This document shows positions 1-64,000 of a DNA stretch of 64,000 nucleotides, one piece after another. Made by a program: the position numbers and the translations under genes. The DNA lies in the IMG/VR virus record IMGVR_UViG_3300018411_000022, positions 1 through 64,000 of that record; one strand, given 5' to 3'. This DNA comes from a virus. A model generated the notes under the pieces. That model saw only the letters and a list, made by a program, of their open reading frames with translations, made no database searches and was not told the origin of the DNA. Within the stretch, counting starts at the first letter, position 1, and every line of letters begins with the position of its first letter.

Positions 1-165
1 AACGGCATCATTATTCTGGACCACCAGATGTTGGAGGCTCTGGATGAACTGGCACCCCGCAACGGTGTTTACGACACCCGCAAACCCCGCAGTATCTCTA
101 GCCACATCGCAATCCCTGCGCCTGTGGTGACTACGATCTCGAACTACATCCACCGGGGTCGCTAA
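1..165 (+). CDS. C-terminal end of an unidentified protein (partial)
   Basis: The frame is open from base 1 and stops with TAA at 163-165, leaving the last 54 residues. They end in HIAIPAPVVTTISNYIHRGR. No family is recognised. The gene reads into a GAGGGG/CCCCTC hairpin just downstream, so it is probably the last gene of its transcript. Function unknown. Confidence 0.75.
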   Translation, partial: NGIIILDHQMLEALDELAPRNGVYDTRKPRSISSHIAIPAPVVTTISNYIHRGR

Positions 166-173
166 ATAAACTT

Positions 174-194
174 GAGGGGGCTTTCAGTCCCCTC
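174..194 (+). terminator. GC-rich hairpin between genes
   Basis: GAGGGG pairs with CCCCTC around a 9-nt loop directly after the stop of the first gene. There is no T-tract, so it may be an RNA-processing or attenuating hairpin rather than a strong terminator. Confidence 0.45.
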
Positions 195-212
195 TCACCG
201 AGGACACCTCGA

Positions 213-524
213 ATGAACAAGGCACAAGAGCTGCTCCAACTGGCGCAGAACAATCAACTGAATACGTCGCGGACCTACCTGCTGGTGGTTAAGTCCACCC
301 CACAGGAGTTCAAGGAGATGCGTGAGGAGCTGGCCAAGCACGGCTATACCTTCTCGCTGGTTCCTGATGAACAAACCGAAACGAAGAAAGTGGCCAACGG
401 GGGTAGTGTCCCTGCACCCGCCACCACCTACTCGCTCTACCTCACCAACCCACAAGGCCTCTACCTGGTGGCAAAGCGCGGTACCGAGAAGTGGTTCGCG
501 GAGCGTGGCATCTACGCGATCTAA
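213..524 (+). CDS. hypothetical protein, 103 aa
   Basis: ATG start with CGAGGA about nine bases upstream. The small soluble protein starts MNKAQELLQLAQNN, is helical at first, then mixed, and ends KWFAERGIYAI. No membrane segment, cysteine cluster or known motif is visible. It sits in a series of same-strand small genes, each with its own Shine-Dalgarno (SD) sequence. Function unknown. Confidence 0.7.
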   Translation: MNKAQELLQLAQNNQLNTSRTYLLVVKSTPQEFKEMREELAKHGYTFSLVPDEQTETKKVANGGSVPAPATTYSLYLTNPQGLYLVAKRGTEKWFAERGIYAI

Positions 525-564
525 AATTACCATTAGCCACTACTTTATGTAGAAGGAGTAATTC

Positions 565-1188
565 ATGGCCCAAATGGTAATTGGCGGTACCAATACGTTT
601 GACCAATTGTTGTATGGTGCACCCCACCCCGAAGTGCAGCAGTTTGTCAACACCCTGCATCAGCAGATTACCCCCATGCTAACTCAAGAAGGACTTAACT
701 TCGTTCAGAATACCCGGAACGAGTGGAGTCGGTTCTTCGGTGAGGACGCAGCCCGCCTGGCCCGAGCCGGCGCGCGACGGGTGGTCAGTCTGTGGGATGA
801 TGACAGCATTCGTCAACTGGTGGGTATTGCAGCCTTGCAACATGCCCCGGTGGTGATGCAGCCGTTCCTGATGGCCCAGCCCGAGATCCGCCAAGCGTAT
901 CTGGACCAGAAGATCGACGGTTATAGTGAAACCTATGTGAACGAACATGGCGATGCAGTGGGTGAGGAACATTATCACTACCAGTGCGTCATGTCCGGGA
1001 TTGTAGAGGACACTGAAGAAGGCGAGGAATGGCGTGCAGTCACCTACTTCTTGGAACATGAGAAAGCGGAAGACCAACTGAACTTCGATCAGAAGGTTGA
1101 CGTGCTCTGTACTTGGAGTGAACTGCTGATGCGCTACCGTACTGGCCGGGACGATCCGACCAGTAAATTCAATTCCTCACTTTGGTGA
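565..1188 (+). CDS. hypothetical protein, 207 aa
   Basis: ATG preceded by AAGGAG at ideal spacing. A soluble acidic protein. Residues about 50-100 are helical (SRFFGEDAARLARAGARRVV) and the C-terminal half is rich in Glu, His and Tyr (EEHYHYQC). No catalytic motif is recognised. The stop is followed by a perfect 10-bp hairpin (1192-1214). Probably a conserved phiKZ-group protein of unknown role; that is an inference from context only. Confidence 0.7.
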   Translation: MAQMVIGGTNTFDQLLYGAPHPEVQQFVNTLHQQITPMLTQEGLNFVQNTRNEWSRFFGEDAARLARAGARRVVSLWDDDSIRQLVGIAALQHAPVVMQPFLMAQPEIRQAYLDQKIDGYSETYVNEHGDAVGEEHYHYQCVMSGIVEDTEEGEEWRAVTYFLEHEKAEDQLNFDQKVDVLCTWSELLMRYRTGRDDPTSKFNSSLW

Positions 1189-1191
1189 TTG

Positions 1192-1214
1192 GTGAGGGGA
1201 CTTTGTCCCCTCAC
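1192..1214 (+). terminator. 10-bp intergenic hairpin
   Basis: GTGAGGGGAC pairs perfectly with GTCCCCTCAC around a 3-nt loop, immediately after the preceding stop codon. No T-run follows; the downstream bases read TTTATATG. Confidence 0.55.
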
Positions 1215-1266
1215 TCATCCCCTTTATATGAAGCCTTATTTTTTGCCCTGTCTCGTTGAGGTGTAT

Positions 1267-1668
1267 ATGAATGTTGAGATCCCCTCCCTCAGTGCCTCTG
1301 GTTGGGTTGGTGATGTTCCCGAGAAGCTCGATAAGTTGTTGGGGTATTTCTTGGTGAGCGAGAAATCTCAATCCTTCATCTTCGACGGATCAGTGGCATC
1401 CTTCCCCGCCATTATCCAGAACAACACCGAACAACCCATGCGCTTGGCCGACGAAACTCGCAGTACGTTGGTGACGTTGCTCTCCCGGTACTTTGACGGT
1501 GCTGAGGTGGATGCTGAAGCTACCACCCCTGACCCTGACAGACCCGACCTGATCGACCTTTCGCTGGATATCCGAGTGCTGGTAAATGGTCAACAGTATT
1601 ACGCCGGTCGTGAGTTGTCCTTGATCAACTCCAAAGTGGCGAAAATTGCTGAAATCAACAACGGTTAA
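1267..1668 (+). CDS. hypothetical protein, 133 aa
   Basis: The frame opens at 1189, but the first 26 codons lie in the hairpin region and the ATG at 1267 has GAGG at good spacing, so 1267 is chosen. The protein begins MNVEIPSLSASGWVGDVPEK and has a central acidic stretch. No recognised domain. It is followed closely by the next gene of the same series. Function unknown. Confidence 0.65.
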   Translation: MNVEIPSLSASGWVGDVPEKLDKLLGYFLVSEKSQSFIFDGSVASFPAIIQNNTEQPMRLADETRSTLVTLLSRYFDGAEVDAEATTPDPDRPDLIDLSLDIRVLVNGQQYYAGRELSLINSKVAKIAEINNG

Positions 1669-1685
1669 AAAAAAGGAAACCCCCT

Positions 1686-2369
1686 GTGACCACTCCCGAT
1701 TATTCTTTGACGACTACCCCTACTTCCCAAGAAACCACAACCGCTGCTCCAGTAACGGTGGAGGGGAACGGTGTTGCTGCTCGTATGAGACAGTCCACAT
1801 TCCCACAACAAGGTCCGAAAGTGGACCAAGTTTTCATCCGACTGAATCAGTTGATCTCGGTACTGGATGAAGTGGTGACCGAACAAAATGTCAAGATCAT
1901 CCGTCTGGCAGAAATTTGCGCAGACAAGGCCAGTCTCAAAATGGTGGAAGAAATCGGTACCAAGTTTGATGACCTGATCGTTGAGCTGCGTCAACGCTTG
2001 ACACAAACCCAACACAGTCACGACCACCACGCCCACACCCCGGAACCTAAAACGATCCAACAACTGGTGGAGGAGGGTCGGGCTACTATCGACTCCTCAC
2101 TGGAATGTACGGACCATGCTCTGGTTATGTGTGTACTGCGTGACGGCGGGTTGTTTCTCTACGATATCACTCGTGATGAGAATGGCCTGCCCCAGTACAA
2201 ACCCTTCGACGCCGAATCCGACGCAACTCAACTCGGAACCGCCGTGCTCGAAGAACACCGCTCCAAACAGTACAAACCCGGTCAGCTGGTTTACATCACT
2301 GTTAACCTGATCACTGACAAGCCCCTGGATGAAACTTCTGTCCAGGTGCCGGTTAAAACACAATCGTAA
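1686..2369 (+). CDS. hypothetical protein, 227 aa, Thr/Pro-rich N-terminus
   Basis: GTG start with AAAGGAAA upstream. The first 40 residues are low-complexity Thr/Ser/Pro. Residues about 45-100 have a heptad-like pattern (LNQLISVLDEVVTEQNVKII) suggesting a coiled coil. A His-rich linker (SHDHHAHTPEP) leads to a folded C-terminal half. The layout suits a structural or scaffold-like protein, but no family is recognised. Confidence 0.65.
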   Translation: MTTPDYSLTTTPTSQETTTAAPVTVEGNGVAARMRQSTFPQQGPKVDQVFIRLNQLISVLDEVVTEQNVKIIRLAEICADKASLKMVEEIGTKFDDLIVELRQRLTQTQHSHDHHAHTPEPKTIQQLVEEGRATIDSSLECTDHALVMCVLRDGGLFLYDITRDENGLPQYKPFDAESDATQLGTAVLEEHRSKQYKPGQLVYITVNLITDKPLDETSVQVPVKTQS

Positions 2370-2392
2370 AGCGCACTAAGTAACTCTTTATA

Positions 2393-2426
2393 CACAACGG
2401 CTAGGGTATGACCCTAGTCGTTTGTG
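2393..2426 (+). terminator. long intergenic hairpin with ATG in its loop
   Basis: CACAACGGCTAGGGT pairs with ACCCTAGTCGTTTGTG (one G-U pair, one bulge) around the loop ATG at 2408-2410. That ATG heads the longest reading of the next frame, but it lies inside the hairpin, which argues against its use as a start. Confidence 0.55.
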
Positions 2427-2440
2427 TTGAGGACCAGACC

Positions 2441-2989
2441 ATGACGAAGAAAGAACCGATTGTAAAAAACACCGAACGCGTTAAAGAAGCCATCTCAGAC
2501 CTTAACCAATTGTTCCAAAGTGATGTGCCGCGTTGCAGCGAAGAGTACTTTCGCGAAGCCATCCTACCCATGTTGCTGAGCACTGAAGAACGCCCGAGCC
2601 TTCAGCCTTGGCTTCAAGTGTCGGACAACGTCAAACGGCCGTTGGATGTCTATCGTGGTAGCGAACTGCTTTTCCGTTGCCCCCCGATCTCTCGTCGGTT
2701 TACCTTCAAGCCGGCTCGTCATCGGGGCGACACGATGTTCGAACACGTAGCCAAGTCCCTACAAAAAGACGACGTGGTGCCCACCCTTGGTCAACGCTAC
2801 ATCGGTAATGCGGTGAAGGCCAAAACCCAAGTAGTGGCCCTGTCTGAAGCGGAGAAAGAGGAATGGCGTGTTGTGTTGCGACATTTTGGGGTGATCAAAG
2901 ACCCTAACGCAACCAAAGTTGCCGAACCACAAACCACTACCTCACCATCCAGTGATGGGGACTTCATCGATGACTACGAGCTTGCGTGA
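2441..2989 (+). CDS. hypothetical protein, 182 aa
   Basis: The start at 2441 (MTKKEPIVKNTERVK) has TGAGGA eight bases upstream. The earlier in-frame ATG at 2408 is in the loop of a hairpin and lacks an SD. The protein is helical, with a basic middle (RRFTFKPARHRGD) and an acidic tail (DGDFIDDYELA). Its last 20 bases overlap the nuclease gene downstream, suggesting translational coupling. Function unknown. Confidence 0.65.
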   Translation: MTKKEPIVKNTERVKEAISDLNQLFQSDVPRCSEEYFREAILPMLLSTEERPSLQPWLQVSDNVKRPLDVYRGSELLFRCPPISRRFTFKPARHRGDTMFEHVAKSLQKDDVVPTLGQRYIGNAVKAKTQVVALSEAEKEEWRVVLRHFGVIKDPNATKVAEPQTTTSPSSDGDFIDDYELA

Positions 2990-4109
2990 GCTAACGATCG
3001 CCGAAATAGGTGATGTGCACTTAGGTCACCACAACACCGAAACGGCCCACATCATCGAAAACCTTCGTCGGGAGTTTCCGGACACTGATGCCTTTGGTGA
3101 ACTGGATTTGTTCATCATTGCAGGGGACCTGTTTGATCGACTGTTGGATTACTCCGATCCTAACCTGGAGTTGATCGACCGTTGGATGAACGACTTCCTC
3201 GCTCAGTGTAAACGACGCAATGTCATTGTTCGGTGTCTGTACGGAACACCTTCGCATGATTGGCAACAAAGTGCGAACATGGTGTACGCCAACAACACGA
3301 TAGGGGCCAACTTTAAATACGTTGATACCCTGTCGATTGAGTACATTGCCGAATTGGGGATTCACGTCCTGTACGTTCCGGATGAGTGGAAACACGATCC
3401 CAACGATGTGTGGTTGGATGTTCAAAAAGCATTGGCTGAACACGGCTTGGAAAAAGTGGACTTCACCGTCCTTCACGGGGCTTTCGAGCACCAGCTGCCT
3501 GAACACGTCCCGGCCCCAAAGCACCAATGTGACCGTTACCAGAACATCACCCGGTACTTTGTATTCGGGGGACACATCCACAAACGCTCGCAGAACGGCA
3601 ACATTCTGGCAGCAGGTTCTTTTGATCGACTCTGTCACGGTGAGGAAGAAGCCAAAGGACATCTCTGGGTTAAAACCAAAGCCGATGGTCGGCATGAAAT
3701 TCGCTTTATAGAAAACCGTAACGCTAAGATGTATGTCTCGGTAGACTGTAGTGGCGATAGCCTGGATTTGGCCACCGATAAGGTAGAGCAGCAAGTATTG
3801 GCGCTACCGCCAGGCTCACATGTACGCATCTTAGCAAATAAGACGGACCCCATCATCCTCAGTTTGAATGAACTGAAGACGAAGTACACCGAGCACTTCC
3901 TAACCACCAAGGTCATGGACCAAGAGAAAGGTAAACGTGAGGCGGTTAACCGCATCATCACACCCTTTACCCCTGCTGCCATTACCCCCGACAACATCTT
4001 CGGTTTGATAATGGCGCGCTTCAAGGAAGAAGTTCACGATCCTCTCTACCACCAACTTGCGGAGAATCTGTTAAATGACCAGAAGATATTCTCCTCTGGC
4101 CGAACGTGA
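2970..4109 (+). CDS. SbcD/Mre11-like metallophosphoesterase nuclease
   Basis: Calcineurin-type metallophosphoesterase. Metal-binding motifs are in order: GDVHLGH at residues 14-20, GDLFDR at 52-57, GTPSHDW at 92-98 (in place of the usual GNHD) and GGHIHKR near 205. This is the SbcD/Mre11 pattern: a two-metal DNA nuclease that processes ends during replication and recombination, usually with an SbcC ATPase. I see no SbcC here. The start at 2970 has GGGGA upstream; 2919 and 2955 are earlier in-frame ATGs with poor SDs. It overlaps both neighbours, so the three genes are probably co-translated. The substitution in the third motif means activity cannot be taken for granted. Confidence 0.8.
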   Translation: MTTSLRELTIAEIGDVHLGHHNTETAHIIENLRREFPDTDAFGELDLFIIAGDLFDRLLDYSDPNLELIDRWMNDFLAQCKRRNVIVRCLYGTPSHDWQQSANMVYANNTIGANFKYVDTLSIEYIAELGIHVLYVPDEWKHDPNDVWLDVQKALAEHGLEKVDFTVLHGAFEHQLPEHVPAPKHQCDRYQNITRYFVFGGHIHKRSQNGNILAAGSFDRLCHGEEEAKGHLWVKTKADGRHEIRFIENRNAKMYVSVDCSGDSLDLATDKVEQQVLALPPGSHVRILANKTDPIILSLNELKTKYTEHFLTTKVMDQEKGKREAVNRIITPFTPAAITPDNIFGLIMARFKEEVHDPLYHQLAENLLNDQKIFSSGRT

Positions 4110-4929
4110 ACTGGGTAATTACGCCCCGATCTCCATTGCCACAGCGTTAGCACTGGAGAGTGCGTTCGGGGTGTCGGAGGATCACCCGGAACACAAGGCA
4201 AAACCACCGATCAACAACTATCGTGCCATCTGGTTCAACGTACGCACCCTGCTACGGAACCTGATCGGCGCGGTAGCGCGCGATCGAAAGGATGCAATAA
4301 AGGACGATGACTTGTTTGATGCGTTAACCGCTGAGATTCAGGTCATCATGGGGTCGCTAGATTCCGTCACGCGAGGTTTGTGTACCCCGTATTTCTACAT
4401 TCAGTCCTACGCAGGGTTGGAGAAGAAATACCAACATTGTTTTCTCAAGACCCCCAAAACGGATTTGCAGAAAGCAATGGTGTCGCAAGAGGATTTTGTC
4501 CTAGGGGCATTGACCAAAAGCGGCGTGATTGATTTACAACACAGCGACTTGACCCTTAAGGGTTGTCCTCAAGACAGTTTGATTGTGACGCATATGCCAA
4601 TCGATCTACTGTCTCGCTACGAATTCCAAAGACTGGATCTATTGGAGTCTCACACCGGTAAGATCAAACCACACACCCAGTGGTCGTCAAAGCTCACAGG
4701 GGGTGCTGGGTTGGATTTGACCCGGATGCCTTTTAACCACGTAACCCTTCAACTCTTCGGTGATGGTGTTCACTTTCAAACCTTCCCTATTAAAGAGAAG
4801 CGTCAGTTTGTGGACATGGCGTCTAAGTATCTTTGGACACCAACCACCACATTGGGTCGGATGAAACAGTGTATCAACAGCTACCCCTTTCACCCTGAAT
4901 TCAAAATGATTTTGTTGAAGATGTTCTAA
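4075..4929 (+). CDS. hypothetical protein coupled to the SbcD-like nuclease, 284 aa
   Basis: Starts inside the last 35 bases of the nuclease gene with GGAG upstream, so it is translationally coupled and could act with it. The N-terminal half is helical with a basic stretch near residues 60-75; the C-terminal half is mixed. No Walker motif is present, so it is not an SbcC. A strong hairpin at 4931-4958 ends the unit. Function unknown. Confidence 0.7.
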   Translation: MTRRYSPLAERELGNYAPISIATALALESAFGVSEDHPEHKAKPPINNYRAIWFNVRTLLRNLIGAVARDRKDAIKDDDLFDALTAEIQVIMGSLDSVTRGLCTPYFYIQSYAGLEKKYQHCFLKTPKTDLQKAMVSQEDFVLGALTKSGVIDLQHSDLTLKGCPQDSLIVTHMPIDLLSRYEFQRLDLLESHTGKIKPHTQWSSKLTGGAGLDLTRMPFNHVTLQLFGDGVHFQTFPIKEKRQFVDMASKYLWTPTTTLGRMKQCINSYPFHPEFKMILLKMF

Positions 4930-4930
4930 C

Positions 4931-4958
4931 GCAAAAAGGTAAAAAACTACCTTTTTGC
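4931..4958 (+). terminator. intrinsic-type hairpin terminator
   Basis: GCAAAAAGGTA pairs perfectly with TACCTTTTTGC around a 6-nt A-rich loop right after the stop. The T-tract lies in the descending arm. Confidence 0.6.
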
Positions 4959-4993
4959 CCCATAATGTGTAAAACCGAGGAGTGACAAAAATC

Positions 4994-5743
4994 ATGGCTG
5001 GCAACAACAATTTCCGTCCGGCACCGCGTAAGAAAAACGCCCTGGACGAGTACAAACTTCGCCTTTCGGGTCCAACCCTGACCGACCAAGGTGCGAAGTT
5101 CCCCGGCGCGCTGGCTGTTAGCGTGGTCAAAAACCAAATCCACCTGGACGTCTACACCAACGTTCCGAACGACAAGAACAATGGCAACATCCGTGCTGCC
5201 ATGGATCATCTGACTTTCGGGGCATTCCTCGAACTGTTCGATGCGGTCCTGAAGTCGGGTCCCGACACGGCTTACAAGATCGTCAACAAGAACCATACCT
5301 TCTTCGAAGGCAAGCGTTCTGAAGAACCTCGTGTGGTGTCCACCACCATTCTGGGTCGCGACAAAGAAGGCGTGATGTTCATTGCGCTGGTCGCCAAGGA
5401 TCGTCCGTACCTGAAGTTCGATTTCCTGGGCACCAACTACCATGCGATCATGGGTCCGGATGGTCAACCGCTCTCGAAAGCTGAAGCGTCGAACTTCTTC
5501 GCTCGTGGCTGGCGTCGTACCATCAACAACCTGACCGGCGGTGTGGCTGTTGCTGAGTACGTGGCTCCGGAACCGAAGAACAAAGACGGTGGTTCTGGTG
5601 GTGGTTACAACGGTGGCGGCAACCGTAATGGTGGCGGCAACGGCGGTGGCTACAACGGCGGTGGTAATCGCAACGGCGGTAACGGCGGCGCACCGGCAAG
5701 TAGTGGTAACGACTGGGGCAGCGACGACGATTACAACATGTAA
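4994..5743 (+). CDS. probable single-stranded DNA-binding protein with Gly/Asn-rich tail
   Basis: The start at 4994 (MAGNNNFRPAP) lies 11-12 bases from GAGGAG; an in-frame GTG at 4982 overlaps the SD and is rejected. Residues 1-195 form a mixed domain. Residues about 200-230 are a tandem Gly/Tyr/Asn repeat (GGGYNGGGNRNGGGN). The protein ends in an acidic tip, DWGSDDDYNM. A globular domain, flexible Gly-rich linker and acidic tip is the architecture of SSB-type proteins, whose tip recruits replication partners. Codon usage is strongly biased, as expected for an abundant protein. The fold itself is not proven from sequence; another abundant nucleic-acid-binding protein is possible. Confidence 0.55.
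   Translation: MAGNNNFRPAPRKKNALDEYKLRLSGPTLTDQGAKFPGALAVSVVKNQIHLDVYTNVPNDKNNGNIRAAMDHLTFGAFLELFDAVLKSGPDTAYKIVNKNHTFFEGKRSEEPRVVSTTILGRDKEGVMFIALVAKDRPYLKFDFLGTNYHAIMGPDGQPLSKAEASNFFARGWRRTINNLTGGVAVAEYVAPEPKNKDGGSGGGYNGGGNRNGGGNGGGYNGGGNRNGGNGGAPASSGNDWGSDDDYNM
5597..5683 (+). repeat. tandem repeat coding Gly/Tyr/Asn linker
   Basis: Two near-identical units of 45 and 42 nt encode GGGYNGGGNRNGGGN and GGGYNGGGNRNGGN within the SSB-like gene. The copies differ mainly at third codon positions, so the repeat is maintained at protein level. Confidence 0.75.
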
Positions 5744-5755
5744 CACCCCACGAGT

Positions 5756-5782
5756 CCTGCTGTCGGCCTGTCCGGCAGCAGG
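5756..5782 (+). terminator. 11-bp hairpin after the SSB-like gene
   Basis: CCTGCTGTCGG pairs with CCGGCAGCAGG (one wobble pair) around a 5-nt loop. No T-tract. The rest of 5783-5877 holds an AT-rich stretch (TATAAGTGTATAATATCC at 5829-5846) that may be a promoter, then the SD of the next gene. Confidence 0.5.
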
Positions 5783-5877
5783 CACACCAACCCACGTCCC
5801 TCCATGCGACCACGGGATTGAAAGCTTTTATAAGTGTATAATATCCTCTGGCAACCAGTACTAAGGAGTACCTGTTT

Positions 5878-7440
5878 ATGAAGATTGCCGGCATTCGTTC
5901 GAAAGAGAACCAATCGGCCCAGATGATCGGTTCTTTTCTGACGAGCCATCAGGGACAGGAGTTGGAGTGGAGTGGGTCGATGCTCAATCGCACCAGCTTC
6001 AAGAATCTCGACAATCTGTTTAACCCGATCAATGGGTTCATCGCCTCATGGCCTGCGGATAAGCAACAAGCTTTATGGGAGTGTTACGTTGAAGCTTACG
6101 AGCTGATGCGGACACAGGGGGAGCTTCGACTGCTGTTCGGTAAGTTGAAGAAAGTTGTAAAGCGGATGTACGATCTCTTTACCTACGACCAACTGCGTTA
6201 TTGGGTCTTGGGGTACGGAAGCATCTATATCCCGGAGAACATCTACGACCAGTATGACGGTAATCCCGAGGACCGGACATACCTGATCAACGACTATAAA
6301 GAGCTGGCCGTCTTGGCAGTGTCGTTGGAGCTGATGGTTCCGGTGTTCTACCAGTTCATCTTCATCAACAAGAACGTGGGTAACAACCATAAGGAGCAAT
6401 ACGCCTACGGTCTTCTTGGGGACACTTGGATCGAAACCACACCAGGTGCTCAACGTCTGCGGGCTTATGTGGAAGCCAACATTGCACGAGAAGCGATTTC
6501 GGTGGCTTCGGTGTGTTTTGGTCTGAGTTCTACTGAATTGCCAGACCACCTGTACTGTCGCGCCATCGTCAAGAAAGTGGCGTTGTCGGAAGTGACGGTG
6601 GTGGATGTCAACAGTAGCATCATCAGCAACGTGTACCACTACCTGCGCAATACCTACAAGTCTTTGGATCGCAGCTTTACAGCCGGTGACGGCAAGCTGA
6701 ATCCCAAGCATAACCCGACCGATCGTGGTGGCGATGAAGACAACATGTCGATCGCTGAAACCTACAAGGTCAAGCAAGAAATCTCGGATGGTGATCTGAT
6801 CCCCCAATCGATCTACACTGAGAACTACATGCAGATGACGCATGCTATCGATCCGACGGTACCGCCGGAGTTGGTGGAGATGTGCATCCGCAATGCATGG
6901 AAGCTGGAGCTGGACCCGATAGCCCCACACCAGATGACTTTGGTTCAGTGGGTCATGTCGAAAGTCCTGTCCCCACGGGCGATCCCGAACCTGGACAAAC
7001 CTTCTCTCCTTCGCACCATCGGCGCCACCCAAGCCTTGATGTTCCATTGGGGCTTCAAAGAGCTGGCGGTGTTGTTGACTGCAACGGCTTATAACTGGGA
7101 AGAAGAGTCGGCGATGTTCACGGTGGAAAGCCGTAGCCGTATCAGTTCAGATGCGGTACAAAAGCTGGTGGGTCTGTACCCCTACAGCACAAGACAGAGC
7201 GGTAAAACTTCAGACCGACAGACCAATGCGGCTTGTCGGGCCATTGATGCCCTTGCACTGGAAATGTCGACCAACTACTGGGCCGTCTATGTACCAGTTG
7301 AGAAAGTCAGTGAGTTTCGCTTTGAGTTCGACAACGTGATCACAGTACCGGCCGATGTGAAAAGTCAATTGGTTCGCCTCTTGATGGATTACATTCTGAC
7401 CCCCGTCGATCACCAGTTGGCGGCCGCTCGCATAATCTAA
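5878..7440 (+). CDS. probable non-virion RNAP fifth subunit (phiKZ gp68-like)
   Basis: 520 aa, ATG start with AAGGAG. The identification is mainly positional. In phiKZ, gp68 is the extra subunit of the non-virion RNA polymerase, needed for promoter recognition and about this size. Its gene is followed by two conserved genes, then the beta C-terminal, beta-prime C-terminal and helicase genes, the same order as here. The protein is soluble and helical, with no catalytic motif. It begins MKIAGIRSKENQSAQM and ends VDHQLAAARII. An AT-rich promoter candidate lies at 5829-5846. A direct comparison with gp68 would settle the call. Confidence 0.6.
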   Translation: MKIAGIRSKENQSAQMIGSFLTSHQGQELEWSGSMLNRTSFKNLDNLFNPINGFIASWPADKQQALWECYVEAYELMRTQGELRLLFGKLKKVVKRMYDLFTYDQLRYWVLGYGSIYIPENIYDQYDGNPEDRTYLINDYKELAVLAVSLELMVPVFYQFIFINKNVGNNHKEQYAYGLLGDTWIETTPGAQRLRAYVEANIAREAISVASVCFGLSSTELPDHLYCRAIVKKVALSEVTVVDVNSSIISNVYHYLRNTYKSLDRSFTAGDGKLNPKHNPTDRGGDEDNMSIAETYKVKQEISDGDLIPQSIYTENYMQMTHAIDPTVPPELVEMCIRNAWKLELDPIAPHQMTLVQWVMSKVLSPRAIPNLDKPSLLRTIGATQALMFHWGFKELAVLLTATAYNWEEESAMFTVESRSRISSDAVQKLVGLYPYSTRQSGKTSDRQTNAACRAIDALALEMSTNYWAVYVPVEKVSEFRFEFDNVITVPADVKSQLVRLLMDYILTPVDHQLAAARII

Positions 7441-7468
7441 ACCCCTTGTTAGTAAGGAACGTTCCCCT

Positions 7469-8947
7469 ATGTTGCCCAGTTATGTAAAGATCGTTCGAGT
7501 TCTGTTCACCCCGACCGGATCTCACAACCCACAGTTCCAACGTCCTTATCACCTGACCAACAACGTGGACAACAACATGGTTGACACGCTGCGTCAGGTC
7601 ACTCAGGAGGGTCAACATATCACCCCCGGTGCACTGGCCCCTTACGCAGGTAGCATCCTGCGTCCTTCGGCTGACGTTTACTGGGACAGTAACATTATCA
7701 GTGGTTGGGATACCCCACGCCTGCGTTTCATGATGGAGGTGGAGATTCAGAATCAAACCGGCTTGGTCAAGCAGTACATGTCGGGGTACACCAACTACCA
7801 AGGCTACCATCGCAATCTGAACAACGTAAGCTTCGACCCGGACATGCAGTTGGTCGTCAACCGCGTGCTCAGCTTGAACCTCGGTGCACAGGGTGGCATC
7901 CGTCTGGCCGGTTCTGATCGAGTCCTCTCGGGTGAGTACAACCCAACCTTCGGTATGGGCGGCGGCGAAACGGTTACGCTGGGTCTGCGTCCAGAGGACG
8001 TGTTCAGCATCATGCAGATTGCAGGACCGGGCAACTACTCCGAACCTGTGATTGATGGTCGTACGGCTTTTGCTGGGAACACACCCAAGTTCTCCACGAT
8101 TGCCAACGACCTGCCCAACCAGTACCTCTCTCGAGTGCTCAAGGGCTCGCTGCCGATCCACAACATCTCAGCGTCCGATGGCATGGCCACCCCGTACGGC
8201 GACACCCTCGATCGTGCGATCGGTCATTACGCCGAGATGAGCATCAACCAAAACCGGATCTTGCACCAGATCATCCAGAACGGTGGTTTCCAAGAAGGGT
8301 GTTCATTCACCTACAAGTGTCTCATGGAAATCGGGTCGAACCATGGCAACCTCGACGATCGCGTCAGTCTGATCGAACCGTCCACCACCGGTGGATTCGA
8401 GATGCCGCTTCACCAAGCAGGTGCCTCGGCCAACTGGAATGCGTCGAACACCGAAGGCATCATTGCACAGGTGATCAGTTCGCAAGTTCCCGCGTTGATG
8501 TCGGACCACTTCCTGACCAAGGTGGCGTTCTCGGCTACCAACCGTACGGTGACCCGTGAGTTCTTGGTTGACCTTCAAGGCGCCCCGTCGTCCTGGCTCC
8601 CCACCCCGGAGATGATCAAGTTCGCCACCAACAGTTTCATCAACCGTTTGATTCACGAGATCCTCACCGGTCTTTCGATCAACAACGCAGTGGACTTCAA
8701 CATCCGTGTCATGATTGACATGTATGGCGAAACCCACATCTTCGCTTCTGTAATGGGAGGTCCTGAGCAGTACTTCTGTGCGCCGTCCTTTGCAGATTCG
8801 CTGACCACCCCGCTGCTCTCGCAAAACGTCAACTACGCCATGCAGTACGTCAGCGACATCGAAAGCTTGGCAAACAAAACTGTGACCCAGGTCGCAAACA
8901 ATCAAAACCCACTCGGAGGCATGAACTATGCTCATTCCACTATATGA
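7469..8947 (+). CDS. conserved phiKZ-type protein, 492 aa (gp69 position)
   Basis: ATG start with TAAGGAAC upstream. A soluble, glycine-rich protein (GGGETVTLGLRPEDVF near 170) with no recognised motif. It lies between the gp68-like and RNAP beta genes, the position of phiKZ gp69, and overlaps the next gene by 20 bases. It may be structural or transcription-linked. Function unknown. Confidence 0.65.
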   Translation: MLPSYVKIVRVLFTPTGSHNPQFQRPYHLTNNVDNNMVDTLRQVTQEGQHITPGALAPYAGSILRPSADVYWDSNIISGWDTPRLRFMMEVEIQNQTGLVKQYMSGYTNYQGYHRNLNNVSFDPDMQLVVNRVLSLNLGAQGGIRLAGSDRVLSGEYNPTFGMGGGETVTLGLRPEDVFSIMQIAGPGNYSEPVIDGRTAFAGNTPKFSTIANDLPNQYLSRVLKGSLPIHNISASDGMATPYGDTLDRAIGHYAEMSINQNRILHQIIQNGGFQEGCSFTYKCLMEIGSNHGNLDDRVSLIEPSTTGGFEMPLHQAGASANWNASNTEGIIAQVISSQVPALMSDHFLTKVAFSATNRTVTREFLVDLQGAPSSWLPTPEMIKFATNSFINRLIHEILTGLSINNAVDFNIRVMIDMYGETHIFASVMGGPEQYFCAPSFADSLTTPLLSQNVNYAMQYVSDIESLANKTVTQVANNQNPLGGMNYAHSTI

Positions 8948-10286
8948 GTCCGTGCTGGCAGCTGCCGGCCTCGTTGTCAACAAGGAAGGTCTGATCAGCA
9001 TGGACCTGGACGGTATCCACACGCCGTGTACGGTAGGTAAGGAACCTGCCAAGCGTCTGGTGATGCCGACCTCTGAAGTGTTGGCCAACCCCAACTGGAA
9101 CACCACCATCGCTTTCCACCCGCTGTCGGAAAGCCTGTTGCGTGGTGAGTCCGAAGTACTGCGCAAACTCAAGGCGCTGTTGATGGTGCGGATACTCGGT
9201 GTCACAACCGAGCTGGCCACCCAGCTGATGGCGATTGCCATCAATGTGGATGCTCAGAAGAAGCTCACGCCTGACCAGCACGAGTTCCTCTCGTTGGTCG
9301 GTCCGGTCACCGAGAATACGTTCAAGGACCTGACCAAAACCATCGAGCAGCTGGGTATCGACAAGAACCAGCTGATCAACATGTACCTCAAGCGTGCCGG
9401 TCAATGGAAAGGTAAAGGTTACTCTCGCGTAGCCGTTACCACCTTCCCACTGATCGAACAACTGGGTACACCGGGCAAAGAAGTCTTCACGGTTACGCTG
9501 GGAAGTCAGAAGAACAAGAAAGCCATCAAGGCCCTGTTCGACTACATCCTGCCGCAGGCCGAGGACGTGGACAAGTACAGCTTCGGTACCAACAGCGACG
9601 TCGCACCGTACTTCCATGCGATGATGTCGTCGTTTGCTAAGGTGGCCAAACAGCTCAACAGCATCGTGCGCAAGTTCAAGAAACATTTGGACGATGCGGA
9701 CAAGCTGCTGATCAACGTGGACTTCGACAAGGAACTCAACGACCTTGGCAAGTACCGCGATCTGATCCCGAGCCTGTCGGGTAACGAAGGCGTGGTGCTG
9801 GATAAGACCGGTGCCGAAGTCAAGCCTGCTGCATCGAACAAGGTGGTGGTACTCGATACCAGCGCCCCGAAACACGCCGCGCATCATGCGTTGGCCAGCA
9901 TCGAGAATGCAGAAGTGTCGCTTCAACCTCCGGTTACCAACACCCCAGCCCCAACAACCCCCACTGTCATGCCGTGGGAAACTCAAACCCAACAGCCGCC
10001 ACAACCTCAGTACCAACCGCAAGCTCACCAGCCTACGAAGGAATCCGATACGGTCTCCTTCAGTGATCTGTTGGCTAAACGTATGGGCGCAGCGGCTCAA
10101 CCTCAGCCGATGGTGATGCAACCTCAGTATCAGCAGCCGGTTCAGCAGCCGATGATGACTCCGCAGCAGATGTTCGCACAACAGTTCGCACAGTCGCAGC
10201 AGACCATGATGGGCTTCCCTGGTCAGTACCAACAACCCATGCAACAACCCTTTATGCAACAGCCGATGTTCCCCACCGGGATCTAA
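8928..10286 (+). CDS. conserved phiKZ-type protein with Pro/Gln-rich tail, 452 aa
   Basis: Overlaps the previous gene by 20 bases. Residues 1-320 look folded; the stretch at about 215-270 is helical and basic (SIVRKFKKHLDDADKLL). From about residue 330 the chain is low-complexity Pro/Gln/Met (MQPQYQQPVQQPM) to the end, probably a disordered interaction arm. It lies just before a strong terminator, at the position of phiKZ gp70. No enzymatic motif seen. Confidence 0.65.
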   Translation: MLIPLYESVLAAAGLVVNKEGLISMDLDGIHTPCTVGKEPAKRLVMPTSEVLANPNWNTTIAFHPLSESLLRGESEVLRKLKALLMVRILGVTTELATQLMAIAINVDAQKKLTPDQHEFLSLVGPVTENTFKDLTKTIEQLGIDKNQLINMYLKRAGQWKGKGYSRVAVTTFPLIEQLGTPGKEVFTVTLGSQKNKKAIKALFDYILPQAEDVDKYSFGTNSDVAPYFHAMMSSFAKVAKQLNSIVRKFKKHLDDADKLLINVDFDKELNDLGKYRDLIPSLSGNEGVVLDKTGAEVKPAASNKVVVLDTSAPKHAAHHALASIENAEVSLQPPVTNTPAPTTPTVMPWETQTQQPPQPQYQPQAHQPTKESDTVSFSDLLAKRMGAAAQPQPMVMQPQYQQPVQQPMMTPQQMFAQQFAQSQQTMMGFPGQYQQPMQQPFMQQPMFPTGI

Positions 10287-10301
10287 GGCGGCATAAAAGC
10301 A

Positions 10302-10333
10302 ACAGGGGACTTCGGTCCCCTGTTTTTTTTTTT
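10302..10333 (+). terminator. rho-independent terminator with CGGCATAAA box
   Basis: ACAGGGGAC/GTCCCCTGT stem with a TTCG loop, followed by eleven T. The box CGGCATAAA (10289-10297) precedes it and GTATGCC follows at 10338. One of the clearest terminators in the window; it ends the gp68-like transcript. Confidence 0.9.
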
Positions 10334-10677
10334 CAAAGTATGCCCTTTCGTGTCTTGTACATCCGACGCACATACGTCAGGTCGTCTTCGCTTGGGATGA
10401 CCAGTTCGACATGGGTGTGTACATAGTCCCGTGGGTCTCGATAACCGTTTACCCGCAGGGTTAACCAGTGCATGCTCGTAGGAATTTTGAGGTGTGACAA
10501 CAACCCGTAGAAGTCAAACTCATATTTGTAGGCGATGCCGGGCTCGATACCGATGGTGCGATTGTTAGGATTGACTTTGATGATGTTCAAGACTGACTCG
10601 ACCGTATCACGAAACGCTTGGTCGCAATAAACTTGAGCCACCGTGTTGGTCATCAACTCTTGGATAGGCATGGTCAT
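10333..10677 (-). CDS. hypothetical protein on the opposite strand, 114 aa
   Basis: A lone minus-strand gene between the gp70-like gene and RNAP beta. It reads toward the terminator at 10302-10333 and starts divergently from the early promoter at 10713. The start at 10677 (MTMPIQELMTNT) has only a weak SD; 10671 is an alternative. It ends in a basic tail (YVRRMYKTRKGIL). Unrecognised. The isolated orientation suggests an inserted accessory gene. Confidence 0.55.
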   Translation of the reverse strand: MTMPIQELMTNTVAQVYCDQAFRDTVESVLNIIKVNPNNRTIGIEPGIAYKYEFDFYGLLSHLKIPTSMHWLTLRVNGYRDPRDYVHTHVELVIPSEDDLTYVRRMYKTRKGIL

Positions 10678-10699
10678 GTCTGTGTCCGTCCGCAGTAAA

Positions 10700-10735
10700 G
10701 AAAAAACAAACCTATATTATTAAGGTGAATACCCT
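10700..10735 (+). promoter_or_regulatory. phiKZ-type early promoter candidate
   Basis: An A-rich tract is followed by CCTATATTATTAAGGTGAAT with TATATTAT at 10713-10720, one base from the published phiKZ early consensus TATATTAC. It shares the flanking AAACCTATATT and AGGTGAAT with three other sites here. It would drive RNAP beta. Confidence 0.65.
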
Positions 10736-10788
10736 TGGTGAGTGATCACCACTGCCCCTTAAACTCGTAGAAGACTAAGGAGTCTATC

Positions 10789-13053
10789 GTGTCGGATGAA
10801 GTCAAAGAGGTCTTCAAGCACACTCAGGTACCTCACTACAATGAGGTTGACCCGATGGAAGCCGAATGCCAACTGTTCCCCGAACTGGTTGGTGTCAGTA
10901 ACCTGAACTCCCACCTGCGCGGCGACAGTTCCCCGCGGGTCCAGATGGCAAACTCGGCATTGGGTTCGAGCCTTGTGATTAAAGGCAGCACCCTGCGCCG
11001 TCAACAAACAGGTACCGAACGAGAGTTTGCTAAGTACACGTTCTCCAAGCGCTTTGAGAACAATGTGGTGATTTTGGCCGTAGTGCATCGCTACGACCAA
11101 ACTGCCGGTATCGACAGCATCGCCTTCTCCCCCGAAACAGCGTACATCTACGAAGATGCGAAAACCGGTCACGTCGATGTAATGATCCTTCCGATGTATA
11201 ACTGTAACCATCAGCACTTCGGATTCGAATATCAGAAGGACCAGAACGTCGTCCGTCAGATGACTGCCGAAGCCCGCATCCGAGCGGGTACCAAAGTGGC
11301 TGATTCTCCAAGCGTCACACCAGAAGGGGACTACAAATACGGTCTTGAGTTGAACATGTGTCTGATGTCCGTCGAAGGCGTGATTGAGGACGGTGCGATC
11401 TTTGCCGATGATGTTCTTCCGAAACTCACAGCCCAAGGGTTTGAGAAACGGGTAGAGAGCTGTGGTCAGCACTACTACATGATCAACCTCTACGGTAATC
11501 CTGAACGTCCGGATGAATACAAGCCTGTACCGGACATTGGTGAAAAGATCCGTGATGATGGTCTCCTGTTTGCTCTGCGCAAATACGATCCGTTGTTGGC
11601 TCCGATCGAGATGTCGCCAACCGCTTTGCGGGAACCTGACTACATCTACGACCGACTGGTCTATGCAACCCCTGGCGCTACTGTGATCGATATCATGGTT
11701 CAGCACAATCACCTGCTGCGTAATTGCAATACCCCGGCAGGTATGGATCGGCAGCTGCGCAAGTACCACACAGCCGCCACTAACTACTACCGTCGTATCT
11801 GGCAGGAGTATGAGAAAGTCTGTCGTCGTCCGGAAGGTCGTCCAACACTCGGGTACGAATTTAACCGGTTGCTGGTGGAAGCCCGTACCTATCTGAACGA
11901 ACGTCATCGCGATAGTCGTCAAGGCAGTATGGATGTCAACAAGACCTACCGCCGCAATGAGTTGGATGAATGGCGGATTGAGGTGACCTACCAATACGAC
12001 ATGGTGCCTACGATCGGTAACAAGATCACCGGGACCCATGGCGATAAGGCGGTTATCTGCGGTATCTGGCCACGGGCTAACATGCCGGTGGATGCAGATG
12101 GCAATTCAGCTGACTACATCATGGATGCCGACTCCAACATCAAACGGATGAACTTGGGACGTTTGTACGAACAGTACTTCAATGCTGCCTCGCGCGATGT
12201 CACTAAGAAGATTCGTCAAATGTTTGGCTTCAGTCCTTGGGGTAATGACGTCCCACCGAAACCCAAACCCACCTTCAACCTACAGAACGCGTTGTTCGGC
12301 AGTCGAGAAAGCAACATCGTACCGGGACAAGACATTCAGTTGGACCCGGCCATTGTGGCACAGGCGTGGCAATACCTTTTTGGTTACTACGACATCGTGT
12401 CGCCGTGGATGGCTCAGATGTTTGCTCGTGGGGAGTACAAACAACCCATCGAGGAGCACCTGTTGTCGGTGATGCGTGATGGTATCTACCTGTGGATGCC
12501 AACACACAACCCGATCGATTATGTCGAGACGGTCCAGCAAGTCCAAGCGAAGTACCCACCTTGCTATGGTCCTGTGAGCTTCATTGCCCAAAACGGTAAG
12601 CGGGTCGTGACGGATGCCCCGATCATGATCGGTAGCGTTTACGTGATCGAGCTGGAGAAAACCGGTAGTGAGTGGTCAGGCGTTGCTTCTGCCAAGCTAC
12701 AGCACCACGGCATCCCAGCGAAGATCACCAAGATGGATAAGTACGCCTACCCAGGTCGTGCCTCACCCATTCGACTGACCGGGGAAGGTGAAGTCCGTCT
12801 ACTTGCCAGTACAGCCGGTGGCTACGTAGCAGCCGACCTGGTGGATCAGTCCAACAACCCAACGGTACACAAGGAGATCACGGCTAACATCCTGCGTGCA
12901 CCACAACCGACCAACATCCCCAAGGTTATTGACCGGGACAAGTTTCCGCTCGGACAGGGTCGCAACATCCTGTTCGTCACTCACGTTCTGGAGTGTGCGG
13001 GCATTCGTTTCGTGTACAAACCTGAAAGGCCTCAGACGCCACCTAGCATCTGA
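10789..13053 (+). CDS. RNA polymerase beta subunit, C-terminal half (phiKZ gp71-73-like)
   Basis: 754 aa. The diagnostic beta-subunit block is at about residues 405-470: GNKITGTHGDKAVIC, an acidic/Pro stretch, then RMNLGRLYEQ. These match GDKxAGRHGNKGV and SRMNVGQxLE of cellular beta, which line the active site with a conserved Lys. In phiKZ the two halves of beta are separate proteins; this is the C-terminal half of the non-virion polymerase, which transcribes middle and late genes in the cell. The phiKZ homologue is interrupted by an intron (gp71-73); here the frame is intact. The N-terminal half (gp123-like) is not in this window. An early-type promoter lies upstream. Confidence 0.85.
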   Translation: MSDEVKEVFKHTQVPHYNEVDPMEAECQLFPELVGVSNLNSHLRGDSSPRVQMANSALGSSLVIKGSTLRRQQTGTEREFAKYTFSKRFENNVVILAVVHRYDQTAGIDSIAFSPETAYIYEDAKTGHVDVMILPMYNCNHQHFGFEYQKDQNVVRQMTAEARIRAGTKVADSPSVTPEGDYKYGLELNMCLMSVEGVIEDGAIFADDVLPKLTAQGFEKRVESCGQHYYMINLYGNPERPDEYKPVPDIGEKIRDDGLLFALRKYDPLLAPIEMSPTALREPDYIYDRLVYATPGATVIDIMVQHNHLLRNCNTPAGMDRQLRKYHTAATNYYRRIWQEYEKVCRRPEGRPTLGYEFNRLLVEARTYLNERHRDSRQGSMDVNKTYRRNELDEWRIEVTYQYDMVPTIGNKITGTHGDKAVICGIWPRANMPVDADGNSADYIMDADSNIKRMNLGRLYEQYFNAASRDVTKKIRQMFGFSPWGNDVPPKPKPTFNLQNALFGSRESNIVPGQDIQLDPAIVAQAWQYLFGYYDIVSPWMAQMFARGEYKQPIEEHLLSVMRDGIYLWMPTHNPIDYVETVQQVQAKYPPCYGPVSFIAQNGKRVVTDAPIMIGSVYVIELEKTGSEWSGVASAKLQHHGIPAKITKMDKYAYPGRASPIRLTGEGEVRLLASTAGGYVAADLVDQSNNPTVHKEITANILRAPQPTNIPKVIDRDKFPLGQGRNILFVTHVLECAGIRFVYKPERPQTPPSI

Positions 13054-13072
13054 GGATGTTCTTATAAACTTC

Positions 13073-13094
13073 GCTGTGGGGGTAACCCCACAGC
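13073..13094 (+). terminator. hairpin between the two RNAP genes
   Basis: GCTGTGGGG/CCCCACAGC with a GTAA loop and no T-run. Likely an intercistronic processing or stability element rather than a full stop, since the next RNAP subunit follows directly. Confidence 0.5.
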
Positions 13095-13118
13095 CGTCTA
13101 ACTTCGAGGAGGTTCCTA

Positions 13119-15095
13119 GTGGAACGTATTCCCGTGCGCCAGATTCTGGCTATGTCTACTGCTCAACTGTGGGCCATGCCGGACCGCCCCTTTATTCTGG
13201 AGTTCGATGATGGGGACCTTGAAACTGATACTCGGTTGACGCAGTACAGTTGGTACACCATGGTGTTCAACCGACTCTACCCGCAAGCCCCTGTTTACAA
13301 ACGCTACCACATCGGTAAAGCTCGTCTCGGTATGCGCACCACCGCCGAGCTGATCGAAACCTCCCTGTTTGAAACCAAAGACTGGTTCGATGAACGCGGC
13401 GAAGGCCATCTGTTGGATCTGGATGCTGCCCGACAAGTGGTGTACGACACCTTCCAGGACATCTACAACGATTTCACCTGGAACGTCCCGCAATCGGTGA
13501 GCAGTATCTGCATTCTTGATTTCATCGACATCGTAACCCACCCCAAGATCAAGGAAATTAACGACAACACCAAACCGTCCCCGAATTCCATCGAACACAC
13601 CTACACCGCCGTGCGGGGGGTTTTGCTCGACGAGAACGAACTGGTGGGTAACCCTGTGGCCAAGGTGGCTAAGTCAGGTCTGGTGAGCATGGGTCAGATT
13701 CTCCAGTGTGTCTCGGTACGAGGCTATCTGACGGACATCAACTCACGCATCTTCCACACCCCGGTGCTGAAAGGCTACACCCACGGGATCACCAAGCTGT
13801 ATGAATCGATGGTCGAGTCACGCTCGGCATCCAAGGCCCTGTGGTTTGCCAAAGACCCGGTGGCCGATTCTGAGTACTTCAACCGTCGGATGCAGCTGGT
13901 GTGTGAGACGTTGAAGCACATCCACCCAGGCGACTGCGGTAGCCAACATTACATCGAGTGGAAGATCACCTCCTCCAACTTCGAGAACCTGTTGGGTAAG
14001 TTCTATCTGGAAGATGATGGGAAACTCAAACCCATCATCAAGCGCGATCGTAACAAGTTGATCGGTCGTACTCTGAAAACCCGCAGCATCCTTAAATGTC
14101 AACACCTTGATCCATACGGTGTTTGTGCCACCTGCTTCGGCGAACTGGCCAACGCCATTCCGGCCAAGACGGTACTGGGTCACGTCAGTGCCACCACGCT
14201 CTGTGAGATTCTGTCGCAGCGCGTATTGTCGACCAAACACCTGGATGGCAGTACCAGCGTGGAATCGTTCAAGATCTCGGAACACGATCAATACTACATA
14301 CGGGAGGGTAGTGACGAATCGAAACTGCGCCTAATGGCAGAATTGAAAATTGCCGATGAAGTGCGGTTGATTGTCCCACATCAGTACGCCCCACGCCTGA
14401 CTGACCTGCATCGGGTACGTCATGTCCGTGAGTTGCCGATGGAACGTCTGGCTGAGTTGGTTGAAGTTCAGCTGGAGATTATTAATGACGGGGCGATCAA
14501 TACTGTGACGGTCTCTGTCTCGATGGGTTCTCGACGTGCTTACTTCGGTGAGCTGTTCTTGAGCTTCCTCAAGGAAGTCGGTTGGACCACCACCTCCCGT
14601 GGTGATTTCCTGATCGATCTGTCGGACTGGGACTTCGAGAACGATATCTTTGAACTGCCACAGCGTCACCTGAACACTGTGGAATACATGACCATGATTG
14701 AGAACTTCATCAAGGCCTCGCCTAGTGCGAACAAGGCGCGAGATAAGTCCTCCAAGCGCATGAACTCAGGCTCCTACAGCACCACCGAGGAAGCCCTGTT
14801 TGCGTTTGACGACCTGATCAACTCCAAGCTCAGTGTGAACATTGCGCACCTGGAAGCGATCTTGTTGGCCACCATGGCAATTGACCCCGAGAACCATGAC
14901 CACCGTATGCCGGTTGACCGGCTGAATGGTGTAGTGGGGTATTACGAGGACAACATGTGGTTCCGCAGCTTGTCGGCCACCATGGCCTATGAGAAGCAGG
15001 GGGCGGTACTCAGCGATATCCGAACCTTCATTTTGGACAACCGTCCTGACCATCCCCTCGACTATCTGGTCGTGGGCAAATCCGGCGTACGTTAA
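13119..15095 (+). CDS. RNA polymerase beta-prime subunit, C-terminal half (phiKZ gp74-like)
   Basis: 658 aa with GTG start and a near-perfect SD (GAGGAGG, six bases away). At about residues 310-380 it carries the beta-prime signature: RSILKCQHLDPYGVCATCFG resembles the RSxLxC...GVCxxCYG block. A helix ending EILSQRVLSTKHLDG then corresponds to the trigger helix (LTMRTFHxGG). About 290 residues follow, covering the C-terminal part of beta-prime. With the preceding gene it forms part of the phage non-virion RNA polymerase. The N-terminal half with NADFDGD (gp55-like) is elsewhere in the genome. Confidence 0.85.
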   Translation: MERIPVRQILAMSTAQLWAMPDRPFILEFDDGDLETDTRLTQYSWYTMVFNRLYPQAPVYKRYHIGKARLGMRTTAELIETSLFETKDWFDERGEGHLLDLDAARQVVYDTFQDIYNDFTWNVPQSVSSICILDFIDIVTHPKIKEINDNTKPSPNSIEHTYTAVRGVLLDENELVGNPVAKVAKSGLVSMGQILQCVSVRGYLTDINSRIFHTPVLKGYTHGITKLYESMVESRSASKALWFAKDPVADSEYFNRRMQLVCETLKHIHPGDCGSQHYIEWKITSSNFENLLGKFYLEDDGKLKPIIKRDRNKLIGRTLKTRSILKCQHLDPYGVCATCFGELANAIPAKTVLGHVSATTLCEILSQRVLSTKHLDGSTSVESFKISEHDQYYIREGSDESKLRLMAELKIADEVRLIVPHQYAPRLTDLHRVRHVRELPMERLAELVEVQLEIINDGAINTVTVSVSMGSRRAYFGELFLSFLKEVGWTTTSRGDFLIDLSDWDFENDIFELPQRHLNTVEYMTMIENFIKASPSANKARDKSSKRMNSGSYSTTEEALFAFDDLINSKLSVNIAHLEAILLATMAIDPENHDHRMPVDRLNGVVGYYEDNMWFRSLSATMAYEKQGAVLSDIRTFILDNRPDHPLDYLVVGKSGVR

Positions 15096-15109
15096 CTAGG
15101 AGCAACATT

Positions 15110-16924
15110 GTGCCTACGAGACCTACCCCGGTTCCACCCAAAGTAGGCACAGAGTTGACCTTAGAGCTTGGAAGCCATTTCGTACGGGTGTCGAACTTCG
15201 GACCTCGTGTCCGTCCGGCCCTGTTCGAAATGTGCGACCGGCTCGCGCAGTTTGGGTTCACCCGAAGTCCAAATGGGCGATTCGTACGAACCATGCTGCG
15301 CGTGTTTGTGGGTGTAACACGGGATCGAACTGTTTTTAATTTCCACCGTAACCTGTTGCCTGAACTCTTCGTGGTTCTGGAACGCCACGGTTATGGAAAG
15401 GGTAAAATCAACGTAGTCGAATTGCCAAAGAACTATGGCGACGACATTGAACTGGAGCTGATTGATCTTCGGGAGCCGCGTGACTACCAAGTCGAGTTGG
15501 TTGACTACATCACCGACGAAGGGGTGACCAAGGTTGCCACCATTGACCCTGGTCGTGGTAAAACGTTCACCGCGTTGCTTGCAATCAGCAAGATTAAGAA
15601 AAGAACCTTTGTGTGCATCAAAGCGATGTACGTAGAGAAATGGATCAGTGACATCGAGAAAGCCTTTAAGATCAAAAAGGGCGATATCATTGTCATCAAG
15701 GGATCAGCCTCCCTTAAGGCAGTCACCCAGATGGCTGTGGACGGTACGTTGGATGCCAAGTTCGTCATCTGTTCGAACATGACGTTCTACAATTACCTGA
15801 AAGAATACGAAATCCACAAAGAAGGCATATTGGAGATGGGCTACGCCTGTCTACCCCATGAGTTCTATGACGTCTGTGGGTTTGGTATTCGCCTGATCGA
15901 TGAGGTGCACCAAGACTTCCACTTGAACTATCGCCAAGACCTGTACACCAACGTTGAGAAAACCATCTCACTGTCGGGTACCTTGGAAGGTGACGACCCG
16001 TTTGTGAATTCCCGTGTGGCGGAGATGTTCCCACCCCATTGGCGCATCAAACCCAAAGGGCGTGTCGTTTATGCCGAAGCGGTGGGGTTGGAGTATCGAT
16101 TGCGTGTGGGCCATCGCTTGCGTTGGTTAAACCACAGTCGTAAGTCCTATTCGCATGTGTTGTTTGAACAGTCCATTATGAAGCAGAAGGATATCCTGAA
16201 AGCCTACATGGACATGGTAGGGATGGTCATCACCGAGACCTACCTACAAGAGTTCAAACGTGGTCAGAAATGTTTGGTGTACGCCGCCACTGTCGAGATG
16301 TGCACTAAGCTCCATCGCCACTTCGAACAGATGTTCCCCGAACACAAGGTGGTGCTGCACGTTCAAGGGACGAGCATTGAAGACACCTACAAAGGTGAAA
16401 TCATTGTCTCAACCCTGAAGTCGTTAGGCACTGCACAAGACATCCCGGACCTACTCACCGTCATCATGACCGATGCGTTGGGTTCGTCGACTGCTAACCT
16501 GCAAGCCTTCGGGCGCCTGCGGGAGTTGTTACAGTGGGAAGGGTCGGTGCCGAAGTTCTACTACCTCGTGTGTGCGGACATCGATAAACACATCGAATAC
16601 CACCATCGCAAAAAGGAGGCCTTCACCGGCCGCGTCCTTAGTCACAAATACGTACCCACCGGCGTCACCATCGCCGATTGGGGCGATTACCTCGAGTGGG
16701 AGCTTTCTATACCTTCTATCGAAATGGGAGAACCGTGTAGCGAGGAGCTTCACGATTTTGAACTATGGAACCACAACCAATCCCTCAACGGGTCATGCAA
16801 TACCTCGTTCCCAATCAACAAGGACAAGCCGTACGTCTTCGAATGGCCGGTGTCCTTGACGTCTCAGAACTGTTACTCAAGTACCCCCTCGCCTTCCACG
16901 ATGCCCGAATCCTGTATCCGGTAA
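15110..16924 (+). CDS. SF2 DNA/RNA helicase (UvsW/phiKZ gp75-like)
   Basis: 604 aa, GTG start with AGGAG. Superfamily 2 helicase motifs in order: Q-like region (REPRDYQVELVDY, about 125), Walker A DPGRGKT (about 147), DEVH box in LIDEVHQDF (about 263), motif III SGT (about 288) and motif VI-like QAFGRLR (about 468). The order and N-terminal accessory domain resemble T4 UvsW, which remodels branched DNA; phiKZ has a helicase at the same place. The last ~53 residues overlap the next gene out of frame for 160 bases and look non-natural, so the true C-terminus is uncertain. Confidence 0.8.
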   Translation: MPTRPTPVPPKVGTELTLELGSHFVRVSNFGPRVRPALFEMCDRLAQFGFTRSPNGRFVRTMLRVFVGVTRDRTVFNFHRNLLPELFVVLERHGYGKGKINVVELPKNYGDDIELELIDLREPRDYQVELVDYITDEGVTKVATIDPGRGKTFTALLAISKIKKRTFVCIKAMYVEKWISDIEKAFKIKKGDIIVIKGSASLKAVTQMAVDGTLDAKFVICSNMTFYNYLKEYEIHKEGILEMGYACLPHEFYDVCGFGIRLIDEVHQDFHLNYRQDLYTNVEKTISLSGTLEGDDPFVNSRVAEMFPPHWRIKPKGRVVYAEAVGLEYRLRVGHRLRWLNHSRKSYSHVLFEQSIMKQKDILKAYMDMVGMVITETYLQEFKRGQKCLVYAATVEMCTKLHRHFEQMFPEHKVVLHVQGTSIEDTYKGEIIVSTLKSLGTAQDIPDLLTVIMTDALGSSTANLQAFGRLRELLQWEGSVPKFYYLVCADIDKHIEYHHRKKEAFTGRVLSHKYVPTGVTIADWGDYLEWELSIPSIEMGEPCSEELHDFELWNHNQSLNGSCNTSFPINKDKPYVFEWPVSLTSQNCYSSTPSPSTMPESCIR

Positions 16925-17307
16925 TCAAAGAGTGTGATATGGAGTGGCTCTGCGGGGCCATGGGGTTGGCTGTGGAATTGATGGGGTCTTTGGATGCCAA
17001 GATGTTTTTGGAAGAACATCCTGAGATCTTCCTCTTTTCCTCGTTGTGTTGCTGGGCGTATTGTAAGCAATTGCAAAAGTCCAAGCTGGTTGATCCCCAC
17101 TACGAGCAGCGACAGTACAGCACGATGATCAACACATTAGCTTCGGTGGGTTATTCGCAAGCGGTGTGCGAAGACTTGATTGCTCGAACGAACCTACACC
17201 CCCATGCCAAGGCTGTTCTGACCCAACAGTATCGGAACAGTTTGGTAGAAGAAACTCTGGTGGTGTATCCGTTTAACGCCGAAGCCCAACAAGCGACGGT
17301 TCATTGA
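16765..17307 (+). CDS. hypothetical protein overlapping the helicase end, 180 aa
   Basis: Begins 160 bases before the helicase stop in another frame. A stop just upstream makes 16765 the first ATG, with GAGGAG 18 bases away; 16795 and 16843 are later alternatives. The overlap reads as a normal protein in this frame (VRLRMAGVLDVSELLLKYP) and poorly in the helicase frame. The protein is helical, with a Cys-rich hydrophobic patch (FLFSSLCCWAYCKQ). Last gene before a strong bidirectional terminator. Function unknown. Confidence 0.65.
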   Translation: MEPQPIPQRVMQYLVPNQQGQAVRLRMAGVLDVSELLLKYPLAFHDARILYPVIKECDMEWLCGAMGLAVELMGSLDAKMFLEEHPEIFLFSSLCCWAYCKQLQKSKLVDPHYEQRQYSTMINTLASVGYSQAVCEDLIARTNLHPHAKAVLTQQYRNSLVEETLVVYPFNAEAQQATVH

Positions 17308-17359
17308 CGACATAAAGGCTCTAGGACTCCTACGGGAGTCCTAGAGTACCTTTTTTTTT
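17308..17359 (+). terminator. bidirectional rho-independent terminator
   Basis: CTCTAGGACTCC pairs with GGAGTCCTAGAG (12 bp, TACG loop), followed by nine T. CGACATAAA precedes it at 17308. It separates convergent genes ending at 17307 (+) and 17365 (-) and can serve both. Confidence 0.9.
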
Positions 17360-17364
17360 GCCGC

Positions 17365-18228
17365 TTAAATCGAGTAGAACTCGATCACACGCTGTTGAGC
17401 ACCGGCATCCAGACCTTCGACGGTGCGAGTCAGGTCAACCTGCTTCAGCGCCAGCGCACGGGTTTCACGTACGGCAGTGCCGATAAACAGGTTGAGCAGT
17501 CGCTCGAAGTTCTTGCGCTCGTTGGCCGGCAGACGCACGATGTCCATACTGCGGAACGCACGAATCTCGGCGAACAGGGTCTGACGATGTGCAGCGATGA
17601 AGTCCAGCAGCAGGTTCAGGTTCTGCGTGAAGTCGCCACCGGTGCTGCGCAGCACGATCTGAATGGTGCGGTAGAGCATCAGTTGTTTGGTGGCTGCGGT
17701 TTCGGCCGAAGTCGGAACGTTCGGAGCCATGGTTTTGGCGTAGTCCGCCAGGTTGTTTTCGATGATTTCGCGAGACATGTTGGCCTGATTGAAAGTGACA
17801 GGGGTGGGTTTGACCAGAACGTTTTCTTCTGGCATTTCGGGTTCACCGCTTTCTTCAGCAGTAGCTGGAGCTACCGGAGCTTCGGTGACGACCGGTTGAA
17901 CAGGAGCTTCGATAACCGGAGCCGGAACCGTAGTTTCGACAACAGGGGGTTCTTCACCGGACTCGTCCGAAGGTGCATCGATCTGTTCGTCAGACGACTC
18001 GCCGGGAGCTGTGTCTTCTTCACCGCCCGCTTCTTCGACCACGAACTTGGCAATCACGAAAGCCTTAACGCTGTCGATGTCATCGGTGTTTTCGAAACCA
18101 AAGCGCGCGATGCACTCGCGGGAGACGGTGCGATTGCTGGCTTGGCCGCTCGGACTGGCTTCGCCACGGGCCCACGCCAACAGTTCTTCGTCGGTCCATT
18201 GTGCAGCCGGTTTGTTGATACTGGTCAT
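17365..18228 (-). CDS. conserved protein with acidic Pro/Val/Glu linker, 287 aa
   Basis: ATG preceded by TAGGAG. The N-terminal ~65 residues are folded (WTDEELLAWARGEASPSGQ). Residues about 70-140 are a low-complexity acidic Pro/Val/Ala linker, and the C-terminal ~140 residues are helical. It is the last gene of the minus-strand unit containing the beta-prime fragment. It does not resemble the missing C-terminal part of that subunit. A modular virion or RNAP-associated protein is possible; function unknown. Confidence 0.65.
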   Translation of the reverse strand: MTSINKPAAQWTDEELLAWARGEASPSGQASNRTVSRECIARFGFENTDDIDSVKAFVIAKFVVEEAGGEEDTAPGESSDEQIDAPSDESGEEPPVVETTVPAPVIEAPVQPVVTEAPVAPATAEESGEPEMPEENVLVKPTPVTFNQANMSREIIENNLADYAKTMAPNVPTSAETAATKQLMLYRTIQIVLRSTGGDFTQNLNLLLDFIAAHRQTLFAEIRAFRSMDIVRLPANERKNFERLLNLFIGTAVRETRALALKQVDLTRTVEGLDAGAQQRVIEFYSI

Positions 18229-18241
18229 GTAACGCTCCTAA

Positions 18242-19060
18242 TTAAAGGTATTGATAACTTGGCCAATCGTCAGACTTAACCCGACGATAAATGAGGTGTG
18301 TAGCGAGATTCAGTTGCTTAGAAGCAGCTACCACGCTGTCATAAATGGTGCCGTCGATAGACACTTTTTTACTAGCCCCCGAAACGCTGGGGTCGCGCAT
18401 CCGTCCTTCAGCCCACAGTTTCTTGGCTAGAGTACTCCTACGAGCTTTCTCTTCTTCAGAGAAGATCTCTCCACGAGTTCCTTTAGCACACATGTATTTA
18501 TTCAACAACAAAGGGTTGTCAAGGGCATCGGCAATCATTTTCTCTTCAAGAAACCGGGCATGCGTTATCGGATGGGCGAGAATAATATCCCACTTTAATA
18601 ACGAGGAGTCGGGTTTTTCATTAAAGAGTTCCTGAAGCTTCTGACACATGTGTTTACCCTTGTGCAACGTAGACTCATGTACCCTTTTGCGTTGGGCGAA
18701 GTCTTTGCTACTCCCAATGTAGAAATAGCCACTGGGTAAGTGTGTGATACGATACACAACACATACGTTTAAAGCGTTACGTTGGTTGAGCAACAAAGGG
18801 TCGGAATAATGTTTGACTACCATATCCCGTTTAAGCTTCTGTGCCTCCTCTATACTGAAACATGGTTTGACTTCAGTATTCAATACAGGACTTTCATTAA
18901 ACAGTTCTTGGAGTTTTTTGTTGTTATGAAAATTATTATTGAGTCTTCTCAAGTCTTCGGTAACTGTTCGGTAGACATCTTCACTGACACCAATGTAAAA
19001 CGCCCCGCTGTCTTGATGTGTTTGGATGTAAAGTCCAGCAACTTTAGCACGTTTAGACAT
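18242..19060 (-). CDS. GIY-YIG homing endonuclease with duplicated nuclease domain
   Basis: 272 aa, two tandem GIY-YIG-like units. The second (about 98-185) is canonical: VVYRI, YIGSS, the basic helix QRKRVHES and the Glu-bearing FLEEKMIADAL. The first (about 8-95) keeps GLYI/YIG and the shared blocks KLQELFNE and DPLLLN, but lacks equivalents of the catalytic Arg and Glu. A NUMOD3-like stretch (SEEEKARRSTLAKKLWAEG) follows. A NUMOD1-like DNA-binding module (TIYDSVVAASKQLNL, ending in a Trp) closes the protein. It lies 75 bases after the beta-prime fragment and 13 bases before the next gene, with a strong hairpin upstream. Such enzymes spread introns or themselves by cutting intron-less alleles. 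Confidence 0.9.
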   Translation of the reverse strand: MSKRAKVAGLYIQTHQDSGAFYIGVSEDVYRTVTEDLRRLNNNFHNNKKLQELFNESPVLNTEVKPCFSIEEAQKLKRDMVVKHYSDPLLLNQRNALNVCVVYRITHLPSGYFYIGSSKDFAQRKRVHESTLHKGKHMCQKLQELFNEKPDSSLLKWDIILAHPITHARFLEEKMIADALDNPLLLNKYMCAKGTRGEIFSEEEKARRSTLAKKLWAEGRMRDPSVSGASKKVSIDGTIYDSVVAASKQLNLATHLIYRRVKSDDWPSYQYL

Positions 19061-19064
19061 GATT

Positions 19065-19105
19065 GAGTACCACCGTATGAAGTTTTAATTCATACAATGG
19101 TACTC
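19065..19105 (-). other. 17-bp imperfect hairpin between beta-prime fragment and homing endonuclease
   Basis: GAGTACCACCGTATGAA pairs with TTCATACAATGGTACTC (15 of 17 positions) around a 7-nt loop. It ends four bases before the endonuclease start codon. It could be a terminator, a translation-control hairpin for the endonuclease, or a paired element of an intron. Confidence 0.6.
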
Positions 19106-19135
19106 AAAAATACATAATTACAAGAAGGATTTCCT

Positions 19136-20431
19136 TTAGGATATGCTCTTCTTGAAGTCATATCTTGAAGTTGTCAACTGCTTACCGTGCATTGCGCTCA
19201 TGAAGATATACATCATCTGCGACCCTAGGTCAGCCGCCAGCAAACCCAACGCCGTCGGGTTGATCGCATTGGGATTGCCCATGCAACGCTGGCAGAAACC
19301 CGTCTTAGGCGTCTTGCACAACATTGGTGAGCGCACTGTGACTTTTTTACCAATCTGAGATTTGGCGTAGTCTTCAGTGATCTCCTCAGAACCTTGCGGC
19401 GTTACCCGATAAAAGCCCACAAACTTTTTGAAGTTGTGCTCGGTGAATTCTTTCTCCCAACCCAACTTGCTACCACAGTCCTGTTCGGTGATGGTGGTGT
19501 TCTGGAAGACTCGTCCCAAGAACTTCACTGCCTCGCCGCCCAAGGCGGTATCACGACCGCGGTTGTAAGAACCTTCCCGGAGCGAGTTGATCATGTCGGG
19601 CATCTTGTCGACATCCCAACCTTCATTCAGGCTGTTGACCACCAGAGTGGCCTTGGTGCCGTCTTGGAAGCCCATCTCGGCGCCGTGCATCAGGTGCATG
19701 CGTTTACGAACCACACCGTAGGATTTATTCTCCTTCACGAAGAACCCATCACCCCCGTCGGGATCAGATTTCATCCACCCCTTATCCAGAGCAATGAGTT
19801 CAGCCTCCATCTTAGCAATGACGGCCGGGTCCCAGAGACGATCTTTGTTCTTCTCAAGAAGTTCTGCTCGCAACTTACGAGCATCTGGGTGAGTGGTCAA
19901 CATGCGCTTGGTCGCCGAAGGCACACACAATTGAGTGAACCCCGAAATACCAAAGATGGCCTTGTTGAACTTGCGGTAATCATCCGGATAAATCAGCTTA
20001 GGATCACGCTCCCCGTTTTCCGGATAGTCGGCCATCAAAGGACGAATCTTGTTCTGTACAGCGCCAGGCGTGAGCTTACCTGTCATGAACTCGATCCGAT
20101 CACCCAAGGCGTAGACCAACACATAGAAGTTGAAGAAGACGTTTCCAACCGGTACGTTCATTGCCTTTTTGCAATTGGGTACCAAGGCGGGAGTGATGTC
20201 CACTCGATCCGTGAACCGGAATAAGGGTTCTTGGGGTTGGGCATCATCAATAGTGATCAGGTTCTCAGGGTTCTCCGGATCAACAAAGACGGTGTTCTTT
20301 TCCGTACGCAGAAGAGCATAGGGGTAACGTTCTTCCGGACCCTGCGTCACACTGAAGACAGACAGAGCCCACGATTTCTTGCGATATGCGCCTGCGTTAA
20401 GCGCTGCAAAAAGGTAATCAAGCTTGTTCAT
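19136..20431 (-). CDS. RNA polymerase beta-prime C-terminal fragment, probably virion RNAP (phiKZ gp80-like)
   Basis: 431 aa. Near the end it carries the beta-prime block RSPMLCKTPKTGFCQRCMG, a helix ALGLLAADLGSQMMYIF and a trigger-helix-like MSAMHGKQLT. These parallel RSPLTC..GVCAKCYG, VGVIAAQSIGEPGTQL and MRTFHIGG of bacterial beta-prime. It is distinct from the gp74-like copy at 13119, so it likely belongs to the RNAP packaged in the virion that transcribes early genes. The frame stops only about 14 residues after the trigger-like helix, whereas the gp74-like paralogue continues for some 290 residues. It is either naturally split or cut short by the endonuclease-associated insertion. It overlaps the upstream gene by 14 bases. 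Confidence 0.75.
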   Translation of the reverse strand: MNKLDYLFAALNAGAYRKKSWALSVFSVTQGPEERYPYALLRTEKNTVFVDPENPENLITIDDAQPQEPLFRFTDRVDITPALVPNCKKAMNVPVGNVFFNFYVLVYALGDRIEFMTGKLTPGAVQNKIRPLMADYPENGERDPKLIYPDDYRKFNKAIFGISGFTQLCVPSATKRMLTTHPDARKLRAELLEKNKDRLWDPAVIAKMEAELIALDKGWMKSDPDGGDGFFVKENKSYGVVRKRMHLMHGAEMGFQDGTKATLVVNSLNEGWDVDKMPDMINSLREGSYNRGRDTALGGEAVKFLGRVFQNTTITEQDCGSKLGWEKEFTEHNFKKFVGFYRVTPQGSEEITEDYAKSQIGKKVTVRSPMLCKTPKTGFCQRCMGNPNAINPTALGLLAADLGSQMMYIFMSAMHGKQLTTSRYDFKKSIS

Positions 20432-21272
20432 GAGTTACCGCCGAGAGGATTTCGCGCACCTGTTCCATTACTCGAATGATCAGGGGCAACTTAAGGAAGG
20501 TGTCTTCAACCACTTCTTCACTGACACGAAGTAGGTCGGCATCGGCCACATCAGAAGCCAAGATAAAGGCCATGAGTTGCAAAGCCAGTTCGGAGACGTT
20601 GCGATCCAACATCGGATCGGCGACACGTTTTTCTTCGTAGTACGTCCGAAACGCTTCGGCCATGCTGGCAACCGGTAGATTGATCTTACCCCCAGCATCT
20701 ACGTAGGCCAACAGCCACGGGTCTTTCAACTGACTGGTACAACTTTTAATACGTACCACTTTTCCAGTGCGTTGAACGGTGGGGGTATCAAACCCATCGT
20801 CTACTTTATGAACGGTGGTCAGCAAACGCTTCAGGAGCGCCGGGTTGACGTTATCGAGATGAAGCAGTAGATCTTCCACAGTAAACTCGGAAGTCAGCTC
20901 CACGAGCGCTGCGAGCCGCTCCTCGGGCGATTCTTCGGACAGACAGATGGCTTCGATGGTCTCAACGTCATCAAAGTCGTCCAAGGTGTTGATGCTGCGG
21001 ATAATAGCGGTGGCTTGTTTAAGACCAAAGGTCTCATTTAAGAACACACCAAATTGGTTGAGGGTCGATTCCAACAAGTTTTTAATGTAGGCGTCGATCT
21101 CACTGACCACTTGGTCGCGACCAATTTCGCCCTCTTGACTGATCAGACCTTCCAGTTGAACAATGTGCATACTGATCCCGGAGTCCAGAATAACCTGGAC
21201 GGCATCCACATACACTGCAGTCAATTCAGGTGTGATCACCGTACCTAGGAATTCTTCAATTTCTTCTACCAC
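20418..21272 (-). CDS. hypothetical protein upstream of the beta-prime fragment, 284 aa
   Basis: GTG start with CGGAGG six bases upstream. The protein is acidic and strongly helical (EEIEEFLGTVITPELTAVYV), with many Leu/Glu repeats and no catalytic motif. It heads the minus-strand unit and overlaps the RNAP gene by 14 bases, so the two are co-translated. A role with the virion RNAP is an inference from position only. Confidence 0.65.
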   Translation of the reverse strand: MVEEIEEFLGTVITPELTAVYVDAVQVILDSGISMHIVQLEGLISQEGEIGRDQVVSEIDAYIKNLLESTLNQFGVFLNETFGLKQATAIIRSINTLDDFDDVETIEAICLSEESPEERLAALVELTSEFTVEDLLLHLDNVNPALLKRLLTTVHKVDDGFDTPTVQRTGKVVRIKSCTSQLKDPWLLAYVDAGGKINLPVASMAEAFRTYYEEKRVADPMLDRNVSELALQLMAFILASDVADADLLRVSEEVVEDTFLKLPLIIRVMEQVREILSAVTHEQA

Positions 21273-21376
21273 AATAGACCTCCGGTTAAATAATACGACC
21301 TTCCCAAATTATACGAGACCATGCTCGAAAATTGTTCCCGAGCCCACGAATCAATTTACAAAAGGCGGAATACGTT

Positions 21377-21826
21377 ATGTCCCGTAAGCACAACCCTTCC
21401 TACGTCAAGCGTGGGCCGAACAGTCTTAAAGAGCTGATTCAGGAGCGCAAAGACTTCGAAAACATCTGGAATGATCTGAGCCATTTGCAAGCTCAGTGCT
21501 TCCAGCTGAACCAGTCGCCCACACATGTGGTTGCTCTTCTGCGCAATCAGGAACTGGTGGCACGCGTTGCGGATAAAGCTTCGCTGATGCAACTGGCTAA
21601 TACGCTGAATCGCGACGTTCAGGATTTCAGCACACGACTGAATCAACTGAACGCTGCAGTCGATCAACACCGTGGTGGTGTAGTCGACTTGCCTAAGCTG
21701 GCCCTCCTGATGGATGTGGCACAGGCCTACGATCAGTGGATCACGTCATATCAATTGGTCGTGGTGCCGACTGCTATACAGATCACCGACCTCTTCAACC
21801 AACTCAATCAGAACCCGCAGGTGTAA
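21377..21826 (+). CDS. hypothetical helical protein, 149 aa
   Basis: The start at 21377 (MSRKHNPSYVKRGPN) has AAGGCGG upstream and is preferred to 21332. After a basic N-terminus the protein is almost wholly helical, with coiled-coil-like spacing (LANTLNRDVQDFSTRLNQL). It is divergent from the minus-strand RNAP unit and ends two bases before the next gene. Possibly a virion assembly or structural component; not recognised. Confidence 0.65.
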   Translation: MSRKHNPSYVKRGPNSLKELIQERKDFENIWNDLSHLQAQCFQLNQSPTHVVALLRNQELVARVADKASLMQLANTLNRDVQDFSTRLNQLNAAVDQHRGGVVDLPKLALLMDVAQAYDQWITSYQLVVVPTAIQITDLFNQLNQNPQV

Positions 21827-21828
21827 CA

Positions 21829-23346
21829 ATGTCTGAGAACGAACTGCCAACACCCGAGAACGCATCCGAAGAAGGTGCCGAGAACACCTTGAACTCGAAG
21901 TCAACCAGCGACTACGCCCCCAAAGCGGTTAACCTCAATGTTCGTCTTCAGTACCCCATCGACAAACCGTATTCCGGTGCCGATGCCAAAGCGATCTTCG
22001 CAGACCCCAACCTACACCTGACGTTCATAAACGGTACGCTGGGCGATCTGAAAGAAACGGGTGACAACCACCCGAACATCGAGGTCGAAGGCGATGCCGG
22101 TACTCGCCGTTGGGTCGAATCGCTCGAACGTGGTTCTGCCAACCTGCTGCGCAACGAACCCTTCCAAGCAGCGCTGGACCAAGAAGGCGGTGACTGGCAA
22201 CAGACCGTTGAATCGGCTGGTCAGCCCATGGGCATCTCCCGTCCGCGCTTTGCAGAGTCCGGCACTGTCCTGACTGGCGAGCGTGCTGTCATGCGCATGA
22301 CGGCTGCGCTGGGTTTGGGTACCATCCACCAAGTACCGCTGTGGCATACTGGTATCTGGGTCAGTTTCAAAGCGCCGTCTGAAGCGTCGATCCTCGAACT
22401 GGAGCGTCGTGTCGGTTCGGCAAAAGTGACGCTGGGTCGTATGACCAACGGTCTGGTGTTTTCGAACACCGCGGTTCACCTGATCAACGATCTGCTGGAT
22501 TTTGCACTCCAGCACGTCTACGACACCAACGCCAAAGAAATGTCGCCCAAGTACTTGGAAAGCATTGTGTTGGTGACCGATATCCCGTTGATCCTTTGGG
22601 GTCTGGCATCGGCCATCTACCCGAACGGTTACCCGTATTCGCGTGGCTGTATCAACACCGAGAAGGTCTGTAACCATGTGTTCGAAGCCCTGCTGAATCT
22701 CAGCAAGCTGATGTGGACCAACCGTGCGGCGCTATCGGAATGGCAAACCAAGCGCATGACTCAGCGCAAGGCGCGGATGTCCGACGAAGACCTCAAGCGC
22801 TACGCCGAAGAGCACAAGTACAACAAAGAACGTCGGGTGTCCATCACCGACCAAATCGCCATCACTCTGGCGGTCCCAACCATTGAACAGTACTACAATT
22901 CGGGCAACGCCTGGATTGCCAACATCATCAAGGTGATGGAAGGTGCGTTCGGTGAAAACATCCGTGGCGATGAGCGCGATGCCTACATCACCAACCAGGG
23001 GCGTTTGACCAACCTGCGTCAGTACGGCCACTGGGTGAAGGAAGTGCATATCGAAGAGGCAGAGATCGGCACTGACCGTGACACGATCGAAAACCTCATG
23101 GGTGTGTTGACCGCCGATGAAGAGACCCGCACCACCACCTTGGCAGCAGTGAGCGAGTACATCAACTCGGTGACTATTTCGGTGATTGGTCTGCCCAAAC
23201 ATGAGTGTCCGGTGTGTAAGGCCAACCAGGTTAAGGAAGAGGAAGCCCAGTTCAGTCCGTACGTCGTACCGATTGATGTGGCGCAAGTTTTTTTTACCCT
23301 ACTCAACCAACGCATCTACAAGGTACTCATAAAGTCCTCCCTTTAA
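21829..23346 (+). CDS. large structural/assembly protein with C-terminal zinc-ribbon half, frameshift donor
   Basis: 505 aa. The start at 21829 (MSENELPTPENASEEG) follows the previous stop by two bases; the earlier opening at 21736 lies inside the upstream gene. It has an acidic disordered N-terminus of about 50 residues, a large folded centre and, near residue 465, CPVCKANQ, half of a zinc ribbon. At 23289-23295 an in-frame T TTT TTT heptamer precedes a short 17-residue end. Slipping -1 there would join it to the next frame for a 662-aa product, as in phage tail-assembly chaperones. Most likely a tail or baseplate assembly protein; specific role uncertain. Confidence 0.65.
   Translation: MSENELPTPENASEEGAENTLNSKSTSDYAPKAVNLNVRLQYPIDKPYSGADAKAIFADPNLHLTFINGTLGDLKETGDNHPNIEVEGDAGTRRWVESLERGSANLLRNEPFQAALDQEGGDWQQTVESAGQPMGISRPRFAESGTVLTGERAVMRMTAALGLGTIHQVPLWHTGIWVSFKAPSEASILELERRVGSAKVTLGRMTNGLVFSNTAVHLINDLLDFALQHVYDTNAKEMSPKYLESIVLVTDIPLILWGLASAIYPNGYPYSRGCINTEKVCNHVFEALLNLSKLMWTNRAALSEWQTKRMTQRKARMSDEDLKRYAEEHKYNKERRVSITDQIAITLAVPTIEQYYNSGNAWIANIIKVMEGAFGENIRGDERDAYITNQGRLTNLRQYGHWVKEVHIEEAEIGTDRDTIENLMGVLTADEETRTTTLAAVSEYINSVTISVIGLPKHECPVCKANQVKEEEAQFSPYVVPIDVAQVFFTLLNQRIYKVLIKSSL
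23289..23295 (+). other. candidate -1 programmed frameshift site
   Basis: An eight-T run; the heptamer T TTT TTT is in the zero frame of the upstream gene (codons GTT TTT TTT ACC). The -1 frame is open from 23277 through to the stop at 23814. It reads VFFYPTQPTHLQGTHK into the downstream protein, which has no good SD of its own. Confidence 0.5.
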
Positions 23347-23375
23347 CCGTTAACCCCGAAGACCAAGACAGCCAC

Positions 23376-23816
23376 GTGTTGTTACCGGGCTTCGGGGCAC
23401 GGTTTTATAACAAGCCGACCTTGCTGGATAAAATCCTCGAGCAAGGAAAGCAGTTGGACAATATAGCGGCGCAGGTGGTGATGCGCGATGCCTACGAAAC
23501 CCAATACGGGATTTGTGATCACGGCAGCCCATCTGCTAACCCCTTGGCGTTGGTTGAGTATCAGGCAAAAGAAGATGTGTCAGAATACGGGGCGCTTTAC
23601 CGAACCTTTTATCAGTACCATCTGTACGAGGTTCATAAAGAGTGGGGGGTGTCTATTGTGGACTTCCTCAACATGCCCCGCGAGTACTGTGCTTTAATGT
23701 TACGAATCTCTTCTGAGAAAGCGGCTCGCATGACGGCCGAAACTCAAAAGCAAATTCGAGCAGCCCAACAAGCACAGGCCGCCGCTGGTGTGGGTTTAGG
23801 AGGCGCGAAGCGATGA
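23376..23816 (+). CDS. downstream partner of the 505-aa protein, possibly expressed by frameshift
   Basis: Read alone it starts at GTG 23376 (146 aa), but no SD is visible and its frame is already open from 23277 across the T8 run. It is therefore more likely the -1 extension of the upstream protein. The segment EYGALYRTFYQYHLYEVHKE, then a Trp-Gly pair and FLNMPREYC, resembles the way tail-assembly chaperone extensions and T4 gp26-type hub-assembly proteins read; that similarity is weak. The C-terminus is helical and Gln/Ala-rich. Its stop overlaps the macrodomain start (ATGA). Confidence 0.55.
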   Translation: MLLPGFGARFYNKPTLLDKILEQGKQLDNIAAQVVMRDAYETQYGICDHGSPSANPLALVEYQAKEDVSEYGALYRTFYQYHLYEVHKEWGVSIVDFLNMPREYCALMLRISSEKAARMTAETQKQIRAAQQAQAAAGVGLGGAKR

Positions 23817-24271
23817 TCGTGTATGAAGGCGAAGGGTCCTTGTTTGATACCCGGTTGCAAACTATCACAGCCCCGGTTAACACGGTAGGGGTGATGGGGA
23901 ATGGGTTGGCATTGGCCATGAAACAACGGGTGCGGGGACTCTTTGACTTCTACAAAGATCTGTGTGACAAGGGTGAATTGAAGGTGGGGCAACCCCAACT
24001 GTATAAGATCCCAAAGTCACGTCATCAGGTCCTATTGTTTCCCACCAAAGCACACTGGAAAAATCCGTCTAAACCAGAGTACGTCATCGAGGGGTTGGAT
24101 TACCTTGTGGCGAACTATAAAGAGATGGGGATCACAGAACTGGGGCTTCCGCCTTTGGGTTGTGGTTATGGGGGGCTTGATTACATTAAGTTCCTCCGCC
24201 CCCTACTCCATGAGAAATTGGCGGACATTGACCTTCCCGTCCACATCTATCTGTACAACCGCATCCTTTAA
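23813..24271 (+). CDS. macrodomain ADP-ribosylglycohydrolase, DarG-like
   Basis: 152 aa, a single macrodomain. Diagnostic motifs are PVNTVGVMGNGLALAMKQR near residue 20 (the VN...GVMGxGLA ADP-ribose loop), FPTKAHWKNPSK near 78 and LPPLGCGYGGLDY near 120. These are hallmarks of the DarG/TARG1 branch. DarG removes ADP-ribose that the toxin DarT puts on thymidines in DNA and so neutralises DarTG anti-phage defence. DarG itself has a second DarT-binding domain that is absent here. It overlaps the previous gene by 4 bases (ATGA), so it is co-translated, which would place expression with virion-type genes. Macrodomain identity is strong; DNA as substrate is inferred. Confidence 0.85.
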   Translation: MIVYEGEGSLFDTRLQTITAPVNTVGVMGNGLALAMKQRVRGLFDFYKDLCDKGELKVGQPQLYKIPKSRHQVLLFPTKAHWKNPSKPEYVIEGLDYLVANYKEMGITELGLPPLGCGYGGLDYIKFLRPLLHEKLADIDLPVHIYLYNRIL

Positions 24272-24274
24272 GAC

Positions 24275-24308
24275 TCAGGTGGGGTAACTCACCTGATGTT
24301 TTTTTTTT
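24275..24308 (+). terminator. rho-independent terminator
   Basis: TCAGGTG/CACCTGA stem with an 8-nt loop, then a run of ten T ending in TTTATGCC (24306-24313). It closes the macrodomain transcript; an early promoter follows within 30 bases. Confidence 0.85.
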
Positions 24309-24317
24309 ATGCCCCTT

Positions 24318-24362
24318 CCAGTAAAAAGTATTTCAAACCTATATTACCCATAGGCAAGTGAC
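24318..24362 (+). promoter_or_regulatory. phiKZ-type early promoter
   Basis: TATATTAC at 24340-24347 in the context CAAACCTATATTACCCATAG, matching the published phiKZ early consensus exactly. It lies 50 bases upstream of the gene at 24397, between a terminator and a small-gene cluster. Confidence 0.8.
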
Positions 24363-24396
24363 ATACTTGTTTAAACGCAACGAGGATTAAGCATCC

Positions 24397-24864
24397 ATGT
24401 ACGTGTTAGTACGTTGTAAAGTAGACTTTCTACAACCCACACCAGAACCCGTTTTGCTGAACGCCCCACTCCCATTCCCTTATGCGATGGCCCGTGCTCA
24501 GTTGGGTAACATTGAGTTTATGTGCGAAGTCCCCGAAGGCTTCAATGCACCCGACTATTTTGTTCACCCAATCGCCACGTCTGGCATCACACCTGAGATG
24601 TATCAGGCAATGATGACTCGTTACATGGGTTGGGGTTTAAAAGCCCCTCAACAGTGGTCAGAGAGCCCGTTTACCAATCAGGACATCGTTTTCTTCGTAG
24701 CCAGCGAAGACTGTCGGCCCGTTGTGGTAGAGGCCAGCACTCCCCAATACGAGAAGCTCTTCTTCCCGCATTTCGAAGGGGTCTCGTTAGTCAAAGCTAA
24801 GTCCACCTCCATGGACGCTGTCGTGTACTATTGGTCAGATTCATTCTGCCACCAAAAACCCTAA
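24397..24864 (+). CDS. early hypothetical protein, 155 aa
   Basis: First gene behind the TATATTAC promoter, with ACGAGGA upstream of the ATG. The soluble protein starts MYVLVRCKVDFLQPTPEPVL and has several aromatic-rich stretches (YMGWGLKAPQQWSE). No known motif. Position and promoter suggest expression within minutes of infection and a role in host takeover; that is inference. Confidence 0.65.
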   Translation: MYVLVRCKVDFLQPTPEPVLLNAPLPFPYAMARAQLGNIEFMCEVPEGFNAPDYFVHPIATSGITPEMYQAMMTRYMGWGLKAPQQWSESPFTNQDIVFFVASEDCRPVVVEASTPQYEKLFFPHFEGVSLVKAKSTSMDAVVYYWSDSFCHQKP

Positions 24865-24882
24865 ACGGAAGGAACACACCTC

Positions 24883-25626
24883 ATGATCAATCTCGCACTC
24901 CAAACCCTGTTCTCCCAAGCACTGGTTTACTGCCGCGATCCCCAAGATCCGAGTAGTCTTATACGCGATCTCACACCCCTGAAGTTCACTCACCTGTTGA
25001 TTGAAACCAACGGGACCGAATTGCTGTATGACGAAAATACCCATACCGTCTACACCGACCTTCAACGCGTCGACTTCGATGCGCACTTCCCAGAACTCCC
25101 ATTCAGCCTCAGTGTGACTGAGGCATCTCGGCGCTCTATCGGTTCTCTCCACAACTGGATGATCAACCTTGAGCACTATGCGGTGCGTCTGAATTACCGC
25201 GGTCCTCGTATCGTCGTGAAGGTTCAACAATTTATCGATTACTTGTTGAAAGAAAAAAGTGCTTCCACTACACCCAACCCACATGTGGTAAAACCTGAAC
25301 AACTGGGTTCACCTGACCATAGCCCCATGGCTAAGAACATTAAGTTGTTGATCAGCTGTGACCATGAAAGCGATCGCCGGGTGTTGGTGGTGTACGACAA
25401 CTACGAAGTCCGCGAGGTTCTGTATAACCCCTTTAATGGTGGCTATGAGATCGACTTCGAAAATGAGGCCCTGGTCTACGCAGGACCTGATGCGGAACAT
25501 CGTTACCAACAACTGACCAAGACCATCGCACGCCGCCCCCATCGGATCTATGGTCGCGATCAGTTCGCCCCACAGGTACAACAAAACCCCGCCCCAGAAA
25601 ATGGCGATACCGAAACACAAGCCTAA
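24883..25626 (+). CDS. early hypothetical protein, 247 aa
   Basis: Strong SD (GGAAGGA). Mixed fold with a basic middle and a Gln/Pro/Asn-rich disordered end (VQQNPAPENGDTETQA). No recognised domain. It is in the same early unit as the gene before and ends at the hairpin 25634-25661. Function unknown. Confidence 0.65.
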   Translation: MINLALQTLFSQALVYCRDPQDPSSLIRDLTPLKFTHLLIETNGTELLYDENTHTVYTDLQRVDFDAHFPELPFSLSVTEASRRSIGSLHNWMINLEHYAVRLNYRGPRIVVKVQQFIDYLLKEKSASTTPNPHVVKPEQLGSPDHSPMAKNIKLLISCDHESDRRVLVVYDNYEVREVLYNPFNGGYEIDFENEALVYAGPDAEHRYQQLTKTIARRPHRIYGRDQFAPQVQQNPAPENGDTETQA

Positions 25627-25633
25627 GCAGCAT

Positions 25634-25661
25634 AAAGCCCCTACCCGAAGGTAGGGGCTTT
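25634..25661 (+). terminator. 12-bp hairpin terminator
   Basis: AAAGCCCCTACC pairs perfectly with GGTAGGGGCTTT around a CGAA tetraloop, just after the stop at 25626. The bases before it read AGCATAAA, a variant of the recurring terminator box. Confidence 0.75.
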
Positions 25662-25674
25662 AGAGGCTGAAGTC

Positions 25675-25779
25675 ATGTCTGCTTCTCAGCAGTCACTATA
25701 CAGGCGCTGGTACCAGGCTGGATGGTGCCGTCTCGGCAGGACCAGACCCCTCAGTGGATCACCTCCTCGTGAGCAATGA
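25675..25779 (+). CDS. possible 34-aa small protein
   Basis: ATG with GAGG eight bases upstream, ending TGA. The peptide reads MSASQQSLYRRWYQAG and continues basic and Pro/Arg-rich. It coincides with several stem-loops and the 16S-like 13-mer, so the region may instead be a noncoding RNA. Kept as a weak alternative. Confidence 0.2.
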   Translation: MSASQQSLYRRWYQAGWCRLGRTRPLSGSPPREQ

Positions 25780-25790
25780 ATGTTCATTGC
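25773..25790. promoter_or_regulatory. perfect 8-bp inverted repeat, operator-like
   Basis: GCAATGAA-TG-TTCATTGC is a perfect dyad, 68 bases upstream of the gene at 25858 and next to AT-rich sequence (ACTATACCTTGAATAAA) that may be a degenerate early promoter. Such symmetry fits a dimeric repressor site or a small hairpin. Confidence 0.4.
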
Positions 25791-25857
25791 CTGTAGTCAT
25801 AGTAATATCGTACTTTTTTGAACTATACCTTGAATAAACTTAAACTAAGGATGTCAC

Positions 25858-26304
25858 ATGGAGTTTCCCGCTTCTTTGTTGTCGGCATTAGGTTTCACTG
25901 AACCCAAACCTGAACAGCCAGTGGTCTTTATGCGGGCGGGTTGTACGAAAGATTCTCGAGTCAGGCGAGTCAAACCCGAAGGTAGTAACGCCCATTTGAT
26001 TCGCACCTACCTTGAGAATCCGAAAGATGCATCTCCTGCGGCACGTCGGACCTTTCGCCAAGCGATAGTGTTGCGAGCAGTAGGGGGTAAACTGAGACAT
26101 TATCCGTTGTGGTTACTGTTCTCCAACACGTACGCCCGAGAGGTCTCGGCTAATAAGCATAACCAACTCCCGCCAGACATACACTGGGTTAGGCGCAAAC
26201 GCAAACAGGTCTGTCGTTATCTGAAGGCACGCGCTAAAGTGACTCTCTTAGAACAGATTGACAGTTGTACAAAACCAAAAACTGTAGGAATCCCCCCACG
26301 GTGA
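25858..26304 (+). CDS. early basic protein, 148 aa
   Basis: ATG with CTAAGGA upstream. Strongly basic throughout, especially at about 105-130 (WVRRKRKQVCRYLKARAK), which suggests nucleic-acid binding. The N-terminus is MEFPASLLSALGFTEPKPEQ. No known domain. It lies between two early promoter regions. DNA/RNA or ribosome binding is an inference from charge only. Confidence 0.6.
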   Translation: MEFPASLLSALGFTEPKPEQPVVFMRAGCTKDSRVRRVKPEGSNAHLIRTYLENPKDASPAARRTFRQAIVLRAVGGKLRHYPLWLLFSNTYAREVSANKHNQLPPDIHWVRRKRKQVCRYLKARAKVTLLEQIDSCTKPKTVGIPPR

Positions 26305-26321
26305 GTGTAATATGAGACTGC

Positions 26322-26362
26322 CGAAATAAAAAAATCTCAGATCTATATTACCTAGGTGAGTG
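26322..26362 (+). promoter_or_regulatory. phiKZ-type early promoter
   Basis: TATATTAC at 26344-26351 preceded by CGAAATAAAAAAATCTCA and followed by CTAGGTGAGT. Almost the same extended sequence occurs before the gene at 42629. It drives the small-gene unit 26409-28354. Confidence 0.85.
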
Positions 26363-26408
26363 GATTAACCAAACCACTCATTCCCCCATATGTTCTAAGG
26401 AGAACACT

Positions 26409-26876
26409 ATGTTCAGTAATCTTCCAGGTCGTGTCACCACTGTTCGTGAATCCACAGTATGTGAGTTCGAACAATCCGGCTACTTCGAAACCATGAAGGA
26501 GATCATCGATGCTAATAAAGCATCTGATGCTCTGAAGCTTCAGTACGCCAAGGGTGAAGAGTGGCAGTGTGAGAACGACGCTACGGTGCGTGTACAAGGC
26601 GAAACCGATTCATTCGGCGCCGAGTATTACCATTACTGCGAAGCGTGTTATACGCTCGAGCAGGAACTTCAGCAGTACTTCACCGAGAGGCATGCCGAAG
26701 ACGAAGCTCAATGTGAGTGGTGTAAGAAAGTCACCACCCAGAAAGACCTTCGTTACACGCGTGACATCGATGAGGGTTCGAGTGGACCCGTTTACGAAGT
26801 CTGTTCTGAATGTCGGACTAAGCAAAACGACTACATCAATGATGAGTTGGATTTCCTAGCCGAACAAGGATATTGA
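26409..26876 (+). CDS. early zinc-ribbon-type protein, 155 aa
   Basis: ATG downstream of GTTCTAAGGAGAACAC. Cysteines are arranged as zinc-binding pairs: CEACYTLEQ near residue 78, then CEWCKKVTTQ near 101 and CSECRTKQN near 137. The two later CxxC pairs could form a treble-clef or zinc-ribbon fold, as in small phage proteins that bind RNA polymerase or nucleic acid. First gene after a TATATTAC promoter. Exact target unknown. Confidence 0.7.
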   Translation: MFSNLPGRVTTVRESTVCEFEQSGYFETMKEIIDANKASDALKLQYAKGEEWQCENDATVRVQGETDSFGAEYYHYCEACYTLEQELQQYFTERHAEDEAQCEWCKKVTTQKDLRYTRDIDEGSSGPVYEVCSECRTKQNDYINDELDFLAEQGY

Positions 26877-26883
26877 CGACACC

Positions 26884-26901
26884 GCCCCTCTCCGGAGGGG
26901 C
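26884..26901 (+). terminator. short GC hairpin between early genes
   Basis: GCCCCTC/GAGGGGC with a TCCG loop right after the zinc-protein stop. No T-run; it probably only partly stops transcription or protects the 3' end. Confidence 0.45.
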
Positions 26902-26927
26902 ATCCTATTACTCTAAGGAGAATATAC

Positions 26928-27140
26928 GTGAAATCGTTATTCGATGAAAAACGTTTGGCTGAGCATCGGGCACGCTTCTTTGAAATCCCTGACGAGATTA
27001 AGACAAAGTACTCCCGAACAAAAGAGCAGAGACTCCAAGACCAACGAGTCGTGCGTCGACAGTTTAATAACTTGTCGCTTCGTGAAAAGAACCGGGCGCG
27101 GCGCATGTCGGGACCCGTTAATTTCGCTTATCACATCTAA
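26928..27140 (+). CDS. early small basic protein, 70 aa
   Basis: GTG start with CTAAGGAG upstream. Highly charged and helical (LFDEKRLAEHRARFFEIPDE), with a strongly basic second half (LSLREKNRARRM). Composition suggests nucleic-acid or ribosome interaction, but no family is recognised. Part of the early small-gene unit. Confidence 0.6.
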   Translation: MKSLFDEKRLAEHRARFFEIPDEIKTKYSRTKEQRLQDQRVVRRQFNNLSLREKNRARRMSGPVNFAYHI

Positions 27141-27217
27141 AAGGAACGTCGACCTGTAAAACAACTACCTCTTCCTATTTAGGGGTAGTCCCCTGTAATC
27201 CTTAGGAGGATACGTAA

Positions 27218-27424
27218 ATGTGTCGTAAACAGTATTTGATTCGATTGTCATGTCTCGTTGCCAATGAGCGGCATCTGGAAGAAGATCTCAAGATAGCCAG
27301 CGACTGCGCTCAACGCCGCTTCGTGGAACTTAACCTACATCGCACGCGTACAGCGATTGATGAACTGTACCACACTTACACCCTGAACAATCAACGGGTG
27401 TACCCCGTAAGAGGTCGCGTATGA
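27218..27424 (+). CDS. early small protein, 68 aa
   Basis: ATG with TTAGGAGG upstream, an excellent SD. Helical, basic and Cys-containing (MCRKQYLIRLSCLVANER). Its stop overlaps the next start by 4 bases (ATGA), so the two are coupled. Function unknown. Confidence 0.6.
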   Translation: MCRKQYLIRLSCLVANERHLEEDLKIASDCAQRRFVELNLHRTRTAIDELYHTYTLNNQRVYPVRGRV

Positions 27425-27813
27425 ACGCTCACAAACCCCAGCACGAAGAACCTACCAGCTACTTGTTCCATAACAACGAACCGCTGAATGAAGAAGAGCG
27501 TGAGCAGATCCGTCAATACCACCTTGGGAACATCACCCCCGAAAACGAGAAGTTGTTTCAGAGTATCCACGTTCGTCGGGGTAGCGGACCTGTGTATTGG
27601 TACATTCCGTACCACTACCTGTTCATGGCGCGTAACTTGCAGTATACGCACAAGCGGTTGAATGGAGGTAAGGTTCCTTCTGCCTATTGGGTTAGACGGA
27701 AAATCAAGCACGCCTTTCAGGAATTAGGACTCGGAGAAGAAGATGCACAAAAACATTTCCAGTACGATTCTCGCCACCTCGAACGTACATCATCGACCAC
27801 CCACACCCAGTGA
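27421..27813 (+). CDS. early hypothetical protein, 130 aa
   Basis: ATGA overlap with the previous gene and AGAGG upstream. Starts MNAHKPQHEEPTSYLFHNNE; an aromatic stretch at about 58-72 (YWYIPYHYLFMARNL) is too polar for a clear membrane segment. The last 71 bases are shared out of frame with the membrane-protein gene that begins at 27743. Function unknown. Confidence 0.6.
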   Translation: MNAHKPQHEEPTSYLFHNNEPLNEEEREQIRQYHLGNITPENEKLFQSIHVRRGSGPVYWYIPYHYLFMARNLQYTHKRLNGGKVPSAYWVRRKIKHAFQELGLGEEDAQKHFQYDSRHLERTSSTTHTQ

Positions 27814-28000
27814 GCAGATCCAACTACGTCGCCAAGGTCGATGGATTATCTACCTGTCGATCCTGTTTGTGGTAGGCTTCTTGTTTACCTGGGCCACTGA
27901 ATCATACTTTGATGTAGATGTAGCGGCTATCGAAGAACCCAAGTGCATCACTGTGGGTGTCGGCGCTAGCTCCACACGTCCTCTGTGTCGGATCTACTGA
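27743..28000 (+). CDS. early single-pass membrane protein, 85 aa
   Basis: The start at 27743 has GGAGAAGAAG upstream and lies inside the previous gene (71-base overlap). A basic segment (QLRRQGR) precedes one clear transmembrane helix at about 33-50 (WIIYLSILFVVGFLFTW). A short acidic C-terminal region with two cysteines would then be periplasmic by the positive-inside rule. Small early membrane proteins often act in superinfection exclusion or on the host envelope, but nothing specific can be said. Confidence 0.6.
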   Translation: MHKNISSTILATSNVHHRPPTPSEQIQLRRQGRWIIYLSILFVVGFLFTWATESYFDVDVAAIEEPKCITVGVGASSTRPLCRIY

Positions 28001-28036
28001 ACGACTGCTCATTCAAGTTCTAAGGAGAACACGTAA

Positions 28037-28354
28037 ATGAATGGCACCAAGGCCTTGCATACCTTGCAGGACGTTACGTCTGCAAGGCTTGAAGAAGTGA
28101 GTGTGATCAGTGCTTACATTGTACGTTCGGTAGATGGCGAATACCACGTGGTGGTGGTAGATCCCATGGAAGACCTACAAGGAGAAGTTGGGCTTTATAC
28201 GGTGGACGATTCGACCGGGACCTATAAACTCCTTGACTTTATCGGGTTGTGTAAAGAACAAGGGTCTGAGGTGGACTACTCTTCGTACTTAGAAGAGCGA
28301 GGCCTCAAGGTCATGGCCAGTTACCACCCACGCACCTCAGCGGTCGCTGTTTGA
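28037..28354 (+). CDS. early hypothetical protein, 105 aa
   Basis: Start preceded by the same GTTCTAAGGAGAACAC element as the gene at 26409. Small acidic mixed protein (MNGTKALHTLQDVTSARLEE) with a beta-rich middle (YHVVVVDPMEDLQGEVGLYT). No recognised motif. Last gene of the early unit before a TTCG-loop terminator. Confidence 0.6.
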   Translation: MNGTKALHTLQDVTSARLEEVSVISAYIVRSVDGEYHVVVVDPMEDLQGEVGLYTVDDSTGTYKLLDFIGLCKEQGSEVDYSSYLEERGLKVMASYHPRTSAVAV

Positions 28355-28360
28355 ATTAAA

Positions 28361-28388
28361 GGGGTCTTCGGACCCCATTTCTTTTTTA
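28361..28388 (+). terminator. rho-independent terminator
   Basis: GGGGTC/GACCCC stem with a TTCG loop followed by ATTTCTTTTTTATG, directly after the stop at 28354. Confidence 0.8.
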
Positions 28389-28440
28389 TGCTGTTTTAGA
28401 AGGACTTGACCTCCCTCCCAGAAATGGTATGACCCAAGGC

Positions 28441-28464
28441 GCCCAGTCACTTCGGTGGCTGGGT
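28441..28464 (+). terminator. second hairpin before the secreted nuclease gene
   Basis: GCCCAGTCAC pairs with GTGGCTGGGT (two wobble pairs) around a TTCG loop; an 11-T run follows 20 bases later at 28485-28495. It could be a backup terminator or shape the leader of the nuclease mRNA. Confidence 0.55.
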
Positions 28465-28508
28465 GTCGAAGGCTTAACTGTTTCTTTTTTTTTTTGGTGA
28501 GGTGGGGT

Positions 28509-28964
28509 ATGCGTTCTCTTTTAATCCGAGTAGTTTTCTTGTGTGCGCTATTGCTCCCGAGTCCACTGTGGGCCACTGACATGATCCGCATGCCTTCGGC
28601 CAATGTAGTCGAAGTCTATGATGGCGATACCTTTAAGGTACAACTACCTGGGATGTTGGATGTCTTTGGTCATGAGTTGCCTGTCAGGATCAACGGGATA
28701 GACACTCCGGAGATTCGCAGCAGTTGCAGTACCGACGTCCTGCGAGCGGCGGAGCGTCACAAAGCAGGCTTGGCTAAAGATTTTCTATTAGGGGCATTGA
28801 GAGGCGGTCAGAAGATTGAACTCCATAACCTTGCCCGAGATAAATATTTCCGTCTTTTGGCTGATGTCTACATAGACGACATCAATGTAGGAACCACCAT
28901 GATTGAACGTGGACATGCTGTTGCCTATGACGGAGGTACCAAATACGACTGGTGTGGGAAGTAA
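28509..28964 (+). CDS. exported staphylococcal-nuclease-like (thermonuclease) protein
   Basis: 151 aa. The start at 28509 has GGTGAGGTGGGG upstream; the longer frame from 28455 runs through a poly-Phe artefact of the T-run. A classical signal peptide (MRSLLIRVVFLCALLLPSPL, then WA before the likely cleavage site) precedes an SNase domain. The domain has VYDGDTFKV, RINGIDTPE (Arg, Asp and Glu of the active site) and KYFRLLADVYID with the second catalytic Arg. SNases cut DNA and RNA with Ca2+. Export to the periplasm would keep it away from phage DNA until lysis, or direct it against incoming DNA. It sits alone between terminators. Confidence 0.85.
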   Translation: MRSLLIRVVFLCALLLPSPLWATDMIRMPSANVVEVYDGDTFKVQLPGMLDVFGHELPVRINGIDTPEIRSSCSTDVLRAAERHKAGLAKDFLLGALRGGQKIELHNLARDKYFRLLADVYIDDINVGTTMIERGHAVAYDGGTKYDWCGK

Positions 28965-28977
28965 CGGCATAAAAGCA

Positions 28978-28999
28978 CTAGGCTCCCTAGGGAGCCTAG
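28978..28999. terminator. bidirectional hairpin terminator
   Basis: CTAGGCTCC/GGAGCCTAG stem preceded by CGGCATAAA (28965-28973). It lies between the convergent nuclease (+) and DNA polymerase (-) genes. Confidence 0.75.
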
Positions 29000-29011
29000 C
29001 GTACAACCCTT

Positions 29012-30706
29012 TTATGCTGCGTCTGGATGGTCCACAAGGAACTCTGCCAGCATCCGATCAAAGTTCGGCGCTTTCATGATGTCGACTGCAATTTCTACCG
29101 CATTGACATGGCCGCCTGTCAGGTTATACCCAGCCATTCTCATTTGGTATTCATTACACCCTTTGATCTTGTACAGTTCGTAAAGCGTGGTCTCACGCGA
29201 GATATTCAGGATCACCTGAACGTTCGGGTACGTCGATACGATATCCAAGTCGGCTACGTGACGACGAATGTAGGTCCTTACATCAGGCAGTTCTTTAATG
29301 GCGCGGACGCCGTTATCCACTGTCTGGTGAGAGGGTAAGGTCACGATGTGCCCATTCATGCCAACAACGTAAGCGTCCAATTCATGGACCATTTCGTTGC
29401 TACACGAACCTAGGATATAGCCCCGGTCACGACAGAAGAAATAGAAGTCATCCACCAAACGACGAGGTTGCGAATTGTAGATGGTGTATTCCGAAGCCCG
29501 CGACTGGGTACTGATAACCAGCTGCAGGTCTTTGGTCTTCTCATCCAACAGTTCTACACCGATACAGTCGAAGATGTTGTAGACCGCGTATTCGACTTTG
29601 TAGTAGGTCTGCATGAACACGTGCCATGCCAACCCTGCATGTTCGTCGGCCTCTTCAAACTTAAGCTTACCAAGCCCCGACAACTCCTCCTTCATCACGT
29701 AGTCCAAGCTATACGAAGGCAGGTTTTGCTTAGCCATTCGAATGCGCTTGTATACACACATGCTGTCGATCAGAAAGAACGTCGCTGGACATTCGGCTAC
29801 GTGCCACCGTTCGGCTGGGTGAATCGAATCGATTCGACCCGAAGCGGTTTTCTTAGTAGCGTTGCCCTGCTTGTAGCGGAAGAACTTATAGCGCTCGGGA
29901 ACCGATGGATCGCTGAAAACTTGAGCCGGATCAATTCCTTCAGCTTCCAATTGCTTGACGCATTTGGGGATATCGAAGTCAATGTTCCAGATGGTGACGA
30001 ATTCAGGTTTCCATTCGTGGGCTTTGGCAAAGCAACGCCGAATGCCTTCACCGGGTGTCTCAACGATCTCCAGTTCGTAGGTAATGTTGCGCTCTTTGGT
30101 GTACTTCTCCAAGTACTTTTCAATGGCTTTGTTAAGCTTTTCCAAGAAGCGAACGTCTTGACCTACAAAGAACTTGGTCGCAGCCAGGTAGACTTTGTCC
30201 TTAAACGTCAAGGCCATCAGGATGGGTTGTTCAGTACCGTGGACAACATCCGTCTCGATGTCGAATACCGCTACGCCATTGGGGGACATGCAATCTGGCG
30301 AACGCAGTTGGTATTCACGTTTAAGGAGCGTGGGTGTGGTGATGTCACATCCGTACAAATAAGGGTCGCGTGCAATCTGACGCAAGCCCCCACGCAAAGT
30401 ACCCACCCCTTTAGCCCGCGCAATCTGTCTGAGCAGGTTACGCTGGGTGCAGGTGTAACGTTGCAGGTTATTGATTTTTTCTTGAGTCTTCTTTTCTGTA
30501 TAGTTACGTTGACCTTCACGCGCATAGAAAAAATCGCGCTTGTAGTTTTCGATGATCTTGAGGTTCGGGATCAATTGACCGTCTTTGGTGTGAATGACTT
30601 CTTTGACGATCAGGGCATCCCCATCACCGTCGTCATTCGGCAGTGTGTAAACCGCGTGTTTACATTCAATGCCTTTAATATTCTCGCTAGGTACGGGCAG
30701 CGACAT
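29012..30706 (-). CDS. family B DNA polymerase, N-terminal/exonuclease part with motif A
   Basis: 564 aa. Proofreading motifs are visible: AVFDIETDV (ExoI, DxE) near residue 150, TIWNIDFDIP (ExoII, NxxxFD) near 240 and YNIFDCIG (ExoIII) near 375. Polymerase motif A is present as ADLDIVSTYPNVQ near 487, with the metal-binding Asp of DxxSLYP. The chain ends about 75 residues later, before motif B (KxxxNSxYG) and motif C (DTD), followed by a normal terminator. The second half of the palm must therefore come from another gene. The start is at 30706 with an AT-rich region upstream. Confidence 0.8.
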   Translation of the reverse strand: MSLPVPSENIKGIECKHAVYTLPNDDGDGDALIVKEVIHTKDGQLIPNLKIIENYKRDFFYAREGQRNYTEKKTQEKINNLQRYTCTQRNLLRQIARAKGVGTLRGGLRQIARDPYLYGCDITTPTLLKREYQLRSPDCMSPNGVAVFDIETDVVHGTEQPILMALTFKDKVYLAATKFFVGQDVRFLEKLNKAIEKYLEKYTKERNITYELEIVETPGEGIRRCFAKAHEWKPEFVTIWNIDFDIPKCVKQLEAEGIDPAQVFSDPSVPERYKFFRYKQGNATKKTASGRIDSIHPAERWHVAECPATFFLIDSMCVYKRIRMAKQNLPSYSLDYVMKEELSGLGKLKFEEADEHAGLAWHVFMQTYYKVEYAVYNIFDCIGVELLDEKTKDLQLVISTQSRASEYTIYNSQPRRLVDDFYFFCRDRGYILGSCSNEMVHELDAYVVGMNGHIVTLPSHQTVDNGVRAIKELPDVRTYIRRHVADLDIVSTYPNVQVILNISRETTLYELYKIKGCNEYQMRMAGYNLTGGHVNAVEIAVDIMKAPNFDRMLAEFLVDHPDAA

Positions 30707-31029
30707 CGTTGGTACTCCAATCAGGCCCTTAAGACATATTATCAGGACAGGTGGTGTTTTTTAACAGGACCAGTAATTAACTACTTTTCTAACCTTAGTA
30801 TGAGAGGTGTTTGGCCCAACATCGCTCTGGGGAAGTTGATCCAGCAATCCCTTGGCACCTACGGCCTCCCCCCAGCCCATGGCTCTCAGGGGATTGGTTG
30901 TCGGATGGCTTTCCCGTTTCCTCCTGCCCACTCCGGCCCTTAGGGGCTGGGGTTGGGTTCTTATGCCCCCTCTCCGTTATCAGTATGAGTGATCTTTTCT
31001 TTAGGCCCTCTTCTGGTTTCGGAGCTGAC
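30707..31029. other. 323-base divergent intergenic region with inverted repeats
   Basis: Lies between DNA polymerase (-) and the metalloprotease (+). It contains CAATCCC (30845-30851) pairing with GGGATTG (30890-30896) around an inner AGCC-CAT-GGCT hairpin. A GCCC-TTA-GGGGC hairpin follows near 30938, and AGTATGAG occurs twice (30797 and 30982). The repeated TATG element may be middle/late promoter sequence, as TATG is reported for phiKZ nvRNAP promoters. No convincing gene; a structured RNA is possible. Confidence 0.45.
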
Positions 31030-32292
31030 ATGCTTACCCCACGAAAACTCAATCTCGGACTGGAGGCCATCCAGGTCCAATCCGATCTGCTCTTTAAAGA
31101 GCTGACACTGGCTTTCCAACGCATCCGCGAAGAGAAGGCCTACAAAGGCAAGGCCCTCAAAGCCATTGACATCCCTGCAATCATCTTCAATCGCACCGGA
31201 GTGAAGGTGAGCTTCGAAGTCGAAGACTCATCGGACCTCAATGCCTACGTTCACATCCCAACTGTGGATAAAAACAATCCACTGGTGTACAACTACTTCA
31301 AACCGTACTTAGGTTCAGAAGACTTCGATGGTCTGATCAAGAATAAGAAGCTGGATCAAGTGGTTGGTTGGGTTGACCTAGCTCATGGTCGCTTGGGCGG
31401 TGCATTCTCACAAGTACAACACAAAGCTGTTGTTCTACGTGGGATGTTTGAAAGCAAGCTCGTAAGTTGCGAAGAAATCGCAGCGGTGATGTTGCACGAA
31501 CTGGGTCACCTCTTCACCTACTACGAGTTCCTGGGTCACGTCCTGACTACGAACATCGTACTGCACGCCGCTACCCAACAGTTCTTCAAGGCTGACGACA
31601 AGGTTCGCAAAGTGCGTCTGGTCCACGAAACCTGTAAAGTACTGGACGTGGAAATCGATGACGTTGAGTCGTTGGTGGAATGTACGGACAAAGAAGTCTT
31701 CCAGACAGTGTTCGTTCGCAAGAAGATCCTGAATACGCGTAGCTCGCTCGGTACGCCGATTTATGACCTCACCGCTACCGAGGCCTTGGCTGACCAGTTT
31801 GCTGTCCGTATGGGCGCAGGACGGGCTCTGGCAACCGGTTTGGACAAGATCATGCGCTCCTATGGTGGCGGTAGTTCGTATCGCACCACCGCCGGACATG
31901 TGATTGCTACGGTGTTCAACGTGGCACTGTTCTTTTTCTTCTCGGCATTGACCTTCGGTCTGTTCCTCCTAATCCTGTTCATCAACCCGGCTGAGAAAAC
32001 CTACGATCCGCCTGAGGCGCGTCTGCGCCGCATCCGTAACGAGATGATGACAGCCATCAAATCGGAAAAGATGTCGGCTGAGCGTAAGGCTGAAACACTG
32101 CTGGACATCAAAGCGGTGGATCAACTGCTCAAACAAGTGGATGACAAACGTGGATTGATCGAGATGTTCTATACCTCGGTTCTGCCGTCGGGCCGTCAAC
32201 AGTACCAACAGCTCAAGTTCCAAGTGGAGTTGGAGAAACTGGTCAATAACGACCTGTTCCTAGCCCACGAGCGCCTCAAACAACTTTCTTAA
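31030..32292 (+). CDS. M48-like membrane zinc metalloprotease
   Basis: 420 aa from the ATG at 31030 with GGAG upstream; the frame is open from 30811, but that part is the intergenic region. Zinc motif HELGH in AAVMLHELGHLFTYYE near residue 157. A third ligand follows in TEALADQFAVRMG near 258, the ExxxD pattern of M48 (HtpX/Ste24) gluzincins. One strong hydrophobic segment (VFNVALFFFFSALTFGLFLL) near 300 could be a transmembrane helix. The end is helical. Its place among virion genes suggests a head-maturation or membrane-associated protease, but it is unrelated to the phiKZ gp175-type prohead protease. Confidence 0.75.
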   Translation: MLTPRKLNLGLEAIQVQSDLLFKELTLAFQRIREEKAYKGKALKAIDIPAIIFNRTGVKVSFEVEDSSDLNAYVHIPTVDKNNPLVYNYFKPYLGSEDFDGLIKNKKLDQVVGWVDLAHGRLGGAFSQVQHKAVVLRGMFESKLVSCEEIAAVMLHELGHLFTYYEFLGHVLTTNIVLHAATQQFFKADDKVRKVRLVHETCKVLDVEIDDVESLVECTDKEVFQTVFVRKKILNTRSSLGTPIYDLTATEALADQFAVRMGAGRALATGLDKIMRSYGGGSSYRTTAGHVIATVFNVALFFFFSALTFGLFLLILFINPAEKTYDPPEARLRRIRNEMMTAIKSEKMSAERKAETLLDIKAVDQLLKQVDDKRGLIEMFYTSVLPSGRQQYQQLKFQVELEKLVNNDLFLAHERLKQLS

Positions 32293-32305
32293 AGCGAGAC
32301 TCCCC

Positions 32306-32740
32306 ATGGATAACCTGCGCCAACTCACCCAAGAAATCACCAACCACCTGAACGGCTGTAACGTCGGTCTGTATGATCGTCCGCGTGCTACCGCCATTCT
32401 TGCCGCCAGCGTGGTCGGTCGTGATCTGGTTCTGCCGTCGGCTAGTGTCGATGACGCTCGTAGCTACTACCGCACCTCCGTCAAGACGGCTGTTTACGAC
32501 AAACTCAATCAGCTGAACGAAGCGCTACCTCTGGACATCGACACGGCAGAAGACCTGATCTTCCGGGTCTGGTACACCCGCTACTTGCTGGTTCATGAAC
32601 CGGCTCACACGCTGGGTCAGAAGCTTCTGAGCCTCGCCATCTGTGGCGGTATCAGTGAAGTCGACAACAAGACGGTGGAGTTCCTCAAGGCCTGTCCGGC
32701 TTTGCTTGACGGTGCACACTTCATCGTCGCAGCGGAGTAA
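32306..32740 (+). CDS. hypothetical protein, 144 aa
   Basis: Follows the protease gene by 13 bases with a weak SD. All-helical, starting MDNLRQLTQEITNHLNGCNV, with no recognised motif. It sits between the membrane protease and an inner-head-like protein, six bases before the latter, so it probably belongs to the same virion or assembly unit. Confidence 0.65.
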   Translation: MDNLRQLTQEITNHLNGCNVGLYDRPRATAILAASVVGRDLVLPSASVDDARSYYRTSVKTAVYDKLNQLNEALPLDIDTAEDLIFRVWYTRYLLVHEPAHTLGQKLLSLAICGGISEVDNKTVEFLKACPALLDGAHFIVAAE

Positions 32741-32746
32741 TCGGTC

Positions 32747-33922
32747 ATGAATGAAGAACTGGAAATTCCAGATCTCGGGACTGAAGAAGAACAGCTCGCC
32801 GCCCTTGAAGCCATCACCTTGGACATCGATGGCTTTTTGAACGGGGTTCAGGAAGCTGGCGGTGTATCGCGTGCGATGGCCGAGAAAGCTTCTCACCTGT
32901 TGCCAGAAGAAACCAACTACGCTTACTACAGCCAAACTCCCACCCAGACTAACCTTAAGGTGACGCTGGAGGCAATTGATGTTAAGTCTGCGTTACTGAT
33001 CGCTGGTGCGGTTGCAGCTGTCGCGGTACTGGCCATCAAGGTGTTTCAGTACATCAAAAAGAGTCGTGAGAAAATCGGCTTCACCATCAAAGTCATCAGT
33101 GGCTACGTGGATTCGATTGAACGCTGCCTTAAGGTGGCTGACCAATTGGAAAGTAAATTGGGGCCTGAAGCCAAGAAAGAACTGGCCGACCAAACCAAAG
33201 AACTTCAGGATTTCTACAGCAAAGCCATCGGTCAATCATACAGTCCGTTTGCTGCAGACATTCTGTCCAATGGGGTTATCGCTCATGCGTTGGCCGATGC
33301 TCACGGGGATGCCAAGTCCTTGTTTGAGAAGGTGGAGAAATCTGTCAAGTTGATGGAAGCGCTTATTTACGGTACTACACGAGAGGTGGATGCCAGTCTA
33401 CTGATCGATCCGTCTGACATGTCGCTCCCTGACAAACTCAAAAAGATCCACCCCACTTCGGCTGATAAAGCAGGTTCTGCGATGGCTGAGATTGCTCAGA
33501 AGTTGGCTGAGACAAACAAGATCCAGATCCCGTTCAAAGGTGACTTGGAAGACTTCTTCCACAAGCACAAGAAGTACACGGGTAGCGACTCTAAGGTGTA
33601 TGGTAAGGGTTTTCCCCAAACCACACAGCTCGAAGAGAAGATGGAGAAACTCGAAGCACAGATGGCTAAGAAGAAAGACATCGATCCTGAACTGCGCAAT
33701 CAGATCAATAAGGTGTCTTACTCCATTCGCGCAGGCGTCCAACAGCTCATGGGTTATACACGCATGATCTCGGCAGCGGCCAGTGTGTCGCGTACTTTCT
33801 GGTTGAATGTGGAAAAGTACTCAGCAGCCAAACTGCGCCGAGTAGCAGCTGTAGCGGTACAAAGCGACAACCAAGAAGTCAAAGAAGCATTGCACCAAGC
33901 TTCTAAGATCAAACTGAGTTGA
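32747..33922 (+). CDS. probable inner-head/internal virion protein, 391 aa
   Basis: GGAG upstream of the ATG. An acidic N-terminal ~75 residues is followed by VTLEAIDVKS, then a hydrophobic segment (SALLIAGAVAAVAVLAIKVF) and basic YIKKSREK. Long coiled-coil regions follow to the end (LEEKMEKLEAQMAKKKD). An acidic propeptide, a short LEA/SxE site and an amphipathic or hydrophobic helix is the plan of internal head proteins cut by the phage prohead protease. The gene at 41179 follows the same plan. Assignment is by architecture, not sequence match. Confidence 0.5.
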   Translation: MNEELEIPDLGTEEEQLAALEAITLDIDGFLNGVQEAGGVSRAMAEKASHLLPEETNYAYYSQTPTQTNLKVTLEAIDVKSALLIAGAVAAVAVLAIKVFQYIKKSREKIGFTIKVISGYVDSIERCLKVADQLESKLGPEAKKELADQTKELQDFYSKAIGQSYSPFAADILSNGVIAHALADAHGDAKSLFEKVEKSVKLMEALIYGTTREVDASLLIDPSDMSLPDKLKKIHPTSADKAGSAMAEIAQKLAETNKIQIPFKGDLEDFFHKHKKYTGSDSKVYGKGFPQTTQLEEKMEKLEAQMAKKKDIDPELRNQINKVSYSIRAGVQQLMGYTRMISAAASVSRTFWLNVEKYSAAKLRRVAAVAVQSDNQEVKEALHQASKIKLS

Positions 33923-33933
33923 CGGCATAAAAG

Positions 33934-33964
33934 TACAGGGAGGCTCACGCCTCCCTGTATGCCG
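33934..33964. terminator. bidirectional terminator, one of two identical copies
   Basis: TACAGGGAGGC/GCCTCCCTGTA perfect 11-bp stem with a TCAC loop, preceded by CGGCATAAAAG and followed by TGCCG. All 31 bases recur exactly at 49587-49617. It lies between convergent genes. Confidence 0.85.
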
Positions 33965-33965
33965 C

Positions 33966-36875
33966 TTATGCGTTGGTGTGACGTAGGAAGCTGATGGTGA
34001 CATCATCCACCACTGAGTAGGTACCGTCGGCCAATGCCTGTAGCTTTTTGCGAATGCCAAAGCGTGCAGACTGATCGACCAGTGTTACCACCCGGTAGTT
34101 ACTGGAACCGCCCAACCCCGACACCATCGCCGTAATCACTTGGTCCTTAGCAGACGCAATGATTCGGTTTTCGATGTCGATACAACGAACCGTATCCCGT
34201 TTGAACTCGTCGGCCAGAATCTCCAAGATACTGGTTTCGATAGAGGCTCGCAACGGAAGATCTTCATACCCACTCTTGGTCATGTACAGCTCAATGTGAA
34301 GCGCCTGCTCAACCTCCAAGCGAATCTCAAAGCCTTCCAAGACCAGCGCATCCACATAACCTGTGGTTCGTTGTGGATAGAAGTACAGGTCGGTCAGTTC
34401 CAGCATCTTCTTCGATGCCATGGCGATATCGTTTTCCAACCACCCAACCACCGTATTCGGAATGGAGCGGGTATAGGTCAACGTGGTTTCATCGTCGGCA
34501 AAGTAGTAAAGACCATCCACCAGGAACAGATCCACTTGACGCACCACTTTACGCGGACTGGCTACAATGGGTTGTCCATTACTGTCCAGTACCAAATCAC
34601 CTTTACGGTGTGCGTACTGAGGCTCGCCATTAACCAACACCGGGTCTCCGATATTGTGGAGGATCTCGAAATCCGGTTGACCATCTACCATGCGAATAAC
34701 GTAACTGCCAGTGACAGGATCACGGCGGTATTGCGTGGCTTTGTACAAGGCCGGTACATCCGTCTCGTATGTCAGGTAGCCTTCACTACCTACCACGCTA
34801 CGACCATTGGTCCACAAGCGATCCAGCGAATAACCCAAAACAAAATTGAGTTCTTCTTGGATAATCGCATAGTGACTGGTCGGTACCAAGGTGGTGTCCG
34901 TCAACTTATCCATGTCAGTGAACTGCATGTCTTGCGTTTGGTAGTTACTCACCCCATAGACCAATGTGAACTTGTCTTTGAGACGAATACCGCAAGGCTG
35001 GACTTGTCCGAAGATAGTGAAGTTCGTTACGATCAGGTGATGCTCTTCATCCAGATCGTACTGCGTTTCCACCAAGAACTCATACGCAGCTTCACCGGTT
35101 TCCTCGTTTACGTACAACAGCGACCCGGCCAACGATGCTCGACCGTTTTCACTCGGTGCCTCAAAACTCAAGACCACGTGACGCTGTTCCAGATCCAGCT
35201 CTTTATAAACAGGGCCTGAACGAGTTGTCACCACCACACGGTAACCCGCAGCCACTTTTTCAATGGCGTACGAGTCGGTTGCAACCACCAACCCAAGCGT
35301 CGGATTCTCCTCCACAAACGCTTTGGAGGTGATGTCTGGACTATCCAAGTGATAAGCCCGTACATCAAAGTAATCACCGACCAAACCCCAGACGTAGTAG
35401 AACGGCGACCAGAGGTAGTTCTTTCCACTGACTTCTTGGGTGAACAGATCAGTAACACGCAGCGCTTCGAGTCCTTGGATGGTCGCTTCCGGCATGATGG
35501 TCAACAACGAATCGGTGTTACGGTACAACACTTTAGGTGTCAGGGTCAGCCGTTTGTTGTTGTCATACACACCGTGGAGATTACGAATCTCATCGGCCGT
35601 GCATTGAAGCATCCCCATAGTGGAAGCCATTCCCGTATAGACACTGAGGTCCTCAGGGGTGGGGAGTGTACGTGTAGCCAAGATCTGGCGTTGAGTGACG
35701 TAGTCAGTATTGACCACGGCGCTGAAACCGGCGTTCTCCAAGGTCGCGCCCAACTGAACACTGGTGATTGGTAGTTGTTGTTCACGCAAAGCCGTACTGA
35801 TCAGACGTTCCCGCACTTGATCAAAGGTCATGCTGTTGGTACCGCCCGCTACTGTCGCTTCCGAATACACCGAGATGGCGTTGAAAGTCTTCAGCGGCGC
35901 CACGTAACGACCATCGTCGTCATTGTCGTAGTCCAACCACATCGCGTTGTAGGCATTCGGTGGGTAGTTATTGAGGATCAGGTTGATCTCGCCATTGGTG
36001 CTGTAGATCTCAACCCGCAGCTCACGAGTGACCATCCCGTTGGCTTGGTACACAAGAGGGATGCTCACACGAACCGATTGCTCGTACACCTTCAGAACAG
36101 CCGTGGGGGTGTTGACATCAAAGACCTGGGCGCTGTGGGTGGTTTGCATCTCCTCCCACTCACCGTTCTCCAACGACCGATAAACCCTAGCAAAATGGAA
36201 CTGGCCGGAGAAGGTATACGTGGCTTCCGTCAAAGTACCCATGGACACTTTGGGGTAGTAGATCTCAGAACTCAATTGCAACACCGGAATCTGGATGCAG
36301 ATGAACACAGTACCGTCGATGTTGACGATCTCATGTTCCACCACGTTTGTTTCCAGACTCATGAACGGTGACTTGCGGCTGACATCATGTAACACGTTCA
36401 AACCGCCGTGACTCATCACCCGTAGTTCGATTGGGTATTGCATCATGAAGCTGTAACCGGCGACCGTGAACGTGGTGTGGCGAGGAATCACCAACTTACG
36501 GGTGTTGGTCAATTCGGTCTGAACAGCCTTGGCCTTTACTTCCTCAAGACTCAGCAACATCACCATGGTAGTGGACGACGGATTACCAAAGCGACCCAAG
36601 AAATCCTTATCCGACATGTGCATGTAGATTTCGTCTTCATCTTGTGCCATCACCCCGTATTGTTTACGGCTGTAATCGGCAAAGCAAGACATCGCAGCTG
36701 ATGCGTTGACCGCACTGGCTTCCAAGAGGAACATGAACGGGTTGGTGGGATCAACAATCAGGCGAGTACCTGTATTGACTTCTTCCAACACATCCAGTGC
36801 CACTTGGCAGATGGCTGAAGGATTGAATCGAACCAAGTCGATCTGGGCCTTCATCTCTTCAATGGACAGTGGCAT
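33966..36875 (-). CDS. large virion structural protein, possibly baseplate-related, 969 aa
   Basis: The largest gene in the window. ATG preceded by AAGGGGG. A helical N-terminus (MPLSIEEMKAQIDLVRFNPS) is followed by a long beta-rich chain with repeated Tyr/Thr/Val-rich segments, and a helical end. Size, composition and its place at the end of a three-gene minus-strand unit among virion genes indicate a structural component, perhaps baseplate or tail. No specific family is recognised with confidence. Confidence 0.6.
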   Translation of the reverse strand: MPLSIEEMKAQIDLVRFNPSAICQVALDVLEEVNTGTRLIVDPTNPFMFLLEASAVNASAAMSCFADYSRKQYGVMAQDEDEIYMHMSDKDFLGRFGNPSSTTMVMLLSLEEVKAKAVQTELTNTRKLVIPRHTTFTVAGYSFMMQYPIELRVMSHGGLNVLHDVSRKSPFMSLETNVVEHEIVNIDGTVFICIQIPVLQLSSEIYYPKVSMGTLTEATYTFSGQFHFARVYRSLENGEWEEMQTTHSAQVFDVNTPTAVLKVYEQSVRVSIPLVYQANGMVTRELRVEIYSTNGEINLILNNYPPNAYNAMWLDYDNDDDGRYVAPLKTFNAISVYSEATVAGGTNSMTFDQVRERLISTALREQQLPITSVQLGATLENAGFSAVVNTDYVTQRQILATRTLPTPEDLSVYTGMASTMGMLQCTADEIRNLHGVYDNNKRLTLTPKVLYRNTDSLLTIMPEATIQGLEALRVTDLFTQEVSGKNYLWSPFYYVWGLVGDYFDVRAYHLDSPDITSKAFVEENPTLGLVVATDSYAIEKVAAGYRVVVTTRSGPVYKELDLEQRHVVLSFEAPSENGRASLAGSLLYVNEETGEAAYEFLVETQYDLDEEHHLIVTNFTIFGQVQPCGIRLKDKFTLVYGVSNYQTQDMQFTDMDKLTDTTLVPTSHYAIIQEELNFVLGYSLDRLWTNGRSVVGSEGYLTYETDVPALYKATQYRRDPVTGSYVIRMVDGQPDFEILHNIGDPVLVNGEPQYAHRKGDLVLDSNGQPIVASPRKVVRQVDLFLVDGLYYFADDETTLTYTRSIPNTVVGWLENDIAMASKKMLELTDLYFYPQRTTGYVDALVLEGFEIRLEVEQALHIELYMTKSGYEDLPLRASIETSILEILADEFKRDTVRCIDIENRIIASAKDQVITAMVSGLGGSSNYRVVTLVDQSARFGIRKKLQALADGTYSVVDDVTISFLRHTNA

Positions 36876-36889
36876 TGTAGCCCCCTTAA

Positions 36890-37291
36890 TTAGTTAATGT
36901 GTTCAGGCAACTCGACGTATAGACCAAACTTACACGCCACCAACAATTGAGCTACCGCAGTCCCTAAATTTTCCCCGGTGTGAGCAAACCCGCTTTTACT
37001 GACCCGCGCAGAACCACACTCCCATTCCACACCCACCCGATGCTCAATCATCAGTTGGAGGATGATGGACTTAAGACGTTGTGGCGCCCACTGAACATAA
37101 TGGTTGAAGTGATGGGGTTCGGTGCACTCGTCCTCATCCGGATCGGGTTCGTCCATCGTCATGTAGTTATCATCTTCGTGATAACGAATCTTTCCAACAC
37201 CATACATCGGTTCGGTCCAATCCAACGCCATGGCAAGCGCATAATCGAGTTTCAGCCCGGTGAGGTTCAAGGAACGGTACTTACGGGTCAT
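36890..37291 (-). CDS. NinX/DUF2591-like protein, 133 aa
   Basis: SD GGAG. Conserved pieces match the DUF2591 family: LTGLKLDYALAMALDW at the start, and FAHTGENLGTAVAQLLVACK, then FG and VELP at the end, corresponding to the family's (G)..L.AAMR..V.S.FG..V.VP ending. DUF2591/NinX proteins occur widely in temperate and virulent phages and their function is not established. The middle carries an acidic stretch (DEPDPDEDECTEP). Sits between two structural genes with short spacers. Confidence 0.6.
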   Translation of the reverse strand: MTRKYRSLNLTGLKLDYALAMALDWTEPMYGVGKIRYHEDDNYMTMDEPDPDEDECTEPHHFNHYVQWAPQRLKSIILQLMIEHRVGVEWECGSARVSKSGFAHTGENLGTAVAQLLVACKFGLYVELPEHIN

Positions 37292-37309
37292 AACGGTAAC
37301 TCCAAAACG

Positions 37310-38434
37310 TTACATCTTTAAGGGGTCGATCTCAGAGTATTTGTCTGAGTTCAATGATTCAACACCAAAACTGAATCGGTTTTCATATTCGGTGTACAAC
37401 TCTTTCGGCACCCACCATTCCAACTCGTGGGTTTCTGGGTCAATGTAGGGATAACCCCGGTAGTTGAAATAGTCCAACTCGTCGGCAGAGACTTTGCGAT
37501 AGTACCGTTCACGATCACTCGCTTTGCCTTTCATCTTACCGTTGAAGATAGCCACCACCGCATTGAACTCGGAGATGATAATGGGGTCGTTGTAATCAGC
37601 CCCCATGGCTTTGAATCGAATGTTGAGCTGATCGTTGTCGCCGATGTACACCCCTTCGTTAGTGAAGTTAAAGGCATTACCCAATGGGCTGTTCAACGGA
37701 AACGCAGCGCCACAACACGCAATCTTTTGAACGTACTGTCGTTTGTAATCCAGAATCAAACGGTAAATCCGAGTCTGGTAATCAACGCGACGCTCCACAA
37801 TGTTCTCAGGGTATGGAACCATTACGCCTTGGTAAACCGAGGACATATAGTGGAGCCATACGAAAAACAGCAATGATATAGGGTCGCCTTCAATATTCTT
37901 GAAGGTCGCGTTGAGTTCATACGTCTCAAAGAAACGCGAGTGACCATCAACTATACTCCAAGATTCTTGGAATAGACCCGGTGTAGAGGTGAAAGTCTCG
38001 ACACCTACATCTGGCCAACCACTGAGGGAGATCAGATTGTTGCTAAGTAGCGGTATGAAAGCGCTGTCCTGATCAATCAGCGGACATGCCAACGGGACAC
38101 CACTGCCACCTAGGGTGGGGTCATCGAACTTAGCCGGACTCCCAAGGTAAGGGTCTAGTATCATGCGAATGGCTCGCTGTAACGTATTCACACCACCACC
38201 ATTACCATCGAGTAGTGGGGTCAGGACACGGATCGGCGAGATGTTATCGTATGTTAGGTTGAGATTAGGCCGCGTAAAAAAGGTCAGACCTACATTGTCT
38301 TTGTTGTTCGGAACAGGGTTACCATACCCACGGTGGTTAATCCCATAAAGCGTGTTCAACGCCGCTTGGGAGATATCGCCTCGACCAACCGACCGTGAGA
38401 TCTGTCCTAAGACATCCTTAATCGTTTTGCTCAT
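37310..38434 (-). CDS. probable virion structural protein, 374 aa
   Basis: The start at 38434 (MSKTIKDVLGQISRSVG) has GAAGGTG upstream; the longer reading from 38458 crosses the SD palindrome and is rejected. A soluble protein rich in Asn, Tyr and Pro, with no enzyme motif. First gene of the minus-strand unit ending in the 969-aa protein, and divergent from 38461 with only 26 bases between starts. Structural role inferred from context. Confidence 0.6.
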   Translation of the reverse strand: MSKTIKDVLGQISRSVGRGDISQAALNTLYGINHRGYGNPVPNNKDNVGLTFFTRPNLNLTYDNISPIRVLTPLLDGNGGGVNTLQRAIRMILDPYLGSPAKFDDPTLGGSGVPLACPLIDQDSAFIPLLSNNLISLSGWPDVGVETFTSTPGLFQESWSIVDGHSRFFETYELNATFKNIEGDPISLLFFVWLHYMSSVYQGVMVPYPENIVERRVDYQTRIYRLILDYKRQYVQKIACCGAAFPLNSPLGNAFNFTNEGVYIGDNDQLNIRFKAMGADYNDPIIISEFNAVVAIFNGKMKGKASDRERYYRKVSADELDYFNYRGYPYIDPETHELEWWVPKELYTEYENRFSFGVESLNSDKYSEIDPLKM

Positions 38435-38440
38435 GAAACA

Positions 38441-38450
38441 CCTTCGAAGG
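38441..38450. promoter_or_regulatory. palindromic double Shine-Dalgarno between divergent genes
   Basis: CCTTCGAAGG reads as an SD (GAAGG) on both strands. It serves the plus gene at 38461 and the minus gene starting at 38434. Confidence 0.6.
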
Positions 38451-38460
38451 ATTTTCAACT

Positions 38461-39618
38461 ATGATGAATGACGTCGTAACCGGTCTTGCGCTGGCCGGTA
38501 AACTGACGGAGGTTATGCGTAACAGCACCTCCGATTCGCTGATCGAGTACACCAAGCCCACCCGCGTTGAACCGCTGGTGCTGATGGATGCTCGGGTTAC
38601 CAAACTGGATGTCGCCCCAGATATCATGCAATCGCTGACGTCACTGTTCAGTGGTTATTACCTGCAGGCTGTGGCCCTGTCGGTGAACGTGGGTCGGGTA
38701 GATGTCGTCAAACTGCTCGACAAGCTGAACCCTCAACGCAGCGTCAAAGACAACGTAGCCAATGGTATCAGTGACGGTGTGTCCCTCGTCCTGGAAGACG
38801 CCCGTTCCTACAGCTTCCGTCTCCCGGTTCCGGGCAAGCCCACTGGACTGGAAAAGCTCGGCATTTCCATGGAAGCGGCTTCGGTGCGTGACATGGTGCG
38901 AAGTGCTGGTGCCGGTGAAGAAGTACCTGGTGGTGAAGAAACCATGGGTCTTGGTCGCGATACAGTTGCCTCGCTCCAAGACCTCACCAACCTGTCGGTC
39001 GGTAAGATGCTCGAAGTCCACATCGAGTCCGATGGCCAAAGAGCCACCTTCCCGATCAACGTCCGCCTGATTTGCACCGGCATTGGTTCCAGTGAACTGG
39101 TTCATATCTTATCGGTCGGCAGCAAGAAAATCAGTGTCAAGGAACGCTTCCATGCGTGGCGTGCAGGCCAACTCGAGTTCATCCGTGACCTCGTGATGTG
39201 CCAAGACCTGATCGATGCTCACAAGAAGACCCTGGCCAAAGACAACTCGGGTCTGTACGAGGAGATCCGCAAGCGTCGCCGTGGCAACAGCATTTCGGCA
39301 ATCTTCTCGGGTCAGCCGTCGGTGGCCACTGCCTCGAACCTGATCGTGATCGGTGCATCCACCGCCCGCGAACTGGAACGTAATGTCGGTGGGCGTCTGA
39401 AAGACCTGCGTGTACGCGACAAAGTCTTCAACGAAACCTACTGCATGATTCTCTGTGTGGTAGACCCGGACTACGAAATGGTTACCTTCTACCATCGGGG
39501 TATTGCTATTCCGACGGAGCTGTCGTTCAAGGAACTGAAAGTTTCCAACGGTAAGAAGGGCCCGGATGTGGCCGAGATCATGAAGGCCTACCAGATGGGC
39601 GCCAACCCCACGATTTGA
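38461..39618 (+). CDS. probable virion protein, 385 aa
   Basis: AAGGA upstream; two adjacent ATGs (38461, 38464). The protein has a central Gly/Glu-rich loop (SAGAGEEVPGGEETMGLG) and a folded C-terminal half with repeated hydrophobic strands. It starts the 38461-42468 plus-strand unit that leads to the inner-head-type protein, with close spacing throughout. No family recognised. Confidence 0.6.
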   Translation: MMNDVVTGLALAGKLTEVMRNSTSDSLIEYTKPTRVEPLVLMDARVTKLDVAPDIMQSLTSLFSGYYLQAVALSVNVGRVDVVKLLDKLNPQRSVKDNVANGISDGVSLVLEDARSYSFRLPVPGKPTGLEKLGISMEAASVRDMVRSAGAGEEVPGGEETMGLGRDTVASLQDLTNLSVGKMLEVHIESDGQRATFPINVRLICTGIGSSELVHILSVGSKKISVKERFHAWRAGQLEFIRDLVMCQDLIDAHKKTLAKDNSGLYEEIRKRRRGNSISAIFSGQPSVATASNLIVIGASTARELERNVGGRLKDLRVRDKVFNETYCMILCVVDPDYEMVTFYHRGIAIPTELSFKELKVSNGKKGPDVAEIMKAYQMGANPTI

Positions 39619-39630
39619 CCGGAGTCAACC

Positions 39631-40530
39631 ATGAAGATCCAAAAGTTCCTTTCTCTGATGCTCCCGACGTTCGAGCGCAGCCGTTTGACCGAGGAACTCT
39701 CGGTTCTGCGCGCAGAGGTCGAAGAGATCACCCTGCCTCCGTATCTCTCGGTTAAAGAGCATTACGGTCGCAGCAAGCTCCATGCCAAGCAGTGCCAAAA
39801 CTACGATCGCGAGTTCGCCAAAAAGATCTCCCCCAAGTTGGCTAATGCTAACTACCTCTACGCGGTATCTACCGTACTGGAAGGTCTGGGTGAGCGTCTG
39901 GACACTATCGAGAAGATGGTGAACAAGGCTTTCGCACAAGACGTAGGCTCCAGCGCCATCAGCTTCACGCGTGCCAACCTGATTCAGTACCTCGAGGTGG
40001 CTTCCTTTGCTTCGCGGTATGCTCGTCGACTGCTGCTCTGGACGCTGAGTGAAGAACAGGCTGAGGGTAAAACTGGCTTCACGTTGCCGAAGGCTATGTC
40101 CAAAGCCGAAGAGCGTTGGGTGTGGGATAACCGCGACAACTTCGCTCAGGCTTGTCGCATCCTTTACATCCCGACGCGTCAGCTGGAATCGAGCTTTGCT
40201 GCGATCCCGGACATGACCGTCACTGCTGACGAAGTCCCCATGGTTGAACAAACCCTGGGTGCGACCAAGACCGACCCGCTCGGCTTTGGTTTGATCCCGG
40301 TTCGTCTGAACCCGATCTACTACGTCCGCATGGCTGTGGCTGAATGGCAAGTCAGTCGCTATAAAGCGGCGTTGGAAGAGAAACGTGCACTCGAATACCG
40401 ACTGCTCGCTCTCAAAGAAGAACGTGAACCGGATGCTCGGCTCCAGCAGGAGATCGCCTACACCGAAGGGCGTCTGCAAAAGCTGAACAAGAAGGTGATG
40501 GACATGGAGAGCGACTACTATGACAATTAA
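39631..40530 (+). CDS. probable virion protein, helical, 299 aa
   Basis: CGGAG upstream. Helical protein starting MKIQKFLSLMLPTFERSRLT, with a long charged coiled-coil-like C-terminus (ALKEEREPDARLQQEIAYTE). It overlaps the next gene by 11 bases, so they are coupled. Conserved-looking codon use similar to the other virion genes. Function unknown. Confidence 0.6.
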   Translation: MKIQKFLSLMLPTFERSRLTEELSVLRAEVEEITLPPYLSVKEHYGRSKLHAKQCQNYDREFAKKISPKLANANYLYAVSTVLEGLGERLDTIEKMVNKAFAQDVGSSAISFTRANLIQYLEVASFASRYARRLLLWTLSEEQAEGKTGFTLPKAMSKAEERWVWDNRDNFAQACRILYIPTRQLESSFAAIPDMTVTADEVPMVEQTLGATKTDPLGFGLIPVRLNPIYYVRMAVAEWQVSRYKAALEEKRALEYRLLALKEEREPDARLQQEIAYTEGRLQKLNKKVMDMESDYYDN

Positions 40531-41092
40531 GTTGTCGGGCGCTCTTTACCCACGTGGCTTTCTCGTGGCTAATGGTGCAGGTGGTGTTGTCACCACACCC
40601 GGCAGCCGTGACGTAGATCGCATGATGGACCTCACCCTCACCGGCCGTGCCAACACCCAAGGCTTTTCCTTCTATCGGGAAGTTTTCCCAATAGCTATGG
40701 AGTTCTTTGGTAATTTCTCCCAGTTCCTCCACACTCAGAAAAATAACCCGTTCCTCTACGGTTATAACTATGAGTTTCTGCTGGATACGCTGAAGTTCAT
40801 CCAGACTGGATGCCGCAAGGTCTCCATTCACAACTGGAAGCCTTTGTTGGCTGAATGGGCCGAGGCCCGTTCTGAGCACAAGCAGCGCGCTAGTAGTGGC
40901 CAGCTGGGTGATGTCTTTAAGCCATTCATGGGTCGCCCAGGAGCCGAGGTCGTTGCCCTCTGGTGTTCCCACCCGAATGGTTTTGAAGATATGGTTATGA
41001 CGATCTGGTTGATGTTTGGTTCTTCTTTTGAGCCCGACACCACGGAATCGACAGCCAATCGGATCAAAAAGCTCAACCAGCTTTTCGCTTAA
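40520..41092 (+). CDS. probable virion protein, 190 aa
   Basis: Overlaps the previous gene by 11 bases with GGAG in it. Starts MTIKLSGALYPRGFLVANGA; rich in Phe/Trp, with no catalytic motif. Followed by an 86-base gap holding an imperfect inverted repeat (TTTTTCGCAC with GTGCGCAAAA) around TATTGTATGC, possibly promoter sequence for the abundant protein downstream. Confidence 0.6.
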   Translation: MTIKLSGALYPRGFLVANGAGGVVTTPGSRDVDRMMDLTLTGRANTQGFSFYREVFPIAMEFFGNFSQFLHTQKNNPFLYGYNYEFLLDTLKFIQTGCRKVSIHNWKPLLAEWAEARSEHKQRASSGQLGDVFKPFMGRPGAEVVALWCSHPNGFEDMVMTIWLMFGSSFEPDTTESTANRIKKLNQLFA

Positions 41093-41178
41093 ACATTTTT
41101 CGCACAATCAGTGTATTGTATGCACAAGTGCGCAAAACCTAGTCGCATGACTATCCTTAACGTTACGGAGTTTTACTC

Positions 41179-42468
41179 ATGAGTCTGAAGCAACTGTTCA
41201 TCTCCATGGAAGATGAAGCCACCAACGAAACCGAGCTGGTCGTTTCTGCCGACGATACCCTCGAAATCGAAATCGCTGACGCTGCCGAAGCTGAAGGCGA
41301 AGTCGAAGAGCAAGGCGACAACGTCGAAGAGCTGGGCGAAATCTCTGAAGGTCTGGAAAGCATCCTGATCTCCATGGAAAGCGCCATGCAAGACGGCGGC
41401 CTGAACCCGCAAGCAGCCCTGTTCATGCAGCACGCCGTTCAAGCTCACGTTGGTCGTCTGGGCCTCGAAGCCTCCGACGTTACCCCGTCGATGGAATCCT
41501 TCGGCGGTGCCTCCGGTCAAGCTGCTGCCACCACCATCTCCATGGAAGGCATCGGCGAAACCCTGAAGAAAATCTGGCTGGCCATCAAGAACGCCGTCTC
41601 CAAGGCAATCCAGGCTATCAAGAACTTCTTCGCCAAGATCTTCGGTGGCGTCTCCAAGCTGAAGACTCGCTCCGACGCTCTGAAGAAGGCCGTCAGCGAT
41701 CTGACCGACGAGAAAGGCGACAAGATCAAGGTCCCGAACGCCAACACCCTGCGCTACAAGGGCAAGGTCGACGTTGGTTCCGTGATCTCCGGTCTGGAAG
41801 CCACTCACAAAATCGCCGGCGAGCACATGGAGAACCTCTCCAAGGCTGCTGCTGAGTTCTACGCCGTCCGCGTACCGCGTCTACTTGAGCGTGCCGAGAC
41901 CAACGATTTCGCCAAGGCCGCTCTGGAAAACGAATTGCTGGACGCCAGCAAGCAGTTCACCGACGTTGCTCAGAAGACCGTCAGCGTAACTTCTCCGATG
42001 TCCGGCGACGCCGTAATGCGCATGGAAGAATCTTCCAGCGTTGAAAAAGGCACCGACGGCAACCTGAAGGCTCCGAAGCTGGTCAAAGGCTACGCGTTCA
42101 AGGCCCTGGACGATTCGGGTACCGAAGTAGCTGCTCCTTCGAAGGCTGAAATGCAGAAGATTCTTGGCGCTTGCGACAAGATGATCGCTCAGCTGGAAGA
42201 GAAGAAGAAGTCCCTCGAGAAGCTGACCGAAGCTCGCGAAAAAGCGATGAAGGAAAGCGAGAAGAAGGTCGAAGGCTGGACCAAGAAGATCAAGGAAAGT
42301 GCCAAGCAAGCTGGTGCCTCCATGATCATGCGTAAGGCCAACCTCGACCTCGGTCGTGGCGTCAACGCGATCTACTCCCACGAGTTCAACGTCGTTCGCG
42401 CGGCTCTGGCTCTGGTTGATCGCGGCGTTGCAGCTCACAAGGCTGGCCCGGCTAAAGAGAAGAAGTAA
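41179..42468 (+). CDS. inner-head/inner-body-type protein with serial prohead-protease sites, 429 aa
   Basis: CGGAG before the ATG. The first ~120 residues are very acidic and contain repeated SME motifs: FISMEDE, ILISMES, TPSMESFG and TISMEGIG. Each matches the S/A-x-E cleavage pattern of phiKZ-type prohead proteases. After the last site comes an amphipathic cationic helix (LKKIWLAIKNAVSKAIQAIK) and a long helical, Lys-rich body. This is the build of phiKZ inner-head proteins packaged with the DNA, some injected early. Codon use is the most biased in the window, implying a very abundant product. The hairpin at 42493 ends the unit. Confidence 0.75.
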   Translation: MSLKQLFISMEDEATNETELVVSADDTLEIEIADAAEAEGEVEEQGDNVEELGEISEGLESILISMESAMQDGGLNPQAALFMQHAVQAHVGRLGLEASDVTPSMESFGGASGQAAATTISMEGIGETLKKIWLAIKNAVSKAIQAIKNFFAKIFGGVSKLKTRSDALKKAVSDLTDEKGDKIKVPNANTLRYKGKVDVGSVISGLEATHKIAGEHMENLSKAAAEFYAVRVPRLLERAETNDFAKAALENELLDASKQFTDVAQKTVSVTSPMSGDAVMRMEESSSVEKGTDGNLKAPKLVKGYAFKALDDSGTEVAAPSKAEMQKILGACDKMIAQLEEKKKSLEKLTEAREKAMKESEKKVEGWTKKIKESAKQAGASMIMRKANLDLGRGVNAIYSHEFNVVRAALALVDRGVAAHKAGPAKEKK

Positions 42469-42492
42469 TTCTCTCTGAAACCCGGTGTCTGT

Positions 42493-42526
42493 AAAAGCCC
42501 ATCCCGAAGGATGGGCTTTTATGCCG
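42493..42526 (+). terminator. rho-independent-type terminator with TTTATGCCG box
   Basis: AAAAGCCCATCC/GGATGGGCTTTT perfect 12-bp stem with a CGAA tetraloop, then TTTATGCCG. It ends the abundant inner-head gene. Confidence 0.85.
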
Positions 42527-42540
42527 CCTATACCCAAAGA

Positions 42541-42582
42541 CGAAATAAAAAAATCTCAAGTCTATATTACTCAGGTGAATAG
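42541..42582 (+). promoter_or_regulatory. phiKZ-type early promoter
   Basis: TATATTAC at 42563-42570 preceded by CGAAATAAAAAAATCTCA and followed by TCAGGTGAAT. The extended sequence nearly duplicates the promoter at 26322. It drives the gene at 42629. Confidence 0.85.
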
Positions 42583-42628
42583 GATACAATAACGTATCCA
42601 CTATCCCCGTAATCTCAGGAGATTCACC

Positions 42629-43531
42629 ATGAAAGTTAACAACATCAATGTGATCAAAGCCGTCGTTCAACTGATGGACAAAGGCGGTCGCCTCGCTGAC
42701 GAACTCTACGCCGGCATGGCCACTGACAAGGAAGAGCGTATCTTCCTGATAAGCGATTACAACTACCCGGTCAACATCACAGTAGACGATAAAGGCGAAA
42801 TCACTTTCACCAGTGAACGCTTGAAGGGGGCTGTGAAATTCGAGCCGGGTCACGACCTTCCGGTCAAGGACGCATTCGCCATCTACTGCGAGAAGATGGG
42901 TCTGATCAATCCACTGTTCTTCCATTGCAGCATGATGGAAAAGGCGATCGTCATGGCCAGCTTCAACAACATGATCCGTCAGTACGACGCCAAAGGCGGT
43001 AACGTCTCTGGTGAAGAACTGATCAGCAGTGCTCTGGCTGCCACTATGTCCAACTTCGATCAGGCCATCAAGCAGGTTGATCCTGACATGGTGTCTGATG
43101 AAGACAGTTTGGTTCAGGCTATGATCGCCGCCGGGATGACTCCGGTTCGTGAGCAACAGGTCCCAATCCCAACCGAAACCGTTACAGCTCAGCCAACAGA
43201 TTTGGAGAACACCGTGAAAAAGATCGAAGCACTTCCCGTTACACAAGCCCAACCAGTTCAAGCAGAAAACCACTACGACCTCTTGGTAGGTGCTGCTGAT
43301 ACTGAACGCGCTGAAAAGCTGATCGACATTCTGAAAAACGGCGGCCAACTCAACAACCAAGAGCAAGAGCTTCTGGTCCAGTTGGAGAGCATCGTTGGTA
43401 AAACCAAAGCGCGCAAAGAGCGCTTGACTGAAACCCTGAATGACAAATCCACTATTGTGGCAAACAGTGTGGGTCGGTTGTTGAAGAGCCACCTAGTTCC
43501 TTACGGGTTGCACAAGCGTCACCTGGCCTAA
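42629..43531 (+). CDS. early hypothetical protein, 300 aa
   Basis: CAGGAG upstream and an exact TATATTAC promoter 59 bases before the ATG. The N-terminal ~160 residues are folded (MKVNNINVIKAVVQLMDKGG). A Pro/Thr/Gln linker follows near 180-215. The C-terminal domain is helical and charged (ELLVQLESIVGKTKARKERL). No known motif. Early timing is inferred from the promoter; function unknown. Confidence 0.65.
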   Translation: MKVNNINVIKAVVQLMDKGGRLADELYAGMATDKEERIFLISDYNYPVNITVDDKGEITFTSERLKGAVKFEPGHDLPVKDAFAIYCEKMGLINPLFFHCSMMEKAIVMASFNNMIRQYDAKGGNVSGEELISSALAATMSNFDQAIKQVDPDMVSDEDSLVQAMIAAGMTPVREQQVPIPTETVTAQPTDLENTVKKIEALPVTQAQPVQAENHYDLLVGAADTERAEKLIDILKNGGQLNNQEQELLVQLESIVGKTKARKERLTETLNDKSTIVANSVGRLLKSHLVPYGLHKRHLA

Positions 43532-43543
43532 CGGCATAAAGTG

Positions 43544-43575
43544 AAAGAGGGGCCTTCGGGCCTCTTTTTTTTTTA
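43544..43575 (+). terminator. rho-independent terminator with CGGCATAAA box
   Basis: AAAGAGGGGCC pairs with GGCCTCTTTT (with wobbles) around TTCG, followed by a T-run; CGGCATAAA at 43532-43540 precedes it. Confidence 0.85.
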
Positions 43576-43625
43576 CATTGTTTAGTGATACTATAGACAA
43601 CCCACCACTAATGGAAGTAGTCGAT

Positions 43626-44042
43626 ATGAGTAATAAAACCCTTCACCGCCATCTGGTTATCTTTGGTGACCATAAAGAGTCCCTAGTAGTTGAAGCCGTA
43701 GATCAACCAGGACCAGGTAATGCTAACCATCACTACACCATCACTGGTTTTGATACTAAATCCAATCCCAGTAATAGTAACGCTGAAGGCTATGTTTCCA
43801 GTTTCAGTAGGTTGCCGGTGATATTCCAACACGGTACCGTACCCGAATGTGGTCAGAACGGCATAACCATAGAAGCACTGTTGGCAATCTGCGAACACCG
43901 TTTGTCTGGTTTCCAGTCAGGACCATACTCCAACAACTATAATGCAGAAGCACTGCTACACGTGGGCAAAGCTTTGGATGCCCTTAAACAAAGGACCCTG
44001 GACCGACTGGTTCGACAAGTCGAAGGTCTCGAGAAAGCATAA
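43626..44042 (+). CDS. Tad1-like anti-Thoeris protein (Acb2/Tad1 hairpin family)
   Basis: 138 aa. The start at 43626 has GGAAG upstream; 43578 and 43611 are earlier ATGs without an SD. The N-terminal beta part carries QPGPGNANHHYTITGFDT, then VIFQHGTVPECGQNGIT, IEALLAICEHRLSGFQSGPY and ALKQRTLDRLVRQVEG. This is the family pattern GPGGANHxYxIxGFDT / FQxGPIxExGVNGxTxEALLAIxxxRLxxFQxGP / LxxRTxxRxxRGVEG. Tad1 proteins sequester the cyclic ADP-ribose signal of Thoeris, and related ones bind CBASS cyclic nucleotides. The usual ACREN after GPF is replaced by SNNYN, and R-G-V-E-G reads R-Q-V-E-G, so ligand preference may differ. The gene is monocistronic between two terminators. Confidence 0.8.
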   Translation: MSNKTLHRHLVIFGDHKESLVVEAVDQPGPGNANHHYTITGFDTKSNPSNSNAEGYVSSFSRLPVIFQHGTVPECGQNGITIEALLAICEHRLSGFQSGPYSNNYNAEALLHVGKALDALKQRTLDRLVRQVEGLEKA

Positions 44043-44045
44043 GTA

Positions 44046-44077
44046 AGGAGGGGGGGTTAGCCCCTCCTCCTATGCCG
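44046..44077 (+). terminator. hairpin terminator with TATGCCG box
   Basis: AGGAGGGG/CCCCTCCT stem with a 7-nt loop, followed by TATGCCG, after the Tad1-like gene. The 44078-44136 gap then holds TATGGTATGG and the SD of the next operon. Confidence 0.7.
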
Positions 44078-44136
44078 CGTATGGTATGGCTTAGACTAAA
44101 CGTGTGGTTGACACTACACAACCCAAGGAGTTAACC

Positions 44137-45657
44137 ATGCCCAACATTGTTTCTGAGATCCCCGAGACGTATAACTCGGTGACTCGACCGGTGTGTGTTC
44201 AAATGATCAAAGACCTGGTGGCCTATATGGGGTTGCCGAAAGACACCGGGATCGATTATTACGGCGTTACTGAAGCACAATACCAATCGGCCAGCCCTAT
44301 GGACCCTACTGCTGAAAACAAGTACGGTTTCACTGGACGGGTTTATGTAGAAGTGGAGGAGGAGTATATTGAAGAACGTACCCTCACCACCGCAGTCCGT
44401 AAACCGAACGAGCAGTTCATTTTCTCAGACCCGGCGCTAGGTATTCACATCAAACCTGTTTACGTGCGGACAGAGGTAGCGATCAGCTTCCGCTACCGGG
44501 CACCAGATCGCACCAGCGCCCTGCGGTGGCGAGATCGCATGCGTCTGAAGGTCTCTGAAGGCCAACAGGAACTCTTACACGAGTTCGACTACCACTACCC
44601 CCTCCCTAAGGCAGAACTACTCATCTTGCGCGAACTGTGGCGAATGAGAGAAGCCGAGCACGGTTACGGAGAAGATCTGAAATCATACCTACGAGCACAC
44701 TTTAGTCCTCGGGTAGTTTCGGTTACTAACCAAGCGGGGCGCGGTGCACTGTTGTCCATGGCTGAACGTCAGGTAGGGGTCATCGGCTGGTTTGACTTTA
44801 TGGCCCAGCCCGACAAAGGCGGTGCTGCGAGTGAAGGGGCTCCTTGGGAGATCGGGTTTGAATACCGATTCCAGTACGACAAGCCCGTGGCCTGTGCGAT
44901 GCGGTATCCGATTGTTGTCCACAACCAAGTGGTGGATCAGAAGTACCGTCAAGAGAAATTGACCTACGAACTGGCCAACGTCGCCCGCCGACCAAACGAT
45001 GAACGTCGTCACTTGGACAAGTTCACACGTTTGTACACCGATGTACTCTATCCCTTCAAAGGGGTACGCATTCCGGAGTACGATGACTGGGTTGCTACTA
45101 CCCAGTTTAAGAACATGTATCCAGTGCTGACGTTGTTGATGGGTGTTAATCCTGAAGACCCTCGTGAATTGTTCAGTCTTAAGGAGTTGGGTACACACGA
45201 GTTCACACCTCAGATCTTAACGTTCTTAGCAGACGAATGTCGTTACTTGAATCTGCCTGCTCAGACTGTTTTCAACCTCCATTTGTTCCATGGTGACACC
45301 CGAATGGAGGAGACGGTTTTGACAGTGGATGCCGATCTGAATGTGCGAACTACAGTCGACCTCGATCCTCGTAAAATGTACCACGTGGTGATGACCATCA
45401 GTGATCTTAAGATCCTGAGTCCTCAGACGTTGGAACGTTTGCGTCAACATGGTCAAGTGGCGCTGGATTTGGTTAAGGTGCTTTACCCACACAAACCCAT
45501 CGACCCTAAAGACACTAAACTGCTCGGCGATAAATTACTGCCCCGTAAGACGCTTCAACAACTCCTTGATCGCATCAGTCGACAAGCAGCGATGCGGACT
45601 GTGGGTAGTTACAGCATCATCGTCCGACCGAAGGAAGATCTCCATGCCGATTCTTAA
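44137..45657 (+). CDS. probable tail/baseplate structural protein, 506 aa
   Basis: The start at 44137 (MPNIVSEIPETYNSVTRPVC) has AAGGAG upstream; a GTG at 44104 is rejected. Large soluble mixed protein without enzyme motifs. First of four overlapping or abutting genes (44137-48968) whose sizes, and the absence of catalytic motifs, fit a tail or baseplate operon. It ends in Lys/Arg-rich helices and overlaps the next gene by 14 bases. Exact identity unknown. Confidence 0.55.
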   Translation: MPNIVSEIPETYNSVTRPVCVQMIKDLVAYMGLPKDTGIDYYGVTEAQYQSASPMDPTAENKYGFTGRVYVEVEEEYIEERTLTTAVRKPNEQFIFSDPALGIHIKPVYVRTEVAISFRYRAPDRTSALRWRDRMRLKVSEGQQELLHEFDYHYPLPKAELLILRELWRMREAEHGYGEDLKSYLRAHFSPRVVSVTNQAGRGALLSMAERQVGVIGWFDFMAQPDKGGAASEGAPWEIGFEYRFQYDKPVACAMRYPIVVHNQVVDQKYRQEKLTYELANVARRPNDERRHLDKFTRLYTDVLYPFKGVRIPEYDDWVATTQFKNMYPVLTLLMGVNPEDPRELFSLKELGTHEFTPQILTFLADECRYLNLPAQTVFNLHLFHGDTRMEETVLTVDADLNVRTTVDLDPRKMYHVVMTISDLKILSPQTLERLRQHGQVALDLVKVLYPHKPIDPKDTKLLGDKLLPRKTLQQLLDRISRQAAMRTVGSYSIIVRPKEDLHADS

Positions 45658-47053
45658 CCCCAAAGCGCCAGCACCCGCCCCAGAGAAAAACATGGGTCAT
45701 GCCGTTGCGCCTGAAATTCAAAGCAATGTGGTCGATACCCGGTACCAACCTCACAAGTCACTGTTGGCTTACGTGGAAGGGGCTAGCTGGATTGTCAACT
45801 ACTATAGTCAAATCTTAGGTAAAGACGATGAGGTCTCTGATCTCCAAGTCAACCAAGAGGCGGCCTATCAACAATACCGTTTGGTAAAGCTTCTGGAACT
45901 CAAGGTTACCGGCGAGCTTTCCCAAAGCCAAGATGCCAATACCCGCACGTGGGAAGTATCTGGTGAAGCCACTGTCTATGCAGGAGTGATTCCTAACGTA
46001 GGTGACGTATTCATTGCAGACATCGGCGACGGTAAAGAAGGCCTGTTTACCGTTACGGCTTCTGAGAAGAAGTCTCGTCTTCATGATGCGGTGTACACCA
46101 TCTCGTACAAAATGCGTTCTGAGATGGATGACCTACATCGACGTGACCTCGACAGTAAGGTTGTGGTGGAACAGGTGTTTGTTAAAAACACCCTCCAAAC
46201 CAATCGCAATGCTACCTTGGTCACCACCGAGTTCGAACAACTGGCCAAAATCGAGGCGGGTTACAAACACTTGGTGATGCATTACTTCCGAGACTTCTTC
46301 AACATCGAACACCAAACGTTATTGGTGCCCGATCAACCCGAGAAGCTGTACGACCCCTTCTTGGTCAGTGGGGTGTTGTCGACCGTTGAGCAGAGTGAAC
46401 ACCCGCTGATCTACCGGATCAAGGTGTTGAACGTTGAACGCGATCCGGCTTTCAAGGAAGTTAACTTGTGGCAGTGCTTGGCGCAGAACAACGTGGATCT
46501 TTTGACCATGGCGTTTTATCAAGCCGGGGTGGCACCACGCGAACGCTTCAACGAACACCCCCAGTTCAATGGGTTCTATTACAGCGGTATTGAATCGATT
46601 GTCTACCCCACCGACAAAGCCAATCTTAAGGTGGTGGATTCGACACGCAGTGATCGGACTGATTACCAAGGATTGAACTACGGGTGTGAATACATAGACC
46701 CACTGATACCCGAACGTATTGTGGGAGGTTCTCGTCGCAGTAATAACCTGAACAAGATCCTTCAAGCCAGCACTGACCTCGCAGGCTTTGAAAAGGGATC
46801 AGGTAGTGAGCCGGTACTGATCCATCCGGTGACCATTGACGACTTCTACGTCCTCAGTCGGGCATTCTACTACCAAGAACAAGGTCAATCCGTGTTGGAG
46901 TTGGCGACGCGCAATACCTTGGAAGGCAAGCCTGTGGATAAAGCCGATCTGTTACGATTGGTAGAGTCTGCCAAGACTTGGCCCAACCTTGAGCGCTTCT
47001 ACTACATCCCACTGGTGTTGATCCTCATCAAGTACGCCATGGCAGATTACTAA
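45644..47053 (+). CDS. probable tail/baseplate structural protein, 469 aa
   Basis: The start at 45644 (MPILNPKAPAPAPEKNMGHA) has GAAGGAAG at ideal spacing inside the previous gene. A Pro-rich N-terminus is followed by a long beta-rich middle and a helical end. No known motif. The next gene starts immediately after its stop with no spacer, implying reinitiation and fixed stoichiometry, as common among tail genes. Confidence 0.55.
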   Translation: MPILNPKAPAPAPEKNMGHAVAPEIQSNVVDTRYQPHKSLLAYVEGASWIVNYYSQILGKDDEVSDLQVNQEAAYQQYRLVKLLELKVTGELSQSQDANTRTWEVSGEATVYAGVIPNVGDVFIADIGDGKEGLFTVTASEKKSRLHDAVYTISYKMRSEMDDLHRRDLDSKVVVEQVFVKNTLQTNRNATLVTTEFEQLAKIEAGYKHLVMHYFRDFFNIEHQTLLVPDQPEKLYDPFLVSGVLSTVEQSEHPLIYRIKVLNVERDPAFKEVNLWQCLAQNNVDLLTMAFYQAGVAPRERFNEHPQFNGFYYSGIESIVYPTDKANLKVVDSTRSDRTDYQGLNYGCEYIDPLIPERIVGGSRRSNNLNKILQASTDLAGFEKGSGSEPVLIHPVTIDDFYVLSRAFYYQEQGQSVLELATRNTLEGKPVDKADLLRLVESAKTWPNLERFYYIPLVLILIKYAMADY

Positions 47054-47641
47054 ATGATCATCGAAAAACCTGGGCACACCCCCGCCGAAAAGATCTTCAA
47101 ATACTACGTCGATTGCATGATCCCACAGCTGTATCTGATCGACCAATCGTTTGCCGAACACTTCGGCCTGCACACCTCGATGGATGATGCTGTGGACAAC
47201 GGACGTATGAACGCCCCTGTTCCTGCGCGTCTGACGGTTGCGCAGATGGCGGATAAAGCCCGCCAGGGTGCCCAGATTGCACTGATCAACCCCGATGATT
47301 CCAAACAGATCTATGAATGGATTCGGGACCACATCAGTGACTGGCACGATGCTCTGTTGTTAGACCCCAACCGTCGCGATGCACCGGTAGAGGATCTGGC
47401 CACCTTGGAAGAGTTCGCCGAACAGCTCTTCCCCATGGCCCGGATGTACATGGAAACCCAACCGACCAATTCCAAGCTGTTCAATGCTCTGGATCGACTC
47501 AACAGTCGTCGTGGTGTTCGTCGACGTGTGTCCCAAGAGCAGGCCGAGATGCCAAAAGTGGATTATACCCACAATGCGCTGGCGCACGCTATTACGGACA
47601 TGGTCGATAAACGCGGAGGTAAGGACAGTGCTGGAGAATAG
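47054..47641 (+). CDS. probable structural/assembly protein, 195 aa
   Basis: The ATG abuts the preceding TAA (TAAATG) and has no clear SD, so it is translated by termination-reinitiation. Helical, with an Arg-rich segment (DRLNSRRGVRRRVSQEQ) near 170. It overlaps the next gene by 14 bases. Function unknown; placed in the tail operon by context. Confidence 0.55.
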   Translation: MIIEKPGHTPAEKIFKYYVDCMIPQLYLIDQSFAEHFGLHTSMDDAVDNGRMNAPVPARLTVAQMADKARQGAQIALINPDDSKQIYEWIRDHISDWHDALLLDPNRRDAPVEDLATLEEFAEQLFPMARMYMETQPTNSKLFNALDRLNSRRGVRRRVSQEQAEMPKVDYTHNALAHAITDMVDKRGGKDSAGE

Positions 47642-48968
47642 TTCCTTAATCAACGCTGTGCGGGAGGTGACGGACAGCCGTACGCCACTTCCCCAATATC
47701 GCTACAGTTGTAGTGTACGCCTACCGGACGGTCGTGAATTGGTACCGTTACGGGTGGTGTCTACTGACATTGCCCGTGACTACCTCAAGACGTTCGCCGA
47801 TGAGTCGTATATCACGATCGTCTTTGGGGTGGGGACATACAGCAAATACATCTACCCCAATAAAGAGCGGCTGTCGGTGCAACTCACTCGTGAAGTCATT
47901 GGGGATCACGCCACAGCCGATGATGAACCGATCATCACCCGAGAATACAAAGCCGTTCTGTGTGAGACCAAGGATATTGCTGCCGCTTCGGGTTCAGGCA
48001 TTCTGGATAACGTTGAGGTCGCTGACTCAGCTAACGTTGCCAATGTACGCCTGCAGTTGATCGATCGATCGGTTGAGTGGTTGCGGTCTGTTTCAGTGGG
48101 TGGGAGTTTCCGCAAACGTACAGCAGCAGATCTTCTGTTGACCTTGTTGACGGTTAAAACCCAGGAGATTCCGCGTGAGGTGGTGGGTACCCAAGGACGT
48201 GTTGACATGGTACCGCCAGACAACCTTGAACCTCGTGACCACATTGTAGTGCCTCACGGTAAGCCGTTGGTGGAACTGGCTGATTTTCTTCAAGAAGAAT
48301 GTGGGGGGATTTACAACACCGGGTTGGGTATTTACTTACTGGCAGGCGACTGGTATGTATGGCCAGCACTGAACACCAAACGTTTTGACCAAAGCCCTCG
48401 TGGACTCACGGTCATTAACGTACCAGAAGAGAAGATGCCGAGTATCGAACGGACGTGGCTGACTAAAGGGAATCAATTGATTGTCTTGTCCACTGGTCGC
48501 ACGGACATTACCGATACTTCAGATAAAGCAAAGCTGGACAAGGGGATTGGTATTCGGTTCAACGACGCCAAAGGTCTCTTAGACAGTTTTGTACACACTG
48601 TCGGTAACGTAGCCAAAGCCTCTCGAGGTAAGAACGTTACGGAGGTGTTGATTGATCAAGCAGTGGAGGGATTGGCACACGTTACGCGTGGGGCCAAAGC
48701 AACCAGTAACTTGTTTGCTGAGTTGTCTAAAACAGTCTTTCGCAAGGGCAACAATGTAACTGCCACGTGGGAGAACTCTGATCACACCCTGCTTTACCCC
48801 GGCATGCCTGTACGCTTCATGTACGAGCATGAAAACCAAGTCCGCATTCGTTATGGCGTTCTGGTGGGGGATCAACACTTTATCTCGATGGAAGGTAAAG
48901 GTGGTACGAGCCAACGGTTTAAATCCAACACGGCGCTGTATTTATTCCTGGATAAGGAAGAGGAGTAA
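47628..48968 (+). CDS. probable baseplate/hub-like structural protein, 446 aa
   Basis: GTG start at 47628 (MLENSSLINAVREVTDSRTP) with GGAGGTAAGGAC upstream; the frame is open further back only as a shadow of the previous gene. Beta-rich with a helical insert near 320-370 (ASRGKNVTEVLIDQAVEGLA). The end reads like a beta domain that binds partners (GMPVRFMYEHENQVRIRYG). A T4 gp27/Mu gp44-type hub protein is possible but unproven. It ends two bases before thymidylate kinase. Confidence 0.5.
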   Translation: MLENSSLINAVREVTDSRTPLPQYRYSCSVRLPDGRELVPLRVVSTDIARDYLKTFADESYITIVFGVGTYSKYIYPNKERLSVQLTREVIGDHATADDEPIITREYKAVLCETKDIAAASGSGILDNVEVADSANVANVRLQLIDRSVEWLRSVSVGGSFRKRTAADLLLTLLTVKTQEIPREVVGTQGRVDMVPPDNLEPRDHIVVPHGKPLVELADFLQEECGGIYNTGLGIYLLAGDWYVWPALNTKRFDQSPRGLTVINVPEEKMPSIERTWLTKGNQLIVLSTGRTDITDTSDKAKLDKGIGIRFNDAKGLLDSFVHTVGNVAKASRGKNVTEVLIDQAVEGLAHVTRGAKATSNLFAELSKTVFRKGNNVTATWENSDHTLLYPGMPVRFMYEHENQVRIRYGVLVGDQHFISMEGKGGTSQRFKSNTALYLFLDKEEE

Positions 48969-48970
48969 CG

Positions 48971-49573
48971 ATGTTCATTGTGTTTGAAGGCGGGGAAGGA
49001 TGTGGTAAGACCACACTGCGGCGCGCCGTAGGGGAGCGTCTGGAAGCAATGGGGTATAAAGTCACGTACACACGTGAGCCTGGTGGGACGCCGTTGGCCG
49101 AAGAAATTCGGGCACTGGTGTTAGCACATCGTGAAGAACGCGTGGACGTCATGACGGAAGCACTACTGTTCTTTGCAGCCCGCCGTCAACACGTTGAACG
49201 AGTCATTAAACCTCGCTTGGGTGAAGGTCACATCGTTCTGTGCGACCGTTTCATCGATTCGACCTATGCACTCCAGTGTCGTGGTGGTGAGCTTTCTCGT
49301 CACACGTTCAACGCGTTGGTCAAGACTACGCTCGATGACTTTCGTCCAGACCTGACCGTAGTGATCGACATTGATCCCGAAGTCTCCTTCAAGGGGGTGC
49401 GGGAACGTGGGGAACTGGACCGGATGGAAGCCAAGGGGTTGGAATACCACCAAAGGGTGCGTGAAGGCTTCTTGGATCAGATCGAAGCAGATCCTAGCCG
49501 TTACTACCTGATGTCCGGTCATCGCGACTTGAACAAGATGGTTGATGAAGTCATTAACCGTTCTGGTTTGTGA
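48971..49573 (+). CDS. tmk: thymidylate kinase
   Basis: 200 aa, the usual size. P-loop FEGGEGCGKTTL at residues 5-16, dTMP-binding TREPGGTPLAEEIR near 35, DRFIDSTYALQ near 92 and a LID-region Arg stretch (RERGELDRMEAKG). It phosphorylates dTMP to dTDP with ATP, the step after thymidylate synthase, which this phage also encodes at 56636. GAGGAG is upstream. It is the last gene of the tail-type operon, so it is expressed with structural genes rather than next to thyA. Active-site residues all appear intact. Confidence 0.95.
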   Translation: MFIVFEGGEGCGKTTLRRAVGERLEAMGYKVTYTREPGGTPLAEEIRALVLAHREERVDVMTEALLFFAARRQHVERVIKPRLGEGHIVLCDRFIDSTYALQCRGGELSRHTFNALVKTTLDDFRPDLTVVIDIDPEVSFKGVRERGELDRMEAKGLEYHQRVREGFLDQIEADPSRYYLMSGHRDLNKMVDEVINRSGL

Positions 49574-49586
49574 CCGCATAAAAGCC

Positions 49587-49617
49587 TACAGGGAGGCTCA
49601 CGCCTCCCTGTATGCCG
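49587..49617. terminator. bidirectional terminator, exact copy of 33934-33964
   Basis: TACAGGGAGGC/GCCTCCCTGTA stem with a TCAC loop and TGCCG following, preceded by CGCATAAAAG. It sits between convergent tmk and the minus-strand gene at 49626. Confidence 0.85.
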
Positions 49618-49625
49618 TTTGCTAC

Positions 49626-50144
49626 TTAGTACTCAAAACCATTCAGGTCTTGGTTCGGCAGTACGCTGCTCAGCTCAACCGGCGGAGCCTCGTAAGCCAG
49701 GACGGTGATCTCTACGGAACCGATATAGCCGTAGCTACCGTCGATAGCCTGCAGAGTCAGGACCTGAGAGGTTACGCCTTCTTCGAAAGCAGGGATCTCG
49801 GCGACGGTGAATTCGACTTCACTGTCAGAGACCAGCAGCTGACCAACAACGTCGGCTTTGACGTCAGCCAGAGTGGTGGTCTCACCCAGTTGAATTTCGA
49901 TCGGAGCTACCGGAAGACCAGCCAGATCCAGACGGGTGTAACGATGAGTCTGAGAACCCACCATACCACTGCCCGGTTGAGCACTGACCACGATCTGGGT
50001 GTTGCGTGGATTGACCCCCGTCTCATCCACGAATACCGCAGGTGCACCGATCGAGATCTGCTCAAGAGTGAACGCTTGGGCGTTGTCCGCATTGACCAGA
50101 GCCAGAATGTTTTCAATACCACTTTTCAGGATATCGTATTTCAT
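49626..50144 (-). CDS. probable abundant virion protein, 172 aa
   Basis: The start at 50144 (MKYDILKSGIENILALVNAD) has AAAGGGG upstream; the reading from 50177 is rejected. It is beta-rich and contains NPRNTQIVVSAQPGSGMVGS, then a Tyr-Thr-Arg-Leu-Asp-Leu motif. This pattern recalls the small jumbo-phage structural proteins annotated as DUF7941; that recollection is tentative. Codon use is biased, suggesting strong expression. It is a single gene on the minus strand, between a bidirectional terminator and an AT-rich divergent promoter region. Confidence 0.55.
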   Translation of the reverse strand: MKYDILKSGIENILALVNADNAQAFTLEQISIGAPAVFVDETGVNPRNTQIVVSAQPGSGMVGSQTHRYTRLDLAGLPVAPIEIQLGETTTLADVKADVVGQLLVSDSEVEFTVAEIPAFEEGVTSQVLTLQAIDGSYGYIGSVEITVLAYEAPPVELSSVLPNQDLNGFEY

Positions 50145-50289
50145 GGTTTGTTTCCCCTTTGGTTTCCTACTGCCCATTTAAAGTGAGAGTACGTTTCCCC
50201 TCTCATACCATACCTAACGTACAGAGTCGGTAATTAAACACATTTGAGACATACATTATAAAAGTGACTCTGCTACTGGGTGTTGTATC
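50145..50289. promoter_or_regulatory. divergent intergenic region with AT-rich promoter candidate
   Basis: Between the minus gene starting at 50144 and the plus gene at 50290. ACATACATTATAAAAGTGACTC near 50250-50271 resembles a degenerate early promoter (TATATTAC then AxGTGA). The rest shows pyrimidine-rich inverted pieces (GTGAGAG ... CTCTCAT) but no gene. Confidence 0.35.
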
Positions 50290-50781
50290 ATGTTGGTGAC
50301 TATTGATGTATCGGACCTCCATTTGGGATCTAATCATCTGTTTCGTCTACTAGAACCTTACCTGCTTGATTGTGCCCTGAACTACTGCGCCAGCTACCGT
50401 TATATGGAGTATGAGAAATTCCATACCGAGATGATTGAATACCTCTTTGACGGTACGTTGTGGGACGAAGACTTCAACGATGATCGTGTGGTGATGGATC
50501 GTATTAACGACCTTGAAGAACACGAGTTCAATTCGTTGGTGATGTTGAGTTATTCGGTGTACTTAAGGGTCATTCAGTACTTCTCTCACATTTGGAAGAT
50601 TCAGCCATTAAAGGAGTCGGTCTTGGTCATGTACCAAGGGCAACTCAAAAACTACCGTTTGATTCAGGTGGAGATCGAACTCGATGTCCCTGATCACCTG
50701 ATCAGTGCGGTGCACAATCAACAACAACTTCGTCGTAAACGTAAAACCCCAAACTTAACCTACATTCCTCAAGGAATCTGA
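50290..50781 (+). CDS. hypothetical protein, 163 aa
   Basis: First gene of a long accessory cluster. Starts MLVTIDVSDLHLGSNHLFRL with a weak SD. Aromatic and acidic in the middle (EYEKFHTEMIEYLFDGTLWD), with a basic C-terminus (QQQLRRKRKTP). The phrase DLHLG recalls metallophosphoesterase motif I, but no further metal motifs follow, so that is not claimed. Function unknown. Confidence 0.6.
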   Translation: MLVTIDVSDLHLGSNHLFRLLEPYLLDCALNYCASYRYMEYEKFHTEMIEYLFDGTLWDEDFNDDRVVMDRINDLEEHEFNSLVMLSYSVYLRVIQYFSHIWKIQPLKESVLVMYQGQLKNYRLIQVEIELDVPDHLISAVHNQQQLRRKRKTPNLTYIPQGI

Positions 50782-50782
50782 G

Positions 50783-51394
50783 ATGTTTAAACTGATCGAA
50801 GACCGCATCAATGGCGAAAGCCGTTTCTCCCAAATCCGTGGGAGTTATCTTGGCAATGGCGAACTCGACGCTGAAGTATTGGCCGAGGTAGGTGACCTTA
50901 TCAACAATGGGGCGACTGGCTTTGTATTGGCTTGGCATCCTGTCAACGATAACAGTGAGGATGTGATTCAGTATGCTCGCATCCTCCAAATCCCTCAACC
51001 CCGAGTCATGCGCACTGTGGTTATCGAAGGGGTAGATGGTGTCCCGGTGACCGTCTCACCAAACCTGTCCCCTGATGTCCGCTATGTAGTCATCGGGGAT
51101 TTGTCTTTTTATGACGTTGCCGAATACACGGTGATGCGCAAGGAAGTCGAAGACGTCTGTGTGAAGAACGCTCGCCCTCGCGCGTACTTCTTGGACGGCG
51201 GTGAACTCTGTGACTACTTCACCCTGAATTACGCTGCTTTCGATGACAACAGCGTGCTATATCCGACAGTCCCCAGCATCTGGATTGTCGACAACGCAGG
51301 GCGCCATACCTGCCGTGCCTTTACACCAAACTTCCGCCCAGCAACGCTGGAAGACCTCGAGGACCTTGACGATGACGACAGTCACACTGACTAA
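50783..51394 (+). CDS. hypothetical protein, 203 aa
   Basis: AAGGA upstream, two bases after the previous stop. Mixed fold with a beta-rich middle and a very acidic end (DLEDLDDDDSHTD). Its last 23 bases overlap the next gene. No motif recognised. In the accessory cluster of small genes that look acquired piecemeal. Confidence 0.6.
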   Translation: MFKLIEDRINGESRFSQIRGSYLGNGELDAEVLAEVGDLINNGATGFVLAWHPVNDNSEDVIQYARILQIPQPRVMRTVVIEGVDGVPVTVSPNLSPDVRYVVIGDLSFYDVAEYTVMRKEVEDVCVKNARPRAYFLDGGELCDYFTLNYAAFDDNSVLYPTVPSIWIVDNAGRHTCRAFTPNFRPATLEDLEDLDDDDSHTD

Positions 51395-51638
51395 GTGTGG
51401 TTACCAAGATTTACCTATGGTTGTACTCACCTACCAGTTCGAGGAAGAGTTGTTCATCAAGGGGGTGTTGGAGCACCCTGATTTCCACGTCCCCGAACAA
51501 TACAACATCGACTTGGTCTTCTTTGAACGAGATACCTACGGCTGGCCCGTAGAGATCGTGCGTCAGCGTGAAGACGGTCATGTCTACAATGTGCGGATCG
51601 GTTATCTCGACCAAGACCCCGCCAATTTGAATTTGTAA
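51372..51638 (+). CDS. hypothetical protein, 88 aa
   Basis: The start at 51372 (MTTVTLTKCGYQDLPMVVLT) overlaps the previous gene and has GAGGA nine bases upstream; 51417 is an alternative. Small acidic mixed protein ending YNVRIGYLDQDPANLNL. Function unknown. Confidence 0.55.
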   Translation: MTTVTLTKCGYQDLPMVVLTYQFEEELFIKGVLEHPDFHVPEQYNIDLVFFERDTYGWPVEIVRQREDGHVYNVRIGYLDQDPANLNL

Positions 51639-51649
51639 GGAAGTAAACC

Positions 51650-51928
51650 ATGCGTGGTACCCAATGGAAAGCCTTTATCGACAAAGCCATCAACACGATG
51701 GAAAACCACCCGAAGGATGCAACCCTGTTGCAAAATTTAGGTGTAGACCGACTTGCGTCGCTGGCCCTACGGGTGGTTGAGGCGTTTCCTCAATATAGTG
51801 AGTCTCACCCAGAAACCACTCAACGTTTTTTGTCTCTGGTAAAAGAATGGCCGTTCCGCAGCCATATTGAGTTCTTACGCCCAGAAGAAATCCAAGCCTT
51901 GGTCGAAGAGTACAACATACAGTTATAA
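51650..51928 (+). CDS. hypothetical helical protein, 92 aa
   Basis: AAGGAAG upstream. All-helical (MRGTQWKAFIDKAINTMENH), with Trp/Phe-rich patches and no known motif. Followed by a 66-base spacer. Function unknown. Confidence 0.6.
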   Translation: MRGTQWKAFIDKAINTMENHPKDATLLQNLGVDRLASLALRVVEAFPQYSESHPETTQRFLSLVKEWPFRSHIEFLRPEEIQALVEEYNIQL

Positions 51929-51994
51929 AAAACTAGCAAGTCCCATGCTGTGAGCAAAAGCCTTTAACCTTAACCTCCTCGAAGTAGTCAGACT

Positions 51995-52195
51995 ATGGCC
52001 GCTATTAAGACCATCGCACGCAAACAACTGTACACCAAACTGGCCTGTAAGGGCTATCACGTTCAAGCCATCCTGCGATGTGTGGAGGAACTCACCCCCG
52101 TTGAAACTGAGCCGGTTGTGTTATTTAAACTGGATGACGTGGACAACTGGATTGTTGCTAACGCAAAAACCCCTACCCAACCTACAAGGAAATAA
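51995..52195 (+). CDS. hypothetical small protein, 66 aa
   Basis: Weak SD. A basic helical N-terminus (MAAIKTIARKQLYTKLACKG) and a short beta end. Six bases before the Nudix-like gene, so probably co-transcribed with it. Function unknown. Confidence 0.55.
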   Translation: MAAIKTIARKQLYTKLACKGYHVQAILRCVEELTPVETEPVVLFKLDDVDNWIVANAKTPTQPTRK

Positions 52196-52201
52196 CGACC
52201 C

Positions 52202-53083
52202 ATGTCGAAGAAAGAACTGATCCTCGTTCATCCCACCGCTCAGATCAATGACCTGTTCCCGAAAGAAGGCTTTGCCACCGGCACGGACATGGCCCCGAAC
52301 TTCGCCAATATCCAGCAACTGGAAGCCGCTCTCAATGAAGGGTTGGCCATCAAGCGTCGTGAGGCGGTCGAAGAAAACCCGGACTATCGTCACCTGCTCC
52401 CTTACGTCCAGATCTTCCGCGTGAACCCCGAAGGTGAACTCGAAGTTTTCGTTTACCAGCGCGTGAAAGGCAGTGGTGAAGAGCGCCTGCTGGGCCGTCA
52501 CTCCATCGGTCTGGGCGGTCACATCAACGTCAGCCATGCTCAGTTCTACGATGCTCACAGCAGCCTGAACCTCGGCATGACCATCATGTACAACGTGATG
52601 GAAGAGCTGTGTGAAGAACTGACCCTCAACGGTCAGCCGATCATCCAAGCCCTGCTCGACGAAAACATCCGTGCTCAACCGAGCATCTACGGCTACCTGA
52701 ACGACAACAGCGACCCGGTCGGTCAGCGTCATCTCGGCGTGACCATGCTGATGATGATCCCTTACGGTCTCGAGCCGGTTATGGGCGAATCCTCGGCTGT
52801 CGGCCTGGGCTTCATTCCGCTGAGCAAGCTGCGCCAAACCCTGGATCAGTACAACTTCGAAAACTGGTCGAAGCTGCTGATCGAAGGTTTCGAAGACAGC
52901 TTCATCGAAGACCTGACTCAAGCCGGCGTGGCGGCAGCTGTCCAGTTCGCCGAGTACAAAGCCCAACAGGAAGAGGCCCTCAAAGGTCTGGTTGCTGTGG
53001 GTGGCGTTGAAGGCGTACAAGAAACCCAAGAAACTGCTTCAGAAGAAGGCTGTTCGGCCGAGTGCCAAGCTGAACGTCTGTAA
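52202..53083 (+). CDS. Nudix-superfamily-like protein, 293 aa
   Basis: AAGGA upstream. The central part reads LPYVQIFRV ... VFVYQRVKGSGEERLLGRHS, then IGLGGHIN and, 30 residues later, NVMEELCEELTLNG. This follows the Nudix-type plan of a QR strand, a GGHxx turn and a REUxEE-like helix, here ME-EL-C-EEL. The turn-to-helix distance is longer than in the classic Nudix box. Nudix enzymes cut nucleoside diphosphates linked to X, including ADP-ribose and NAD. The C-terminal 60 residues are Glu/Gln/Ala-rich. Codon use is unusually biased, nearly as strongly as the inner-head gene, so the product is probably abundant. Confidence 0.65.
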   Translation: MSKKELILVHPTAQINDLFPKEGFATGTDMAPNFANIQQLEAALNEGLAIKRREAVEENPDYRHLLPYVQIFRVNPEGELEVFVYQRVKGSGEERLLGRHSIGLGGHINVSHAQFYDAHSSLNLGMTIMYNVMEELCEELTLNGQPIIQALLDENIRAQPSIYGYLNDNSDPVGQRHLGVTMLMMIPYGLEPVMGESSAVGLGFIPLSKLRQTLDQYNFENWSKLLIEGFEDSFIEDLTQAGVAAAVQFAEYKAQQEEALKGLVAVGGVEGVQETQETASEEGCSAECQAERL

Positions 53084-53096
53084 CCCGTAAACGCAT

Positions 53097-53129
53097 CAGA
53101 GTGGGTCGTAAGGCTCACTCTGCTATGCC
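53097..53129 (+). terminator. hairpin terminator with TATGCC box
   Basis: CAGAGTG/CACTCTG stem (extended by wobble pairs) with TATGCC just after. It ends the Nudix-like transcript. Confidence 0.6.
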
Positions 53130-53143
53130 ATCAAGGAAAGAAC

Positions 53144-54109
53144 ATGAGCACCCCAAGTCTTATACAACGCGGTCTCAATGCGCTGTTTAACTTCTCCAAG
53201 CCCCATCGTCGTAGTGAGTTGTTTGATGCTGTCACTCAGACCATCAAAGCTGATGGGTGTGCTTACACTTATCACAACTGCTTAGGAGGTAAGAAACACC
53301 CCCCGCAGTGCCAGGTGCGTATGATCACAGCGGTCAGTTACGATCGCAATGATGGGCTTGAAACCTACGACATCTTTGACCCCTACACCCACACCCGGTC
53401 CAAGTTCTCCTACACCCCAGAGGAAGCCCCTCGGGGTATTTTGATGCACCCAGGTAACTTCAAAGACTTCACGATCACCTCGAGAGTTGATGAACGTTTA
53501 GCCAGCTCCTATGCTAGCAAAGCAATGGACCTACACCGTGTGGTGGAATGGGTTGTAGGAAATGATGCTGAGGGCAACCTCCTCACCTTGTTTTCAGGGT
53601 CGAGACCCTGCGGCAGTTCTCGACTCAGCGATGGTAACATCATCAACTTCCATGTCTTGGATAACAAGACCTTGGCCTTTAAGCACATCATCCATTGGGA
53701 CTATACCAAAGGACATTTGTGGGGGGCTAATCTACTGAGCGTCAATGAGGGTCGCGCCCTTTTGAGCCACTGGATTTTGTCGAGCGATCCTGAACACAGT
53801 TTGTTCTCGTGGACGTTCAAAACTCAGCGCTATGTCGAGCAGGACAGGCCTCAGCTCCGTGATCGTTGGGGCACTCCGTGTATCGAAGGCTTCAATTACG
53901 GGGATTTGGTTTCCACTCCTGATTGGATGGGAATGGTTGTCGGAGAATGTACCCCAGAAAAAGGTGACTGCATGATTATCGTGGTTGACTACCCTGGTCG
54001 ACGTGATGATCCTAAAGTGACTTACAGACCCTATCACCCCTCCCGTTTGAACAGTCTGGTGGATTTGGTTAACGCCACAGAACAAACCTTTCCTAAAACA
54101 ACAGCCTAA
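53144..54109 (+). CDS. hypothetical protein, 321 aa
   Basis: CAAGGAAAG upstream. Starts MSTPSLIQRGLNALFNFSKP; contains two Cys in a His/Lys-rich loop (HNCLGGKKHPPQCQ). The rest is beta-rich with many Trp and Asp residues (HIIHWDYTKGHLWGANLL). No family recognised. Codon use is plain compared with the preceding Nudix-like gene. Function unknown. Confidence 0.6.
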   Translation: MSTPSLIQRGLNALFNFSKPHRRSELFDAVTQTIKADGCAYTYHNCLGGKKHPPQCQVRMITAVSYDRNDGLETYDIFDPYTHTRSKFSYTPEEAPRGILMHPGNFKDFTITSRVDERLASSYASKAMDLHRVVEWVVGNDAEGNLLTLFSGSRPCGSSRLSDGNIINFHVLDNKTLAFKHIIHWDYTKGHLWGANLLSVNEGRALLSHWILSSDPEHSLFSWTFKTQRYVEQDRPQLRDRWGTPCIEGFNYGDLVSTPDWMGMVVGECTPEKGDCMIIVVDYPGRRDDPKVTYRPYHPSRLNSLVDLVNATEQTFPKTTA

Positions 54110-54130
54110 ACTAATAAGGTCTAAGACCCC

Positions 54131-54565
54131 ATGACGAATCAAAAATACGATCAGTTCCGCACCTTCCTGACCACTGAAGCCCGTGAGGTCCTGTTTGTCA
54201 AACAAGAACCTGAAATCTGGGATCACTACTTTGGTGAACTCGGACCTTGTCCTGAAGGTCACGTCCGTGTGTTTCACCTGACAGGCTTTATGACCGAAAG
54301 CGCTATTGTGGTATTGACCACGGTGGTGGACCGTAAGCTTCGGGAAGCCTTGCCAACCATTGACTTAAGTCAACTGCCGGTGAAGCCTTCGGTATGGTTG
54401 GGTTGTCCGGAAGGTTTGGATCTAGCCATCAGCGACTGGATCGATCAACTGAACAAGTGTCTGGTGTACCCAAGTGAAGAACAGCGTGCGTTGGATAAAG
54501 ACCGTGTCTTGAGCCACTTCTGGGCAGGGTTGCAAGTCCACGGTCGTGTCACGGTTATTCTGTAA
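54131..54565 (+). CDS. hypothetical protein, 144 aa
   Basis: The SD (AAGG) is rather far from the ATG. Small acidic protein starting MTNQKYDQFRTFLTTEAREV, no motif. Ends at a clean terminator. Function unknown. Confidence 0.55.
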   Translation: MTNQKYDQFRTFLTTEAREVLFVKQEPEIWDHYFGELGPCPEGHVRVFHLTGFMTESAIVVLTTVVDRKLREALPTIDLSQLPVKPSVWLGCPEGLDLAISDWIDQLNKCLVYPSEEQRALDKDRVLSHFWAGLQVHGRVTVIL

Positions 54566-54569
54566 CCCT

Positions 54570-54599
54570 AAAGGCCAGTCTACTGGCCTTTTTCTTTTT
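54570..54599 (+). terminator. rho-independent terminator
   Basis: AAAGGCCAG/CTGGCCTTT stem with a TCTA loop followed by TTCTTTTTC. Directly after the stop at 54565. Confidence 0.85.
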
Positions 54600-54619
54600 C
54601 TACTTCTGGGAGTCTTATT

Positions 54620-55264
54620 ATGCGTACTTTGTATTTTGCAATGCCGGCGATCCTCACCCCTCATTTGAAGGAACTGACTGGTAAGTTACGTCTACCCCTT
54701 CAGACGTCCCACGAACGTGTCATGCCCAACTTCAATGAAGACATTCTCTCTGTTGAAGTCGATGAAACGGTAGCGACTGTTTACAGTACCCCCGAAGAAC
54801 ATCAAAAGCTTGCAGAGATGCGCAAGCACAGACAGTACCCTGAAGGCCTGTGGACTGAAAACGACGGCTACAGCTACTGGTACAACGACAGTCCTGAACT
54901 GATCGCTAATGCAGAGCTGGTCGTGCCTGCGGCTTCTCGCAACTTGGAAACCGTTCCACACATCCGCGTTATCCTGACCCACAGTGCCGAGCTGCGCACC
55001 GATCCGTGGTGGTGGAATGACGAAGCCGTTAAGATCCTACTTAAAGAGTTTGCTCCTGAGTGGGCGAACATCATGTACACCGGCGTCAAGGTAAACGACA
55101 AGTCGTTTGAAGCCTTCTACATCCCGATGGTGATCAAACCCAAAGAGCTGGAGACGGCCATCGAGGGCATCTTCACAACTGCTAGCTCAGCGCTTGAGAA
55201 AATGTCCAAAGTGTTCCACAGCTTCGAACGCGACAACGAAATCGATTTCTTCTCGAACCTTTAA
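54620..55264 (+). CDS. hypothetical protein, 214 aa
   Basis: GGGAG upstream. Starts MRTLYFAMPAILTPHLKELT; a mixed fold with a Trp-rich stretch (RTDPWWWNDEAVKILLKEF) and a helical end. No catalytic motif recognised. First of three closely spaced genes. Function unknown. Confidence 0.6.
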   Translation: MRTLYFAMPAILTPHLKELTGKLRLPLQTSHERVMPNFNEDILSVEVDETVATVYSTPEEHQKLAEMRKHRQYPEGLWTENDGYSYWYNDSPELIANAELVVPAASRNLETVPHIRVILTHSAELRTDPWWWNDEAVKILLKEFAPEWANIMYTGVKVNDKSFEAFYIPMVIKPKELETAIEGIFTTASSALEKMSKVFHSFERDNEIDFFSNL

Positions 55265-55283
55265 ACTGTAAGGCGGACACGTT

Positions 55284-55802
55284 ATGAAAAAGGAAACCAT
55301 CAACAGCCTTCACCAACTGAACCTCGCCTGGAGTGAGGCAGCTATGAAGTGTTATGGCGAGTGGTGTAAAGGGGTGATGGATACACTTTACAACCAGCTT
55401 GAGCCTGGTGACAAAGTGATGGCGGTGATTAACCAGCACGTGAAACAGCGTCCTGAGCTGGTGCCATACACACACCCTGAATCGGGACTGGTGACCCTTA
55501 ACGTGTCTGCCTCAGCCGTCATTCGTTTTGAGATGGATCACACCGGAATGTCTTTCGAGGTGGGTTTGCGAGGCATTCCGCTGTATGACCATTTCGAGTG
55601 GGGTGAGATCATCTCGGTGGAAATACACAACGCAGGCAAGCTTCGTTACCAAATTCCCTTTAGTCCCCACATGATGCTTCAGTTCACCACTGCAGCACTT
55701 GAACCGGAACAGGCGCTGGAGGTGGCGATTCCACAACAACCCACACTCACGAGTGCAGACAACGTCGTGGTGGCTAACTTCGGACAACCTCGTAGGAGTT
55801 AA
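55284..55802 (+). CDS. hypothetical protein, 172 aa
   Basis: AAGGCGG upstream. A helical N-terminal half (MKKETINSLHQLNLAWSEAA) and a beta-rich C-terminal half. Four bases separate it from the next gene. Function unknown. Confidence 0.6.
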   Translation: MKKETINSLHQLNLAWSEAAMKCYGEWCKGVMDTLYNQLEPGDKVMAVINQHVKQRPELVPYTHPESGLVTLNVSASAVIRFEMDHTGMSFEVGLRGIPLYDHFEWGEIISVEIHNAGKLRYQIPFSPHMMLQFTTAALEPEQALEVAIPQQPTLTSADNVVVANFGQPRRS

Positions 55803-55806
55803 CATT

Positions 55807-56586
55807 ATGGAAGAGAAACCAATCGGCGTGGTTATGGAAGCAAATGTAGATGGTGGGGACGACGACGGTCGTTACTATCACTTCTGTCAACACCCCGAAA
55901 CACTGTCGATGGAAACCCTCGAGCCAAGAGGGTTATTTCTATCGCACAATGACCGTAACTGGTCCTCACCCCACCTACGTGACGTCATCACGTACGAGGT
56001 GACGTTAAAGCCTGAAACGAAGCTCAAGAAAATCTACTCGTCCTGTGACTTTGAGTGGTTGGAGCGCAACGACCTGTTCCTCCAGTACATGGATGAAGGT
56101 TACGACGGTATCGAACACCGCTTCGGTCTTGAAGATGCCGCGGTTTTTCAAAAAGGAGGTTTGTACGAAGACTTCGAATGGGTGACGTCCGGTAAAGAAA
56201 ACCCACCCATGGGTGATTCTTCAAGTGACCAAATCTTTCTGTTTCGGGCCACCGATTCGGTAGAGAGTATCATTGTTTCGAGACCCTCTGACTTCCAAAT
56301 GGCAACACAGTTCATCGAGGTCGTGTTGCCTCGAAAAGCACTCCCTTCCCTTGAAGAGAACTCCATTGCGGACATTCGAGACTCACTCGAGTGTCGCAGA
56401 CTGTTGCTCGAGTATGCTCCACGGGGACATTACTTTAGGTGTTGGTATGAACTTAACCCTCGTACGATCAAGCTTCGGTATATCCCCCGCCCAGTACTTG
56501 AAATTGAAACTTTAAATTTGGAGAACGCCAGAGCTTTAGCACGCCTTCTCTACGACATTCGAGAAAGTAGCAACTTCCCAATGTGA
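55807..56586 (+). CDS. hypothetical protein with weak ADP-ribosyltransferase-like pattern, 259 aa
   Basis: The start at 55807 (MEEKPIGVVMEANVDGGDDD) has TAGGAG upstream. Residues about 20-130 read YYHFCQHPETLSMETLEPRG, then VITYEVTLKPETKLKKIYS and FLQYMDEGYDGIEHRF ... AAVF. This resembles the His-containing first strand, the lysine-ruled strand and the GYDGI...E.VVF ending of phage ADP-ribosyltransferase-like domains. The match is only impressionistic and no H-Y-E triad can be fixed. Next gene is thymidylate synthase. Confidence 0.45.
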   Translation: MEEKPIGVVMEANVDGGDDDGRYYHFCQHPETLSMETLEPRGLFLSHNDRNWSSPHLRDVITYEVTLKPETKLKKIYSSCDFEWLERNDLFLQYMDEGYDGIEHRFGLEDAAVFQKGGLYEDFEWVTSGKENPPMGDSSSDQIFLFRATDSVESIIVSRPSDFQMATQFIEVVLPRKALPSLEENSIADIRDSLECRRLLLEYAPRGHYFRCWYELNPRTIKLRYIPRPVLEIETLNLENARALARLLYDIRESSNFPM

Positions 56587-56635
56587 ACGATCACTCGTTA
56601 ACTAAACGCTAACCCTCCTTGATAAGGAACGACTC

Positions 56636-57673
56636 ATGCCTCACCGCGACAATAGCCCAACCGGTCAGTATCACGCCCTGATGGAAGACATTCTGGATAA
56701 CGGCATCCATTGCGAGAACCGTACCGGAATCGACACCCATAGCGTCTTTGGGCGCGTGATGCGCTTTAACATCAGCAATGGTCAGGTACCGCTGCTACAC
56801 AGTAAGAAGGTGTTCCACAAAGGCATCTTCCACGAACTGATCTGGATGCTTTCGGGTGACACCAACATCCGCTACCTCAAGCAGCACGGGGTGAGTATCT
56901 GGGACAGCTGGGTTAAGAAAGGAACGGAAGAATACGACGCTGAAGGAAAGTTGGTTGCTGGCGAACTCCCGAAGATCTATCAGCACCAATGGCGGCGCTG
57001 GGAATCGATCAAGACGGTGGATAATGACAGTCCGCTGGTCGATTACTACCGGGACAAAGGGTATCGGCTCTGGACTGAAGTCTATCAGCCTGAAGACCGC
57101 CTGACGTACGCCATCATGAAGAAGGAGTACGATCAAATCCAGATGTTGGTCGATAAGCTCAAGAATAACCCCGACGACCGTCGCATCATCCTGTCGGCGT
57201 GGAATGTCGCTGAGATCGAGGAAATGGCACTCCCACCATGTCACACGCTCCTCCATCTCAAGCCGTACAAGATGGGTCTGACGGAACGCATGGCGATTGC
57301 TGAAGAAAGGGACATCCCACTGGAGCAAGTAGCGACCTACCGGTTGTCCGGATTACTTTATCAAAGATCCGTCGATTTTTGCCTAGGCGCGCCCTTCAAC
57401 ATCGTTCAGTACTCGCTTCTGATCCAAATGTTGGCTCATGTCACTAACATGGAAACGGGTGAGTTTGTTTGGGTGGGTGGTGACTGTCACGTTTACGAAG
57501 ACCAAGTAACCACCGCCAATCAACAACTGGAGCGTCCAACCGAAGGTCCGTACACACCTCGTATCGTCCTCAACCCTGAAGTCAAGGACATCTTCGATTT
57601 CACCATCGACGATATTCAAGTGGTGGACTACCATCCTCAACCGGCGATCAAGTACCCAGCAGCGGCGGTGTAA
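56636..57673 (+). CDS. thyA: thymidylate synthase
   Basis: 345 aa. ThyA-type motifs are NRTGIDTHSVFGRVMRFN near 30, ELIWMLSGDTNIRYL near 65, the catalytic Cys in ALPPCHTLLHLKPY near 200 and QRSVDFCLGAPFNIVQYSLL near 247. The folate/dUMP tail follows (GGDCHVYEDQ). It methylates dUMP to dTMP using methylenetetrahydrofolate. About 80 residues longer than E. coli ThyA, mostly in the 115-185 insertion region. LG(L/I)PFN reads LGAPFN, a mild variation. AAGGA upstream; the unit ends at 57685-57704. Works with the phage thymidylate kinase. Confidence 0.95.
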   Translation: MPHRDNSPTGQYHALMEDILDNGIHCENRTGIDTHSVFGRVMRFNISNGQVPLLHSKKVFHKGIFHELIWMLSGDTNIRYLKQHGVSIWDSWVKKGTEEYDAEGKLVAGELPKIYQHQWRRWESIKTVDNDSPLVDYYRDKGYRLWTEVYQPEDRLTYAIMKKEYDQIQMLVDKLKNNPDDRRIILSAWNVAEIEEMALPPCHTLLHLKPYKMGLTERMAIAEERDIPLEQVATYRLSGLLYQRSVDFCLGAPFNIVQYSLLIQMLAHVTNMETGEFVWVGGDCHVYEDQVTTANQQLERPTEGPYTPRIVLNPEVKDIFDFTIDDIQVVDYHPQPAIKYPAAAV

Positions 57674-57675
57674 GA

Positions 57676-57704
57676 CGACATAAAGGGTGGGACACCTCCC
57701 ACCC
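57676..57704 (+). terminator. hairpin terminator with CGACATAAA box
   Basis: GGGTGGGA/TCCCACCC stem with a CACC loop, preceded by CGACATAAA and followed by ACTTTT. It ends thyA. Confidence 0.75.
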
Positions 57705-57814
57705 ACTTTTAAACTGGAGGTTCCTTTTGAAACCTTCCTCAAGGTATACAACACCAAAGGAACCTTCGGTCATCTTGTAGTTTACGAATACACTTCCCAG
57801 AAGTAGGTAAAACG

Positions 57815-58168
57815 ATGAGCAGCATTCCCGGATACACCCTTGAAGCCTTTTTGGCATGGCAATACAACCTCATCATTGAGGGTGAGGGTGAGAATAACTT
57901 TAGTCGCGGTATGGCCGAATCCATGGGTGCAGCTGTTCGTCGCCCTGTGTTGAGTAAGGTTCAGTTCAAGCCTTTGGTGGTAATGTACGAACCCTACCGT
58001 GAAGTCATCGAACGTCGTTTGGGCGACTTCAACGAAGAAACCCAATCGTGGCGGGGTTATGCAGAATACGTCGACCTTGATGTACCCTTGGACGTGGTTG
58101 AGGCGTCTGAACATTACGTCAAGATACTGTGCACCGCGCCCGACAGTCACCCTGTCCCGACTCCTTAA
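57815..58168 (+). CDS. hypothetical protein, 117 aa
   Basis: AGTAGGT upstream. Starts MSSIPGYTLEAFLAWQYNLI; helical then beta. Its stop codon TAA (58166-58168) lies in the loop of the terminator 58156-58179, so gene end and terminator are merged. No family recognised. The 110-base gap before it contains an SD followed by a very short TTG frame (57727-57780). Confidence 0.55.
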   Translation: MSSIPGYTLEAFLAWQYNLIIEGEGENNFSRGMAESMGAAVRRPVLSKVQFKPLVVMYEPYREVIERRLGDFNEETQSWRGYAEYVDLDVPLDVVEASEHYVKILCTAPDSHPVPTP

Positions 58169-58183
58169 CCGGGGTCGGGTTTT
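58156..58183 (+). terminator. terminator hairpin with the stop codon in its loop
   Basis: CCCGACTCC/GGGGTCGGG 9-bp stem; the loop TTAACC contains the TAA of the gene at 57815; TTTTAT follows. Confidence 0.8.
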
Positions 58184-58205
58184 ATAACGCCTATTGGAGT
58201 AAAGA

Positions 58206-58661
58206 ATGGTCGCCAACCTTAAACTGTTTGGTATTGATGAACAAGAGTGTCACCTGAAAAAGGCTGAAACGTTAGAATGGCTTAAACAGGGCGCACCGGG
58301 TCTTGATGTCGGTATGTACGAAATCATGGCTCAGTTTAATGCGGTTGAAGGTGTTGCTACTCGTTGGTGCTGCTCTGGACATGAACATGAAGGTGATAAA
58401 CGCCATACCTTCTATGTCATGTTCAGTTTAACGGAACGTGGTCTTCATTGGATGGAATATTGGTTCAAGGGTTTCATGAGCCTCATGCTCAAAGAAATGT
58501 CGCTGAGTGTTCATCAAGTTTCGTTAAGTAAAACCTACCGCTTGAAGCGTGATGACACCATGCATGAAGTGGTTATTCTAAAAGCGTCTGGATTGAAAAG
58601 CGCGGAGAAACACACGCAGTTCTTGGAGCTGGTGAAGAACTCATTTAACCTAATCCACTGA
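58206..58661 (+). CDS. hypothetical protein, 151 aa
   Basis: GGAG upstream. Contains GVATRWCCSGHEHEGDKRHT near 50; Cys-Cys and His-x-His in one loop may bind metal. A beta strand follows (FYVMFSLTERGLHWMEYW) and then helices. Similar small proteins occur in large phages without known function as far as I recall. An imperfect hairpin (58684-58709) follows. Confidence 0.6.
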   Translation: MVANLKLFGIDEQECHLKKAETLEWLKQGAPGLDVGMYEIMAQFNAVEGVATRWCCSGHEHEGDKRHTFYVMFSLTERGLHWMEYWFKGFMSLMLKEMSLSVHQVSLSKTYRLKRDDTMHEVVILKASGLKSAEKHTQFLELVKNSFNLIH

Positions 58662-58683
58662 TCAGTTAAACTTAACGGTTGTG

Positions 58684-58718
58684 CGGTATCTAATAGAGAC
58701 TGCACAGCTTTTCTTTGG
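58684..58718 (+). terminator. imperfect hairpin, weak terminator
   Basis: TGTGCGGTATCT pairs imperfectly with GAGACTGCACA, followed by GCTTTTCTTT. It lies between the genes at 58206 and 58770. Confidence 0.4.
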
Positions 58719-58769
58719 GGGTTTAGTGTGAACGTTTTTATCAAAGCGGACAGCGTGAGGGAGGCATCG

Positions 58770-59201
58770 ATGCAAATAGACCTCTTTGCACCTAAGGAGT
58801 CTGGTGTGGTAAGCCTGACCCCCAAAGAGTCAGGTTATCTGGCTAGCTATCAACATCAACCCAATTACCAATACCCTCCGCTGCTGGTGGTTAACGGTGT
58901 TTTGGATGCATATGTAGCGAACCTTCTAAAACGCTCTAAAAACTTGGCAGTATCCTGGTGGCTGATGGGTAGTTACGCCTACTACTACTTGGATGAGACC
59001 ATTATCAGCGATGAGTTCTTTGACTACTTGACCGTTCTGATACGGGAGAACTACTCAACGATTGAACACGTCAATAAAGACCTGATTACTGAAGAACGTC
59101 TCTCGGTGGGGTCTGCGTTTGACTTACGTTTGTACCCAACTCGTGTGATGAGCTGTACCCAACAAATTCTGACACAAATGCGCAAAGTCCGTCCCGATTA
59201 A
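58770..59201 (+). CDS. hypothetical protein, 143 aa
   Basis: The ATG at 58770 has a very strong SD (GAGGGAGG, five bases away) and is preferred to the in-frame GTG at 58728. Starts MQIDLFAPKESGVVSLTPKE; Tyr-rich middle (SYAYYYLDETIISDEFFDYL) and helical end. Its stop codon is in the loop of the following terminator. Function unknown. Confidence 0.55.
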   Translation: MQIDLFAPKESGVVSLTPKESGYLASYQHQPNYQYPPLLVVNGVLDAYVANLLKRSKNLAVSWWLMGSYAYYYLDETIISDEFFDYLTVLIRENYSTIEHVNKDLITEERLSVGSAFDLRLYPTRVMSCTQQILTQMRKVRPD

Positions 59202-59219
59202 GGGGCGGACTTTATGCCG
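59184..59219 (+). terminator. 12-bp terminator hairpin with the stop codon in its loop
   Basis: AAAGTCCGTCCC pairs with GGGGCGGACTTT (one wobble). The loop GATTAA holds the last codon and stop of the gene at 58770. TTTATGCCG overlaps the end. 59220-59334 contains only a weak CAAG/CTTG hairpin and a nine-T run at 59297. Confidence 0.85.
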
Positions 59220-59334
59220 TCTTTATTCAGAATCTTATGAAAAGGAACTAAGGCTACGCTTGGGAAACTGGCCTCTCTTGCAAGTCGGGTTCTTGTTTTT
59301 TTTTTGCCCTAATACACAAACTGGAGTCTTCATT

Positions 59335-59733
59335 ATGTTTGATAAACGTTTCTTCGGTTTCGGGGAATTCGGTGCGTGGGTACGCGGCCAAGTCCAAACG
59401 TTGACCGATCATCTGAATCTGAAATTGGGTGAAGTCAACACTCGGATGGATGGAGTGGACCAAACTCTTCTGAACAAAGCCGACCAAAGTGCTTTGGATT
59501 CGACCAATCAAGTAGTAGCGACCAAAGCCAATCAGAACGAAGTGTCTGATGTATTAGACACTAAGTTGGATGCTACTGCTGCAGCGGTAGATTCGGCTAA
59601 GTTGGGTGGACAACTCCCTACCCATTACGCCACAGCAGAAGCGGTGACACAACTTGAAGCCGACGTCAACACCATGTTGACTGACCTCACTGCTGCGTTT
59701 AACGCAGGCGCTGATAAGATCAACGCAGTCTGA
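59335..59733 (+). CDS. tail-fibre-related protein with coiled coil, 132 aa
   Basis: The start at 59335 (MFDKRFFGFGEFGAWVRGQV) has GGAG upstream; 59260 is rejected. Residues about 20-75 are Asp/Asn/Gln/Val heptads as in trimeric fibre stalks. AKLGGQLPTHYATAEAVTQL near 92 is the LGGxxxxxYA motif of phage tail fibres. First gene of the tail-fibre cluster. Probably a fibre stalk or adaptor segment. Confidence 0.65.
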   Translation: MFDKRFFGFGEFGAWVRGQVQTLTDHLNLKLGEVNTRMDGVDQTLLNKADQSALDSTNQVVATKANQNEVSDVLDTKLDATAAAVDSAKLGGQLPTHYATAEAVTQLEADVNTMLTDLTAAFNAGADKINAV

Positions 59734-59745
59734 GTGAGGTGATGT

Positions 59746-60366
59746 ATGGATGCTGAAAATCGTGCAGCTCTTTTGCAGTCCATTGATCGCTTTTCCACAG
59801 CTATACAGGAAAAGACTGATCAATTGGAGTCAGGTATTGCTACACAAGAACTCAACGCTACACAGCTACTTGAGTTGCGGGAAGTCGACGGTATTCCGTA
59901 CAACATCGGGACTGCCCGTAAAGCTATCTTCCAGGGGTTCGTAGGAAACACCACCGGTGGCGGCGAAGAAATACCGTCACAAGGAGACTTTGGTACAATC
60001 CCGAACTTGGGGACCAACGCCAACGTCTACCTACACCTCAAAGTGCCGGTGAACATCAACGTCAATTCAGAGATGTTGTGGTTTCACCTGACAGGCTACG
60101 CGTTTGGTTCGGCTAAGATGATCGATGAAACAATCGTCGGTTACAGCTATGCGGTTAGTAAAACCCTGTTGAATAACAATGCCGCTGGGAACTTCTCACC
60201 AACCCTTTACACCGATGCCAGTGGCAACGTGGTGATTCGGTTGTTGTTCCCAAGTATCTATTACACCACGCTTAAAATCGACACGATGCGGGTGGGTAAT
60301 GGACGGTTGTTCAATAAGGGTGACTTGGTTGCTCGTCTTTCGCTCAGTGCTAACGTCAACTTCTAA
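59746..60366 (+). CDS. tail-fibre/receptor-binding-type protein, paralogue A, 206 aa
   Basis: GAGGTG upstream. The short helical N-terminus (MDAENRAALLQSIDRFSTAI) probably trimerises. The C-terminal ~140 residues are beta-rich and match those of the gene at 60607: NVYLHLKVPVNI, GSAKMIDETIVGY, GNFSPTLYTD, SIYYTTLKIDTM and FNKGDLVARLSL. It is followed by a tail-fibre assembly chaperone gene, supporting a fibre role. Confidence 0.7.
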   Translation: MDAENRAALLQSIDRFSTAIQEKTDQLESGIATQELNATQLLELREVDGIPYNIGTARKAIFQGFVGNTTGGGEEIPSQGDFGTIPNLGTNANVYLHLKVPVNINVNSEMLWFHLTGYAFGSAKMIDETIVGYSYAVSKTLLNNNAAGNFSPTLYTDASGNVVIRLLFPSIYYTTLKIDTMRVGNGRLFNKGDLVARLSLSANVNF

Positions 60367-60375
60367 GGTGTAATT

Positions 60376-60591
60376 ATGAACGAAGAAGAAGTGCTTAAAG
60401 CGGCGTGGGCTTCGGTGCGTGAAACACGTAACCAACTGCTGCGCAAAACCGACTTCACCCAATTGCCTGACAGTCCTCTGTCGGCTGAGCAAAAGAGTGA
60501 GATGGCTGCGTATCGTCAACGGTTGCGTGACATAACCGAGACCATTGAATCGCCATATGCGGTTGTTTGGCCGACTACACCGTCCTTCTAA
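60376..60591 (+). CDS. tail-fibre assembly chaperone-like protein, 71 aa
   Basis: AAGGTG upstream. The whole protein fits the small phage fibre-assembly pattern: WASVRETRNQLLRKTDFTQL, then PDSPLSAEQKSEMAAYRQRL, then RDI and a final VVWPTTP. Equivalent WxxxRxxRNxLLxxTDW...YRQxLRD...WPxxP proteins help fold or attach tail fibres. It lies between the two paralogous fibre genes, the place expected for a fibre chaperone. Confidence 0.75.
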   Translation: MNEEEVLKAAWASVRETRNQLLRKTDFTQLPDSPLSAEQKSEMAAYRQRLRDITETIESPYAVVWPTTPSF

Positions 60592-60606
60592 CTGTGAGGT
60601 GGTGTG

Positions 60607-61206
60607 ATGATTGAATCGGTTAACCAGCTGGTCGATGCAACAGAACAACAGTTGATTGACTATGCGTTGCGCTTGAGTGAAGTCACCGAAGACTTAGCAG
60701 GGCTTAATGCTTTGCAGAGTATAGAAGGTGACCCAACACGTCCGGGATGTGTTCGTCGAGGGATTTTCCAAGGCATCATTTACGCCACCGGTGGTGCACC
60801 GGGTATAGGTGCTGCTGGTGATTTTCCTCGAATAGATTTGGGCGACACGAATAACGTCTATCTTCATTTTAAATTGCCGCTCAAGATCACAACCAACAAC
60901 CGTATGTTTCACCTGCGGTTTCGAGGTTATTGCTACGGGTCGGCTAAAATCATCGACGAGACCGTAGTGGGTTATTGTAAAGCGTCGGCAGGTCGGACTG
61001 AAGGGATTGCTACTAAAGGCAATTTCTCACCGACCGTGTACGTAGACAGTAACAACAACGTGATCGTTCGCATGTTCTTTTCCAGCATCTATTATTCTAC
61101 CATGTCGATTGATTCGATGATGGTGTCTACAGGGGCTGAGAGTGCCATGTTTAATCGTGGGGACTTGGTGGCTAGGATGTCACTGGCCTCTACAGTTACC
61201 TTCTAA
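60607..61206 (+). CDS. tail-fibre/receptor-binding-type protein, paralogue B, 199 aa
   Basis: The ATG at 60607 lies six bases after GAGG; a GTG at 60604 is too close. Helical N-terminus (MIESVNQLVDATEQQLIDYA). Its C-terminal domain is shared with paralogue A (NVYLHFKLPLKI, GSAKIIDETVVGY, GNFSPTVYVD, SIYYSTMSIDSM, FNRGDLVARMSL). The region around residues 50-75 (TRPGCVRRGIFQGIIYATGG) differs. Duplication with divergence suggests two fibre tips or host-range variants. Confidence 0.7.
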   Translation: MIESVNQLVDATEQQLIDYALRLSEVTEDLAGLNALQSIEGDPTRPGCVRRGIFQGIIYATGGAPGIGAAGDFPRIDLGDTNNVYLHFKLPLKITTNNRMFHLRFRGYCYGSAKIIDETVVGYCKASAGRTEGIATKGNFSPTVYVDSNNNVIVRMFFSSIYYSTMSIDSMMVSTGAESAMFNRGDLVARMSLASTVTF

Positions 61207-61209
61207 AGG

Positions 61210-61263
61210 GGTTACTCACAGAGGCGGTCACACGCCTCTGTGGGTTTTATAAAAGGTATCGTC
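61210..61263 (+). terminator. short hairpin between fibre genes
   Basis: CACAGAGGCG pairs with CGCCTCTGTG around TCACA at 61218-61242, then GGTTTTAT. Weak T-tract. The SD of the next gene (AAAAGG) follows. Confidence 0.65.
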
Positions 61264-61914
61264 ATGACAATTCAAACACAACTGGTTGCGCTTAAGGCCA
61301 GCGTGGAAAAGGTTATCACCGACACTACAACGGCACTGAAGAAGAAAGTGACTTCGTCGTTTGCTGCCAATAACGCATTGTTGTTAGGCGGTAAAACCTT
61401 TGCTGAGATTATGTCCGCCAGTCAAACTTCAGCAGCTGCTCACATAGCCAGTCGTAATAACCACAATACCACGGCTGCCCAAGTAGGGAGCTATAGCACC
61501 GCACAAGTACAAGCGGCGTTAGCACAACTGTTGGCTGCTCAATATGTACCGATTTCTCGTTACGGGGCACCAGGTACCACTATTGCGCCCACTACTTCAG
61601 GTTTAAACCTGACCTTAAAACCAGTGTCCTGTTTCTTGGCTGGTCTGTATGCCAATCTGCCACAACAGGTACTGAGTTTTGCAGGTTATACCAATCGCAC
61701 CAACTACGTTTATTTAGAGGTGTCGAATGGGTCGTTGGTCTATGTGATCAAAACCGCTAAAACACCCGACACATTGACCAGCATGTTTTTAGGAACTGTT
61801 GTGACCTCAGCGACAGCTATCACTAGCCACACTCTGACGCACCTGTCTCGGTTGGACGTGTGTCGAATGGTCACCAACGCCAACGGTTCATTAGGTTTGG
61901 TTCGGGAGGTATAA
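61264..61914 (+). CDS. tail-fibre protein, 216 aa
   Basis: The start at 61264 (MTIQTQLVALKASVEKVITD) has AAAGG upstream. A helical stalk leads to NNHNTTAAQVGSYSTAQVQA, then VPISRYGAPGTT and a beta-rich head. The N-x-H-x-T...VGxYxxAxV and (I/V)S(R)YG pieces recur in the next two genes, marking a family of modular fibre chains. Its stop abuts the next ATG. Confidence 0.7.
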   Translation: MTIQTQLVALKASVEKVITDTTTALKKKVTSSFAANNALLLGGKTFAEIMSASQTSAAAHIASRNNHNTTAAQVGSYSTAQVQAALAQLLAAQYVPISRYGAPGTTIAPTTSGLNLTLKPVSCFLAGLYANLPQQVLSFAGYTNRTNYVYLEVSNGSLVYVIKTAKTPDTLTSMFLGTVVTSATAITSHTLTHLSRLDVCRMVTNANGSLGLVREV

Positions 61915-62586
61915 ATGAGCATCATTGAAAAAATTACCGCTTTGCGTAACCAGCTGGATACGATGTTCACCGACATCAAAACTCTACTGAGTAAAAAGTT
62001 GGCTCGCGCCTCGGTAGCAGATAACGCCTTGGCCATTGAGGGTAAAACCCAAACCCATCTGACCAACACCGTGAATGTGGTTGTCGCCTCACATGAAGCG
62101 AATAAAACCAATCCTCACCAAACCACTGCAGCCCATTTGGGAATGCTCACCACGGCTCAGATAGACGCCTTATTGGCACCTTTGATGCCGCAAGGACAGT
62201 TAGCAGTATCACGTTACGGGTCAATGGATACTACTTTCCCAACGGTGATCGGTAGTGGTGGCTGGGTGGTCAGTTTCCAAAACGCAGTGCCGGTGATTTT
62301 AACAGGACAAGAAGGGGTGTTGGCGGCAGCTGACTACGACTTGTCGCAATCGATTGTTAACCCGGCCAACAAAACGATTTACGTTTATGTGGTGTTAGAT
62401 GCCGGGGCGTTGCGTTACAGGTTCAGTGAATCGGTGTTGGCTGAGACGGACGTACTGATGAACATTGGTACTCTCACCACGAATGCCTCAGGCATCCTGA
62501 GCACAGCGATTCGTAAAGTGTCGCGTCTTATGACGCAATATCGGGTATACACCAACCGAGACGGAACGATTGAGGTGGTCGCATGA
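61915..62586 (+). CDS. tail-fibre protein, paralogue, 223 aa
   Basis: The ATG immediately follows the previous stop, with GGGAGG upstream. Same plan as 61264: helical start (MSIIEKITALRNQLDTMFTD), NPHQTTAAHLGMLTTAQIDA, AVSRYGSMDTT, then a beta head. Its stop overlaps the next start (ATGA), so the three fibre chains are made from one message by coupling. Confidence 0.7.
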   Translation: MSIIEKITALRNQLDTMFTDIKTLLSKKLARASVADNALAIEGKTQTHLTNTVNVVVASHEANKTNPHQTTAAHLGMLTTAQIDALLAPLMPQGQLAVSRYGSMDTTFPTVIGSGGWVVSFQNAVPVILTGQEGVLAAADYDLSQSIVNPANKTIYVYVVLDAGALRYRFSESVLAETDVLMNIGTLTTNASGILSTAIRKVSRLMTQYRVYTNRDGTIEVVA

Positions 62587-64000
62587 AATTCAATCTCAAC
62601 CTAACTACCTTGTCTGATGCGATGGGGCGGTACTTTCAGGCTTTACATGATAAAGCCATTTCACGTGTGGTGCCAACCGTCAGTGCTGACAACAGCGACG
62701 CACTGAATGGCCTACCGTATAGCGATCTGGAAACACAAAGCCTACAAACGATCATGGACCATCAACTGGTTAAAGGCAACCCACACAACCTGACGCCGGC
62801 GGATGTTGGTGGTTATAGTGAAGCTGAGGTGCGTAGTTTGGCCGCCACACGGATGCCTGAAGGGATTCTGCCGTTATCCTCGTACGGCACACCCGACTAC
62901 CTGCCGGTGGGTTTGGCCGCCACATTCGAAGGGGCCACCACCATCACCGAACCTAAAGATGCTGGTATGTTCGTGGAAGACGATGGAACATTGATCATAC
63001 TGAGAAATGGAACCAACGGTTCGGGACGAGGTGTTTACTACGCCTATTTGAGAAACGCGATGGTAGGCAACCTTCGCCAACCCATCCGCACTAACAAAAA
63101 ATACCGACCAGCCTATTTCCCAGCAGGAATGGAAGCGGCATACGTTATTAGCTGTAGCGAATCGGTTATCATGGGTCGTTTACAAGATGCCAATGGGTCT
63201 TTGGGGGATTACTTTATATCCCTGACTAACGGCTCTTACAACGATGCTAAACATACCGGTGCTGTGATCTCAACCAGTACCTATCAAGGAGCGCGAGGTA
63301 CTGCCGTTGTCGCCGGCGCTACGGTCTATTACCTGATCCCCACCGGTTTGTATGCCAGTGGTGCTTTTGGCTTTTTGGTTTATCAAGTTTCTAAAGCGGC
63401 GGTTGCTGCTGGCGGCACGGTAGCATTTACCTTGGTGACAGGTATCACTACTACAGGATTCAGTGGAACGGTAGCAAACGCTGGCTTGATCCACCTGGCC
63501 AACGTCAGTGTCAGTGACGATCCGGCCACTAAACCACTGGTATTGTCAGTCGGTACTGGTTTTACAGCCCGCAACGTCTTCCACTACGAGATACCATACC
63601 TTCAATTGGCTGCTGACCCTGTCACCGGTAAATTGCGCGGGTTGGTGATAGGACGCTCCTATTTTGCTAACAGTTACTCCAGTACTCGAGGTGCAGTGAT
63701 CTTTAGCTTCACCTACGATCCTGTGAGCAAAACAGCTGCGCTGGACGAGACAAACATTGTTCAAGCAACGATGACTCGTCAAGACAACAATTCCATTACT
63801 CCGTCAGGAACGTTGTTTTCTAAATCCGAATCGGCTTTAGGTTACCCGCCCACCGGCAACGTCTACGACGCCCGCATCTATTCGGGGAGTGGGTGGGTAT
63901 TCCACATGATCAACAGCCAAACAGTAGATAGCGTGGCTTTGTATCGCTCACAGATGGTTGACTTCAGTGACAAATACGAAGCTCTGCGCTTACCTCGTCA
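62583..64000 (+). CDS. large tail-fibre protein (partial, runs off the window)
   Basis: Starts ATG 62583 overlapping the previous stop by 4 bases; open to the window edge (472 codons so far). N-terminus MKFNLNLTTLSDAMGRYFQA, then NPHNLTPADVGGYSEAEVRS and PLSSYGTPDYLPVG, which match the two preceding fibre genes. A long Gly/Ser/Thr/Tyr-rich beta region follows, typical of fibre shafts. Probably the main long fibre; the receptor-binding end lies beyond the window. Confidence 0.75.
   Translation, partial: MKFNLNLTTLSDAMGRYFQALHDKAISRVVPTVSADNSDALNGLPYSDLETQSLQTIMDHQLVKGNPHNLTPADVGGYSEAEVRSLAATRMPEGILPLSSYGTPDYLPVGLAATFEGATTITEPKDAGMFVEDDGTLIILRNGTNGSGRGVYYAYLRNAMVGNLRQPIRTNKKYRPAYFPAGMEAAYVISCSESVIMGRLQDANGSLGDYFISLTNGSYNDAKHTGAVISTSTYQGARGTAVVAGATVYYLIPTGLYASGAFGFLVYQVSKAAVAAGGTVAFTLVTGITTTGFSGTVANAGLIHLANVSVSDDPATKPLVLSVGTGFTARNVFHYEIPYLQLAADPVTGKLRGLVIGRSYFANSYSSTRGAVIFSFTYDPVSKTAALDETNIVQATMTRQDNNSITPSGTLFSKSESALGYPPTGNVYDARIYSGSGWVFHMINSQTVDSVALYRSQMVDFSDKYEALRLPR

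Follow-up and report, generated by a model that had tools for sequence, protein, structure and literature searches.

Macrodomain gene in the window

The window analyzed here is a stretch of 64,000 nucleotides (positions 1 to 64,000 of IMG/VR record IMGVR_UViG_3300018411_000022) and belongs to a virus record of 81 kb, which is a fragment without the chimallin (ChmA) gene. A gene at 23813-24271 on the plus strand, starting with ATG, encodes a stand-alone macrodomain of 152 amino acids, and this open reading frame (ORF) lies exactly where a preliminary description of the window had placed it and contains the three sequence motifs quoted there. A ribosome-binding site, AGGAGG (23798-23803, +), can be read within the preceding ORF at a spacing of 9 nt from the ATG, and the stop codon of that ORF overlaps the macrodomain start as ATGA (23813-23816, +). 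Directly 3' of the macrodomain stop lies a terminator-like hairpin (24275-24308, +) composed of a 9 bp stem (24275-24296) and a subsequent T-run; this is a consensus match only, and such sites in the region are not above the shuffle background.

The macrodomain ORF does not represent a chance reading frame, because a phmmer search against PDB gives 1.3e-31 to 7omu. Macrodomains with 99% amino-acid identity are encoded on two further contigs, near-copies of 131 kb (L001) and 221 kb (L002), and synonymous changes account for 8 of the 9 nucleotide differences in the gene in one case and for 10 of the 11 in the other. This is a real gene under selection. DNA megablast of the macrodomain region against known phages gave no match.

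Sequence comparisons show that the virus is a giant phiKZ-like phage, very probably a nucleus-forming one. The DNA polymerases of phiKZ-type phages share 45% identity with that of the virus. A ChmA relative is encoded in L002 (1.3e-37) and a relative of phiKZ gp069 (PicA), the phage-nucleus import factor, in the window (7469-8947, +; 9.1e-28 with 25% identity at 7484-8914), and these two together point to a nucleus-forming phage (Chimalliviridae). A 209 kb sequence filed as a Gammaproteobacteria MAG (L105) shares the RNA polymerase and gp078/gp079 genes and encodes a macrodomain with 53% identity; it has the appearance of a jumbo phage that was binned among bacteria.

Conserved gene row

The gene coupled to the macrodomain (23376-23816, +) encodes a mostly helical protein of 146 amino acids, which belongs to phrog_12109 (2.3e-24), is related to PhiPA3 gp073 and has been found ahead of the macrodomain in 14 or more diverged phages. 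Upstream of it is a phiKZ gp077-like gene of 536 amino acids (21736-23346, +; phrog_4585, 3.3e-117), the start of which overlaps the final part of the ORF before it, a phiKZ gp078-like gene of 164 amino acids (21332-21826, +) recognized by synteny with PhiPA3 gp075, LucasX, FLC9 and Goslar. The AF2 model of the 146-amino-acid protein (pLDDT 75) had no fold match in PDB, and PDB profile searches with this and the gp077-like protein gave nothing usable. The row gp078-gp077-(146 aa)-macrodomain, in which the macrodomain is last, is divergent from a gp079-like gene (20418-21272, -) and a gp080-like gene for an RNA polymerase beta subunit (19136-20431, -; phrog_2962, 3.9e-142); phiKZ gp079 and gp080 are both noted as structural head proteins. 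Beside the polymerase gene, a GIY-YIG homing endonuclease with an I-TevI-type DNA-binding domain is encoded (18242-19060, -), and PhiPA3 has an endonuclease gene (gp078) in a similar place.

The row including the macrodomain is common to LucasX, FLC9, Goslar and at least 10 IMG/VR contigs, and the 4-nt overlap is identical in L001, L002, L027, L028, L034, L078 and L082. PhiPA3 has the gp078-gp077-(146 aa) row with the macrodomain missing from it, and the macrodomain occupies another genomic position in phiKZ, 201phi2-1 and Psa21. In Erwinia agricanviruses it adjoins a RecA-like gene and a DprA-annotated gene; in a profile comparison, the 146-amino-acid and gp077-like genes proved unrelated to the small and RecA-like genes of these phages.

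The preliminary description had regarded the macrodomain as coupled through ATGA to a structural or assembly gene. The coupling is confirmed and is also seen in diverged phages, while an assembly function has a single annotation as its only hint: among relatives of the gp077-like gene in 227 phage records, one (gp284 of Erwinia phage AH06) is labeled "baseplate protein", and this gene precedes the coupling partner instead of being the partner itself. A virion-assembly or structural role, or mere binding of ADP-ribose, would agree with the coupling and with this annotation, and we nevertheless consider it very improbable: the catalytic residues are invariant (see below), the macrodomain is located elsewhere in phiKZ, 201phi2-1 and agricanviruses, the 201phi2-1 record flags the neighboring gp162 and gp164 as virion proteins (mass spectrometry) but not the macrodomain protein gp167, and the phiKZ macrodomain protein gp104 is reported to be nuclear. 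As a separate observation, chain M of PDB 21vq (Phi92 gp137, 336 aa) has a weak macrodomain-like match to window positions 23939-24196 (E 0.12), which could be a hint of a virion macrodomain or chance.

Assignment to the DarG branch

Profile searches with the 152-amino-acid protein gave matches to DarG in PADLOC (2.6e-40) and NCBIfam (1.2e-38) and to Macro in Pfam (2.1e-7). When PDB was searched with phmmer, the DarG/DarTG entries 7omu, 5m31 and 5m3i (1e-31 to 4e-23; 113, 90 and 85 bits) were found, TARG1 obtained 19 bits in the same ranking, and Poa1p gave no match. Foldseek with the AF2 model (pLDDT 95.7) placed DarG first (5m3e, 1.1e-15, rmsd 1.5), followed more weakly by TARG1 (2.4e-10) and then by BT1257, SCO6735 (3.5e-8) and Poa1p (5.7e-8). 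Profiles, nearest sequences and the predicted fold thus confirm the proposal of the preliminary description that a stand-alone macrodomain of DarG type is encoded here, and its fold, like the active site described below, is well supported.

In addition to the fold, the DarG macrodomains of T. aquaticus (5M31/5M3E) and M. tuberculosis (5M3I) share 33-37% identity, the catalytic lysine, N22 and the G117/G121 loop with the window protein, which differs from them in being phage-encoded, in having neither a C-terminal DarT-binding domain nor a DarT neighbor, and in the replacement of T20 and K29. The top sequence score (113 bits, 43-47% identity) belongs to the Thermosipho africanus DarTG fusion (7OMU), the chain of which (406 residues) stops soon after the macrodomain, as in the short form found here; this protein is, however, cellular and fused to DarT. 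The C-terminal DarT-binding domain of DarG is absent from the window protein, as had been stated previously: the ORF stops at 152 amino acids, and the NCBIfam match covers positions 5-146 of the 338 in the profile, i.e., the N-terminal half only. In SA002 (L009:4001-4873) and Proteus phage 10 (L010:4001-4831), the macrodomain is fused to differing C-terminal parts in proteins of 290 and 276 aa, respectively.

Active site and pocket residues

The catalytic residues are intact. In the alignment, K79 (codon 24047-24049, +) corresponds to the catalytic K80 of T. aquaticus (Taq) DarG and K84 of TARG1, and N23 (codon 23879-23881, +) to Taq N22; the K80A change kills TaqDarG and N22A impairs it (PMC5179494). 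Lysine occupies the K79 position in all 62 viral stand-alone, all 18 named-phage and all 58 DarT-linked proteins, and the N23 position is likewise invariant across these groups.

The quoted motifs had been called diagnostic of the DarG/TARG1 branch. They are present and indicate DarG specifically, not DarG/TARG1. Of the TARG1 Lys84/Asp125 pair, only the lysine is found, the Asp position being G120 (Gly as in DarG), and the scores to TARG1 are far lower. The Poa1p type, named earlier as the alternative to DarG, is rejected: phmmer gave no match to Poa1p, which carries Ser at the lysine position, and no KptA gene was found in the phage records, the 221 kb near-copy among them.

Two positions of the ADP-ribose pocket are unlike TaqDarG, T20 being replaced by P21 and K29 by N30. 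Proline at the former position (23873-23875 in the window) was found in 34 of the 62 viral stand-alone proteins and in none of the 58 DarT-linked proteins; judged from these sequences, it may mark a specificity of phage forms for another substrate.

Linkage with DarT in viral and cellular loci

A scan based on a family alignment covered 80 IMG/VR viral loci and 80 bacterial or archaeal loci with flanks up to 4 kb, and a clear difference in architecture was observed. Macrodomains were short in 62 of the viral loci, and none of these 62 had DarT within the flanks; in contrast, 71 of the bacterial or archaeal macrodomains were long, and DarT was nearby in 46 of the 80 loci. The identity of the neighboring DarT was supported by Pfam. 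Bacterial relatives with 45-46% identity to the window protein adjoin DarT (e.g., L106). A search for DarT in the window record and in both near-copies (L001 and L002), all three of which are possibly incomplete, found no such gene, and L002 also has no NADAR, Nudix or KptA partner. Since both the C-terminal domain and a DarT gene are absent, the window protein is not the DarG antitoxin of a DarTG pair.

Long viral forms were also found, and 12 of the 18 are part of a complete DarT-DarG pair. Viral contigs in which DarT adjoins full-length DarG (L056, L060, L062, L064, L065, L091, L098 and L103) carry phage- or prophage-borne DarTG pairs. These pairs bear on the idea that the window protein is the remnant of a DarTG pair, or an antitoxin taken over from one, and is kept for survival in DarTG-bearing hosts or in co-infections, with no specific adaptation to counter-defense. 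The viral pair in L098, which adjoins phiKZ-type macrodomains in the tree described below (97/96), also favors this idea. We regard it as quite improbable, since the position and active site are conserved across many diverged phages, which argues for a kept function.

Phylogeny and related phage macrodomains

Phylogeny against DarG, which had been proposed as a check, was examined with a quick tree of 135 proteins and a careful tree of 57 proteins. The window protein falls inside the DarG-type set, and TARG1 and Poa1p form very long branches far outside it, the exact root being unsure. In the quick tree, it belongs to a clade (SH-aLRT 98) that is made up largely of stand-alone phage macrodomains and also contains the Thermosipho DarT-fused macrodomain, and the careful tree places it among phage stand-alone forms in a clade that is not starred. 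phiKZ gp104 is found in another part of both trees. Independent origins of phiKZ-type and window-type macrodomains are suggested by this placement, but we do not claim them, as a single clade for both is not rejected (p-AU 0.27).

That phages encode macrodomains is already known. Phage macrodomains are widespread (240 phage records, annotated as "Appr-1-p processing" or "phosphatase") and have been found in 56% of jumbo phages, with small-molecule substrates being favored (Iyer et al., 2022, PMC9503650), and a 2025 structure survey reported viral matches to the DarG macrodomain that lack its C-terminal part. In our comparison, the best NCBIfam match was DarG for all ten phage macrodomains tested, including phiKZ gp104 (L007:5938-6426), which is assigned to the DarG branch at 4.9e-40. 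The "Appr-1-p processing" protein of phiEco32 (Kuravirus) is also stand-alone and shows 45% identity across 96% of the query; this phage is, however, a small podovirus, and its macrodomain gene is beside an ECF sigma factor gene.

phiKZ gp104, PhiPA3 gp108 and 201phi2-1 gp167 resemble the window protein in coming from nucleus-forming jumbo phages, in being stand-alone and in conserving the catalytic lysine and asparagine; they differ in being approximately 30% identical to it and in their genomic and tree positions. phiKZ gp104 enters the nucleus by import and has been described as a "macrodomain of unknown function" (PMC11087766), and its knock-down lowers ChmA (PMC12571901). Others have shown gp104 and gp108 to be nuclear, and among these three proteins and the window protein, import has been shown for these two only. 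In the literature searched, we found no paper joining the DarG branch, the nuclear import of gp104 and the effect on ChmA.

Possible function

We consider there to be an approximately even chance that the 152-amino-acid protein is an ADP-ribosyl hydrolase that erases ADP-ribose from phage DNA and thereby counters DarT. As a macrodomain-only DarG-type enzyme, with neither a DarT-binding domain nor a DarT partner, it would use K79, the DarG lysine, for hydrolyzing the bond between ADP-ribose and the thymidine base in single-stranded phage DNA. Free ADP-ribose would be released and the replication block by DarT undone, making the protein a catalytic anti-DarT factor. The place of use would be replicating DNA inside the phage nucleus, into which the related phiKZ gp104 is imported. 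We infer the hydrolysis, the thymidine-ADP-ribose substrate, DarT as the reason for the gene and nuclear import of the window protein.

An intact active site together with the absence of a DarT-binding domain makes erasure from DNA the most likely action. The DarG macrodomain alone hydrolyzes thymidine-linked ADP-ribose and rescues cells from DarT, and the K80A mutant fails to block DarT (PMC5179494); by analogy, these results fit the earlier proposal that the window protein would act on DNA, not on the toxin. SCO6735 and human TARG1 are also stand-alone macrodomains that remove thymidine-linked ADP-ribose, although their active sites (Gln85 and Lys84/Asp125, respectively) differ and their sequence and fold scores are far lower; SCO6735 also inhibits DarT through binding (PMC9411070).

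Because macrodomains are promiscuous, the substrate is not readable from sequence, and several points count against erasure from DNA. DNA-targeting enzymes are already excluded from the phage nucleus (PMC11797060), so that the need for an eraser of DNA marks is not evident; the P21/N30 changes in the pocket may mean another substrate; phiKZ gp104 sits elsewhere in the tree; and the gene is accompanied by late or assembly-type genes, not by an early counter-defense cluster. The argument that phage macrodomains act mainly on small ADP-ribose signals (Iyer et al., 2022, PMC9503650) also counts against it.

According to that argument, the protein would break down signals or toxins of bacterial immune systems, e.g., Thoeris, which are small derivatives of ADP-ribose (isomers of cyclic ADP-ribose, ADP-ribose-1''-phosphate or O-acyl-ADP-ribose). 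Such destruction has been put forward as what phage proteins of the Macro, NADAR, SLOG and Nudix types chiefly do (PMC9503650, PMC7824862). In AH06, a macrodomain of the same branch lies two genes upstream of the DprA-annotated (SLOG-type) gene. The window also encodes a solo Nlig-Ia, the NAD-binding domain of NAD-dependent DNA ligase (58728-59201, +; PF22745, 2.3e-6), with the rest of the ligase missing; the domain is present in both near-copies, and such solo domains have been proposed to sense or shield NAD+ (Iyer et al., 2022, PMC9503650). We consider this role rather unlikely for the window protein, since characterized members of the DarG branch act on ADP-ribosylated DNA, Nudix, NADAR and KptA partners are absent from L002, and phiKZ gp104 concentrates in the nucleus while the signals act in the cytoplasm.

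Reversal of the ADP-ribosylation that other toxins introduce into RNA or protein (mRNA modification of the CmdT type, toxins that rival bacteria deliver or the ADP-ribosyltransferases (ARTs) of competing phages) is unlikely in our view. Several substrates are known for macrodomains and for SCO6735 (PMC9411070, PMC11833690), and anti-phage ARTs that target mRNA exist (PMC11618068); on the other hand, DarG itself is not known to act on protein (PMC12421852), and the nearest kin of the window protein are DarT-linked.

Significance for nucleus-forming phages

What is new here is the exact branch of the macrodomain, the contrast in architecture and linkage between viral and cellular loci, the conserved coupling and the tie to the nuclear macrodomain phiKZ gp104. 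The routes around DarTG that we found described are AdfB and changes in the polymerase, and repair of the DNA by an eraser would be another kind of strategy. AdfB of ICP1 and AdfA of T4-like phages are phage proteins countering DarTG, as is proposed here for the window protein; AdfB (77 aa) is thought to abrogate DarT via direct interaction, not by erasure of marks (PMC11481870), while the macrodomain protein of the window is twice as large.

Assignment to DarG gives a testable function to the nucleus-imported phiKZ gp104, which is listed as unknown in the literature. We tentatively propose, as a possibility still more doubtful than probable, that nucleus-forming phages import a DarG-type DNA de-ADP-ribosylase into the nucleus for keeping replicating DNA free of DarT marks, and that this is the role of phiKZ gp104 and the window protein, which would then represent a new catalytic class of anti-DarT factors. 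The assignment to DarG also suggests that the phage nucleus excludes DNA ADP-ribosylation incompletely, or that the phage must handle it before the nucleus forms. If the proposal is true, the phage nucleus would be backed by an enzymatic repair layer.
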